Program-made: the position numbers and the translations under genes
In this document: one piece after another, positions 1 through 64,000 of the stretch
Layout: each line of letters begins with the position of its first letter
How positions within the stretch are numbered: the first letter of the stretch is position 1
From: Paramecium tetraurelia
Taxonomy: Eukaryota; Ciliophora; Oligohymenophorea; Peniculida; Parameciidae
Reading direction: 5' to 3'
Length of the DNA stretch: 64,000 bases
Assembly: GCF_000165425.1 (NCBI RefSeq)
Contig: NW_001799422.1
Span: 373,206 to 437,205, forward strand
Notes under the pieces: generated by a model
What the model saw: only the letters and a program-made list of their open reading frames with translations
Databases searched by the model: none
What the model was told of the DNA's origin: nothing

Positions 1-1862
1 AAAGATTGTGGGGAGACAATTACTTTGATGCTGAAGGAAAATGCTGGAGAAAAGACAACATCAGTGGATCAGGAAAAGCTATGAAGAGAGCCTTCGTCGC
101 TTTCATCATGGACCCAATCTGCAAATTGGCTAATGCTGTTATGGAAGGAAATATGGATGTAGCTAATAAAATGTTTGAAACTTTGGGATTGAAACTCACA
201 TAAGAAGAAGCTAAATTAGAAGGAAAGCATTTACTCAAGTGCTGTCTATGTCTAAATGGATTAATGCTGCTGATACATTACTTGAAATGATTGTGTGCCA
301 TTTACCATCACCAAGAAAGGCTTAAAAATACAGAACTTCATATTTATATGAAGGACCATAAGATGATGCTATTGCTTAATCAATGAGAGAATGCAACCCA
401 AAGGGTCCATTAATTATGTACGTCTCTAAGATGGTTCCCAACAACTGATAGAGGAAGATTCTTTGCTTTCGGTAGAGTTTTCTCTGGTACCATTGCTACT
501 GGATAAAAGGTCAGAATTATGGGGAGCCAACTACAAAGTAGGAAAGAAGGAAGACTTATTTGAAAAAGCTATCTAAAGAACAGTTCTCATGATGGCCAGC
601 AGAGTCGAATACATCCCAGATGTTCCATGTGGTAACACAGTCGGATTGGTCGGTGTTGATCAATATTTAATGAAGACTGGTACCATCTCAGACCACCCAG
701 ATTGCCATTTGATCAGATCAATGAAATATTCAGTATCTCCAGTCGTCAGAGTTGCTGTCTAACCAAAGAACCCAGGAGATTTACCAAAATTAGTCGATGG
801 ATTAAAGAAATTGTCAAAATCAGATCCATTAGTGTTATGCACAACTGAAGAATCAGGATAAAACGTTGTTGCCGGATGTGGTGAATTACACGTTGAAATC
901 TGTTTGAATGATTTAGAAAAAGACTTTGCAGGTATTGAACTCATCAAATCTGACCCAATCGTCTCATACAAGGAAACCGTATCTGCTACCTCAAACATTG
1001 TTTGCATGTCTAAATCCGACCAAATAAGCACAACAGAATTTATGCTTAAGCCACACCATTACATGAAAATTTACCAGATGCTATTGAAAAAGGATAAGTT
1101 ACACCAAAAGATGAACCAAAACTCAGAGCCAAAGCTCTTAATGAAGAATATGATTGGGATAAGGATGATGCACTCAGAATCTGGACCTTTGGACCAGATA
1201 ACTCAGGTGCCAACATCCTGATGGATAAGACATCCAGGTGTTTAATACATGAATGAATTGAGAGAATCAATGGAATCAGCTTGGTAATGGTCAACCAAGG
1301 AAGGACCACTTTGCGAAGAAATCAAAGAGGTATCAGAGTCAACATTTTGGATTGTGTCTTACATGCTGATGCCATCCACAGAGGAGGTGGTTAAATCATC
1401 CCAACTGCCAGAAGATTGTATTATGCATGCGAATTGACAGCACAACCAAGATTATAAGAACCAGTCTTCTTGGCTGAAATCACTGCACCAAATGATGCTA
1501 CTGGTGGTGTATATAACTGTCTCAACACCAGAAGAGGAACAGTCATTGAAGAGGAATAAGTTGCAGGAACCCCACTCTCAGTGGTAATATAATTATTCTA
1601 ATTTCATAGGTTAGAGCTCATTTACCAGTCGCTGAATCATTCGGTTTCACCGCCCATTTAAGAGGTATGACCTAAGGACAAGCCTTCCCTCAATGTGTCT
1701 TTGATCACTGGGCCATTGTCAATGGTAACCCACTTGAAGCTGGAAGCAAAGTATTATTTTATATTAATCATTTAGGTTAATGAGTTAGTCTTATCCATCA
1801 GAAAGAGAAAGGGTATCAAAGTCTAATTGCCAGACCTTAATGAATATTTGGACAAACTCTGA
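1..1862 (+). CDS. Translation elongation factor 2, C-terminal two thirds (5' end outside window, frame broken)
   Basis: EF-2 is the GTPase that moves the ribosome along mRNA. About 610 residues are present, from the second domain to the C-terminus; the GTP-binding domain lies upstream of the window. Clear landmarks are [20 protein letters not shown], the GELHVE segment, the diphthamide loop DAIHRGGGQ with its histidine, and the end region RGMTQGQAFPQ. In-frame TAA and TAG replace conserved Gln. Two introns are seen, 1584-1609 and 1751-1775. The frame must shift near 240, 440, 525, 1023, 1227 and 1318, mostly by one base and partly in base runs, while the protein between shifts stays very conserved. 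That suggests consensus errors, or a very recently inactivated duplicate. Identity is certain; functional state is not. Confidence 0.93.
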
Positions 1863-1895
1863 TCTAAATATTGTATTTTAACATATCAACAATAT

Positions 1896-2385
1896 TCAAC
1901 CCATAAAATATTGTATATTCTTTAAGAGGAATCTTAAAAATAAATATTCACTATTGATCTAATTTTCCGAAATATCTCTCTCCAAAGTCTCCTTCTCATG
2001 GGAACAGTAGATCTTGTATAGTATTTAATGCATGATCCACTCCAAATTAATTGCTTTCACCTTAGGAAATTGACAAAGTACTTTTGATATACTTTTTCAC
2101 ATGTAACTATGTTAACTGCAGTTATATTCTTCTAAATAACTCCATTTGATTGCAAAGCCTTTTTTGCAATAGCTATTTGACTCCTAGTCGTAATCATAGC
2201 ATCTGTAAGAATTACCTAATTTAGCTATTTATGCATACTTATTTTTGATCCATGTCTTTGTGTAATTTCCAATAAATTCGCTATGGATCTATAGTCTAAG
2301 GGTATCCTCAAACTATGATCAATCTAATTGATAAGATGAAGCCAATCGACTCAAAAATCCTGCCTTAACTATTTTTTAATTTATT
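1896..2385 (-). pseudogene. BRCT-like protein remnant
   Basis: Unrecognised gene remnant on the minus strand. With TAA/TAG as Gln it reads in three pieces in different frames. The middle piece has HGSKISMHKQLNQVILTD and the last has KVKAINLEWIMHQI, ending in TGA at 1896. A glycine-rich turn followed by a Trp-containing helix about 70 residues later is the layout of a BRCT domain, the phosphopeptide-binding fold of DNA-repair proteins such as DNA ligase IV. That assignment is inference from a short stretch. Frame changes lie near 2350 and 2080. It could be the end of a decayed repair gene, or a real exon damaged by sequence errors like those in the flanking genes. Confidence 0.35.
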
Positions 2386-2446
2386 AAATTCATATTTAAT
2401 AATTTTATTTTAATAATTATAAATACAAATCTTAATATGTAAGTGA

Positions 2447-3837
2447 TTGTCAGAAGTCCATAGATTAGAAGCAAATAATTTGAACTTATTTTTATTATTA
2501 TTTTTTAATATATTAAATATGGTTGATTTTAGAAAATTCATGCAAATAGTAATGCGCAAATTTAATGATAAATTGAATGTTTCAGCTTCTGCTGCTATGT
2601 TGATCGCTGTTTTTTGTTTGTATAAAGCCAGAGCTAAACCTAATTTGCCACTAGTGAAGATAAGCAATTTCATGTTAGTGTTGCAAAAGAAATTGGTTGA
2701 AGAAGTAATTTATGATGGCTCTCATATTTTATTCAGATGTGTCAATTAAGCCTAATGGTTATCGACCTAGGCTGAGCCCATGATAAAGGGAAAGGAATTA
2801 TTGAAGGCATTGATGTAAGAATCACTCTTATAAATCCAAGGGAATATGGTGTTCCAAGATTTTAAAATTCCACTTAAATCTATTACAACGAGAAACAAAT
2901 GATGTATATAATAATGAGCATAGCAGCCTTATCATATACATTTGGTATTTTTGCATCTCATTTAATTAATTCTAATAGACTTTCTAATAAATCTATGCTT
3001 GCATAATCAACTGGAGTTAAGTTTTCGAATATTTATGGATTAGATCACGCAAAGAAATAACTTCAATAAATCATTGAATATTTGTAAGATCCTTTGAAAT
3101 ACAGAAATGTCGGTGCTAGACTAAGAAGAGGAGTCATGATATATGGACCTCCAGGCACAGGAAAAACCATGCTAGCTAAGGCCACTGCAACTGAAAGCAA
3201 TGTCAATTTCTTATACTGCTCAGCAACAGAATTCATAGAGGTCTATGTAGGAACTGGTCCTAAGAGAGTTAGAGAATTGTTCAAAAAGGCACGACAATCG
3301 TCTCCTGCAATCATCTTTATTGATGAAATTGATAGCATTGCATATAAAAGAAAGAACTAAAATTTTGGAACTGAAACTGGTGGTGATAATGAAAGGGTAA
3401 GTACTTCTAAATTAATTACTAACAGAATTGGATGGGTTTAAAGAGAATGAGAATATTGTGGTCATTGCAGCAACCAATCGAATTTAAATTCTAGATGAAG
3501 CTCTTCTGAGAAGTGGTCGATTCGATATCAAAATAGAGATAAATTTACCATCAGAAAATGAGAGAAAAGGCATCATGGGGGTTCATTTACAAAATGTAAT
3601 CTATTTACTGATGGTTTTATATAGAAAAAACACTAAGTTTCATCTGGAATGATCGATGTAGTAGCCAAGAATGCATATGGATTTTCGGGAGCAGATATGG
3701 AAAATATTACAAATGAAAGCGCATACATAGCCATTGAGAAACAATAAGAGTTCATTAATGATGCCGATTTCTAGGAAGCCTTAAAAAAGATCACAATGGA
3801 GAAATAACATATGAAGGATTAAATATTAAATTTTTGA
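2447..3837 (+). CDS. FtsH/AFG3-type AAA ATPase lacking the peptidase domain
   Basis: Membrane AAA protein of the FtsH family, probably mitochondrial by family. An N-terminal hydrophobic stretch (around 2590-2630) is followed by an inter-membrane-type region, a second hydrophobic stretch (2910-2960) and one AAA module with Walker A GPPGTGKT, Walker B IIFIDEID and an arginine-finger region LLRSGRFD. Normal FtsH proteins continue into a zinc protease domain with HEAGH; this reading frame ends at TGA 3835-3837, right after the AAA helical lid. One 29-nt intron is at 3596-3624. Frame shifts are needed near 2895 and 3405, so it may be a pseudogene or carry consensus errors. If intact it would be an ATPase without proteolysis. 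Confidence 0.75.
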
Positions 3838-4067
3838 TATGTGTAGAAATATATTAATTATTCATAAGTATCTTTCGATCAATGTTTATATGTTATCTGG
3901 CACTTGATATGTAGTTCTGAAAAACTCTTTGAAATGACAACCTAAATCAGATTTAAACTATTATTTCAATATATCCAAAGTATTAATTTAGACTACATGA
4001 TTCAATTACTATTGCATTAAGATTAAGAAAATATTCTAAAACCATATTCCTTCTTTAATGTTCCTCT

Positions 4068-5180
4068 TCAATAATTCGCTCTTACTGCTGCACATCCAGT
4101 AGACAATCCTTTGTAAGTTTTAGACTCCCTAGAATAAAGAACATTTGTTACTTCATTAGTGAAATCCTTAATCGATTAAGCAGATATGACAAGGGCCAAA
4201 CCGGAAGTAATGACTTTCTCGAACAATTCAAATTTAAGCTTAGAATATATAGATGATAATAATTACACAGCAAAGACTAAGGATGCAATCTATAACTTCA
4301 TTTAAGAAGTATTGTTTATCATCTGATTATTATAATACCTGAGTAAACAGATAGAAGATATTAGCTTGGATGTATTTTAATTGGTACTCCTCCTGACACA
4401 GCGTCTTTCTCAAGAGTTGAAAGGCATTTTTCTTTGAGATGTTTTTGAGTATGGTTGAAAATATGAGGTTGTCATAAGGAACGAATTTCAATTAGGACAG
4501 GATGACCCAAACAGTTTAGTTATCAATGTGTTTGAGTAGAAGTTCAAATAATTTCTTATTGAGTTAGAAGAACTCTTAGAAGAGGAGTGCCTCAAACCAC
4601 AATGGACTATTTTAATATAGTTTGATAAGGAAATGTTAAGCGTGTCTGTGTCTCTCCTTTTTCAGCAACTCCAGAGTCTTGGAGTGATAGTCACTCATGA
4701 CTGATTACTCTTAAGGAAAGAGGGAGATATTGATGGAGTCAAAGGATAGAGTTAAAAGGTAGAACTCTAATTGATTGTTGGATGACAATTGAGCCACTAA
4801 TTGGTTCAGAACATTTGTAAATGAGCTAACACAGAATTGTTCAGGGATATCTGTGAGATTCTCAAGTTTGGATTCCAAATTGACCATGATTTCCAGAGCG
4901 GCTGTCACTTCGTTCAAATAAAAGTGATCATTGACTTATTCAACCGATTTGTTGAATACTAAGGCAAGTTCCTAAAAATATAATACAAACACACCTCTTT
5001 TCTGAGTTCCTATTATTTTAGATACAACTATTCATATTAATAGATGTATTGTTGTCTTTTTTGTAACAATTTGTTTTGGATGTCTTCTTTCCTCTGGGAA
5101 TTCCTCACTTACTCCCTTTTCAATTGAATCAACTCTGTTGAAATGTTAGAGGGAAAATCTGCATTTGAATTCAAATCCAT
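4068..5180 (-). CDS. Unknown coiled-coil protein
   Basis: Not recognised. The start at 5180 gives MDLNSNADFPSNIS, then a Gln/Lys/Glu-rich coiled coil of about 40 residues (ELIQLKREQVRNSQRKEDI), then a mostly helical body reminiscent of HEAT/armadillo folds but with no diagnostic motif. A 23-nt intron lies at 4972-4994. Near 4340 the frame changes by one base; either a 16-nt intron (shorter than usual here) or a base error would join the last 80 residues, which look protein-like (KFELFEKVITSGLALVISAQ) and end at 4068. Total about 357 residues. The opposite strand carries a 130-codon open frame at 3934-4326, judged a shadow. Confidence 0.6.
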
Positions 5181-5232
5181 TATTATTATTAAAAAATTAT
5201 TAATAAATTAAACCATTAAATTATATAATTGT

Positions 5233-8200
5233 TCATACTTTTCTTTTGATCAAATCTTTGCCAGTGCCTCTGAGAATGAAATCCACACTAGGGCCATCCT
5301 AAACTTTAATTCTGTATTTGGACTTATACAACAATTCAGCAGTAGGCTTGAAAATATAAGACATCAATTACTTTGAATCTAATGAGAATCTTAAACGGTT
5401 ACACACCCAAATCTCTTATGTCGTCAATTGTTATTTGATATGGTAAACAAGTAGCATGAGGTAAAGTATGCACCATAGTGGATGGCCCATCTAAATTACC
5501 TTCAGGTAATTTGAAATTCAAACACAGATGGATCATCAGTTTTCTTCATTTCTTCCTTGTCCTCCAAAGTCATTGTTCTTTCAACTATATTTTTCCTTAA
5601 TGGATTTTTTTAATGCTGCAATTTCCATTAAGCAGGTACCAAAAGATAAATTGGACAAATAAATAGCCATAGTTTTATCCTCTTGCACTTCTCCAAAATC
5701 CAAAACTTCAGGTCCTTCCACTTGATCAATCCCTGAGGTATTTAAGTGAACAAAAGGTCTCAAGAGAACTCCCTCCATTTAAATTGATTGCTTATCTCCA
5801 TTTGCATAGAAGATATTAATCGACCCATGATGATAAACCTTATAAGTAAGAGGCCAATTTACTGGATCATTAGGTTAATAACCCTCAAATTAAACTAGCA
5901 ATTCCACATGCGAATCTGTTACCAAATTGAATGTTTTTGCAATCTCAGTTTTCATACCTAACTCATATTTTTAAGGAGAATTAGTTGAAGTTTTAATTAA
6001 TTTAAACGGCCCTTCAATTTCAAAAGTGCATACAAAACTTGATTTCTTTCTATTAACTAAAACCAGTTTCTTCTCCTGTTTTATATTGTAGCCACTCGAC
6101 CATTTCTAAAACTTCACTTAAAACCCTCCTTCCAACTTTTCAAGCTTATCAAATGTCAAGTAAGGTGTGATGGTCTCACTTTTCACATAGAAAGCCACCT
6201 CGCCAATAGTCTTATCCTAATTAATAAGTCTTGGCCTAGCAACCAAACAAGCACTATAATTTCCAGTATCTTGAGTAGTGAAATGTAAGGTGAAATGCTT
6301 CTCCTTTCTTTGTTTGATCCTCTCCTTATTTGGTACTACTTAGAATGGACCATCCTTTGATTCCTGAGGTTCATTTGCTATAAATTAGACATCGCATAAC
6401 TAATCTGATCCTAATTAAGGATCCGTAATTTTAATATCAAAGTAATCAGAAGTAGTACTAGTTCCAAGATTGTAAATCTTCCATTCCAATTCAACATCCT
6501 GCGGACCAGTATTCATTACTCTAAAATCTCTACTGATTGTTCCGAAATTCCGCATATAAGTACCTAAATCGAAAGTGGGAAAGTCAGTCTTGTAATTGAA
6601 TCCCAATTGGCTGGGACTAATAACAATCGGAGATCCCTTAATATCAATTGCTATGGGAAACTCCTTTGTTGGAAGTCCTCGGATGTCACAACACATAAAA
6701 TCATCAAATAATCCACAAATATCATTGAATACTGTCACTTAAACAACGACAGACCCATATGCATTTAAGGTACCTGAGGATGGCTCAAATACCACTGCAA
6801 TACCAAGATTATTAGACAGATACACTCTTTAATCATGTTCCATCTTCTTTTATTTATTCAATCTCAGACCAGCTTCAGAAGTGAAATTGTGTGTTTTTTC
6901 AATCTTATTTGTTAATAACACTACAGGTCTACCTCCTTAGGATATCTTTCCTTTTTTTGATACAGATTTAGAAATTGAAGATTCAGCAAATTTAATTGTT
7001 CTTGCTGCTTATGATTTGGCATCGAAGTCATCAAAGATAGTTGATTACTCTTCCAAAGCATGTGGTTGATATTTTTTCATATACAAATTAAATTATGTGT
7101 GAATACCTGATGTATTCTTAATTAAGAACTTGGCTTATTTGGGTTAATTGATTGTACAATTGTAAAATTCCAATTTATCCATTTATTAATTTTTAATTTC
7201 AGTGTCCGCCTTCAAAAGTGACTTCCTGGAATCCTTGAGACTTTTTTATTTTGAACTCACAGATGTTTTCGAAGAGATATGTGCACTATCATCGACTAAT
7301 TCGTATTCCACAGATAATCCATAAATCATAGTATTCATTTCAAATCCTAATGGATATTGCAATCCTTGCACTTCACAAACAAAGAGTTCATTTAATTTCC
7401 CACCTTCCTTAGGTTTTATGGAGAATTTAATGATTTAATTGGTTTTTGGCTTTAAAACTCCTTTCTTGGGTTCAAATTAAACCAAATATTTCTCCTACTT
7501 CTCATTATCAACCACCCATTCAAAAGGTGTACTGATATTACCCAAATTCTAGAGCATGATGTATTATTAGGCTCTTTAATCAAAAGTGTAGGTGTTTCCA
7601 CAGTACAGTGTGTCAATATTGAGAGATAATCTATTTAATGAGACACTTGGATTTTGAACTTCTGCGAATACATCTAAGACAGCACAATCACCATTTTCAA
7701 CCTAAAAATATAGGAAATCATTATAGGTTTCAGCCTCTCTAGATTGAAACTCAACCTTAAATTAAATTGAACTATTTGGTTTAATCTCGAATTAGTCTTT
7801 ATTAAATAATAACCTTTAATCCGAACCAGATTAAGCCTTAATCAGAGCAGGAACTGGTGACAAATTATTGATAGTTAATTCTTAAGATTCTAAAGAGTAG
7901 GTTTAAATCAACCCATAGTTCAGCCAACTTTATTTTACTGATATGAAAGGAGCTATGACATCAGCAAACACTGTAATTAGAATAGAATTAGCATAGTCAA
8001 AGTCTACTCTGTACTCTAATTTCATATGACCAACCTCAGAACTTTGAACTCCTAAGACGATCTCAGCCTCGCTATTGATGACTCCTTATTTTTCTTGAAT
8101 ATAGAAATAATCCAATTGAAGTGGGTTAATTGAATATTTCATTTAAGTTTTTGATGTTGTTGACAATTTAAATTTATACTAAGCCAAAGTATTCACACAA

Positions 8201-9634
8201 ATAGGAACAGGAAATTTGTAGAATTGAGGTGTGACACTCACTTCTCCAAGGGCAGATTTGCTAATTAATTCAAATTCAAAGTATGTGATTGATGGTTTAA
8301 TGCTATTAGATCCAATAGCCACGGATTATGAATTAGTTTCAAATTGTTATCTTAAATTAGGAGGAGGATTCCTAATACTCTCAAATGGAATATCATCAAT
8401 AATTAAATATGCAGTTTAAAATAGAGGATAATATTCTTCACTCTTTAAAAATATCTTAAAATCTATAACTTCATTAGGCTAAAAATATCCTTCTTAAGGT
8501 TGAATGGAATAATAGTTCAATTCATCTTCTAATTTTAATTCCTTATCATCATTTTGTAGATACCAGTGATATTTGACTTTAACCGATGTTTTATTTCTAA
8601 TCTTTAATTGTCTACTGGTCTCTACTTTTGGGATGGGATCATTAAAGAATATTTTTTATAGTTGCTCTTAATTTTCTAGATTAATGTTATCAATTCCCAA
8701 GATCCCTAATTCTACCATGTTGCCTTTGCCAATCAATTTTAAAGTGGCCTAAGTCAAATTGTCACATCCCAAAATGATATTTTCTATGACTTCGCCTTCA
8801 AGATCTGGTTTAAATATGGCTTAGATGATTTGAGTTTCTCCTTTATGCAAGAAGAATTCAGCAGGTGATAAGTAAAAATTGCCAACCTAGATGTAATTCT
8901 CTTCTTCTTGTTAATCTTATTGATTATTTATAAAAAAACGATAGCCTGCTTCTCCTCCAGAATTTTTAACTACAAATCTTGTTTCTACTTAATCACCTAT
9001 CCAACAACTCTGACAATCCAATTATGACGGTAAGTCCAATTGTGGAGGTTCCTTCCTTGCTAATAATGGAACTTTTAAAATATGATCTTCTGTTATTACG
9101 GCTAATGTATCGTCAAACTCTGCCAAAGAGGATGGATTAAATCTGACCTTTAATACTGCACTCATCCCTGGAGCTATGAATCCATCCTCTTTTGTTGGAT
9201 ACTTGATTGCTGCTATCTGAAACTCCTTTCTACAATAAAGTTAAATCACTCACTTTTCAGGAGGTAGCACTTTGATTCTCTGCAAAATTCCAGTTGCATT
9301 GGTAACATACAAATCGATTTCGTACATGCCATTCAACATGTACTCTCTAAATATCAATTATTTTGGGAAAACCCTAAAAGATGTTATTTGATCTTTCTCT
9401 ACTACAATGTCCTAATTTAATTCAAACCCAACTTACTTGCTTTGTATTGATGTATGAAAAGAGTACCGGCGCTTTGTTAATTTTGAATCGAGGATTCTTT
9501 AGATAATTTACTCTCTTATTCATGTTCTTAATAATCTGATTATTGATTTCTTTATCCTTCTCATTCATTTCCAATAAAAAATTGCTCTTGCTTTTCTTCT
9601 AAGTCACCGGTTTCAGCTGAGTCGTTTCCTTCAT
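5233..9634 (-). CDS. Large ASH/hydin-like ciliary protein (about 1450 aa)
   Basis: A long beta-rich protein made of repeated Ig-like units of the ASH/MSP type found in hydin, DLEC1 and several CFAP proteins of the ciliary central apparatus. Recurring signs are short phrases such as NSGGEAGYRF, PGMSAVLKVRFNPSSL and LVNRKKSSFVCTFEIEGPF spaced about 100-130 residues apart. The start at 9634 gives MKETTQLKPVT. Two introns, 9412-9436 and 9230-9253, lie near the 5' end; the next 3.6 kb is one open frame. The last 350 bases are disturbed: three frame changes (near 5580, 5520 and 5415) are needed to reach FKPTAELLYKSKYRIKV and the stop. A 25-nt intron with an AAG end (5347-5371) could explain one. 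The exact orthologue among the CFAP family is not decided. Confidence 0.8.
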
Positions 9635-9693
9635 TTAGAACTTATTAATAATTTATAATATATATATATAACTTAATATATAATGTTTAACAT

Positions 9694-10590
9694 TCAAGGT
9701 ACCATAATTATGTTTGCCTTTGCCTTTTTTAACAATTCATCAGCTGTTGAACCAAAAAATGTCTTGTTTTCTAATTGAGCTCTATACCCATTAGATCCAA
9801 ATACAACGAAGTCGAGATCATCGGAATTGTTTATCATATCAATCACATTCTCTATGGCTCTATAGGATGAATCCAATTATTTATATTCCCATTTTCTTTG
9901 AAATTTAGCCATAAACTCTTCCACCTTTGTTTTAATAGTTGTTCCAAATGCCTCTCTATCAGGAGTGGGAGCAAAACATATCAACAAACTATCACGCTCA
10001 TCGAAGGACAAGGCCACTGCACTTTCCAATGATTTATAAGATTTCTTTGATCCATCTATGCAAACTACGAATTTAAAGCCATTAGTTTCATCCCTTTTAT
10101 AGAGTTTCTTAACAGCAATCAAGGGCACTTTACTATTGTACACTGAATTTCTCACTGTCTATCCTAAAATTGTGACATCCTATTTGATTCCCTTTCTCCC
10201 ATTAAATCCGACTATCAGATAACCGACATTCAAATCTCCTGCTATTGTCAAGATTTAATTTCTAATGTTCTCCTGTCCTTATGCTTTCTCCTAAAACACT
10301 AATTAGTAGTTTGCTTCTGGATACTAATAAAGAAATAGGAGAATAAATTACCCTCGATAACAATTCAATTTTGTAATCTTCATAAATTGTTGTGCTTTAG
10401 AATTCAAATGGCAAGTATGATTTTTATTGATCTGAAACATGTGCTACAATGATTTGATTGAAAATGTTCTTATATTCAAAGAACTCCACAGCTTACTTAT
10501 GATTTTAATAAAATAATGTACAAAGAATGCTTATTTCGAGGCTTATGACCCATCGGTTGCAACCATTATATTTGACTTGTTTAATTCCAT
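9694..10590 (-). CDS. Tandem universal stress protein (two UspA domains)
   Basis: Two UspA domains in one polypeptide of about 289 residues. Domain 1 opens with NIMVATDGSQASKQA and has VGYLIVGFNGRKG; domain 2 opens with KFVVCIDGSKKSYKS and ends FGSNGYRAQLENKTFFGST followed by KANIIMVP. The G-x2-G...G-S/T pattern binds ATP in many family members. UspA proteins are small cytosolic stress-linked nucleotide-binding proteins; partners here are unknown. One 28-nt intron is at 10324-10351. Near 10510 an A-run is one base short of keeping the frame (conserved sequence resumes as HKQAVEFFEYKN), which is either a consensus error or a break. It lies between the ASH protein gene and the SPP-like gene on the same strand. 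Confidence 0.82.
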
Positions 10591-10642
10591 AAAATTAATT
10601 ACAATAAATATTATATATTAAACATTTAAATAATTCCAAATA

Positions 10643-12209
10643 TCATAGATCAGTTGGTTAAACTTTGCTATCAGGAATAATATCCACATTAAACAGTAGA
10701 TCGGGAGCTTTCGCATCTATTAGACTATCTCCTCTCAATCGTTAAAAGCTCTGATCTGTTAAATAGTCACCGAACCAAAATGAGTTGAATTCTGCTCTCC
10801 TAAGAGAATTTAGAGTTAAAGTTCCTAATAATATAGGATAAGTAAATATAGTTTCAGGTATCGAATGTTTCACAGACACTGTGGCCAATACCCAAAGCCC
10901 TTCTGCGATTATCAAAGACAAGAAGCCCTGCAGACCATAAGTGAAAGTCCTCTTAGTTTTATCTATCCTATAGGCTAAGCTCAAAAGGAGTCCTGGTACA
11001 GCTTGACTAAAGAGTGAGATCCAAGCACAATTTTTATTAAATTGCAAACTTATTAAGGGCAGTTGCAATTCTAAAGGGCAATTCAAAAATTGTAGTACAG
11101 TTGTGTTGTAAGACTCAACTTAAGTATAGTGGATGATTAAGGCGAGTGTTGAATCCAATAAAACATTGGATATCATTAAGAATGAGGCAAACTTGAAGTT
11201 CTTGAGTCTGAAGAACTTTACAATTAGTACTATAAAAGCTAGAGAAATTATATCACTCAAGTACCACGGCTTATAAAAGTAATAAGGAATACCAATTAAT
11301 AAAGAAATTATTGATGAAAACACAATGTAATATTTTCTTAAAAAGGAATTCGCTTTCATTAGACATGCAAGCTAGAGTTACATATTTTAATACCTCAGAA
11401 GACACAAAGAATATTGCAAGTGTGCCTATAGTGCAGGCTATTATAATGAATAAATATCTGATGAAATCTAAAAAGTCTGTTGCTAGGACGATCGTGGCTC
11501 CACCTGCATATAATAGTATGTAGATCAGAATGATCGTATTATTGATTTCGAATCCCTAAAAGTCTTTTCCATTTGTCTTCCAACTAAATGAAAGGATTCT
11601 AGTATATTTAGCCAAAAATGCAATCAAAATAGTTGATATAACGAGTAATATGGGGAGACTCCAATCGAATGTGATGTCTCTGTATGATTTGTCACATGAG
11701 AATATTATTGCAAACTCTATTAATTCATGAGTTTATTGGTTCACTTCATTCAAACTAACTTGAATATGTATTGGTGTCCAATAATTCTAAGATGTGAGAT
11801 GATCTCTTTGAGGGCATTGCTATGAGAGCCTAAAAAGGATTTCGCTTTTGGGTTTTAGCTTATCGTCATCTGAAATTACTTCAGTTTACAGGTTTCTCTT
11901 TATAATTATATAAAAATACATGTTCGTATTTTTTTCGTCCATTTGCAGAACAAAGACGTTGAATGATATTATATCGTCATTTTCTATTCTTAATGTTTAA
12001 TTTGAAATCCCAATTCCATTGTTAGTACTCAATATCCCAAAAGATCTTGGTGGCTTGCAAGTGACTCCTTGATTTAAATTCTCAGGGAGGAATTCAAATG
12101 AAATCTTGTTTTTATCATAAACTAAATATTCATCATTTGCATCTTTCATAAAAATCCGCACTTTTTATCCCAAAATTAATAGGGGTACAAAAAACAATAA
12201 AATATACAT
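10643..12209 (-). CDS. Signal-peptide-peptidase-like membrane protein without GxGD active site
   Basis: A 514-residue protein with an N-terminal hydrophobic signal (MYILLFFVPLLILG), a lumenal region of about 170 residues, and roughly nine membrane segments in SPPL order. The match is clearest in the last part: VPGLLLSLAYRIDKTK, then FWFG near the end, paralleling the PGLLVAYCHRFD and FWTG blocks of SPPL2. SPP/SPPL enzymes are intramembrane aspartyl proteases using a YD and a GxGD motif. Here the position of GFGD reads LFSQ, and the YD position reads LLD; the QPALLYLVP block is IPETIFTYP. So one catalytic Asp is absent. A 22-nt intron is at 11372-11393. The frame is otherwise intact over 1.5 kb, which argues for a maintained, non-proteolytic protein. 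Family assignment is by pattern and moderately sure. Confidence 0.65.
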
Positions 12210-12482
12210 TTATTAATATAATAATAAATTTTCTTGATTTTCTCCATACATAATTCCATATATCCAATTTTACATAAATTATTTTCATCGAACATTAATA
12301 AGTTAAATTTCTTAAACCTATTTCAAACAAACACAGCGTCTACATAAAATCCCTTCTTCTGATTTGCACATATAGAATTAATTAGGTTTAACAAGTCTAA
12401 CAATAATTACTTTAGTATGATTTATCAATAATTAAAATGACTAACGATCACTTTAAATTATTAAAATTTTTAACATTCAAAA

Positions 12483-13339
12483 ATGAGCAATCACCCTGCA
12501 TCAACAAAACCTCCCCAAAAAACAGCACCAGCACCATAACAACCTATTCCCTATTCTCCTCCAAGAACATATGCCCCACCAGTGGCATTTGCAAGTCCTT
12601 CATATCTACCAATCTAACAATCATTTGTAGGTGCCCCTGTTTAATATGTTCCTCAACCAGTTGCTGTTTAGCCAGTAGCTGTTCAACCAGTTGCTGTATA
12701 ACCAGCCCAATAGGTCATTAAGGGTGAAAGCAGAATTGAGTATCAATCTAAATTCAATAATTTTTAGGTATATTCCCTATGAGAAATCAGTTATTGAATA
12801 CGAAGAAGTCAGATAAAAAATCTAAGTCCCAAGAGAGAAGTATATAACAGAATACTAAGCTGTTGAATATTAGACTGACTACATCCCATAAGTATTCTAC
12901 GATAAAGTTACAGGTAATTAATTAATCACAATCGTTAGAGTACGTTCCTGTCGACAGATTTTAAGACAGAGTAGAATACTATCCTGTTGAAAGATAGGTT
13001 GTTCATCAACCAGTTCAATAAGTAGTAGCATAACCAGTTGTTTAATCTGTGGTTCAATAAGTTCCTCAATATGTTGCTCCAGTTTAGTCAGTTGTTTAAC
13101 CAGTTTATTAACAACCTTAAATTTCATATGCTCCTTACGTCTAACCTAATTTCGCCCCCTCAAGAATTGCTCCTGTGTCATATGCTCCTCCCTTGTCCTA
13201 CGGTGCTCCAGTGTCACATCCAAGAAGATATGTAAATCATATTGTAATCAATCAGTCCCCTCCAGCCAAACCATAGCCAGCCTAAAAGCCTTAGCCCCAA
13301 AAGGAAAAAAAAACATTTTTAGACAACATCTTTAGTTGA
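12483..13339 (+). CDS. Alveolin / inner membrane complex-type cortical protein
   Basis: A 267-residue low-complexity protein with a Pro/Ala/Gln-rich N-terminus, a central block of charged Val-Pro-Tyr repeats, and a Gln/Val/Pro-rich C-terminus. The core has YIPYEKSVIEYEEVRQ, then YVPVDRFQDRVEYYPVERQ; repeated VP, YxPV and E-R-x-V motifs are the signature of alveolins, which form the membrane skeleton under the alveolar sacs of ciliates and apicomplexans. Repeats of PVAVQ flank it on the N side. Introns are at 12740-12767 (28 nt) and 12914-12938 (25 nt), both needed to hold the alveolin frame. The upstream gene is divergent, with 273 bases between them. Confidence is high for the family. Confidence 0.85.
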
Positions 13340-13589
13340 TATTTAAATAATGTCCATAACATATTATACTAACCAAAACAAATTATTATTTCATTTTATC
13401 TATAGAATCCATTATTTAACATCAAGAATTCTAATTACGTTTTCGTTTAGATATGCCGTAAGGATCTTTGTTATTCTGATTTTCGCTACATTTGAGAGCG
13501 AGCTTAAAGATAAACTAAAACTTTAGTTGCTTTTACAAATGCTCAATTTTGCATTAATAAAAAATAAATAAATTAAATAGTTTTTAATA

Positions 13590-13965
13590 TGTGAGGTTTA
13601 TTAATCAACAACATTTATCATTGGTGTTTCTCGTCAAAATTCTTCATTTTATACAATCATATGATATGGATCTGGTAATTCACAAAATTTTATTTGCAAT
13701 GATCCTTAATTATTTCCAATTATCAAATACTAATAATATCAATTTACATGTAAATAATTATATAAATTCAATGTTTATATATTTATAATCGATATTTGCA
13801 TTAAAGAATTTTCATTCCGTCATATTCATAAGATCAAATAGATGATACTACTTATTGTCCCTAGTACTTCTAATTTCCAACTTCATTCTGTCAATAGTAG
13901 TCCTTTTATATGTTTTTAGAGAAAGCATCTTTATGCAACAGCGTATAGGTAAAGAGCCATTTAAG
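13590..13965 (-). pseudogene. Remnant related to the MGCLTS gene at 23.5-23.95 kb
   Basis: No intact frame. The plus-strand text near 13855-13910 (ccctagtactt, then a ttccaac block and a tgtcaat block) resembles 23639-23680, which lies around the second intron of the MGCLTS gene, in the same orientation. Translated, LEIRSTRDNK here parallels LEAQSTRDRN there. A weaker match follows near 13610-13660. This is read as a degraded paralogue of the 23.5 kb gene. The comparison was by eye; an alignment of 13550-14000 with 23480-23960 would settle it. Confidence 0.35.
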
Positions 13966-14042
13966 CTTAAAAAGACTCTTATCCGTATTGACTGGTTTTG
14001 TTTAATAATAAATAAATTATAGTTAAATATACTAAAAATAAT

Positions 14043-14387
14043 TCATAGTTTGAAATCCTCTAGGGAAGAAGGTAAATAGCTCGAGAATTCTTAAGAAAAA
14101 TTTGAATCTTAACTCAAATTTTCACATTCTTAAATGATAAACGAAGAGTCTTTATTAAGGTGTTTAAGCTCTTTTCTTAGGCTATCAAAATTTTCCCTTC
14201 TGGCCGGATAAATGATGATAAATCTTAAGGGTTAGTCATTTGTATAAGCACTAGAAGCCTTTTCTATTTATAAACAATTTTCTTGTGAAGTAACCTAGCT
14301 ATCATTTCGAGGTGATAACTCGTTCCTTCTAGTTATTTCTTAATTAGATATTGAGAGCATTGATTTGCAGGAACATGTCTAACCCAT
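14043..14387 (-). CDS. Small putative N-acylated protein, MGQTCSC start
   Basis: Unrecognised 114-residue protein. It begins MGQTCSCKS: Gly2 with Ser6 fits the N-myristoylation consensus, and Cys5 and Cys7 are candidate palmitoylation sites, so attachment to the cytosolic face of a membrane is likely. The rest is polar, Ser- and Glu-rich (ENFDSLRKELKHLNKDSSF), partly helical, without a known domain and without an intron. TGA at 14043-14045 closes it; nine in-frame TAA/TAG codons are Gln. It is the first of five small genes with this kind of N-terminus between 14 and 24 kb. Confidence 0.55.
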
Positions 14388-15615
14388 TAACAATTTTATT
14401 TATATTAATATTTCTTAATATTTTTCTTCTTAAAAGCCACAATAAATCCTTAATTTTATTTAATTCGTATTTACTACAATATTAAATTAACGCAACTATA
14501 TATTCTAAATATAGTTATCCTAGATTTTATGAATTCTGTGTATAAACTCACTCAGAATCTAAAATGATTAAATTAGTTGATAACGATACCCAAAATTGAA
14601 AATTCTTAAGTTAAAAATTCCGAATGCCAAAGATTTCCCAACACTAAATTTGAAATAAAATCCAAAAATTCTAATTAATATGAGTACGATATATAAGAAA
14701 GAATGAAAAAGTTATAATTGATTAAAACACTTTTATATTAGAATGAATATAATTAAATAAAATAATTATAAATAAATTTAGTCTAGAAAGTAAGATACTC
14801 ATAAACTATAATAAAATTTCAGATAAGATTAACTAAATTGCATATATTAAAGGGTTTTGCAGTTATAACTCTTGTTTAAATTTAATGGTTAATAATAATT
14901 GTAACGATTGAAATTGTGGTTAATTCAATATTTTTGCCAATAATATATATATAAAATAAATTGAATTTATGTATCACAAATAATAAAGAATGCTGAATAC
15001 TATTTGATGTATTTAAATCATTATTGAGCATTCATTTATATTAGATAAATGATTATATAACAGAAAAGTAATCATTAGGCACTTTTAATAAAAATAATTA
15101 GCAGAATAATCTCGTAATTAATTAATTCAACTGTCTGGGCGATTAAGATGAAAATGTGATTAGAAACTATATTTACTATCTTTTAACAATTATTATTATG
15201 ATTTCAAAATTTCAAAACAAATTCCACCTGCTCTCATTTGCATTAATTGCAATAGATAGATATCGGTTTTATCTAAATTTCATGAAGTTAAAATTTACAA
15301 TAATTATGAGTATGCTTTACTGTGTAAATTAAGTGAAAAAATGATGTGAAAAATATAAATTTTAACAGAGGATAATTCTGAAAGACAATTAAGAAAATTA
15401 ATTAAATAAATTCCAAATCCATACTTTGCTAATTAAAGGTAAATTGATCATCCTCTGATATAATAATTAGAGAATGACTCACTTAATTTATAAATTAGGA
15501 TTTGAGATCGTTAAAGATAGTAGCCTTGTTCAAAACCTCAGTCAGACAATGAACTTTCTTTTGATAAATAAAATAAATTATTATTATAGCTAATTATTTA
15601 CATACTATAAACTTA
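14388..15615. other. AT-rich stretch with no supported gene
   Basis: About 1.2 kb, very AT-rich, with many TAAT/ATTA runs and an (AT)n tract near 14945. Only short open frames occur on either strand; one of 48 codons starts near 15198 but has no coding look. Nothing here resembles a tRNA, transposon end or regulatory array. Its length is unusual for this compact genome, in which most intergenic gaps in the window are below 150 bases. Confidence 0.5.
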
Positions 15616-15927
15616 ATGGGCTGCAACGCATAAAAAATAAAGACTAAAACAAGGGACTAAGTGATAGAAACCAATCCAAATATTAAATGCTAGAATCAAT
15701 AAAGCAAAATATTAGAAACTGAGCAAAAGGTTGATAGACTTAATAGTGAAATGCAATGTCCCCACTCTCCTTAGATAGGAAGGAAGTTAAAACATATGGC
15801 AAGCAGTGATGAACTTCAAAAGTATCTTACTAAAAGGTAGAGCAATACTTAAAGTCCATTTAAGTATATTAAGAACTCTCCAGAATAAAGGAGAAAGCTA
15901 TCATTGATGAACAGCCCTAAATTGTGA
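15616..15927 (+). CDS. Small putative N-acylated protein, MGCNAQ start
   Basis: Unrecognised 103-residue intronless protein beginning MGCNAQKIK. Gly2 and Cys3 suit myristoylation followed by palmitoylation, although position 6 is Gln and not Ser/Thr. The body is basic and polar, with a short helix (ILETEQKVDRLNSE) and Ser-Pro sites typical of kinase targets (CPHSPQ, NTQSPFK, NSPEQRRKLS). No known domain. Placed between two minus-strand genes of similar type at 14.0-14.4 and 16.2-16.4 kb. Confidence 0.6.
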
Positions 15928-16157
15928 TTTAATGATTATTATTCTTTGTATTAGATCACATTTCAAATTTCTTATAAAATTAGAATGATATACTCAAATT
16001 TTATTGATCTTAATTAAAGTGACATAATATATATATATAATCATTACAAAGATCTTCTTTAGAGTGGTTAAGAAACCTAATCTATTTGAAAAAGAGTGGT
16101 AGACTTTGACAAATCAACTATTTGGTCTGCGATTCTTGAGCTTCCTAAATTCTAAGA

Positions 16158-16352
16158 TCAAAATATACGTGTAGATGTTATTATAGTATTAGGTGATGAT
16201 GCAGTCGTTCTTTTATGAAGTCCCAATTATTGTTTGAGATGTTTCTCTATATTTTACTAGATGTCTGTTAACTAGTGCTGATTCCTTGCAATTTTTCTTT
16301 GAGGTTTCAATTGAGGCTCATTGATAGAAAGATTTGAAGGAGCACAACCCAT
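16158..16352 (-). CDS. Small putative N-acylated protein, MGCAPSN start
   Basis: Unrecognised 64-residue intronless protein beginning MGCAPSNLS. Gly2, Cys3 and Ser6 give a good dual-acylation signal. The rest is basic and Gln-rich (KPQRKIARNQHQLTDIQQN), ending in a Ser/Thr-rich tail, TGA at 16158-16160. It is too short for a domain search to help. The shared N-terminus and place next to three similar genes support it as real. Confidence 0.5.
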
Positions 16353-16862
16353 AAAAGAAAATATTAAATCAAATAAATAATACTTCGTTTATACTCAATT
16401 AATCAAACATATGAATATATAATTATACTTATTTTCGACTTTTATGTCTTAATGCTTGGTTTTCTGAAATTTAATTTATTCAATGAGTATTTTACCATTT
16501 TCGAAATTTGACTAACTGTTATTTCAATATGGCCTGTTAATTATATTTATAATTATTAAATAAATAGCTTTAATAATGAGGGACATTTTTAATGATATTT
16601 TTTATTTGATTTTTGAGAAGAAATAGAAGGAGAGATATTAAAAATTATATAATTAGTAACATTTCAAACTGCTTCACTATAGTTTTGAACTCAATTAGTT
16701 ATTATTAATCTTCAATTCAATGAATAGTACGATGTTTAAATTAAAAGAGTAATATCATGATTTGTATTAATAATTTATGAGGTATTATAAAAATACTGAA
16801 GAATGCTGAAAATTTCATTCCTAAGCAGCATTATTAATATTATTTTATTTTCATATACAGGA
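16353..16862. other. AT-rich intergenic stretch between two divergent small genes
   Basis: 510 bases separating the MGCAPSN gene (minus) and the MGCVGQ gene (plus), which point away from each other. It must hold both promoters. No gene, repeat or recognisable motif is visible; composition is strongly AT. Confidence 0.45.
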
Positions 16863-17165
16863 ATGGGCTGTGTGGGTTAAAAATAGAATCGAAATCAATA
16901 ACATAATAAATTTCCATTACATCGGCAATCGATCTCAGTTTCACATTCAAATCGAAAATTATGTTTTGAGTCGCCATTTTCGACTGATCCTAAACAATAA
17001 ATTTAGCTTTATAGATCCATCGACATCACAAAAGATGAGGAATTTATTTTAAAGAGTGACAAGAAATTCATCTCTAAAAATCAAGACTCTCCAACCACTA
17101 CTCCGAAGTTTAATCAAAATCTTCAATTTGCGATGGGAAATCGTAAAAATAAAATTGTTATGTGA
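16863..17165 (+). CDS. Small putative N-acylated protein, MGCVGQ start
   Basis: Unrecognised 100-residue intronless protein beginning MGCVGQKQNR. Gly2 and Cys3 fit myristoylation plus palmitoylation; position 6 is Gln. The body is basic and Gln/Asn-rich, then Ser-rich (FESPFSTDPKQQ) with a charged stretch DITKDEEFILKSDKKF. No known domain. The gene ends 15 bases before the convergent minus-strand gene at 17181, a spacing normal for this genome. Confidence 0.55.
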
Positions 17166-17180
17166 AAAATTAGGAAATAC

Positions 17181-17955
17181 TCAGTAAAATTAATGATAAT
17201 TTATATTTTTATATGTTGTTTAATATATATTTTTACTAATAAACTAAATAGAATGCTCATATTACTAATTATTAAGAAAACCTAAAAAAGGATGGCACTT
17301 CTAATAAGAGTCAATATAATTACAAATATGTCTGATCTATTGAACCTAAGATCCGTATAAAATCAAAGTGCATTCACTTAATTCAAAGATTGACTCCAAA
17401 TACTCAAAGAAGTCTTAATTAAACGATTCAATTTTTATAAGTAAGATAGCCTGCTGTGATTATTATTTGAGCAATTCATTTTATAATTAACTCATTTTCT
17501 TATTTAAGTAAACCGAGTCAATGTTCAATGCTGAATAGTGATCAAAATTAATGTGCAAATAAGGTTTTTGATTATTCTCCAATTATTACTATAAACTCAA
17601 TGGCAAAGTATTATTTGTAAAATAAATTCCTTTGGTTTTATTGAATGGAACACTCAGCTCTTAAATATTGGTATTGGATGGTATTTCAATCAAATCTAAT
17701 TCACTAAAAATGTTGGCAAGTTTGTTGGTTTATTTGAATTGACTCATCAACTAAATTTAATTCATTAACACAACAAGGGCAAAAAGGCAAATGATAATGG
17801 TCTTGGAAGTTAATTTCTCTTCGAATTGTAATTGGGACTTGTTGAGAAGTATAAAGGTTATAAAGACAAGGGTTGTGAGAGCTATGAAAAATAAAACAGA
17901 ATAAAACATTTGTTAATTTAATTAAATTTATCGAACTTTGAATACATGAGAACAA
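17181..17955 (-). CDS. Unknown protein with CPCC motif
   Basis: Unrecognised protein of about 244 residues. The N-terminal part contains HYHLPFCPCCVNELNL, a possible single zinc knuckle; the rest is mixed helix/strand with ELSVPFNKTKGIYF and SQQAILLIKIESFNQDF. A 40-nt intron at 17704-17743 restores the frame across an internal TGA; this is longer than usual but has proper borders. The only in-frame ATG, at 17955, overlaps by ten bases the start of the divergent gene at 17946, so the true N-terminus of one of the two may differ. Confidence 0.55.
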
Positions 17956-19657
17956 CTCCTAATAGTGTCAAAGAAACTGCTTCAAAAACTTCAACTCAAG
18001 ATTATAAAAAATAATAATCATAGCCTGTATGAGATTTAAAATATTATAAAGACTGTTAGCATACCAGAATCTAGTTAATTATTTCACATTCCTTAAAAAT
18101 ACTGTCATCAACGCTTTAAACCACAACCAACTACATCTAAATCTATTGAGGAAAAGAGATGCAAAGTCAATAAAACCAATCTATCTGAATTAAATAATCG
18201 TACAAATAGCAGTTCGAAAAGTCGTATATCTGGTTTCACAAGCAATTAATTAGAAGATGATTCTTTGTATAATTCCTAGAATGCACTTAAATTAAAGAAA
18301 ATAATAGGGGACTCCTAGGTTTATAACACCAACCTATTTGTGTATTAATTTCATAATCATCCTTTTTAGTTCTAAATCCAACCTAACTTGTGATTCTTCC
18401 AGTCCAGGAGGTAGACAAAATAAATCAGCTTATAAAAAATCAGCAGACTTCGATATCACTCAATTGAACATGTTAAGAGAAAAGTCCTTGATGCAGAAAA
18501 AAGTCTAGTCATCATAAGCTGGCCAATAAAAAGAATTAATAGATTCATTTCTAAATCTAGATAAGCAAATTTAAGGGGCCACATTGGAATAACAGAAGAA
18601 ATAGCAATATTTAAAGCAAAGGGGATTGTGGGATCCATTTAAAGATCTGTTTATTAAGCAATTTGCCAGAACTCCAGTATAATTTAAGAGTGTGTTCAAT
18701 TAGTTGTAAGTATAAGTGAGGGAAATAGAATAGCAATGGTCAGATGTCATTATGTAAATTGCAAACAATTTATTTGAACTATTTTAAAATTCTGCCATTC
18801 TTATGGCTTATGAATAGGATTTGAAGTTGAATGAAATGATTGAATAAATGAGAAGGGAAAGAGATATCTGGCAGAATAACTTTAAGTCTCTTGAGTAAGA
18901 AAGAGATATTCTCTTAGAAACTGTTTCTCAATTAAAATAAACATTAGAAAAAGAGAGACCCTCTCCTTTCAAATAAGATAGCAAATAAAAGGATTTTGAT
19001 TCTGCAGATATTCCTTAGTTAAAAGAAATGATTAACCTAATGCAGTAAAAAATTTCAGAAATGTCTGAAAAAGAATCAAAATTAATTAAGTTAGTATTAG
19101 CCATTCGTAAGTCAGGAATAGATATAGAAAAGATATATAATGAGGAGGTTTTGAATGAAGACTCTTTATCAGAACAAAATAATCAATCAAATAGAGAAAG
19201 AAAGTAAATTTTTAATTTATTTATTAGATCGTTTATTACCAGAATTGAAAGAAGTTTCCATGATGCTGATAATTCAGTTGTTAATGATTCAGATGAATCT
19301 AGTTTTTAATATAATGGAAGACTGGATGATGAAAGCATTATTGAAAGTATTAGAAGGTTTGAAAACAGGAACTAAAACAGTGCTTATGCAACAGAAAGTA
19401 AGAGTTCGATAAAAATGAAGATAGATTTATCGAAATGCAGTTAATAATAGCAAAAATTGCAATAATTATAATAGTTATAATAGTAATAACAATAAAAAAA
19501 AATTTAACAGTAACTTTAATAATAAAATATGAATAAATTAAAAATTCCTGATCAGGAAGGGATAGGATTTCATTAAGAATTTATGTTGAAATTTAATGAG
19601 TTTTCTGAAAGCTGGAGAGTTTAGGTATTGAAGGATGAAAAGAGAACTAAATCTTGA
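17946..19657 (+). CDS. Unknown long coiled-coil protein
   Basis: A 552-residue protein with a Ser/Thr/Gln-rich N-terminal third and a long helical coiled coil in the middle (ELIDSFLNLDKQIQGATLEQ, later MIEQMRRERDIWQNNFKSLE), followed by an acidic stretch and a run of Gln/Asn coded by TAA and TAG near 19440-19530. No known domain; such proteins are common in the ciliate cortex and basal bodies, but that is inference. Two introns: 18342-18369 has normal borders; 18027-18051 ends in AAG, while the TAG nearby breaks the frame. The start lies inside the divergent neighbour's first codons. Confidence 0.65.
18027..18051 (+). other. Intron with AAG acceptor (25 nt)
   Basis: Starts gtatgag and ends ataaag. 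Splicing at AAG joins QSQP to TVSIPESSQ in frame. Using the later TAG (33-nt intron) shifts the frame into a stop. The size is typical of Paramecium introns. Confidence 0.5.
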
Positions 19658-19733
19658 TTTTTATATTATTTAACTAAATTTTGATATATTAACATATTTA
19701 AATTCAAAAATAAAGACAGAAAATTAGCTTTAT

Positions 19734-21653
19734 TCAGAGTGCTTCGTAAAAGATTATGTATGCTCCTTTATCAGTTAAATGCCTATTTTTTTTGTCGATG
19801 GTTACAACATCGTCATCAAATTCATACCAAACGTTTTATCTTCTAGTGTAGGCCTTATAATGACCACTATTTATTTATCCTTAATGTGAGATGAGACCCT
19901 TTAGTTTATATTCAGGGTTAACAACATTTTCAGTGCAATATCTAGAATTATAAAATAGAATTACTCCTTCATATTTAAGATTTCTGGATACGATATCTCA
20001 TTCTAAATCTTTTGATTTCTCGGAACTTAAGCAAACCTTTTCAGATGAATTATAAGAAACTAGGGTTTGTGTGTAATTTGAAGTTATCTTAAGAGAAATT
20101 TGTTTTTATATTGGCAAAGATTGCATTACCAATCATTAAATATTTATTCCTCTTTAAAATAATTCTTTAAGCAATCCATTAATTTGATTTCTTATAACCC
20201 AGGAGTATTTTAAATGGGTAAATTAAGATCCAGGATAGGGTCATAAACTTCACATGTTTTTTTACATTTGAGACAGTAATTTTTATTAGAAATTTGTCCT
20301 GTAAATAACTCAGTTATCAAATCTGGGTTTCTTCTAGTATAAGTTTCCCATGCTTCTGTTGCAGATAGAAATTCTTGTTTTTCAGAGTTTTTCTTTCCAA
20401 TTAGTTCCTCTTGAATTTGTGATAAAATAAATAATAGAAATTCATGTGAATCTTACTACTAAGTAGGTTTAAATTTCTATTAACAAATAAATGCCAATAG
20501 ATCCAAATTGATTGACTACCCAGGTATAGTTCCCTAAATTAGTCTAATAAGGTCTTGACAGGCTGTAGTAAATTGCCTATTCGATTATTTTTGAATTTTA
20601 AGAATTTTACGAATAAATTTGGGAATGCTTAACAAACACTGAAGAGCAGCATTCATGTAGCAATTATACTTTGGATTATGAAAACCTATAATCGGTAATT
20701 CCATTGGAACTTTTGAAAAAATTTTAACTTTGTTAGTTTATCCAGTTATGTTCCAGTCGAGAAGGTTACCTGAAGCACTTTTATCGATATCTTCAATGTT
20801 ATTGCATGAAAGCTTGAAATCAAGAAGAGGGTCTCTTGACTGCCTTATTGGTAGAATAGTTGTAGCGGTTACATGAGTAGCTCCATCATTGATAAGTTCC
20901 AGCTGGGTTCCGATTTGAAGGGGTAGCATTCCGTTAGGCTCATTGTTTATTTTATCGATTGGCTGGACTTCTAAGCATTCTTTATCATTAACTAAGCGTG
21001 AGTCTTGAATTTCGTTTTACGGAGACTCTAATTTTGCATTATCTAAATCAATAGTTACGGTGGGTCCACCCCCGTATAGCAAATGAACGAACTTCCAAGC
21101 TCTCTCATTTATAAGTGAATAATGCCTTTCTGGTTGAATTCCAGGAAGTAATTGTGGATCGTTGTCTATTGTAATATGTATCGTATCCTGTGTTCGGTGA
21201 TCATCTGTCAATATTTTGTTGTTGTTTATCTCCTTTGGCGGAGCTTTCTTCATTCCTCCCAGATATCCAGTGTACTGAATGGCCCAACGATATTCAATAA
21301 AATAAACAATAGGCAGATCTTCTGCGAGTAAACCATTCACAAACAATTTCTCCAAATCGACACTGCCTATATGTAAGAGAATACCTTTCTTTGACCTATC
21401 CTAAATCTCGATAGGCTTTAATTTGATTTACAACGTTTAAAATTTCTTTATGACTATCTTCAGTTTGGTTAGCTTCATTTGAGTTCTGCTTTGAATTTCG
21501 ATCCTGGTCTGGATTTTAAGCCTTTTCATCTTAATGGTTTTCTTTACTGAAAGATCTCACCTCTGAATCGTTATGGGTAGATTGTCTAAATAAAATAAAT
21601 AAATGGGTATTGTACTTGGCCCTTTTATTCTTCGTTTTACAACAAATAAACAT
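19734..21653 (-). CDS. Ubiquitin carboxyl-terminal hydrolase with DUSP domain (USP family)
   Basis: A 614-residue deubiquitinase of the USP4/USP15 layout: an N-terminal linker, a DUSP domain (VYFIEYRWAIQYTGYLGG, later RAWKFVHLLYGGGP), then the catalytic domain. The Cys box reads NPKYNCYMNAALQCL; Cys is present but the usual NxGNTC is altered before it. Zinc-finger cysteines are in CLKCKKTC and CNLC. The His box is SGHYKAYTR followed by WYEFDDDVV, so all catalytic residues are in place. It cleaves ubiquitin from substrates by family. Introns: 21586-21615 (30 nt), 21363-21384 (22 nt, CAG end) and 19942-19964 (23 nt). The frame is intact with these. Confidence 0.85.
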
Positions 21654-23482
21654 TAATTAATATTAATCAACTTATCTATAAATTTAAAGGTTTAAAAATT
21701 GAAGGTTCAATCAAATATGTGAATTTTTAGCTTTCCAAAAACATATTTTTATAAATTGTTAATTGCCAATTACTAAAAAATTTGAAATTAAATGCGCTTC
21801 ATCTTGCTTAAATTAATGAAGCTATAAATTATTTTAGTTAATATCAAATCTCTTTTCTATAAAGAAGGTGAAATAGGTTGGAAGAATTAAAAAGAAGCAA
21901 ACACTATAATATCGCTACCGATGTATCCTTAAACTAAAAGGATATATGCTGCTGCTTCTGTATTGCTAATTTTCCATTTGATAAAATCCTTTTTCTCAAG
22001 AAAATATCATTTAAAATGAAGATAAAGATGAAGACATTTATGTCATTGCAAATGGCTAGTAAATTATCCAATAAAAGGATACAAATCTGATGTATTTCTT
22101 TATGGGTTATCAATATCTGGATTTACATGGACTATAAAGGGGATATTAAATAAATCTTGGCTTATTACATTACATCTTACTAGATTTATTGAAGGCAATT
22201 AAATAATATCTGCTGAAAGACATAAAGCAATGATCTTTATCTGGAGATTTCTTAAGGATGGCAGGTTAAGAATTGGGTCATCAGCTAAGGAAATAATTTG
22301 TTATAAGTTTTAAATCTGTCATAAATTACAAGTGGATATTATGATTTTGCAGTAATTAATCAAGAAGAATTGTAATGCATTTGGAGTAAAATTATTATAA
22401 TATAACTTTAAACAACCATAGCTTAATCAATACATTAAAGTGGTTTTAGAATACTAGCATACGTTAATTTAAGATAAATTAGGATAAGTATTATGTTTGG
22501 TAGTGAGTTGAAGCACAATTAGGAAATAAATCATTCTTTAATTTTGATGAGCTCAAGAAATATTGGAAATACTTTATTTGTTGAGAAGCAGACTAATTTT
22601 GCAGTAATTAGAATTTATAATCTGTTTATAATTGAAGACGGAATGCAGAAAAATGGTATTAATATTGTTGGGTAATAAGATCAATTGTTATTGTTTATTG
22701 TAATTAGAAATTAAGACTATTAATGTGGTATGTGAATATCGCTATTTTTATGAATAATAATTTTGTGACAAGAAAATAATGGAAATTTAGGATTTTGATT
22801 TTTCACAATTCTGTATTTTTTAGAAACACTAAAATAAATAGAAGATCTTTCAAAAGTTAAATGGCTAAATCTAGTCAAAGGACATTGTTGAAGAATATAC
22901 TTCACTGAAATATGCTTGCAAATGAGGGTTTAAATTTATTTGATCAATCAGATATAAAATAGATTTGTTGAGGTGTAATTAATAATACTACTTATTTGGT
23001 TATAAAGCATGGTCTTAGAGATGTAATGTAAGTACCATCAGAAAAATTACAATCCTTTAGTATTGTGCTAAGTTTAACATTGATAGATTTAATATATAAA
23101 TCTTAGCATTGAGAATAAAATGATAATGACTTGAAAAATGAAATTAAACTAAATCTCAATACAATAGAATTCAATAGAGACTTCATTATCATGGGGAGTA
23201 GAATTGATTAATTTAATAATATTCAAATATCCTTTATGATTGTAATGGTAAAGGTAATTGTAAAAATGTTGAATCTCTTTTATATTTAGATGCTGTAAAT
23301 ATGATTAAAAATTAGTGAGTTCATTCATCCATTAATTTAGGCTTCATTTGTCCTTAAAAAAATAATGTTAAAAAAGTGAAAAATTGGAGGAAATAAATGA
23401 TACAATTTTAAAGACGTTTATTATTGTAGCAATGAATTTCAATGATTCTTTGATGTAAAGAATACAATTAATACAAATTTAT
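21654..23482 (+). pseudogene. Decayed coding region, plus strand, unidentified
   Basis: No single frame crosses this 1.8 kb, but protein-like stretches on the plus strand alternate among frames: near 22010-22230 (LMYFFMGYQYLDLHGLQRGY), near 22420-22510, near 22545-22735 (NIGNTLFVEKQTNFAVIRIY) and near 23240-23300 (LYDCNGKGNCKN, an EGF-like cysteine spacing). This looks like a broken gene for an extracellular or membrane protein; the family is not recognised. It may be several pieces. There is no sign of a transposable element. The evidence is by eye only. Confidence 0.35.
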
Positions 23483-23950
23483 TCATTTTTTAATATATTC
23501 TAATTTCCATAATAAATGGTCAGTTATTGATATTCTAGTATTGTTCTCAACAAGAGTGTCCCAATCATGTCGTTTTTCATTAATGTAAGGAACCCAAATT
23601 TTGCCCTTAAGAGGTTCATTTGGGTTGTCTATTTCTATCCCTAGTACTTTATGCTTCCAACATTATACCGTCTAATTTTTGGATGTAGTAATGAAATCGA
23701 TCGTCGGCTGGATCATAAAGAGAGATAAAATTTCCATCGCATTTATCAGAGACTTTTTCACTGAAACAAATTCCATTCATGACATTCATTATCAAATCGC
23801 TTTTCTATTTTTCATCAAAGTATTTAAATTGTTTTTCTGTCTTGTGGTCTGGATGCTGAATTCTAATCATGAACCCTTGTTTCATATCTTCTAACTGTGT
23901 ATAGTGGAATTATTTACTTTTTTATTTCCATTTGAAGTTAGGCATCCCAT
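23483..23950 (-). CDS. Putative N-acylated protein, MGCLTSN start
   Basis: Unrecognised protein of about 137 residues beginning MGCLTSNGNKK. Gly2, Cys3 and Ser6 form a strong myristoylation/palmitoylation signal. The body is a compact mixed domain (FMIRIQHPDHKTEKQFKYFD, ISLYDPADDRFHYYIQ, GKIWVPYINEKRHDWDTL) without known match. Two introns: 23891-23917 (27 nt) and 23641-23668 (28 nt). The first junction needs one more base in an A-run, probably a consensus error. A decayed relative seems to lie at 13.6-13.96 kb. Confidence 0.6.
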
Positions 23951-24673
23951 TTATTTTAATATTATAAATTGAAATTATTTGTTTTTAGATTGACTATTGA
24001 AGTAGAACGATTATCACTAAATTAATTAACCATCGACCAAATCTTTTAAATATGAACTTATATCAGTCAATGCTAATCATTTATAGAATCAAGTATCATT
24101 GAAAATTTAAATAAATAATCCCTCTTAGATGATAAGGTATATACATCTATAGGAAACGGGATAAGAAGTTAAATTTAAGAGGAAGAATTAGGTTCTAATA
24201 ATCAGTTCTGAATAATTACATAAACTAAATAAGAATTATAAATGAAATAATAAATTTGCGTACTTGTATGAATGGATTATCGAATAGATCTAAGTAGAAT
24301 CAATTAATTAGATAAGGAATTTGAAGTTGAATTCAACTATAAGATATATTGATAAACAAAGAAATGCAAACTCTACTTATAACTATCAAAATAGAGAAAT
24401 AAATATAAAAAAGCAATTGTAGGTTGATTAGGATAGTTCTATTAATAATAGCGCAGCAAACCCAACATGATAAGTACCAAGTCATTATCATGTGAATTCT
24501 ATTCTTGGATATCGATTAACAATCATTCTATAAATCCCATAGCTACTTCTAAGGAAATAGTAATGGAGATATCTTAGTATTGTATTAAAATGCAAGTGAG
24601 GTTATTTAGCGAATTAACAATTGGATATATCGAATTGATAATAACCATTATTATTTTTTATTTGATTAATAAA
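23951..24673 (+). other. Intergenic stretch with a degraded open frame (about 24100-24470)
   Basis: On the plus strand a frame reads QETGQEVKFKRKNQVLIISS, meets a TGA near 24240, and continues LYEWIIEQIQVESINQIRN to a stop near 24470. The two halves share one frame, interrupted once. No start codon, intron or known domain is evident. It may be a pseudogene or the end of an unseen gene. The remaining 200 bases before 24674 are AT-rich and would include the promoter of the reductase gene. Confidence 0.3.
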
Positions 24674-25392
24674 ATGAAAGCTTTAATCTTTGGTGGTTCA
24701 GGAGCATTAGGTCGATCAATGGTAAAGGTATTTAAAGGGTGGAAAGTGACAAGTGTTGATTTCAACAAGAATGAGGAATGTGACAATATTATTATTAAGA
24801 ATGCAAGTGATATCAATCTTCTGAAATCCGAATTAAATACCCTTGGTATCTATCCGTATATAGATTGTTAGAGAAATTTAATTGCATAGTTTGCGTGGCT
24901 GGTGGATGGACAGGAGGCTCAATAAAAGAAGAAAATGTTCTATAAGTTTATGAGGATATGAATCAGAAGAGTGTGGTACCAGCTCTAGTCTGCAGTCATT
25001 TAGCTACAACATAACTATCTAGATAGGGATTACTGATCTTTACAGGCGCTTATTCTGTATTCAATGCACCAACACCAAGCATGATAGGATATGCTTTGGC
25101 AAAGACAGCAGTTCATACTCTAGCAATCTAGACTGCTGTAAGCACTCATTTACCAGAAGATTCCGCTGTGATTACTCTATTGCCGTATCATTTTATCATA
25201 ATTATTAGAGAAACTATTGATACTCCTGCCAACAGATAAGCAATGCCAAAAGAAGATTTTACGAAATGGGCTAATCCTGATTAGGTTGCTGGATTAGTTA
25301 GATCATGGGCTGAAGGTCTAAATAGACCTAAGAATGGAGCATTCGTTCATTTAAGAGTAAAAAATGGTTCAATTGCACCTGATTTTCTTTGA
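24674..25392 (+). CDS. QDPR: Quinoid dihydropteridine reductase
   Basis: A 222-residue short-chain dehydrogenase. It starts MKALIFGGSGALGRSM, the NAD(P)H-binding glycine motif, continues with VCVAGGWTGGS and LIFTGAYSVF, and has the catalytic Y-x3-K in GYALAKTAVH. The order, size and AGGWTGG block are those of dihydropteridine reductase, which regenerates tetrahydrobiopterin from the quinonoid dihydro form. Two introns, 24846-24871 (26 nt) and 25185-25208 (24 nt), give one intact frame. The stop at 25392 directly abuts the stop of a convergent short frame. Confidence 0.88.
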
Positions 25393-25740
25393 TCATTTTA
25401 TAAATATAACATCAGAAAAAATCACTAATCTATAAATATATTCACTATAGTGTAGATCTATTGTAGTTCCCTTCTGAAATGTGTCTTCAACCATCAATAC
25501 ATTATTATCCAATTAAATATCATCTAATTATCAAGACTTTCGATTATGGATGATTTAAAATTTCATCCTTTTACAAATTTTAGAGTCCTTCACCATGATT
25601 ATATTAGTTCCCCACAAGAACAGAGACCAAATGTGATATGATAACAATTCATAAAGAAAAACTTAGGATTTTATTTCCTAAAGATTTATATCTAAATGGT
25701 TGATATTACTATTATTAAAATAATGATATAGATTAATATA
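25393..25740 (-). CDS. Short PRPP-motif protein or fragment, in-frame TGA
   Basis: A minus-strand frame ends at TGA 25393 and reads back through NNVLMVEDTFQKGTTIDLHY. The VLMVEDTFQKGTT segment resembles the PRPP-binding loop of phosphoribosyltransferases (hydrophobics, two acidic residues, then TG-rich loop). Upstream in the same frame is SYHIWSLFLWGTN and MVKDSKICKRMKFQIIHN, but a TGA near 25545 separates the halves. No convincing intron removes it. It is a damaged small transferase gene, a gene with a base error, or chance. Function is inferred only from the motif. Confidence 0.35.
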
Positions 25741-25756
25741 AAATTAATAATGACTT

Positions 25757-28700
25757 TCACCAAGGCAGTTTGGAGATCATGAATCTATCCATTACTCTCT
25801 TCTTTTATTCATCAATAGTTTATGTTGGGACCTTCTTTTCTTTTAATTGTTTTAATTTTTCTTCTCTTTCTGATCTTTTGCTCATAAATTACATAAACTT
25901 TTCTACTTTTACTTTATTTGATTCATGCTTTGGCTACACTTTCTTTACGTATTCTTATAATTCAGTGTAAGGCTACAACATAAACATTATATTTACATAT
26001 TCAACACCAAGTTCGATGGATTAGATTATCATGTCAAATAAGTTAGATAAAACGTTGCTCTGTTTTCTATTTTGGAATTCTTATTGAATAATCTTTAAAG
26101 CAATGTTTTCTAAGGAAATATCTGACAAAACCTATTTAATAATTTATTAATAGTTAGGTTAGAAGTATTCGACTGCTACTCCGATATGCAACTCAAGGTC
26201 TTATTATACAACAAGACTTCTGATCAGATACTTTAAGACTAGTTTTAGGAATTGCAATTGGTCTTAGTTTATAATCTTTATTATACTATGCATAGTCAAT
26301 AGTATAGCAATGAATTATTATTAACTAGCTTTTTCAATAGTTTCGAAGAATACTTGAAGGAGAAGGTAGAAGTTGGAGTTAATTAATTTGGCAGTTTCTG
26401 CTTCATTATCCTAACTTGTATAGATTTTGATTAAGGAGTTGGTGAGAATGGTGAATATATTTCCGATTTTATTTTCGTAATCATCAAACTATTTATAGGC
26501 TTCAGTTAGAATTGGTAAATTGGTCAGCATCTCTACTCCAGGCTACTGATCCTTCTAAAGCAAGGTTTCCAAGATTTTCATGCAACTCAATGTGATCTTA
26601 GCTGAGTGCTTGTCTCTCGATTCTTGGAAGAGATCCTCCTTTACTTTGTGGAAGTTGGCCTTGAGATATGCAAGCAATTCCCCTTCAGTCAATTCTAAAT
26701 TTTTAATAGTATTAACAGAAGTAGGCAGATACTCATCGTAGTATGGAACATTTATAAGCGGTTTAAAGGCTTTGTTCTTCGCAATAACGAGATCCTGTAG
26801 TTGCTGCAATAATAGCAAATGGCTGATTTGACCCATGAGTCGGTCACTATGAGACAAGTAGATGGTGGACATGCACTGAGTTGAATAACAAGACAACATA
26901 AGATTTTTATTATGGATGCAGAAAATGGCTTTGCAGACTTTAAATAGTTGGTCAGGTTCGTATTTGTTTGGTAGATTATACATAAGGAACTCAAATATTT
27001 CTTTGAGAATCTTATCAAATTTCCCTTAAAAGTTCAGCATTGTGATTACCATTTCTTCATAACTGGATTTCCTGAAGTCAAACTTGTATTCCTCAGGTGC
27101 TACTTTTTTTAAAGTATCACTCTTGAATTTTTGTGAAACTTCAATTGTAGTAGAAACCGATACTTTCTCATTTAGTTTAAATTCGAAAGGGAAATTAGAG
27201 ACATTCCTCACGATAAATGGTTTTAAGACTAGTAATTTCTCAGCAAGTATATCCCCATTCATTCTTACTTGCAATTTGAAGTAGGACTGATCCTCTTCTC
27301 CAGGCAAGATCACTTAATCAACAATTTCTTCATCATAAAATTCAATCTCTGTGCTGTTCCTTGACGTTGAGTATACCTTCGATATCCAATCTAATTGTTT
27401 ATTTGATACTTTTAAGGAATAACTCCTTAGTTGTTTCTCTTCATCATCATCCATTTTTATGATTAATTTTTGAAACTTCATGAACAACTTTACCCAATTC
27501 TACTTCTAGAATTTGCATCTACCCATGACCCAAATGTTCTTAAGCTTTAACTTTTGATGAAAATGATAGATCAAATCATTAGATTTATAAAGTATTCTCT
27601 ACAGTTCTTAAATGAATTGCTCCTTCAATAGAGGAACACAATACTCATTCTCAGCAACCAAATAGTCATGAATATATAATTAAATCTTTAAGAGATCTGT
27701 AACATTGGTAACATAAAATTCGCATTTCTAGAACTCTCCATCAGTCATGAGTCCTTAATCATTAATGCTTGTAATCCAGTACTTTTACTTATTGTATTTC
27801 AATCTCAATCTCAAATCAGGTCCAATGTATTTATTCTGATAGTCCTTCTCAATATCTTTCAATAATCTATAAATCATAATTTCGAATTTGCCAATAGTAA
27901 ACTAACTCTTTATCTACTTATACACTAAGTATTGTGTATCCAATTCGATAATCTTGCCTTCCTTAGTGAGACAAGTGAAACTTTGAGTTGGTTGAGTGCT
28001 CAGAACATGGATATTTCTAATCTTGATTTTTGTTTCCAGAATTGTCTCCATATCCTCTGCCCTTGTTTCTTGATGTCTAACTAGATACAATTCCTTAGAA
28101 CCTAAAAATATTTTAGCCACTGAGTGATTCCTTGGAAACTTCTTTCTTTCTGGGATGATAATTGTGTATTCGTATTCCCCATCAGTCTACCCTTCGCTCC
28201 TTTATATCATCTATGCTACGTAGGATGATATGGACGTAAAAAATGTGTATTTCAATTAACTAGAGAATTCTTTACATTCGAAATTATAATTAAATCTGTA
28301 TTTGATAAATTTCCCTGCCATATGTTTCAACTTAGTTAAGGTGTTAAATGACACATTGATTGAGTCTGCCTTGAATTGTTCACTAGACTCTTTGATAATA
28401 ATCTAACACTTAAATTCATCTAGATTCAAATCGAAGGTCCCTAATTGTTGTTCTTCATTATAAATGAATTGGATGGTGCTAATATTAATTACATGTCTTC
28501 TAAAAACCAATGCATCAGTGAACAGGACAAATTCTAAACAGGTATCAATTTCATCCAATTAAAATAAAATGGGTTGCACACTCTCCTTATAAGTTTGTTC
28601 AAGCACTCCATCCTTAATCCAAGGATAATTAATTAATGTCGTTGTGCCTACGTAAAACTTCAGATTAATCTTATTATCCTAATTTGTTATACCAATATTA

Positions 28701-31308
28701 GTGATTGAAACATCGTAAATCGATGTATGAGACAATCTCATATGCTGAATGATCTACCTTCGAAACTTTAATATCATCGGGACATCATTTCTAATTTCCA
28801 CATATTGAATTGCATCTAATTGTTTCAAATCTACTGGAACAACAAATTAATTTATTCTGAGCTCCTATTTAATTAACTTGATCACACTGATGTCCATTTA
28901 CAATTTCGTCAATTATGTGGAAGCTGGAAATTTCAACACACTATTCTCAGTCCTATCAAATTCCATAATATTCCCATTGTATTCAAAATTAAGATTGTCC
29001 TCCAATCGAGCTATGGTATCATTCTAAATGTGATGCAATTACAAAGCATACCCTTCCACCTACTCGTAGTCCTGAGAATTCTATTGAAATTAAATAGATA
29101 ATGGAGTAAACTTGACAAAGAGTTTCGGCTGATCTAATTCCTTGATCATTTTTTGAGGCGTGTCCACTCCGTATTTTTATTCTTTCTTAATCACGAATCT
29201 GCATTTCTCTCTTATCACGTATCCTAACGTCTTGTTTTTCCATAATAAATCGATAGCCTGTAGTTGATAGTCTGCCAACAGAGTGTGGTTCTCCTTTTTG
29301 TTGCCACTCTGATAAAATAATTGAAATCGAATGGATTTCCACAGATCTTCAGTTGTCCAATCAAATGTATCAAACACCAAGTAATCCTTCTCACTCTTAA
29401 CCTATTGGTAATCATAAAAGAATCTATAAGAAAATAACACTCTCATGTAATAGGCACCTTCAGTACTCACAGGATAGAGTGCTTAAGGAGTGATGGATAT
29501 GCGATTTGATTATGATATATGTCCACTCAATTCCAATCTAATCGTAAGCAGACATTGCTTTCCAATGGAATTCATCTACACATTAATAAACGACTCAGTT
29601 CCTAAGAAATCTAATTATTACAAATCAATGAATGAAGTATATGTATCTTAAATAATATCATTTTCTGTTCGATTGATCAATTGAAATGACAATTTATTTG
29701 GGAATTTGCAGATGAATGATTATCCAAAGTAGATTCCACAAATTTTCGATGTCTAAAAAGTCAATTCATCAGTTGTGATTGCCAACTATAGATTTTCATT
29801 CTTGGTAATTTTGACTGAATGGATTGTGATTTTCACAAAGTTACTTTTTTCCAATTTCTCCTCAACAACCTCCTCCTTTGATTGCGAATCACACTCATAC
29901 TTGATTGGTATTTATTGTCCGCCGAATAATATTTTATCCTCAATCTCATACAAGGGTATATCAAATGCAATTTCAGCCTTATTTGCCTTGTACTTTCGAA
30001 TCTAAACGTAATCATAAATCGATGAAGTTTGAAACATCATGTAATTCCCTTTATATTCATTGATACTGAACTCAGTAATAGGGAGATTGACTATGCCTCT
30101 CGGATTGTCAATCAAAAGAGAAGTATGATACTGAATATCGCTGTGCATTTATAGATTGAGAAACTAAGTCACTTTTTAGAACTGATTTGGATTTGAACCA
30201 TAAAAAGTCTTCAAGAATTATTAGAATGGCAAACTCAGTTCACCTTCGTTGCCATTCTCGAATTTGGCCAAAAAGGAAGTCTTCTTGTCTCCACAATAAT
30301 TGTAAAGAATGGCCGTATAATTCTACTCGTACAAGGCAATGTCACAATCCCATTATGGTATCACACTGATGTGAGTAAAATAAAAGTAATTGGGCGTACG
30401 GATTTGGAGATAATATTTGGCAGTACCTAACTCCTTGGTTGGAAATCCATCTATTTTAATAGATTTGATGGCCATGACTCTTTTCTGAGGCACCAATTAC
30501 TTTTCTTCAACGACCTTTAGAATTTCCTGTTTCCTTGACAATGTTAATCTCAGTCTCAGCATGCCTGTGTTCAATTGAACCTTGTCCAAGTACACTTCCA
30601 GTTCGTTGTTCTTCTGTTTCCAATTGAGATCGCACAGAAATATTTCTTTCTTCACAAAAGCCTGTTTCAATAACTTAATTTGATTGATACCAAAGTAATC
30701 CTTAGGAATTACATTGTAATAATAGATGAATGTCAATTTACAATAGGGCGAGTCGTTCATTATCCTCAATTCGGTACCTGCCTAGAAAGTGTAGGTTGTT
30801 TGACTTCCCCCCAAAGACATTGCCAATATTCCTTTGTTCTATGGAATCATGGATTACAAGTTGACAACGATCTCCCCAGTTACATTATCCACGAAGAGAT
30901 TATTGATGAATGATAACACGACTTGGATGGTGACTACCTTATCCTTGACTAAATTGGTATATTTGATGAGTTACTTCGATTTTGAATGGGTAAATCGAAA
31001 GGCTGATTGAGTTGAAACTTCAATTCTCGCAGATTGACCTTACCCAGAGTCTGCTTTGACATGTACCCACCCCTATTGATGTTGCATAATAGAATCTGTA
31101 ATTCTCGATTGGCATTCTTATTTTGATTCAGATGAAAGTGAAACACCTATTCAAAATAATCATCCGGCTTTGTCTTTTCAATGCTCTATTTGGCCTCTCC
31201 ATCCAACTTGAACTCTATGAAACACCTCTATTGATCTTTGTCTAACAACATCTGATGTCCTGCAATTAGTTCAATTCTCAGAATGCATTTCTATTCATCA
31301 ATGTTCAT
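25757..31308 (-). CDS. Giant C2-like beta-rich protein (1833 aa)
   Basis: One frame of 5.5 kb with two introns, 30949-30974 (26 nt) and 25973-25996 (24 nt). The start gives MNIDEQKCILRIELIAGHQM, a C2-like first domain (CFIEFKLDGEAK, later LQILLCNIN). About twelve further beta-sandwich-like segments follow through residue 1300, for example LRLRLTLSRKQEILKV and FVKITIHSVKITKNENLQLA. A helical C-terminal third (LLLLQQLQDLVIAKNKAF, then a lysine-rich tail) ends in SKLPW. No named family is recognised; C2CD3-type ciliary proteins and DOCK/ferlin-like membrane proteins share the arrangement of many C2-like units. Calcium-binding Asp clusters are not obvious, so protein or lipid binding is more likely than calcium sensing. 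The uninterrupted frame shows it is functional. Confidence 0.7.
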
Positions 31309-31330
31309 ATTTTATAATTAATATAATATC

Positions 31331-34300
31331 TCACTTCTGTTCCAATTGATCATTCAGGTATGGATTCTAAGAATATTTGTACCTCTTCAACAACTTCCTC
31401 TTCTTCCCTCTATAAAACCTAGTCGTGAATGGCACCAAGTATTTCTCAAATATTATCGTAGCCATCAAATTTATTATCATTATGCCATAGACCCAATACA
31501 TCCACGATTTATCGATTGCCGTACTTAGATCCCCATCCTTCTCCGACTCATACTCAAACATTAGCTAAACATATAGAATGAATGTCTTACTCCGAAAATA
31601 TCCTACAGACCACTCTTCTGAAATAGGAAGATGTAACTATTAAAGATCATGGCTAACACAATCCACAAAGTGAAATAGATGTTGGTGTAAAACTCTCTCC
31701 TGAATGGCTTACCAATTGAAAAAGCAACACACTGGAACACATATTGGAAATTCGCATACAAGAACAACACAGTATTTTCATAACACGTTTCCATCTCAAG
31801 ATGATCATCAACATCCCCTATATCCTTATGAATATCCACTCCCGACCTATACCAGGGTTGACTCTTCATGTAAAAGTAAACAAAAGTCTAAAATCCTATC
31901 TAGATTAAGGTTTGTCCGATCACTGACAATAGAACGGGAAAAGAAATTAAATTTGATCCAGGTTGAAATTGAGTAAGCTTTTTATAAGCCTTAGTTTGTC
32001 CCATGGTTCCTGCCAATGGTATGATGATAAATAGGTCGATATAGAAATATTCCAATGAAGACATGTTTGAAAGGGTGAAATACAGCAAGGTCACTGTGCA
32101 AAATTGAATCATGCTATACAAGGCCATGTATTTGAAACATTAGAAACTTGTAACCAAAGACGCTCTTCCTTCTCTCAATAATTTGACAACACACGAGATG
32201 TTCTGAACCTTGGAAGTAAAAGGAGCAGCTATTGATGCCTCTGCATCAGACAATGAGATTCCTATATCAGCTGCTTTTAATGCACCACAATCATTTGCTC
32301 CATCACCACACATTCCACATAGAGCCTTCTTGCTAATCTTTTACAGGTGAGTAATGAGTTAAGCCTTCTGCTCAGGCTTCATTCTTGCAAAAATCTAAGC
32401 TTTCTCCAACATCAAACCAAACAGTCTTCTAGCCTTTGGATTTGTGTCAATTTGATTCAGTAACAATTAGAATGCCTTTCCAGATATGGCTACTACAAAT
32501 GGTTGATCTGTCTTCCATGGATCTTGGTCGTCTATTAGATGATCAAGATTTTCAGCTTTTAGTCTTTCCTCCTATTCCTTATAGTTCTCATATTTGCTCT
32601 TCCTCAAATTCATTGTTTTTCTATTTTCACTACTTTAAGTATTGCCAATTTTCTCATTCTCCTCTATGATGATTTCCATTTATTATTCATGTTCCTATTC
32701 ATATTACCCGAATAATTCAGGCGTTTCAAATTCATCCCCTGAATCATCTTTAATATCCAATTCAGGAGATAAATTCTCTGGATTTAGTACCTTGTCGTTC
32801 ATATCAAAGTCTTTCCAAGTGATGTGATTCTTACCATCCAACTTTTCCTCTGCGATGTCTCCCAAGAAGATACGTTAATTTGGTTACACCAGACTACATT
32901 ATCTGGCAACAGAAATGGCAGTTAAAACATTATCACCTGTGACCATCACTGTTCTGATCATTGCATCTTACAATGTTTGAATTATACTACGAGTAACTGG
33001 TTTAAGTTTATTCTACATAATCATGAACCCTAAAAATGTCAGATTGCATTCAGCCTTATCTCTATTACATTCATTTTCAATGACTTTGGATCCACAAGCC
33101 AACACTCTGAATCCCATCTTTGAATAATGCTCAAGTATCTTATGAAAACTTCTAGGCACTGTTGCAGGATTACATAATTCTCTCAATTTCTCAGGAGATC
33201 CTTTAACATGCACTCTCAATTTATCATTTCGTGAAACGATAACACTCATTCTCTAAAGAGTCGATGAAAAATCAAATCGTTTTAATATTTTAATCCTGTC
33301 TTCATCCTTAAAGACTTCATTATGGAGATCGTCCAATTCAAAACTCGTAGCTTCAAACATTTTTACTTCCAATGGATCACCTATCAACTGACCATTCACT
33401 CTAGCCAATCCATGACAGGATGCCATGATTTCCAGAATCAATTATGTAGGTTGTAACTTTGTCTGTCCATATACATTTTAACCAAAGTTCATTGAAAACA
33501 TGACATTAGGAATGGGCAATTAATTCACATCTATTATTAAATCCTAAAAGCAAATCTTCTATTTTTCTATAAAAAATATATATTGAAAATATACTTTGAT
33601 TGTATCCAATAGATCGGACGCCATAAAGATCAAGACCATCTTCAGTCAAGGTACCTGTTTTATCAAAACACATTATGGTTATTTTCCCAGCCACATTCAC
33701 CTTATTGGGAGATATACAATAAATTGACTTCTTGCTCAATCTCGATAAAGCAAATGACACTCCTATCGATAGACATGTAGGCAATGCTGGAGGCACAGTA
33801 ATTGTGATCAAATCTAATGAATTGATGATCATCTGAAATATGGTAGTATTATCTTCTTTGAGTTCATCCACCTAATCTTTTATTGTCAAAGAAAAGCCCA
33901 CTAAAGACATCATCGCCAGAACTGCTATAAAGGATAAGGAATCCTTGTAGAATGAGAAAGTAGTTGGTTTGGGATACAGAATAGATCTGACCAATTATCC
34001 TTTAATGGTTGAAAACCCTGTCTAGACTGCCAATGCCAAAATTGGAACCTCACCTTTCTGTGGATGTCGTGCTTCTAAGCATTTAGTTCCAGCAAACAAT
34101 GTGATAGCCTTAGAGTCTTCGTTTGGCGAATAGATTAGCTGGTTGAATTGAATTGGGTTTTTGATGATTGGTATTGACTCTCCTGTGAGCATTGATTCGT
34201 TGATGATACATGAACCATTTAATAGGATGCAATCACATGGTACTGTCCAATCATCTCTCACTTCTATTAAATCACCTGGTACTATTGTTTTTGAACTTAA

Positions 34301-35182
34301 TTTCTATTTGTTGTTTGTGACTGTCTTATTCACAATAATTTCTTTATTTTATATAACAATGTCATTTTGACCTCTAAACACATTTTCCACTGAATCTTAA
34401 GAAGTCATTTCCCTAAGTTTTGCAAAATTCAGTTTTGTTTCTCTAAGTTGCACTAATATAGAAATGATAGATGTCAAAAATATGACTACTGCGTATTCAT
34501 AATATTCTTCAATGCTCCACAGACACACACTAAAAATTTGAAACAAATAAAACGGGGTTAAAATTTCATCAATCAAGATTTTACCTGTACTTTTGTCAGG
34601 TATTGTTGTATTATTATACCCATATTAAGATGCTATTTCCACGGGGAATTATACTCCTTGAGAATAATTTTTTATAATGTCTTCATGGGTTAAGGTCTAG
34701 AATGGTGTTTCTATGGCTTTAAAACATTCATCCTCATAGATATATGTATATAAACGATATTCGAAGGACTAAATTATATATTCGTATTCTTCTTACCTTA
34801 CTTTACTTTTCGCTCTTATTGATCTGCATTTTCTTTAATCCAACCTTTATTAGTTCTTTTTCATTCTCCAATGAAGTTATGACCAAGTGAGTTGCTTACT
34901 CCACGTCAATACATTAGCTATATAACAAAGCTAGCTTTAATGATAAATTCCATCTGGCAAATAGATATCCAATACCCACTATACTTTTTAACTAATTATT
35001 TTACAAGTCAAAATGCAAAATGTATAGTAAAGCAAACGTTTATACACGGGACTTCGATAGGATAGTATCTACGCAATAGTTGCTTCCTCTTGGACTTGTT
35101 AGGGTAGTTGGAAGGCAACTTAATTAAAATGTAATTTTGACAACAATTTTTCTGAGTTATCATTTGATTCTGCTATTTTCAT
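31331..35182 (-). CDS. P5B-type ATPase (ATP13A-like)
   Basis: A 1247-residue P-type ATPase. Visible in order: N-terminal membrane hairpin (about residues 45-75), actuator loop LTGESIP, the TM4 signature [11 protein letters not shown] that marks the P5B subgroup, phosphorylation site [13 protein letters not shown], nucleotide domain ([14 protein letters not shown]), hinge [20 protein letters not shown], and six C-terminal membrane segments. P5B pumps of the ATP13A2-5 group export polyamines from late endosomes and lysosomes in animals; substrate here is inferred. A charged insert of about 90 residues sits in the nucleotide domain. Introns: 34979-35004, 34769-34796, 33567-33594 and 31565-31590. 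All motifs are intact. It is tandem, 22 bases upstream of the C2-like gene. Confidence 0.92.
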
Positions 35183-36270
35183 ATATTAATTATACTACTC
35201 AAGGTTCCCACTCATTTATATTGAGACATTATTACGTCATGAAAAACCTTATAATTATAATCTAAATTATTAACATATGTATCTTTATTCCTTTATAATG
35301 GCAATTACCGCCCAGAATTGATTTAAGACAACGAAATCACTTTTGATTTATGGTAAGAATTTCAAAATTGTATAAATTTTTTACTTTTTCTTAGGAATAT
35401 AAGATGGATTTTTGTAATCAATTACATCATTGGATTGATGCTATTTATGAGATTTATGATGCTTAAATGGTGGTTGAGCCTGTTTAAGTATTAAAATTAC
35501 AAAAAGTTCCCAAAAACCAAAAAGGAGAAGTTAATAAACTCATTATAGGTTTGCTATTCTAATAAGATTACTTAAAGACTTTTCAATTTTAAATACGAAA
35601 AACATTTTGAAAAATCTTAATATTAAAAATGGTACTAACAATTATAATAACAAATAATAGTGATTAGTTAAAATATAGCCCTAATTTTAAGTTATTATTA
35701 TGTTACATTCGATCATGATTTCTTATATAATAATAAGTTCATTTTTTAAATATGATATTGTGTTCAGAATCGTTTTTTAATAAAGGAGTCTAAAATGATG
35801 AAACTTGTACTTGTAAAATCTTATCCCATCATAGTATTTGATTTAATTAAGGCATTTAATTTTTATAATTCTAATTGGAATCTAAATTAAATTGATAGTC
35901 TAAACAATTGTTTTTTGTGTCAAAAAGGTAATTCATTGAACTCAAAACATTTAATAACAAATCAATACCTTCTAAGGTATATTACACTTAAAATTCAAGA
36001 TTTTTTTCTAATGTAGGTAAGAAACAATGTAAGGAGGATGAATTAAAAGATCTTACTGAGTTACTTACTGTGCGATCTAGAACTGAGAAATATGATTTTA
36101 TTTAAGATTAACATTTTAATTAATTATATTCTAATTTAATTAATTTAAATCAACTTTATTGAGAATTAATACAATTTAAATTATACATTATATAAAATCG
36201 TATAATTAATATAAGAAACTCTATTTATAATTTTTTGAGATCCAATAATTTAAAAATAAATAAATTAATA
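35183..36270 (+). other. Intergenic stretch with weak plus-strand open frames
   Basis: Mostly AT-rich. A frame from 35403 to about 35610 reads MDFCNQLHHWIDAIYEIYDA and VLKLQKVPKNQKGEVNKLII, and another near 35930-36170 reads FFVSKRQFIELKTFNNK and KEDELKDLTELLTVRSRT. Both look protein-like, lie on the same strand and do not join in one frame. They may be exons of an undetermined gene or a decayed one. No domain is recognised. Confidence 0.3.
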
Positions 36271-37327
36271 ATGTAAATCGATCAAATGCAACATTCAACG
36301 CCGATTCATGGTGAGGAAACAGACATTTAGAAAGGGAAGGAGGTATCTTTAATAGTTTTCCCCAAAAAGTTTCTAAATCCCCTTAGCACTTACAGGATGA
36401 AAGGAGTATCTTATTTTTATGATGATATTTAAGGACTTCCATCTATTTGCAGATGCTCGTCACATCAGATAGCACGAAATGCTTAAAACTGGTATCAGTT
36501 GTCAAAATCCCTATAAAAAAATTTCCAAAATACTCGTTGATTAATCTGCTGGGGTACTCAAATTATGCTACACTTAACTTGATTTTTCTGAAACTCCTTG
36601 GGAATATGTGGCCAAAAGATTATAAAGTTTTGGTGATGTTTAAATGAATGAATTGAGCGAATACATAAAGAAGTACTACGAGCAACTAAACTCTGGCTTA
36701 AAATAGGGAGAAATTGAATAAGTAGTTCACAATATACTATCAACATTATTCTAGGTTCCCCCAGACAATTACAGATCATTTGGGACATACCAATACAAGT
36801 ATTTGAAGGGCTTAAATCAATTTTTCATCTCAGGTTTGGTATTGGACATCAAATTGGTGGAAGATTTAGGATACTCAGTACAATACTTTGTTGACTCGTG
36901 CATGAAGATAGGAATTCCGGAGTACAAAATTTATTAATTAATGCCAAGAATATCTTTATAACCTGGGTGCTCAAATGTCGATTACTACAAAAACGTTATG
37001 GAGTTTGCCAAACCTCTGACGAAACCAACGGAGATGTAAGATTTCTATTTGTACTCTCCCCTTTACCCACAAGTAAGAAATTATTTCTCATTTCCCTAGG
37101 GCCTAAAATGTGATGTATCTTTTTCTGTGACAAAAGATCATTGCGAAGCAGAAAGCGATGCACTCATTAACTTTAATTTTTATTTAAATTACTAGCCTTC
37201 ATTACGTAATAATCAAGCTCTTATGCCTAATAAGAAGCTAAAGTCTCAAAATTGCATCTCACAATATTACGAACTCATGGATTATCATTATTCGAGGTGC
37301 GGGTTCAAAAAGACTAAGCTGAATTGA
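36271..37327 (+). CDS. Unknown 333-residue protein
   Basis: Unrecognised. The start MQIDQMQHSTPIHG is followed by a compact region (GVLKLCYTQLDFSETPWEYV), a helical part (NELSEYIKKYYEQLNSGLKQ), and a C-terminal region ending YHYSRCGFKKTKLN. Introns: 36406-36433 (28 nt), ending in AAG and needed for the frame, and 37073-37099 (27 nt). Over the last 200 bases another frame also looks protein-like (LTILRTHGLSLFEVRVQKDQ, then CIYCNPF) and runs past the TGA at 37325; the choice of end is therefore uncertain. Confidence 0.55.
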
Positions 37328-37882
37328 GTGGTGTGATCAAGTGTATATATTGTAATCCTTTTTTGTCACCATTTTATTTTCACTACAACAAATGTACAAA
37401 GTTTTTCTGCACAACTTCATCCAGTCGAGAATTTATTCAAGTTAATCAATTTATTTACACTAATTAATATTAATAATAATAATTAATTATATTAATGATT
37501 TTTCTCAACTTCTATTATTATTAAATTGTTTTCTCTATTATATATATTCTTTAATAATTTTTATCATAATATTTAAACACAGCCCTCTAATCCTGGAAAT
37601 CCATCTATCATATTTATTTACTTACATTTTTATTACATTGGACTTTCTTAGGGATTTCTAGAAAAAAAGAAAATGTAAAGTACATTCTTAATTTCCTAAA
37701 TCTGATTTTCTAACCTCCAAATTTGATCCCCATCAACAATTCAGCGATTAATTAATCCTTCAAATCAAATGTATATTCCTATATTATTAATAATATGTTA
37801 AATCTAATGGGGTTACTATGTCATAAATTTTAAACATAAATTTTATTTATCATTTGCATTAAATAAAAAATATATATTATTT
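37328..37882. other. Convergent intergenic region
   Basis: 555 bases between the unknown plus gene and the 3' end of the dynein gene. Apart from the possible continuation of the plus gene to about 37450 (see that entry), only T- and A-rich sequence is seen, with no TGA in one plus frame because of composition. No RNA gene or repeat is evident. Confidence 0.4.
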
Positions 37883-40800
37883 TCAATATCTTAATGATAA
37901 GAAGGCCGCTGCACCTGCTCTAATCCACACATCTTCATCATCTCTCGATGGCAATTCAAGTGGCATAACAAAATTAGTAGAATGTCCTGTTGTTGAGAGT
38001 GTACCAGCCTAGGATTATTACAAATCCTTACCCTTGAAACCACTTTATACAATGGACACTGGTATTTGTAAATCTTCTTTTCCTTCGGATCTTTGGGTTG
38101 CACTTCAACCTGTGATGGATCATACGGTAGCAAGTGCATTAAAGGTAAATCTGAATATAATTCCTTAACTTTAGGTTATGCTATCAAATGCCTCTTGAAA
38201 TCCCATCTAATTAATTTAATATTATATTATTACTTAGTTCCCTCAAGAAAGATTCCATAAATATAGACTCCATCTTCTGGTTTCTCAGTTACACCTGTGT
38301 GAGTAAGGGTATCCAACACTATATACTCATATTATAATTTATCAATGGCAATGACATGTTTTCTGGCGTAGTTTTGTACCATACCAGTAATGAAAGCCTA
38401 AGGGAAGAAGAAACCAGAAATCCAGAAAACCTTAGGTGTTCCTTTATCTACCCAATGTTTAAGAAAGGCGATTCTATCTAGTAAATCTTGAGTCCAGGAA
38501 GCCAAGGGTTTCAAACTTAGAAATCCTTTCTCTGCCCATAATTGAGGCACTTAATTATCATAAAGACTGTTTGACAATTTCTCCATTTCCTCTGACATCA
38601 CAATTAGCCCTTTAAGCGCTTTTTTAACATTAGAGAGTGTAGTTTTCATAATGGCAAGCAACCTATTATAACGTATAAGTTCTTGAACTAGAACAGTATT
38701 CATGGATTCTTGATAATCAGTAGGATATCTGTTTGAAATCTCATCGATATCAAATAGATCAGGAGTCTTAGATTCAACGAAATTGGCTAATTCTTCAATA
38801 ACATCTTCTCTGCATTTCCCTGCTCCTTATTGTGTCCTTGGTTGAATAGATTATAAAGTTTCTAAGAGAATTCTAGTTTCGTTTTAAGCATTGGTTATTT
38901 CAGCATTGCTATGTAATCCAAATGCTTCAGGTTCAGGATTCAATGGTAATTTTTCAATATACTCTATATAATTCAATCTTTCACCTACATTAGGTTGGTA
39001 ATAAGTAGGAACTAAAAATTGATAGCCTTCTTTTAATGCTTCTTGGGAAATGTACAATTTCAGAATGGTTTTAATTAATCTAACATCCTTATCATCAGTA
39101 ACTCTACCACCATAATTAATTTCTGCTCCAAGATAATTGATAACTTTGAATGGTATGAGTACATAATCATCTAATAAACTTTTTAATTGTCTTCTACATA
39201 CAGTGAGATCTTCATTCGTGAATTCATAAGGAATGTTCCATCCAATGGCTCCGAATTTTCTCCTTTCCTAAATGATTGCATGGAATAAAGAGAAGCCAAA
39301 TAATAATTTCTTGAATTCCTCAGGTTTCTTACAATCACTTAATGTTTTATCATCTAATTAGGTGTAAGTTCTGAGCATATTATTTCTAAGACCTTTTGGT
39401 GGTTCAAGTGTCATTTTAACACCATTCTATAATACAATTGTTGGGAATGATTTTGAAGGCATAGATGTTAACCATAATCTAAAATCTTTTGTGCCTTAAT
39501 CTTACATTTCTTCATTAAGCTTTTCAAGATCATTCATCCAAGATGTTGCTAAATGACAATTCATTAACAATGCCCATCCACCTCTGCCTAAAGCATCTTT
39601 AACTAATTTTTCAGCCTTTGGACCTTATCCTTAACCCAAAGAAATAGAATCAATTCTCTTAGTCATACTCATTTCCTCTGCAAATTTCATTAGATCTGCA
39701 ATAGGATCAGAACCAGGAGATAATACAAATATGAGTGGAGTATTAGGAGTGGAATCTTTGTAGCATTTACTCAAATCAAATGTAGGTGGGATGATGAATT
39801 TCTCATCCATCTTCTCTATAATCCATTTTTGAATTGCTGGAATCACTTTATCACTTCGAATTGCTTTTAATAACAATATTCTTGAAAATGAATCTAATTT
39901 CTCATTCCAAGGTTCTGGGAATTCAATATCTTGAGGATTGGGAGCATCAAAAATAGTTTTAAATTTATCAGAATTACTCATGAAATCAGATAGAATGCCA
40001 TCAAAATTGATCAATTCAGACATGCCATAGATGTTTCTATAAGTCTCTGGCCATGTATTCTCACTAATCCATTCAGTTGGATTTGGTGGTAATTGAACAT
40101 CTCCTGTAGCACCTTATAATAAGTATCTCCATTCTCCTTCATTCATTTTATGAGCAGCACTCAGTATTTTATATGTCAACATAAATGAAAATAGAAGTTT
40201 GTGTTTTTCAAATAATGATCTACAAACATTTTCATATAACATGTAAGTAAAGAAGTTATTGAGATGAACCAATCTCTCTTCCAAAACCTATGATGCAGGT
40301 GCATTCTAAACACCTAAAGTGAACAAGTTGATGAACCATTATAAAGAGTATTAATACATAGGATCAATTGTGGATAAATCTATAATACAGAAGAAAAGTA
40401 ATGAAGCTCTGAATGCAACTGATCTATATGATTCTCTAGCTTCATCTATTTGGGCTTCGGTTATTTTGGAATCCTTAACTCTTTGATTAATTTCAGCAGC
40501 AAACTTCTTTGAATTTTATAATTTATTGATGAGAGTCTCATCCATCAATATTTCTGAAATGTCTCCCTTGGTTTCAGACAAACTTCTTAAAATACTATCT
40601 TCTATGTTAACTAATTCTTTCTTATCTTATGCATTCTTTCTAACTATTTCAGTCTTTTTATTTTCTAAATTAGGATTCTCCAATGCCACTATCTATGCCA
40701 ACATCTGTTCTTCTAATCCTAGTGGAGTAATTGCAAAATTAATAATGGTTACTTTAACTGAAGTTTCAGGAGAATAATGAGGATTTGGAAGAGTGGTTGT

Positions 40801-43800
40801 CATGAAGAATCTGAAACTAAAATTATATTGTAGATTCTTATCTCCAATTTGTATTGTAGCAGATGTTCCAGTCTTACTGATTTATTATAATAGAATAGGT
40901 TCCAAAGAGGGATCTAACGATAATCCAACATTTTCTACTAAAACCCATTTACCAAATTGAATAGCCAACTCCAAGGTTCTCATCAAATTTTAATCTGATT
41001 ATTTCAAGACATCCAATCCTTCTGGTAAGTCTTTACCCATAGTTTTAATATATTTATTAGCTTAAGATTATGGATCAATCATCAAAGTCCATCTTCTACT
41101 CTTGTCTATTATGATACCATTTTCAATTGAAGTGTCATCCTTTGGTAATCCACAAATATTCCATGATTGAATTTTAACTTCATCACCTAAGAATTTCCTC
41201 ATTGTAATTAAATCAGAAAATGGAATGTTATATTCCTTTAATTTAGCTCTCCAATCTTATTCCATTCTGATACGATATTATGATATAAATGGTCCAGAGT
41301 AAGCAACCATTCCTGCAGCTATAATAGAATTACCAGGTATTAAGCCACCACTATTAGTAAGACTTTCAATATCTTTTGCCCATCTCTCCTTTTCATCACT
41401 CAAACCTTCAGTCAACTTTTATGCTCTTTCCAATTTAACTTCGCACTCTTTAATCTTCTTCTATAAATCTTCTTGTTATTTCTTTTTATCATCGAAAACC
41501 CTTTACAATTCTCTTATCTTTGCATTAATCTCATCCAATTCCTTTTTCTTAATNNNNNNNNNNNNNNNNNNNNNNNNNNNNNNNNNNNNNNNNNNNNNNN
41601 NNNNNNNNNNNNNNNNNNNNNNNNNNNNNNNNNNNNNNNNNNNNNNNNNNNNNNNNNNNNNNNNNNNNNNNNNNNNNNNNNNNNNNNNNNNNNNNNNNNN
41701 NNNTACCTCCAATACCAAGCAATAAAGCATTTCCACCAGGTTGTCTTAGAATTCTGCTGATTCTTGTTATGTGTTCACAAGCATCCAAGAACATAACTAA
41801 TTTCATCTATTTCTTTCCGCTTCCAACATCCTTGTTGTATTGATCTAATAATTCTTCCATCTACCCAACAAAATATTGAAGATCTCCTTATACCTAAACG
41901 TATGGCCTTACATCTAAGTCTCTGTTACCTAGAAAATCACAAAAGATGATTCTCTCCTAATCTAATACTTCTTCCTATTTCAATCCAAAATCAACAAAGA
42001 ATTGAGTGAGTAGCTATTTGAAATAGACTCTATCTTATTCATTAATCAATCTATCATGGAATACTCTCATATTTTCATGATACCATAGTTTAACTAATTG
42101 GGCAGGCTCCTAGCAGTTTTTAGGTAAGATACTGCAAATTCCTTAAAACACTTTGTTTATGTCTCTGAGATTGAAGGTGTAATGACTTTTCGATGGAGTA
42201 GGCAAGAGGTCTCTTCTGACTGAATTATAAATGCTTAACACACTATTAATTAGTTGCATCTACAACATTTGCACAGTTTCACTGAATTTCTTATAGAAAA
42301 ATTAAATTATTTTTGAAAATATTGATTTAATGACATCCTCATCCAATTCCGTGTATGCTAATACATTAAAGTGTCGAACTGCTCTGCCTGTAATATTACT
42401 TCTACCACCACCAGGAGGCCCCATTGCAGACAAGATGAGCAGCCCTTCTAATTTCACAAATTACAGATCTTATCTATTATACCAACCTTAATGATCTAAT
42501 ATTTATCTGATCAATTCTATAGGTGGTTAAGCACCATACTCTTCTTTCTTAGGCATGTTTAGATCATCCACGAAAATGACTTATCTCTTTCCGACTGGGG
42601 GTCCTCTTACTCCTTTTCTTCTTTTGTCAATCCAAGAGTCAATCGTATCTTGTGTTTGATTTGCTGATGTCTAAGCACTAAAAGTTAAGGGAACATATTG
42701 AAAATCTTCAGGCATGCCCATGATCAATAATTGATATGAATTCTATGATTTACCTGTACCTGTTGGTCCTGGGCAACACACATGGAAATTATTAGTAAGT
42801 ATCAATTTCATCAAATACATATTACGAGTGGAATCAGTAGTAGGAATCACAATTTCATGGAATTATAATTTCTAATCAATTTCAAATGACTAATAAGCAT
42901 CACTCCAAGGTGATAAATTTATTTAGTAATCATAAATCAAACCCTCTTTTGGATATTCAAAGTTGGCTCTATATTTTTGCATCTATTATCTATGGAACTT
43001 ATCGCATTTTTATCTACTTTAGAAATCTCCTGTTACCATAATACTCCAAACTAATGAATAATGGAAGTAGTATTCAATATTCTGATTCAATTGATCAAGT
43101 TCATCAACTGAGACTTTTTTAATTTCAGTTTCTACATATGGAGAAATTAAACTGTCAATAATTCTCTATTGCGATTAAACTAAATTGTTTCTCATTGTAG
43201 GAATAACTTCTTTACAATGTTTGTATGTAAATTCCAGTGCCTCATCCACATATTATTGGAACCACTTAGTCAAATTGTTCAACACATCCTTCTTTTTTAT
43301 TTTTAATATTTGTAGGAAACCTTTAAACATAGGAATCAATTAATGGTTGTATACCCATTGCTCTAGGCTCCATGTAAACCATACCACATCTTGAGACAGT
43401 GGCAGGTGAAGCAACAGCCAAATCTTCGACCTCAAACATCATGGTCATGTATTGAGTTAATGTCAAGATCTAACCACTATTCAAACATAACTTCTTGTTG
43501 TCATCTAATACAGTATTCATGGATTCTATCCACAATGCATCAACAGGTCCATCAAACATTATCCAATGTCTGTCAGAACTTGTGTCTTTCACAGCTTCTC
43601 TCACCATATAGGCTAAGACTCCATCAGTCCATTCGTGAGTTTATTCATTGAATTGACCATATAATTAACCCATAGTAATTGATTTAGGATTCAATATGTG
43701 TGTATGTACTTTATAAAAACCATTGGCTTCTCCTAATTTCGTCATTGACTTTGAGAGGATCTAGTAATTGGTTGTCTTACCACCTCCTGTTGGACCCACC

Positions 43801-46800
43801 AGCATCAGTCCGTGTCTGACTTATATTGTATCATAGAGTTGTAGCACTTTATCAATGAATGGTTGTACAGGTTGAACAGGATAAGGTTATTCCTTGAAAA
43901 CGTACTTCTCACATTACAATGATAATTCTGGAATCAACTTACCATAATCGTATTGTGGTCTTTCTAACCCAGGGAATAAATCCGATATGATGTTTTCAAA
44001 TAATGGTAAATCGTCTTTCAAAAATTTTGGAACATTTACATCTCTAAGCGCTCTTAATAATAATTATTCTTCATTCATATCTGGGAATTAAACTTTTAAT
44101 AGACCTGCTGCATTAATCACAGATCTTACTGCTCTCATACCATAATCGTAGTGATCTTGGGATGACAATTATTCTGAACTCAATTTGAATGTAGTAACCA
44201 TCTTTTTAGAGAGATCTCTACCTAATTTAAAACCAAATGAATAGAGCATAATTTCACCAATCATAGCATAATCTGGAACCATCATAGCCACTGGTCTAAA
44301 GAGTGCCTTCAAATTATCAGGTAACTCTGTTCTTCCAGCATAACCAGGATTCATTGTAATAAACACTGAAAAAGTAGGTAAGATTTTAATGAATGAACCT
44401 TCAAATTCTACTTAAGGTGTTCCTTTTGCTTTTTCTCCAAATAACACTAGCAATTACTATGCAATAACTGATAACACTTCAATATTGATACGATTGAACT
44501 CATCAAAACAGGCCCAAGCACCAGCAGATGCTAATCCCTTAAAGAACTTGCCAACCATAATAAAATCCATAGAGTCCGAACAATTGAACACCACACATTA
44601 TTTTGCCAAAGCTTTTCAGCCAAATCCTTAGTTGATTCAGTTTTTCCAGTACCAGCTGGACCTGCTGGAGCTCCTCCCAAATTTAACCTTAATGCACCCA
44701 TCAATGTCATATAACATTTATCAGTCAAGGGTGTAATAACCAATCTGAGTGTATTTCCTAGATATTCATAACCATATGGGAAATTGGTTTATACACACTT
44801 TACCCAACAATCAAAATCTACTAATTGATTTTCCCAATAATATCTTAATTGCGATATCCATTCAAAGGCAAATTTGTCATACACCTCACTCTCCACCATC
44901 TTCTATACAACATCTTTGGCATGCACATCAATAACAATCAAAGCATTTATTGTAACCATTGCTTGTTTTGATAATTTAGTTCTAACCAAATCAACTAATG
45001 ACCCAAGCTAATCTTCCAATCTTTTGAAATATCCTTTAAGATTCTAAGCATCAATAGCTGCTTCTACTTCTTTTGTCCAATGCACTTATGATCCATTCAA
45101 TACACATTAACCTGGATGTTTCAAAACCCATTCTTCTCTTTTTACTTGTGTATAATTTTCAATACTAACCATTAATGCTTATCTAACTGATAACCTCATC
45201 ATATTTTCAACTTCATTCATCCATTCTTCAACATTCTTTTTGTTTGGATCCACTATTTTGGCAAAAGGTACTTTCTCCTTTTCAGCTGAAAACATAGCAT
45301 GAATTTTCTTATCCTTATCAAATTCTATTGAGTTGATATTCTCAAACACTTTCTTAAGATGAGGTTAGACTGCTGTTGGTTCTTTTGTCTAAGATAGAAT
45401 TTCTAATAATTCATCATTTGATAAGAAGTAAAATCTTGCAAACTTCTCTCTTTTCTTTTCTAAATAATTGTTCAGTTCTTTTTAAACCATTTCCAATGTC
45501 TTATTGGCTTCATGCAATCTTTCCCATAACCCATCTTCAATGCAAACATCCAAGACCTTCTCCTTAGCCTTGGCTTGTGTCACTGTGGTTCTCCAAGTTT
45601 AATCAACCGTTTTAAACTTCTTGGTTTCTGCTGGCAATTACTTAGCGATGTCTTGAGAATCAAATATGGGTTACAAATACATCCATTATTACTAAAATTT
45701 AGCCCATTCTTCTAAAATGTCTTGAATCTTCCTCAATGACTTATCCCATTCACTGATTCTTTCTTCAAAGAATTTCTTAAATGGTGAGAATACCATAGCA
45801 GAAGTATTAATAATGTGTTCATCCAAGACTATTTGTATTTCATCGAATCCTTTGAGAATAAATGTGTTTTTGTATTGAACACATTAAAATTTAATATTCT
45901 CCCAAGCATTAAGCATATTGTCAAGCATCATTTCTATTTAGTATTCCTTGTTGGCTGTTTCTCCAATATTAACAACCTTGTCAATCACATCCAAGAATCC
46001 ATCATTGAGAATTCTCTAAAAACAAAATCCCTATTCATCAGGGTTGATGACATGATCAAGACCCTTCAATTAAGACACTTACGTCCAATGTCTTACAGTC
46101 ATACCTTTCTTCCTAAGAGCTGACAATAATGGCACTTTTGGTCTAAATTCATCAATCTCTGCTTTTACAGCTTCAGCAATCTTTTGAATACCTGTTACTT
46201 GAATTGTTCTCATGGCAGTCTAGATATTTTTAACACCTTCCTCAACTATTCTCTCACACTCATCAGCATCAACATTCATAAAATCATCATTCAACCATTA
46301 TTTAATACCATTCTTAAATTTATAAGTGCTTGACCATAAATCATAATAGGGCTTGAATTCCCTAGACATGGAGTTCAATTTGGAATAATCAGTTTGTGGT
46401 TTATCAAACAATGCTTCTTGCATATTGAATTTGCTAGCCTATTCCTAAAATTCACTGATTTATTTCATCACATATTCAACCACTTCAGCCATATCCTTAT
46501 TCTTACTCACGTCTTGATGTTTATGAAACTCTTGAATAGTTCTCTCCAAATTTTCAATCTGCTCTCTAAAGTCTTCTTATTAAACTTTAGCATCATCAGA
46601 GAATTTAACTTTCAATTTCTCCAATTATCCATTTCTCACTTCAACCATCTCCTTTATTTCCTTTGGACTTCCAAATATCTTCCATCTCCTTTGGAAATCA
46701 TCCAGTGGAAATCTGTAGTTGAATTCCTCCAACATTTTGAACACATCAAATAATTAATTCATTTTGATCTTCATCTTCTCCAACTCCTATGGCAAATTAC

Positions 46801-49164
46801 CAATATATTCCTTTAATAGTGTCAACTTTTCTATTGTGTCAGGTTCCTCAAGTATTGTCTTCTTGATATCTCCAAATTCCTGAAATATTCTAATACTAGT
46901 ATTTCTTGCTCTTCTAGCAATAAGATCAATTAGATTTTTTTAAAGTCCTTAGTATCTTTCAATAAGAATTCCTTTTGCTTCGTTCAAATGAATTTCAAAC
47001 ATTCCTACATGTATGGAATCTAGAATTTCTTCGTTTAATTATTTCTCCTTCTAAGTAGCCTTAATGATTTCATCACGAATTGATTCAAATTCTCTTGGAG
47101 GATCTTCTAGTTCAATGTCTCTAGCCACATCATCTGGTCTCAATTTTAAGACTGGGATGTATTTATTAAAAACAGTCTTGTATTACTCCAATGGTTATAA
47201 GGCTTCTTCAATTGATGCTTTGATACAATAGTAAGTATCCCACACCCATTTATTTTCATCTGCAAACTTCCTAGGTCTTTCATTTGGATCTGGCTCAACA
47301 GGTTCTTAGATTGGCATCATAGGAGCCTTAATGAAAGTTTCTAGTTTTTGAGATTTATGCAAATCAGACAAGATTCTTGGTTCCAAATCTGGTATCTTTG
47401 CCATTTCATCTACAGCCTTTTTCATTGCTTGTAATGATATCAAAACATAGAGAGTTGGATTAGTTGTGTATTAGAAGAAGTCATCCTTTGCTAATAGTTC
47501 TATCTAAAATAAAGGTAGTTTTCTATCATGACTAAATACTTAAACTCTATTGTCTGCCAGAAATCCATCATCGTATTTATTCAACACCCAATCTGTATTT
47601 TTAATATCTACATTTACGGGTATATTGCTTTTGATTGTCTTTTAATATCTATCGAAATTAGATTTCATGAGTGTTGTGATTGTGTCTTGCATCATCAATC
47701 TAATAACTGTTAACATACGCTTCAATTTACCAAAGTCATAGGTGATTTTTGATGTTTCTTTCATATTGAACCATCCCTTTCCAATTTCAGCAAACCTATC
47801 TTTAATAATTTTGATCATAGTAGGCACCCATGTACCTTTTAATTGATACATCAAGGAAGTGGTTGCATTTTCTTACATGTGTTTGAATTCATCTAAATGT
47901 AATGCACCTTCTCTTTTAGAGAAATCAAACAAACTCTCTTTTAAAACTTAATTGCATTCATGTCTGATATCTTATAAAGCCTTGACAACCTCTTAACTTA
48001 CATATAAAGTGGAAAATCCAAAATTCTTATTTAATTCATCAAAAGTCAGAGGTTTTCTAATGAATGGTTCATCATATTTAAACATCCATTTTTCCATGAC
48101 TCCCTTGGATGCTTCAAGTTCCATCCAACCATAATAACGAACATCTTTCTTTCTCTCTTTTGCAGGTAATCTCAATTTAGGATAGTTTTCATCTTGTTAC
48201 TCATCATCTAAGTACTTATCGAATATGATCTTATTCATAGTTCTCTGAAAATCCATATTAACTTCAAGAAGCAATTAAGTAGTTTCCATAGCTTCTAGTT
48301 TCTTGGTCTTTGCATTCTGTTCAATTCTTTTCTTTTATTCATTGTCTAATTCACTGAGATCAAACAAGGACATGTTATCTATGTAATAGTTGTATCTAAC
48401 AAGAGCATCAGCAAATATCCTCTATTAAAATGCATTCTTCAATCTTTTGACATACTTACGTGGATCTTCTGCATCAAAACAAATGTATAATCTATGCAAT
48501 TCTAATTTAACATCATCTTTCAACCATTTGCCAATAAACTTGTCATCCTTGTACTCCAATATTTCCATATATTAGTATTCATCTCCTCTCAATCCTAAAC
48601 CTAAAAGAGGATGCTTGATTCCTTCTTCATCCTCTTCTCTCCTTATCCAATCTTCATTACTGTTGTCATCAAATGTGGTATCATCAAAATATTCAAGTTT
48701 CAACCACTCTACACTTTAATCCTTCTATTTAAATTCAATTCCAGCTTCCTGAAGTAATCTATTAAAATCAAGAGATCGAAACTCCTTTCTTTTTCTATCA
48801 ATAGCCACTTTCCTTGGGACTTCACCAGGAATGGGATCATATGGTAATATCACCTAAAAATGCCACAAAGTATTTTACTTTCGGTTCTACACTTGTAAAC
48901 TTGTTCATTTTTTTGTCTTGTCTTCAACTGATTCCTTGGTACTTGTCGAGATGCTAAATCAGATCGCAATTGTTGTCTACTGGAGCTTGATGTTTGTAAC
49001 CGTTGCAAGGAGATTGCTTTGGGAATTGTTTATCGACTTATGGTAGTCATGATTAAGTCAGGTGATGGACCCTGATTGTAATTCTTGACATTGTACTCAC
49101 TGGGTAAAGTAGGGTCTAAGACTTCAGAGAAGACACCTCTTTGCTTTTATGAAATTTATGCCAT
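37883..49164 (-). CDS. Axonemal inner-arm dynein heavy chain (DNAH1/3/7/12 class)
   Basis: Motor chain of a ciliary dynein. Starting at 49164 (MAQISQKQRG), a tail leads to AAA1 with [11 protein letters not shown] near 44640 and [23 protein letters not shown]2 with GPTGGGKT near 43790, AAA3 with GPTGTGKS near 42760, and AAA4, whose P-loop starts NALLLGIGG and runs into the gap at 41703. Beyond the gap come the stalk coil ([16 protein letters not shown]), AAA5, AAA6 and the C-terminal domain ending in FLSLRY. The AAA1 block is closest to single-headed inner-arm chains. Introns seen include 48854-48878, 38217-38243 and 38009-38031. Two frame faults: an A-run near 48920 and two extra bases near 44610 just after the AAA1 P-loop. 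With highly conserved flanks, both look like consensus errors. Confidence 0.93.
41554..41703. other. Assembly gap (150 N) inside the dynein gene
   Basis: Exactly 150 N. On one side the AAA4 P-loop is cut after GIGG; on the other the reading resumes in the second half of the stalk coiled coil. In other dyneins these points are about 400 residues apart, so roughly 1.2 kb is missing and the length of the gap is only a placeholder. Confidence 0.9.
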
Positions 49165-49277
49165 TTTTATATAAAATTTATATATATACAAATATCTCTC
49201 TTTTACTATTCTGCTTGACACTTCTTCCATCTATACCCCCTTCATTTTATATTTTCTAAAATTTAAATTAAAAAAAG

Positions 49278-51243
49278 ATGGAGAATCCTGTCGAGAGAGC
49301 AGTCAATGAGGCAACTGCGGATACACTCTAAATGCCTGATTAGAAACTAATGAAATAAGTAGCTGACCTTGTCAACCTAAGAGCAGATTAGTAAGATTGT
49401 AATTCAAACCATAGATCGAAATTTGCAGTCTAGGCTATTGGCAAGAGACTCATGCAGCTTCGTAACGGCAAGGTGCAAGCCCTTACGATGGAGCTCATCG
49501 AATATCTTGCATTCACCTGCGAAACACCCTTCTACACTTAGATCGCCACCAATGACTTTCTATAAAGACTCAACACTCTCCTCAACCCATAAATGAATGC
49601 CCAAGTAATTCACTCCTTTACACCCAATAGATGCAACAAAGATTACTCTAAGTTATAGCAGTACTCAAGTCACTTATGCAATCACACCAGGATCTATTTC
49701 CTGCCTTCTTCCAATTTTTGCAAAAGATCGCTCCCAAACGTAACTGTCTTCTAGCATCTGCATTTTAGATCAAATACCCAACAATTACGAAAGCAAATAT
49801 GCAGTACTCAGAAAGGCACAACCAGCATACTCTTCAGGAGCAAGAGTCAACAGTTTAGGATCTGTAATAATTTCTATTTAATTCCCAAAGGGCAACTCCA
49901 AAAATGATAAACTTAGACGAGATCTAGAAATTGTTAAATCCAACATCACTTTGACCAATGTAATCGATATTGTTAATCCTTAGGAAATCATTGATAACGC
50001 AAATCCATAAGAAGATGTAAGCAAAAACGAAATCCTTAAAGACATGACTACCACTTTGAGAGGAGTCGAAGAAAAGCTAAGAAAGTATGGGTCTACTTCT
50101 AAATAGTTTAATTACTGACATGGGAAACAATGATGAGGGGTTGATGAACTTTTGCTTAGAATTGAATGATGACCTACTCAAAGTAATCCCTGTTGATAAT
50201 ATATTAGACTTTTACACGATATGAAGTGTTGAAGAAGCATAAGAAACCAGATCCTTTCAAACCTTAACCAGCATAATAACAATAATAACAAGTGCCTCAA
50301 TCACAAACTTAGCAACAAGGGCCCTTCCAATAATAATAGACTCCTATTAGCATTTCTCCACCCATGTAAGTACCAAGTCAACAATAATAAATTCAACCAC
50401 CTCCATAACCAAAGCCTCAATAAATCGATTTATTAAATTTATTTGAATACGATCCAAAAACAGAAGCATAATAAAAAGGGCCATAACCTACTTAAGCAGT
50501 TTAACCGGAAAAACAATAAAACATGTAAAATTTGATATTAATAACAATAAAGAATTGATCTGTTTGAAGTCGATATGTCAAATCCTTTACCATAACAACC
50601 ACAACTGACATCAACTGTTACTTAATAATAATAATCACAAGTTCCACCAATGTCATAAGTGCCACCAATGTCTTAAATTCCACCTATGTAATAATTTGGA
50701 TAACCACCAATACAATAATAGTAACTTTATGGGCAACCTCCTATTTAATAAGTTTAATAGCAATCTAATTATTCTGCTTTGAACGCATTTCCTCCTTAAT
50801 AATAATATCCTCCTTAACAATTATAATACCCCCCTTAATAATAACAATACCCCCCTTAATAATAACAATACCCTCCTTAATAATAACAATATCCTCCTTA
50901 ATAATAACAATATCCCCCATAATAAAATGTATTAATTTATTTTATTGAAAGTTACAATAATTATATCAACAATAATAATTTGGACAATAGCAAACCATGT
51001 ATTAAGCTTTCTAATAGTAGCCAACTTAACCTGTTCCATACTAATAAGCTCAACCCTATCAACAATAAGGTTTCCCTCAATAATAATATCCAGTTATTAG
51101 CAGTAAGACGCGTTGATATAATTATTTTAGATATATCTGCCCAATAAAAGAAACCAGAAAACGAATTTGACAATATACTTAATTTGGCAGTAGGATAAAA
51201 ATCATAACCCTAGTAGCAATAATAAAAGTTAGACTTTATTTGA
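49278..51243 (+). CDS. VHS-GAT adaptor protein with Gln-rich tail (TOM1-like)
   Basis: A 594-residue endosomal sorting adaptor. VHS domain: residues about 5-145 (ATADTLQMPDQKLMKQVADL, later LAFTCETPFYTQIATNDFL). GAT domain: about 190-300 (KLRRDLEIVKSNITLTNVID, then NFCLELNDDLLKTFTRYEV). VHS-GAT proteins bind ubiquitinated cargo and clathrin. In the tail, LLNLFEYD and IIDLFEVD are two similar clathrin-box-like motifs, followed by PPMSQ repeats and a tandem array of YPPQQQQ units coded mostly by TAA. Seven introns: 49605-49630, 49740-49768, 50085-50106, 50183-50207, 50525-50552, 50929-50951 and 51103-51130. The fifth and sixth end in AAG; using them gives one frame from ATG to TGA. Confidence 0.85.
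50525..50552 (+). other. Intron with AAG acceptor (28 nt)
   Basis: Starts gtaaaattt and ends caataaag. It joins QQNI to IDLFEVD in frame. Unspliced, a TGA follows immediately. Confidence 0.55.
50786..50925 (+). repeat. Tandem repeat encoding YPPQQQQ
   Basis: About six copies of a 21-base unit of the form cct-taa-taa-taa-caa-ta(t/c)-cc(t/c), in frame in the tail of the VHS-GAT gene. Each unit codes Tyr-Pro-Pro and four Gln, with Gln mostly from TAA. Repeat number is likely to vary between strains. Confidence 0.75.
50929..50951 (+). other. Intron with AAG acceptor (23 nt)
   Basis: Starts gtattaatt and ends ttgaaag. It joins the YPPQQ repeat to LQQLYQQQQFG, keeping the Gln-rich frame to the end of the gene. 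Confidence 0.5.
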
Positions 51244-51322
51244 TATATTTATAGTTCAAAAATATATAATATAAGACTATTATTGTACTCTAAAATAACT
51301 AAATATAAATACACAAATAGAC

Positions 51323-52475
51323 TCACTTAAATGATTTAGTTTTAAAGTGTATAATATCGCCGTCTTTAACAATATAATCTTTTCCTTCTTTTGAAAACTT
51401 CTTTTCATAGTTATCCAAGGCATTATCTCCTAGCTTCTTAAATTTATCAAACGACATAACCTCTGCATTAACGAATCCCTTATTATAATAAGAAAATACT
51501 TTTTCAAAATCTGAATGAATGGCAGCAGCTGCTTGAGGAGCTTTAATGTTTTTCTTGATAGTCCAACTTCTGACTTCATCTGAACCAACAGTGAAAAATC
51601 TAATCAAATTTAATAAATCATATCCCGCGATAATCATTTGATCTAATAATTATTATTAATCCTGATTTTCAACGGAGTAATAGACTATTTTGCTATCTGG
51701 ACTATTTTTGGATACCCATTATTCAATAGGTTTTGCATACTTATTTTATTTCTTAGCTACATAGGCATCATGATCCTCTTTGGATAAATTAATTAAGTAA
51801 ATAGATGGCTTTGCAGTTAATAATTAAATTTTCCGTAATTGTATTTATTCTAAATCGGTCCATTTTTGATATCGAACCCATTATTTCTTCTTTAATAGTT
51901 CATCACATTTTTGCAAGACTTTATATTATTCTACCATATCTCTAGCTTCAACTGAAACATTTTTATTAGCTTCATACTTTTTAATTTTTTTGCTGTATTC
52001 ATCTACTCTCTTTGATACAAATTGATAATCCTTAGCCATTAATTCTTCTGAAATAATTTATAAATCTCTTATTGGATCCATGGTGCCTTCAGTATGTACA
52101 ATTTTCTCTTTCTCAAATGCTCTCACAACTTAATACAATCCATCCACAGCTTGAATGTGAGCCAAAAATTCATTTCCTAATCCATATCCTTCAGATGCTC
52201 CTTTCACTAAACTAGTATTGCAATGATTGTTATGATTACCCTGCAATGTCGATGATGCTTAGTGTAGAGAAGACCTATGACTTGGGTTTGAAGATCTAAC
52301 ATAGATAATCAAATCTGGGATCAGGGACTTTGACTACTGCTTAATTTGGATCAATGGTACAAAATGGGAAGTTTTCAGCTGGCACAGATTATTTACTAAG
52401 CATGTTGAATGTAGAACTCTTTATAGAAATTGAATTAGTTACCTTACCAACGTTGGCCATGCCCACAATTCCCAT
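51323..52475 (-). CDS. OLA1: Obg-like ATPase 1 (YchF/OLA1 family)
   Basis: A 366-residue P-loop NTPase that in this family hydrolyses ATP in preference to GTP and acts in translation and stress control. After splicing, G1 reads NVGKSSTFNML, G3 DIAGLVKGASEGYGLG, and the C-terminal TGS-like domain has RSWTIKKNIKAPQAA and KDGDIIHFK. The start at 52475 (MGIVGMANVGK) lacks the few residues often found before G1. Introns: 52419-52442 (24 nt, AAG end, inside the G1 motif) and 52212-52239 (28 nt, normal TAG). The divergent kinase gene begins only 46 bases away, so both share a short promoter. Confidence 0.93.
52419..52442 (-). other. Intron with AAG acceptor inside the OLA1 P-loop (24 nt)
   Basis: On the minus strand it starts gtaactaatt and ends tataaag. 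Removing it joins NVGK to SSTFN, rebuilding the universal G1 motif exactly. This is the best supported AAG acceptor in the window. Confidence 0.8.
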
Positions 52476-52521
52476 TTTCAAACTTGAACTTAAACGAGTC
52501 AATTAGGCCATTAATAAATTT

Positions 52522-54012
<1,491 letters not shown>

Positions 54013-54048
54013 TTTTATATTATTATATTGATAAATTGGTTTCACTAT

Positions 54049-55080
54049 ATGAAAAAGACTTATAACTTAAAAATTGAATTAAATAGCTCAAGTTCTTCAG
54101 AGAGAACTTCCCCTTACTTAGACAGTGATGGCTAGTATAATATTCATAAGTTATACAAGGGAGTATTATGATTATTTTGATGTAATTAAAATTGATAATA
54201 TAACTTATGGTGAAGTCAGTGCTAAAAGATGTGGTAGGATTACTATGGAAGATAGGGTATGTCATAATTGGAATATCTCACTAGTTTTAAGCAATTGCAG
54301 ACTTTGATGGAAAATAATAGCAATTTTATTTTGGGGTCTTTGATGGTCATGGGGGGTCTTATGTAGCCAAGTTACTTCGAGAACAATTGCATTCTCATTT
54401 AAAAAATAATTAGTTTTTCAATATTGATATTGAATAAGCTATTTTAGAAAGTATTCATCAATTTATATTTCTCCCAAATTAGGTTTTAATTAAATGAATA
54501 TTGACATTCTTAAATAATAACATCTGTTGATGAAAGATGGAGGTTCAACTGCTTTGTGTGTTATCAATGTAGGTAAAGAGCTATTTGTAATCAATGTTGG
54601 GGACAGCGCTTGCGTATTAATTGATAAAGATTTCTAAATAACTAAATTAAATTAGGAACATAAACCTGATAGATTGGATGAATCTAAAAGAATTACAGAT
54701 AACAATGGATTTGTTTTGACCATCAAGTATAAACACAATTAAAAAGAAATTAGGCTAGAATTAATGGTGAATTGGCAGTGAGTAGATCATTTGGTGATCC
54801 AAAATACATTGAACATGGATTAACTGCTATTCCTGAAATCACCAAGTTGCAATTGAATGAGAACTCTAAATATTTAATTCTAGCCACTGATGGATTTTGG
54901 GATGTGATTACTAATCAAATTCTCCAAAAGTTGCTGATAAATTGGGACAACTTTAAAGAAAAAGAAGGTCTCTCCCAATATTTACTGGAATCAGCCTTAA
55001 AATAACAGACTAATTATAAAAAAGACAATATGACAATCATCATCATTGATTTAATTATTTATTTCAATAAATTATAATGA
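54049..55080 (+). CDS. PP2C-family protein phosphatase
   Basis: Metal-dependent Ser/Thr phosphatase of about 325 residues. Motifs in order: RCGRITMEDR, GVFDGHGGSYVA, GGSTALCVIN with VNVGDSACVL, AVSRSFGDPKY, LILATDGFWDV and DNMTIIII, which supply the metal-binding Asp residues. Introns at about 54258-54285 (28 nt) and 54450-54481 (32 nt) restore the frame. Two more junctions need a one-base shift: near 54130 in the N-terminal linker and near 54750 (EIRLARINGEL). These are probably consensus errors or unusual introns. It lies directly downstream of the CDPK in the same direction. Confidence 0.85.
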
Positions 55081-55395
55081 TTTACATTATTTTATAATGA
55101 TAATGATTTTGATCTATTCAGTAGTATCATTTTTGAAAATATAATCTTCATATGTATTTTTGTATTATATATGAAATAAATCAATAATTGAACAATATCA
55201 ATGAGGAATAAGCATTAGTACTTTAGTAATAAAAATAATATTTAATCATGAACATTAGAAAATATCAATAAATATTGATATTCAAATTAAGAAAATAGAA
55301 AACTGATTTCTATTTCGAGTTAATGCATTCAAATACGGAATTGTGTTTTGAATTTCTATTTGGATAAAATTTTTATAATATTAATTATCTTGTAA
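55081..55395. other. AT-rich intergenic stretch
   Basis: 315 bases between two plus-strand genes. Contains an AATATCAATAAATATTGATATT palindrome-like segment near 55260-55285 but no gene. It would contain the end of the phosphatase transcript and the promoter of the next gene. Confidence 0.4.
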
Positions 55396-56126
55396 ATGAC
55401 TTAGGAAACTTTGAGATAGTTGGCTAGATAACTCAATAAAAACAAGTTTCTTGTAATAGTTTTTTCATTGAAATTAGATTGCAAAACCTGCCACAGATGT
55501 ATTCTAATGTGTTTAGGCTTTTATATTGTTGGTTAAAGGAGTAAAAATATAGGATTGGCTTCTGGCTTAATTATTGATGAGCTGTAGCTTACCCTAGATG
55601 GTGGAGACTATTATTGAAAAGAAGATTGATTATGCAAATGTTATTTTGTGCAAAAAGCTTTATCAATTAATACCTCAATAGCAAAATTCTTTAGGGAAAC
55701 TTATATACTAATTAATAAGTTAAAGTTTAAATTTTTTGGAAGGTGAAAGAGGCAAGTCTTAGAGAAGCAAAAGCACTATTCTAAGGCACGAACCAAGCGT
55801 TTTATGGTAATAGCATTAATAAAATAATTTCATTTTAAAATAAGAATGCTACTAATCAAAGGTGTAAGGAGGATTTACAAAAAATATTTTAACATAGAAA
55901 AATCATAAAGAATTAAAAAATTAAGGAGGAAGATGAAAAGAAATTTGAATTATTAAAAGAAAAAATGAAAAAAATTAATAAAAATAGTTATTTTATATCT
56001 CCTAGAAAAATATAATTTGAATAATAGGAAAAGATAATTCTCAGCAATAATAATTCAGAAAGACAACTTATCCATAACAAGTAAATGAGATCCCTAAGAT
56101 CTTTCAGATCTTCATTTTACGATTGA
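55396..56126 (+). CDS. Unknown helical coiled-coil protein
   Basis: A 215-residue protein: helical N-terminal part (MTQETLRQLARQL, FQCVQAFILLVKGVKIQDW, IIEKKIDYANVILCKKLYQL) and a highly charged C-terminal coil (RCKEDLQKIFQHRKIIKNQK, FELLKEKMKKINKN). No known domain is recognised. Introns: 55453-55477 (25 nt), 55743-55762 (20 nt) and 55807-55844 (38 nt, AAG end, tentative). Together they give an exact frame. Without them, three overlapping frames each look partly coding. Confidence 0.6.
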
Positions 56127-56187
56127 ATAAAGCATTTAAACTAATGATTTTGTTTTACTTTATATTATATATTAATATAAAATAATA

Positions 56188-57881
56188 TCATTCTTGTTAA
56201 TGCTTTTTTAACAGGTCTGTATTAGTAGGGTCATTTTAGAGTGGTTGGATCTATTCTACGTCTTTAGAATTGATTTCCTTCTCCTCTAAGTGGGCATATT
56301 CATCTTGCATAGTTAATATTTCGAAATCTTCATCTTTTAAATTTAGTTCAAACGGTTTCTAACTATCTTCTTTGACGTGATTGTGATTGTCCTCCTACTT
56401 AATAATATTCATTGCAACAGTACTTGCTTTTCTTGATACTGCTTCTTTTTTTAACTAATAATCTTAACTCTCAACATTAGGCAACTATTATATGAAGTAG
56501 ATCTTACTATTTGATTAGACTTATAGTTTTAATCCTGTATTATAATGCTATTTTCTAATTTGGATTAATTCTCTTCTTTGTTTACCATCGAATCCATGGT
56601 TAGAGTTGGAAATGGAATACCAATTGAGTGAAATTTAGAAATAAACTTATTTGAATACTAAGTTTAGAGTATAAATTGAATCCTGGAAAGCTCATAAATT
56701 TAATTCGATATTGTGAGTTTCATTTCTCCAATTCTCTTCAATTTTTCGTAATATGGAAAGAATAAATTTAAGTTGATTAGTTTTCCATTACTTTCAACTC
56801 TGATGATTTTGCCAAAGATATTTTTTATTATTTTAACATTCTTAAATTCAGGATAATACATGGCTATTACATGATTAATTGCTTCGAATTGCATATAACT
56901 TTGGTTCATTAGAATTACTATGTAAGATAATAATAAGAGAGTTGATGCTATAGATCCTGAATCTGCCAATATCTCACTTATTTTCGGATAGGTTATTTAA
57001 GAAATAGTTTGAATTTGATCGACTTTATAATAGAAAACGGCATAAGTTTCGTAACCCAACTTTTTTCCAAAATATTCTTTATTCATAGAGTTGCCTGTCA
57101 CTTAATAATCAGTAATGTATTCGTAATCATCGAAACTTTCAAACAAAAACCCTTAATCTACCTATGTGTCTGAGATCTTCGTATTTACTTAAGCATAGAA
57201 TGTACTATCTTTTGTTAAGGGGATGACCAACTCTTTGTCAATATTGTCCAAAGTAACAGCATTAGTATTAAATTCTTTTTTGAACTATTTGACAATTAAT
57301 GTATTGGTTTATTAATCGAAGAAATTTTGTATAGTTTCATTATCAGCACATTTCTATCCTTCTTGTAAATACACACCCAAGCACTAGCCAAAAACAACCA
57401 TCATTTCAATTTGAGGATTTTCAGTTGTGAGTTCACTACTTGTTTGTATAGTAAGGTTTTGAAGTTCAACGATGTGGAAATTAAACATGTTAGTTTTTTT
57501 CTTATATTGTTAGGGATATCCTCTATCGGGAGATTAGCCATTAACGAAATAATAAATAACAGGTTAAAGAATGACAGCTTCTGGATTGAATGGGTCAATC
57601 GATGTGTATGAATATTTTCTCATTTCTATTTGCATAAAACTCTCATTAAGTTCCAATTTGTAATCTTGTACAAAATTGGATAAGGTAGTAACTTTTGGCA
57701 AAATTTATCCTTATTGCCATTGAACCAACATGTACACCAAATATGAAAAACTCAATCCGTAAAGCAAAACTGACATCACTCCCCCTTAAACAGTTTTGTA
57801 TTCTGATGTTGAATATTAAATATTGGGGTAGAAGGAAACTCCGAATTAGTCTAAGCTTTTGATAAACTTTATCATGTTCAT
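56188..57881 (-). CDS. Ciliate two-transmembrane protein, multigene-family type
   Basis: A 556-residue membrane protein. A short N-terminal segment MNMIKFIKSLDQFG leads to the first membrane helix (GVMSVLLYGLSFSYLVYMLV), then a large extracytoplasmic region of about 270 residues, a second helix (SIASTLLLLSYIVILM) and a polar cytoplasmic tail. The start motif K-F-I-K-x-x-D-x-F-G and this layout define a large ciliate-specific family of unknown function. One intron, 56485-56507 (23 nt), lies near the 3' end; the rest is a single intact frame. Confidence 0.7.
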
Positions 57882-57967
57882 TTAATACAAAATTCAAGTT
57901 TGTTTAAATATTATTATTAAATTAAACCTTGAATGTTGGAAATTCGTTTTTAATATATAATAAATTA

Positions 57968-59108
57968 ATGAAGGTCATCCTCATAGCATTATTGTTAACT
58001 TTCAGCATGGCAGCTCATTTTGATAAAAAAACAATTCACAAGCATATCGAAGACTTGCACAAATCTAAATGGGGATAAACTTTGTTGTCAATGATGGCAT
58101 TACATTCATAATCACAAGGACCTGTTGATGAATTGGTCTAGGCTATCGAAGACTTAGTTGCTGACTTACAAGAGGAATTAGATGTTTTGGAATTTAATTT
58201 CGGACAAAGAACAAATGAACATCACAAAATTGTGACAACATTGGAATAAGAAATCAATTAAGCTTTCGTTGATTATTAAAGAACTTAAGACACTCTTGAA
58301 AACTTACTTTACCCAAGAAGAGAAAATTTGAAAAACAAAATTGAATAAATTCAAGACTATTAAGAGGCTAATAGGTATAAATATTAAATTACATTCATCT
58401 AGAAAGACTTTGGCTGAAGCATAATTAAAGAGAGAAAATGAGAAGGAAGAATTTGAAGCCTAACTTGCAGATTTTAATTCAGCTGTAGAGTCAACAGATC
58501 AAGCTTTAGAATTGCTTTACAGTTTAAGAAACTAATCTCTTGGATAAGTGTCAACATCAAACATTAGAAAAATTCATGTTCAATTAAACATGATTGAATA
58601 AAGAATCAGAGCTCACAGCAAACATGGACCATTAATAAAGGCTTTAATTTAATTAGCAAATGAATAAAATTTCTCAAACTAAGATATCGTTGGAACCATC
58701 TTAGACAAATTGAATGAATTTAGAAATGCTGTTGTAGATGCAATCAATGATTCCACAGCATAAGAAGCTAAAGATTAATAAGAATTTGAGGAAAGAGTAG
58801 AACAATTAGATCATGAATTTTCAGAATTTGGTAAATAAATCAGTAAAATTACAGTCGATTTAGAAGCTACCATAAGTATGTCTTCAATCTAATTATTAGC
58901 TAAAATCAATGAATTAACTGAATACTCTGCCTAAAGAGATGCAGATAGATAGAGATTCTAATCCCAATTGAACATTGAGAATGATAGTTATGCTGAGGAA
59001 ACTAAAATATATTAAGATATGAAAAATGAGTACATTAGAGAATAAGAAGTTGCTGAATCAGCTGAAAAGGTTGTTAGAAGTGCTGATTTTTCAAATATTA
59101 AGATATGA
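57968..59108 (+). CDS. Trichocyst matrix protein
   Basis: A 370-residue precursor of the crystalline core of trichocysts, the exocytotic darts of Paramecium. It has a signal peptide (MKVILIALLLTFSMAA), an acidic coiled-coil mature region (QGPVDELVQAIEDLVADLQE, LKRENEKEEFEAQLADFNSA) and a second such block (ISKITVDLEATISMSSIQLL). Proteolytic maturation into two chains is known for the family. A 28-nt intron is at 58375-58402. The frame is intact. This gene confirms the genus. Confidence 0.92.
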
Positions 59109-59215
59109 TAATTATTTTATTACAAACTCAATCAAAGAATAACATCAATAAATATAATGTAATTATTTTATCGAATATGAATTTAACTTCAAACTATTCT
59201 ATAATCATATTAATT

Positions 59216-60094
59216 TCAGGATGAAAGATCAAAATCTTTGCTTTTTGAAATGGACTTACCATTTTCAAACTCTCCAATGGCAACTCTTCCATCTAAAATT
59301 ATCATCCCTATTCCATGTTTTTTATCTCTACTATAAGAGCCAACATACATCTGTCCATTAGGCCATTCAAACTCTCCATATCCATCCATTTCATTATTCT
59401 TCCAAAAGCCTATGTATCTTCTTCCATCCTGATAAACCATCCTTCCGAATCCACACATTGTATTATCCACAAATTCTCCAACATAATAAGTTCCATCATT
59501 CCATTAGTATCTTCCAAAGCCTTCCCTTTTATTGTTAATAAGATTTCCATGATAGTTCTTTTAACTTCGAACTTAGGGAAACTCAATTGACAACTCTTTT
59601 ATCTGAATTATAGGCTTTAAAAATTCGTTATAATATGTTCCGCTCAAAATTTTATTAAAAAACCATCTTCCTTCAAATACATCACCTCTACTCATAATTA
59701 ATCTTCCAGAACCGTGGATCTAGCCAAAGATAAAATGCCCTTCAAATAAAATCGATGTCTTTTTTGAAACCAGTTTACCAAAACCATGAGCTTTCTCATA
59801 CTGAAATTGGCCATAATAAATTAAGTCGCTGTTTTATTCAAAAGGCTCTTTTACGCTGAAGAACCTTTTATACATGGTTTTCTCAACTGATTTCTACTGA
59901 AAATAGGCAAAGCTTTTAGACTTTTAACTTGATTTAATTCGTTCAAAGGCTGAACCTTAAACAAATAAAGAGTTCAAAGAATTCTTATTTTCAGCTTGAG
60001 TTTCGAGAGTACTATCTGTAGATTGAATTTCTTTTAATGCATTTTTGAATTCTTTTTCAAATTGGGTGAGATTCTTAAAAGGCAATTCTAACAT
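59216..60094 (-). CDS. MORN-repeat protein 1
   Basis: A 292-residue intronless protein. After about 95 polar residues come MORN repeats: YYGQFQYEKAHGFGKLV, GHFIFGQIHGSGRLIM, YHGNLINNKREGFGRYQW, YYVGEFVDNTMCGFGRMVYQ, YIGFWKNNEMDGYGEFEW and YVGSYSRDKKHGIGMI. MORN repeats bind membranes or partner proteins at the ciliate cortex, basal bodies and cilia (radial spoke and meiosis proteins). The partner cannot be named. It lies in tandem with a second MORN gene on the same strand. Confidence 0.88.
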
Positions 60095-60125
60095 TTACAA
60101 ATAATAATTATTGTCAAATTATAAC

Positions 60126-61165
60126 TCATTCAATTTATTTACCTTCCTGCCATTTAGAAATTTTTGGTTTACTATTTAGTTACTTAAGAACCGCATCGCC
60201 ATGATTCAATCCATCAACAAAATCACCAAAATAAACAACTCCACTTTTATACTTAAACACTCCAAAACCATGCTTTTTACTTTTTTTATAATATCCTTTG
60301 TATTCTTCCGAATTTGGCCATATATAATGTCCAAATCCTTCCATCTCTCCATTGACCCATTCTCCTTTGAATTTACTACTATCCGCAAATTCCATCACTC
60401 CATATCCATTAAATTTATCATTTTGAAATTATCCTTCATATTTAGTGCCATCCTTCCAAGTATAGACTCCATAGCCGTGTCTTTTCCCATCAAGTACCTA
60501 ACCTTAGTATACAGCACCGTTAGGGAATTCCAGTTTTTTTTTTTCAAGTTTTGTGTTTAATTTGCATTCATCCTCAAAGTCTTTAAACATACCATTATCC
60601 CCTAGAATTTTGTCAGCAAAAAACTCTCCTTACTAAATTTAATGCAAAAATATACATAATAATCTCCGTTTTCGTAAATAATCAAACCTTTTCCATGCTT
60701 AAGACTACATGAAAATTATCCCTCGTAATAATATTGTTTTTTTAAGTAATATTTGCAATAACCGAATTTGTGTTGCTTAATCAATTTACCTTAGAACCAT
60801 TCTTTTTCATTTTCGTATTTCTCTACCTTCTCATTAACACTTTTTTAGATTAAAAGTTCATCCCTCACCTTTGAAATTTGAATAGGCAAATAGAACTACA
60901 AATATAAGCATAAGAAATCACATTTCTAATGATTACGGTCCTATTTCCAGGCGTTATACTTCTTTGGTTTTACAGCTGAACTGCTGATTTATTAGTTGCG
61001 ACGTAAGTTTAAGCATGTACATTTCTATGTAACTGCAATCCTGATTCACTTGGCATCGTTTTTGTATTACTGGTTTTGTTGTTTTGCTCTATTTCTTTTG
61101 ATTTCATTCTCAATGTTTTTATATACTAATTTATTTAATATCTGGGAGCTACTAGATTTCACCAT
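60126..61165 (-). CDS. MORN-repeat protein 2
   Basis: A 322-residue protein. A basic N-terminal region is followed by MORN units: YYEGQFSCSLKHGKGLI, YYQGEFFADKILG, VYQGQVLDGKRHGYGVYTW, KYEGQFQNDKFNGYGVMEF, KFKGEWVNGEMEGFGHYIW, EYKGYYKKSKKHGFGVFKY and YFGDFVDGLNHGDAVL. Introns: 60633-60655 (23 nt), 60896-60921 (26 nt) and 61049-61070 (22 nt, AAG end). If the last is not used, a start at 61056 (MPSESG) gives a shorter protein. Together with MORN protein 1, 31 bases downstream, it forms a tandem pair, probably an old duplication given the low similarity. Confidence 0.82.
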
Positions 61166-62010
61166 TTATACTGAGATTTGAAAATATTAAACTTAATATT
61201 GAAGTTAAAATACAGATCATTCAAGCAGTCTTTTGTTCATTAACTAATTTTTTTGATTTCAAAATTCTATATGAAAATCGCTCTTAAAAACGAATTCAGA
61301 AGAGAATATTAGAGATTATTAATCTTTACTTATAATAAGTTACTTTTCTAATTACATGATATTATTGAATAATATTAGTAATTTGCAACAATAACACGTT
61401 CATGAGGTTAAAATAAAGAATTTTTTATTTAAAAAGTGATTATCTAAGAATACAATTACAAATACCCTTATTAATTGGATCTAATATAAACATTGAATTT
61501 ATTCTTAGAATTCCTAATTTTTATTTATTTCTTTGTTTTAGATTATTAATTATTTTAAATCAGATGAATTATTTAGATATGATTCAAATATATTTTGGCT
61601 ATTTAGGTTACATAATCATTATGTTTATAAATTTTGAACTTAACTCAAAATTAATATATATATATGCATGACAATTAGATTTATATTTACTTAGTTTCTT
61701 GAGGTCCATGAATATTTAATTTATAATATATCAAAGAATTATTAGTTGTTACTGATATCAAATGTGTATTAATTATTATTTATAGACTAATTAAAAATTA
61801 CATCTGGTTAAGTAATAAATTTTGGAAGATATTTAATTAGCACATTTTGACACAAATATTATGAAAAAAAGAAAAAAATAAATTTAATAAAATATATATC
61901 GAAATATCTAATGACCTCATAAGGATGTAGTATTATCACCATATTTAGAAAATACTAAACTATATACGTTCTAATCGAACAATACTTAAAGCTCCCTAAA
62001 TAAACCAAGA
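61166..62010. other. AT-rich intergenic stretch between divergent genes
   Basis: 845 bases separating MORN protein 2 (minus) and the SAXO-like gene (plus). Very AT-rich, with an (AT)n tract near 61655. No open frame with coding character, no repeat family and no RNA gene seen. It must contain both promoters. Confidence 0.45.
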
Positions 62011-63266
62011 ATGGTCAAATATTAAGTTTTAAGAAAATAAACAGGTTTGGGATCGAGGATCATTAGATAACCTGACTCTAGTGTAGAGGAGTAAATAATT
62101 GAAACTTGCAAGTCACTTATGCCAACAAGACCAGATACACAATAATCAAAATAAAAAAATGGAACTTAATCTGCCTAAGAAAAACCATAAACAAGAGAGA
62201 ATCATGCATCTCGACTTAGAACTCCGAAATCAGAGAGTTTATTAAGAATTAAGAGCCAAGAAAATTAAATTGAAGACTTTTAGCCAATCAATTAATAATT
62301 CAACTATGTGGATGAAATACCTTTGGATCACCCAATTTGGAAACTAATTTTGCCAGATGTTTAAAGTGTTAACATTCCTAAGCTTATAAATGACAATCCA
62401 GATTATTTCCATCATTAATTAGGTAAATCTAATGGAATAAATTTAATTTCTAGGTTTTTGCGCTTGCTATAAATGTGAATGTGGTTAGTGTAAATGTAAT
62501 TTCTCTAAAAATTGTAAATTGAATTATTAATCTTCTCAAAATACTGTTTATGGCAAAGATTTCTTACATAAACAAACTGGATATAATTCTCTTCGACCAT
62601 TGAATTAAACGTATTACTCCACTCAATTTTTTAATCAAAAACCAATTGATCAGCAAAGTTCACAATAAGTAAGTTTAAAATTTAGAATTTAGACATCATA
62701 CAAGCAATTCAAAATCCCAGTATAAGAAATGCTTAGGCCATAATCACAAGAGCATCGAGGAGATTTCTTAGGCAATAGTAGCTACAAAGTACTCTATTCT
62801 TAGAGATTTTTAGACTCAATTCAAATTCTGGGGACCACCAGAAACTGCTCATTTTAAAAGGCCAGTTCATTAAAGTGTGAGTGATTAAATACCTTTCACA
62901 GCGCAATCATTATATAAAGATTCATTTGCAAACAAACCTTATCAGAAGCCTAGCGATTCTTTAAAGATGATGACAGAATTGTAAATTTTTATATGCTTAA
63001 TTTGAAGGACTCCTTTGCCAACTGGATAACCATTTGTCTCATAATCATAGACCCAATTAGCATATTAACCATTCAGAATTTAAAAAAACCCTAAATTAAA
63101 CAGCGACAAAATCATAGATTATGGTAGAAGTCCTAAATATGATACTCAATATAAAAGTCTAGTGCATACAGAATACACACCAAAAAAATAAAAATATTGT
63201 CCTGCAAAGGAATACATAGCTCATTATTAATAAAGAACATAATAAAAATTAAAATAATAATAGTGA
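62011..63266 (+). CDS. SAXO-like microtubule-associated ciliary protein
   Basis: A 382-residue protein of the SAXO (FAM154) type. A Cys-rich motif FCACYKCECGQCKC follows about 135 polar residues; beyond it are repeated microtubule-binding-type units with TYYSTQF, TSYKQF, SSYKTQFKFWGPP and LYKDSFANKPYQKP. SAXO proteins sit inside or along ciliary doublet microtubules. Introns: 62423-62453 (31 nt), 62669-62692 (24 nt), 62789-62813 (25 nt) and 62981-63007 (27 nt, AAG end). All four are needed for one frame to TGA 63264-63266. The start at 62011 is the first ATG in frame. Confidence 0.75.
62981..63007 (+). other. Intron with AAG acceptor (27 nt)
   Basis: Starts gtaaattttt and ends ttgaag. It joins MMTEL to TPLPTGQPFVSQ in frame; unspliced, the frame reaches TGA inside the intron. 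Confidence 0.55.
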
Positions 63267-63569
63267 AATAAAATGTATCAATCTTGATAGATTCTAATAT
63301 GGTATTTGTAAATTATTCAGTTATAATTTTCGGATTTCTTCATAAAATATTTTATTTAATTACAATAAATGTCAAAATTTTAAGATTAATTGTTAAATTC
63401 CTCAAGATTTGAACCATCTTCGATTCAGTAATAATGTATTAATTAATTTTTTCTTTGAGTGTGAAATAATTTAACTTATGAATGCATTTTTTAAGATCTT
63501 ATATATAATTTAATCTTTTATTAATTTTATTTCGGAATCTGATTATAAATTAAAGTATTTACTTATTAA
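63267..63569. other. AT-rich intergenic stretch
   Basis: About 300 bases between two plus-strand genes, with no gene or recognisable motif. It holds the terminator of the SAXO-like gene and the promoter of the next one. Confidence 0.4.
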
Positions 63570-64000
63570 ATGAAGCTAATAAAGTTTGACAAATTTGATA
63601 AGCCTTGCCTTTAATCTTAGCATGAAATCAAAATAACAACCAATCTTATTAGAACTCCAAAATAAAGTCAATCTTAAACATTTATTACATTCAAATCATC
63701 ACCTGTTAATTCAAAAAAAAGTAGTGTTCATCGACAATCAACTCATTTGACACAACACAAAAGCTAAATTTCTCACAACCATATAAATAACAAAATCCAA
63801 ATACTGTCCTAATAAAATGCAATTTTAACATTTTAAGAATGCATTTCCATTCTTTGCGATTTTAAATCCACTTCGCCTTTGCTATTATATAATAAAAAAT
63901 TACCTTAAAAAACAAAGGAGAAAATGGACTAAATTTCTAGTATTGTTGATCAAATGTTACCCTAAGACAGTAAGGAAGAGATGAGAAGATCAAAAACTCT
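63570..64000 (+). CDS. Unknown protein, N-terminal part (3' end outside window)
   Basis: An open frame from ATG 63570 (MKLIKFDKFDKPCL) to the window end, 143 codons without TGA. Polar and Ser/Gln/Lys-rich (NLIRTPKQSQSQTF, SSPVNSKKSSVHRQ), then a possible helical region starting MDQISSIVDQMLPQDSKEEM at about 63924. This later ATG may be the true start if the first part is an untranslated region or contains an intron. No known domain. Confidence 0.45.

Follow-up and report, generated by a model that had tools for sequence, protein, structure and literature searches.

Small MGC-type genes clustered in Paramecium tetraurelia and a dispersed family of predicted membrane-tethered KNPIxQRR peptides

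Do five small genes that lie close together in Paramecium tetraurelia, and whose products begin with Gly2 and an early cysteine, form one locally expanded set of doubly acylated, membrane-tethered proteins, or are they neighbours of separate origin? An original prediction, made from the DNA letters, favoured an expanded set and proposed a role in the cortex or the ciliary membrane. N-termini of the SH4 type, as found in Src-family kinases and G-alpha-i, combine Gly2 and Cys3, often with Ser/Thr6 and Lys7, into a signal for myristate and palmitate. Here, the window denotes the whole stretch analysed, 64,000 nucleotides (C180:373206-437205, forward strand), and the genome searched comprised 69.07 Mb in 231 contigs. 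Genome searches were run in six frames without introns, so that the resulting counts are lower bounds, and the counts for KNPIxQRR and ATGGGNTGY are those of DNA patterns, each compared with a backward control.

The five frames, designated a to e (Table 1), require code 6, and under this reading all of them were found at the positions and on the strands originally predicted, with a to d inside 3.12 kb as had been claimed. The predicted range of 64-137 residues holds for a to d, and the spliced product of gene e exceeds it by one residue. Gene e (23483-23950, minus strand, MGCLTSN) is not one open frame: two introns, 23 and 28 nt long, must be removed, their borders being deduced from GT..AG ends and from conservation of the frame in the copies. 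It lies 6.3 kb apart from the other genes. Introns of this size, like the use of code 6 and the presence of an epiplasmin gene, are in keeping with Paramecium.

Table 1. Positions of the genes and related features within the window
Feature	Position	Strand	Remarks
Epiplasmin gene	12483..13339	+	Pfam PF10992, E 5e-30; exons joined by hand; context, outside the set
Gene a	14043..14387	-	114 aa, MGQTCSC
Gene b	15616..15927	+	103 aa, MGCNAQK
Gene b, C-terminal stretch FKYIKNSPEQRRKL	15859..15900	+	resembles [YF]x[IVL]xKNPIxQRR of the dispersed family
Gene c	16158..16352	-	64 aa, MGCAPSN
Interval equivalent to gene f	16353..16862		site of f on C82/C149; no f detectable
Gene d	16863..17165	+	100 aa, MGCVGQK
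Gene e, exon 1	23918..23950	-	MGCLTSNGNKK, 33 nt
Gene e, exon 2	23666..23894	-	between the two inferred introns
Gene e, exon 3	23483..23637	-	TGA end; spliced product 138 aa

Duplicated regions in which the gene order is kept were found on C82 (inverted; e, d, b, a), C149 (b, d, e) and C190 (inverted; e, d). The nearest copy is that on C190, with stretches of 64-86% DNA identity of which the longest spans 4.2 kb, and those on C82 and C149 are more distant. Paramecium has passed through two successive whole-genome duplications, with which the synonymous divergences of gene d (1.21 for C180-C190 and 0.94 for C82-C149, cross pairs being saturated) would be compatible.

Every one of the 16 intact copies in this genome (three each of a and b, two of c, four each of d and e) has Gly2 together with a cysteine by position 7, and the computable dN/dS values of a to d, obtained with an in-house Nei-Gojobori script, range from 0.16 to 0.45. 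All four copies of gene d are 100 aa long with an MGCV start (dN/dS 0.19 and 0.16), and the copies of gene b begin with MGCRVQK on C82 and MGCNVQK on C149 (dN/dS 0.45 for this pair). In gene a, the cysteines are at positions 5 and 7, which is why its start is not MGC; Gly2, Cys5 and Cys7 are all kept on C82 (MGTSCSC) and in the relative on C47 (MGSTCKC), itself a weak match with an E-value of 7.3e-4. The dN/dS of gene a is 0.40 for C82-C47, a value that is unreliable at a dS of 2.08, and its remaining pairs are saturated. The spliced e product of the window is matched at 89% identity by its C149 counterpart and at 88% by that of C82, and the intron positions are consistent among copies. Gene c is the weakest supported of the five: its intact copy on C82 (MGCNSTK, 30% identity, dN/dS 0.43) was recognised from position and strand, a genome search with c, at E up to 10, came back empty, and on C149 the start codon is lost and the alignment score of 58 barely exceeds the best of 30 shuffles (56), which probably marks a decayed copy. 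Taken from these comparisons of copies, a to e are protein-coding genes under selection, and their N-terminus is older than the duplications that gave rise to the C190, C82 and C149 regions.

The original observation holds, and more strongly than the letters alone could show; the claim that the five constitute one expanded set is unsupported. The caution already voiced about dissimilar bodies holds for a, c, d and e, which are mutually unrelated by any detectable similarity. Genome searches with a and with e matched their own copies alone, and a and e are separate families. As originally stated, known domains are lacking: all five were searched against Pfam and none scored above the curated cut-off, the best sub-threshold match being HR1_TOCA against c (E 0.002), and e gave zero matches at E up to 1. 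Searches against PDB sequences covered e, the f set described below and a 22-member motif family; for e the best E-values were 0.76 and 0.19, to entries with unrelated names.

The duplicated regions also hold genes that are missing from the window. A sixth gene, f, lies between c and d on C82 (MGCANIK) and between b and d on C149 (MGCCANK), the two copies having 19 consecutive identical residues, INKNPILQRRASQKSPLTN, and a dN/dS of 0.28. It was undetected in the c-d interval of the window and in the 5 kb beside d on C190, and appears to have been lost from the window while its copies survived on C82 and C149. Another gene, g (MGLIIC and MGLILC; 113 and 112 aa), occurs on both C82 and C149 in the stretch from the epiplasmin gene to b, and searches with it found no further match. 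Gly2 and an early cysteine are present in both copies of f and in both of g. These neighbours support a formerly larger local array that would have included f, with g nearby.

The unexpected gain of the analysis was a dispersed family of MGC...KNPIxQRR peptides. The motif KNPIxQRR occurs in none of a to e, and both copies of f carry it. With f as a query, relatives were recovered on C193 (MGCVNTK...KKNPIFQRRAS, E 0.03) and C76 (E 9e-4), and no convincing match to the f set was seen among PDB sequences. KNPIxQRR has 23 matches in the genome (14 + 9) against 1 in the backward control. All 23 were read and 19 lie in small frames starting with MGC; the other carriers start with MGN (C189) or MQSN (C166 and C181) or, on C76, without MG, so that the motif is not always coupled to the anchor. 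As a control, 13 sites, chosen by the authors and not at random, were read from the 24 matches to a looser motif that match neither KNPI nor gene b, and 0 of these 13 had an MGC start. The association of KNPIxQRR with MGC has a Fisher P of 1e-6, or 3e-6 with the 19 newly fetched sites only, in both cases with duplicates counted as independent. The looser motif itself, KN[PS]xxxQRR, was rejected as unspecific (49 matches against 61 in the backward control). A variant admitting other hydrophobic residues or Lys gave 25 matches against 2, with new sites on C14, C44, C73, C178 and C229.

Alignment of 22 members (C76 excluded), 53-84 aa in length, showed that [YF]x[IVL]xKNPIxQRR is common to all and little else is. 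Eight likely duplicate pairs have dN/dS values of 0.11-0.42. Among the MG-starting members, Ser/Thr6 is present in 14 of 20 and Lys7 in 16 of 20, in agreement with the myristoylation consensus. The tail after the motif is mostly basic, and net charges run from -1 to +4. The family had no relative among PDB sequences at E up to 10, and against Pfam the 22 members gave six weak single-member matches, none above the cut-off (best E 0.0036). Seven pattern matches in viral contigs yielded no confirmed member in a search under the standard code, which would miss Gln encoded as TAA or TAG. A search of titles and abstracts' openings among open-licence full texts, with subscription papers and sequence databases outside its scope, returned no description of such a family, and the exact variant KNPIVQRR occurs in no paper among those full texts.

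Membership of the window genes in this family is partial. Gene b carries KNSPEQRR in its C-terminal part, and scores against a motif matrix gave it empirical P-values of 0.0004 (window), 0.003 (C82) and 0.06 (C149). For the two g copies the values were 0.02 and 0.10 and for the C82 copy of d 0.08; in the same set of 11 proteins, a, c, d and e of the window were at background. On these scores b is a possible, divergent member and g no more than hinted at. A family HMM stripped of the first nine residues placed 0 of 12 cluster proteins above their own shuffles. The motif model consequently fits the window genes only in part, c and d being without the motif and b failing the whole-body HMM; inclusion of c and d in the family was unsupported by either the HMM or the matrix.

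From the whole of this evidence, we think it probable that the window genes represent the local part of an ancient array of small proteins, tethered to membranes, that display a motif and are acylated as follows. Once Met1 has been removed, N-myristoyltransferase would acylate Gly2 and a DHHC enzyme would palmitoylate the nearby cysteine, trapping the peptide on a membrane. Residues 6 and 7 are Gln and Lys in b and d, Ser and Asn in c and e, and Ser and Cys in a. The linker probably lacks structure. The C-terminal block that is conserved, KNPIxQRR in the dispersed family and a gene-specific one in b and d, would be displayed at the membrane and serve there as a short linear motif, either recruiting a soluble partner or competing for it. 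Tethering of such a motif is suggested by the make-up of the peptides, in which the linker varies and the motif, ahead of a mostly basic tail, is nearly invariant. Phosphorylation may tune this tail, a step that is statistically unsupported: ten of the 22 members have RRxS behind the motif, and presence of the phosphosite in all members of a group was found in only 4 of 11 groups (P 0.11), which leaves a kinase switch as speculation.

A wider reading, somewhat less likely than not, is put forward tentatively: the at least 19 MGC peptides may form an undescribed family in which KNPIxQRR serves as ligand for a single conserved partner, with anchor and linker choosing the membrane and the motif bringing the same machine to each, and the window cluster may be one place where peptides acylated in this way originated and have been retained. 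With seven positions fixed across 23 small genes that have otherwise diverged, the motif would provide a clean handle on that partner.

A competing explanation, which we consider unlikely, is that a to e are unrelated small genes with acylation-type starts that came to be neighbours by chance, with no array and no common function. In its favour, no similarity in the protein bodies could be detected among a, c, d and e or between any of these and the motif family, e lies at a distance, and the density of MGC starts points partly the same way. ATGGGNTGY has 2349 matches (1208 + 1141) in the 69.07 Mb, a count that takes in sites within other genes, against 782 in the backward control. The Poisson expectation for three starts in 1.25 kb, as in the window, is ~2.1 genome-wide, and the window density by itself is therefore weak evidence; for the three starts on C149 the expectation is 3.3. 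Ten other 10-kb stretches gave 2 such sites, heading frames of 14 and 7 codons. Chance neighbours are, however, hard to reconcile with C82, where four MGC genes lie in 1.6 kb at a genome-wide expectation of 0.06, with the part of the motif that b has in common with its neighbour f, and with the close family pairs arranged in tandem elsewhere, on C42 and C165.

Doubtful, too, is a common origin of b, c, d and f, perhaps also of g, in one ancestral MGC gene, as a tandem family whose members are no longer recognisable as relatives outside the N-terminus. The tight spacing, the MGCxxxK start of b, f, d and the C82 copy of c, the motif remnant in b with the hint of one in g, and the tandem pairs known within the motif family all point towards it. 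Against common descent, the HMM without the nine N-terminal residues ranks b, c, d and g no higher than many shuffles, c and d lack a significant motif-matrix score, and c is on the opposite strand.

Rather improbable is an ISP-like function, in which acyl anchors would define sub-compartments of the cortical alveolar membrane or epiplasm. In Toxoplasma, ISP1-3 are likewise small alveolate proteins with Gly2 and a cysteine within ten residues, a divergent N-terminal and a conserved C-terminal part, and a change of Gly2 abolishes their membrane targeting (PMC2936552). Besides the analogy of the N-termini, an epiplasmin gene occupies the same flank of the cluster in each of the four duplicated regions, adjoining a in the window, and epiplasmins make up the sub-membrane skeleton of Paramecium (PMC2709106). 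The ISPs differ in that their C-terminal two-thirds form a common domain, whereas e, the sole structured-looking protein of the cluster, matches no ISP in Pfam (E up to 1) or among PDB sequences, and no Pfam family or solved structure. A PH-like fold is a further mark of the ISP family. Gene neighbourhood alone is no evidence of function; for the cortical or ciliary role originally proposed nothing direct was found, and the epiplasmin neighbour, the lone hint, amounts to a mere lead.

For the preferred array of motif-displaying peptides, other known systems offer partial likenesses. SH4-type proteins share the Gly2/Cys3 start, which in them heads a kinase or GTPase domain and here a chain of merely ~50-140 residues, and no homology is claimed. 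The small flagellar and surface proteins HASPB and FCaBP of trypanosomatids are hydrophilic, dual-acylated and multi-copy, which resembles the peptides predicted here in general description, but contain repeats or EF-hands. The MARCKS-type myristoyl-electrostatic switch likewise combines a lipid anchor with a phosphorylatable basic stretch, here a predicted one; compared with it, the tail of the motif family is shorter and mildly basic, and its post-motif phosphosite is not significantly enriched. In other alveolates, acyl-anchored small proteins organise membrane sub-compartments.

That the frames are spurious, code 6 having one stop codon so that AT-rich DNA opens many frames of which some start with MGC by chance, has next to no probability: 112 ORFs of at least 50 aa do overlap positions 10000-28000, and an MGC frame of 53 codons (28569-28730) runs antisense to one of 1776 codons, but chance frames are ruled out by the conservation in duplicates of frames, ends and starts, with dN/dS below 0.5, and by the consistent introns of e, which contradict the idea for a, b, d and e, the case for c consisting of its one intact copy and one decayed copy. 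Elsewhere, ATGGGNTGY sites are also crowded on C6, where none of the four frames contains KNPIxQRR and the four starts, heading frames of 101, 24, 46 and 24 codons, lie within 1.8 kb.

Outside the window, the small gene f, found in two duplicated regions of the same genome (C82 and C149), led to a dispersed family of small genes with KNPIxQRR close to the C-terminus. Genome-wide, 19 of the 23 motif sites have an MGC start (members from stretches L036, L037, L039 and L042-L060). Gene g, which has SSIMQRR close to its end, is present on C82 and C149 with a dN/dS of 0.27 between the two copies, and is not present in the window.

The epiplasmin gene that adjoins the window cluster also flanks it on C82, C149 and C190, the third duplicated region. 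C149 also carries what is probably a copy of gene c in decay, and the second intron of the gene e copy on C190 (L024) is 24 nt long and free of stop codons, so that the frame would be kept if the intron were retained. An MGC start can also occur by chance, as exemplified by the MGCTLS frame in the window.

Protein-kinase-like frames were seen near the motif-family copies on two other contigs, C193 (L040) and C76 (L041); since kinases are common in Paramecium, this proximity may be a coincidence. An MGCIQNK-starting frame also lies 2.5 kb from the C193 family gene; it overlaps other frames and, judged by eye, its body is not coding-like.

Features in the window and in other stretches of the genome
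Feature	Location	Strand	Remarks
Universal stress protein domain	window 9694-10716	-	Pfam
Signal peptide peptidase	window 10643-11509	-	Pfam
Epiplasmin gene	window 12483-13339	+	adjoins gene a
DUSP/UCH ubiquitin hydrolase	window 19289-21529	-	Pfam
MGCTLS frame	window 28569-28730	+	53 codons; antisense to 1776-codon frame
Gene c copy, probable, decayed	C149, L021:4660-5219	-	start codon lost, frame broken
Gene g	C82, 80920-81255	-	MGLIIC start, 113 aa
Gene g	C149, 396669-396998	+	MGLILC start, 112 aa
MGCIQNK frame	L040:2460-2735	+	91 codons
Kinase-like frame	L040:2994-4499	+	by eye
Kinase-like frame	L040:7069-8159	+	by eye
Kinase-like frame	L041:3426-4710	-	by eye
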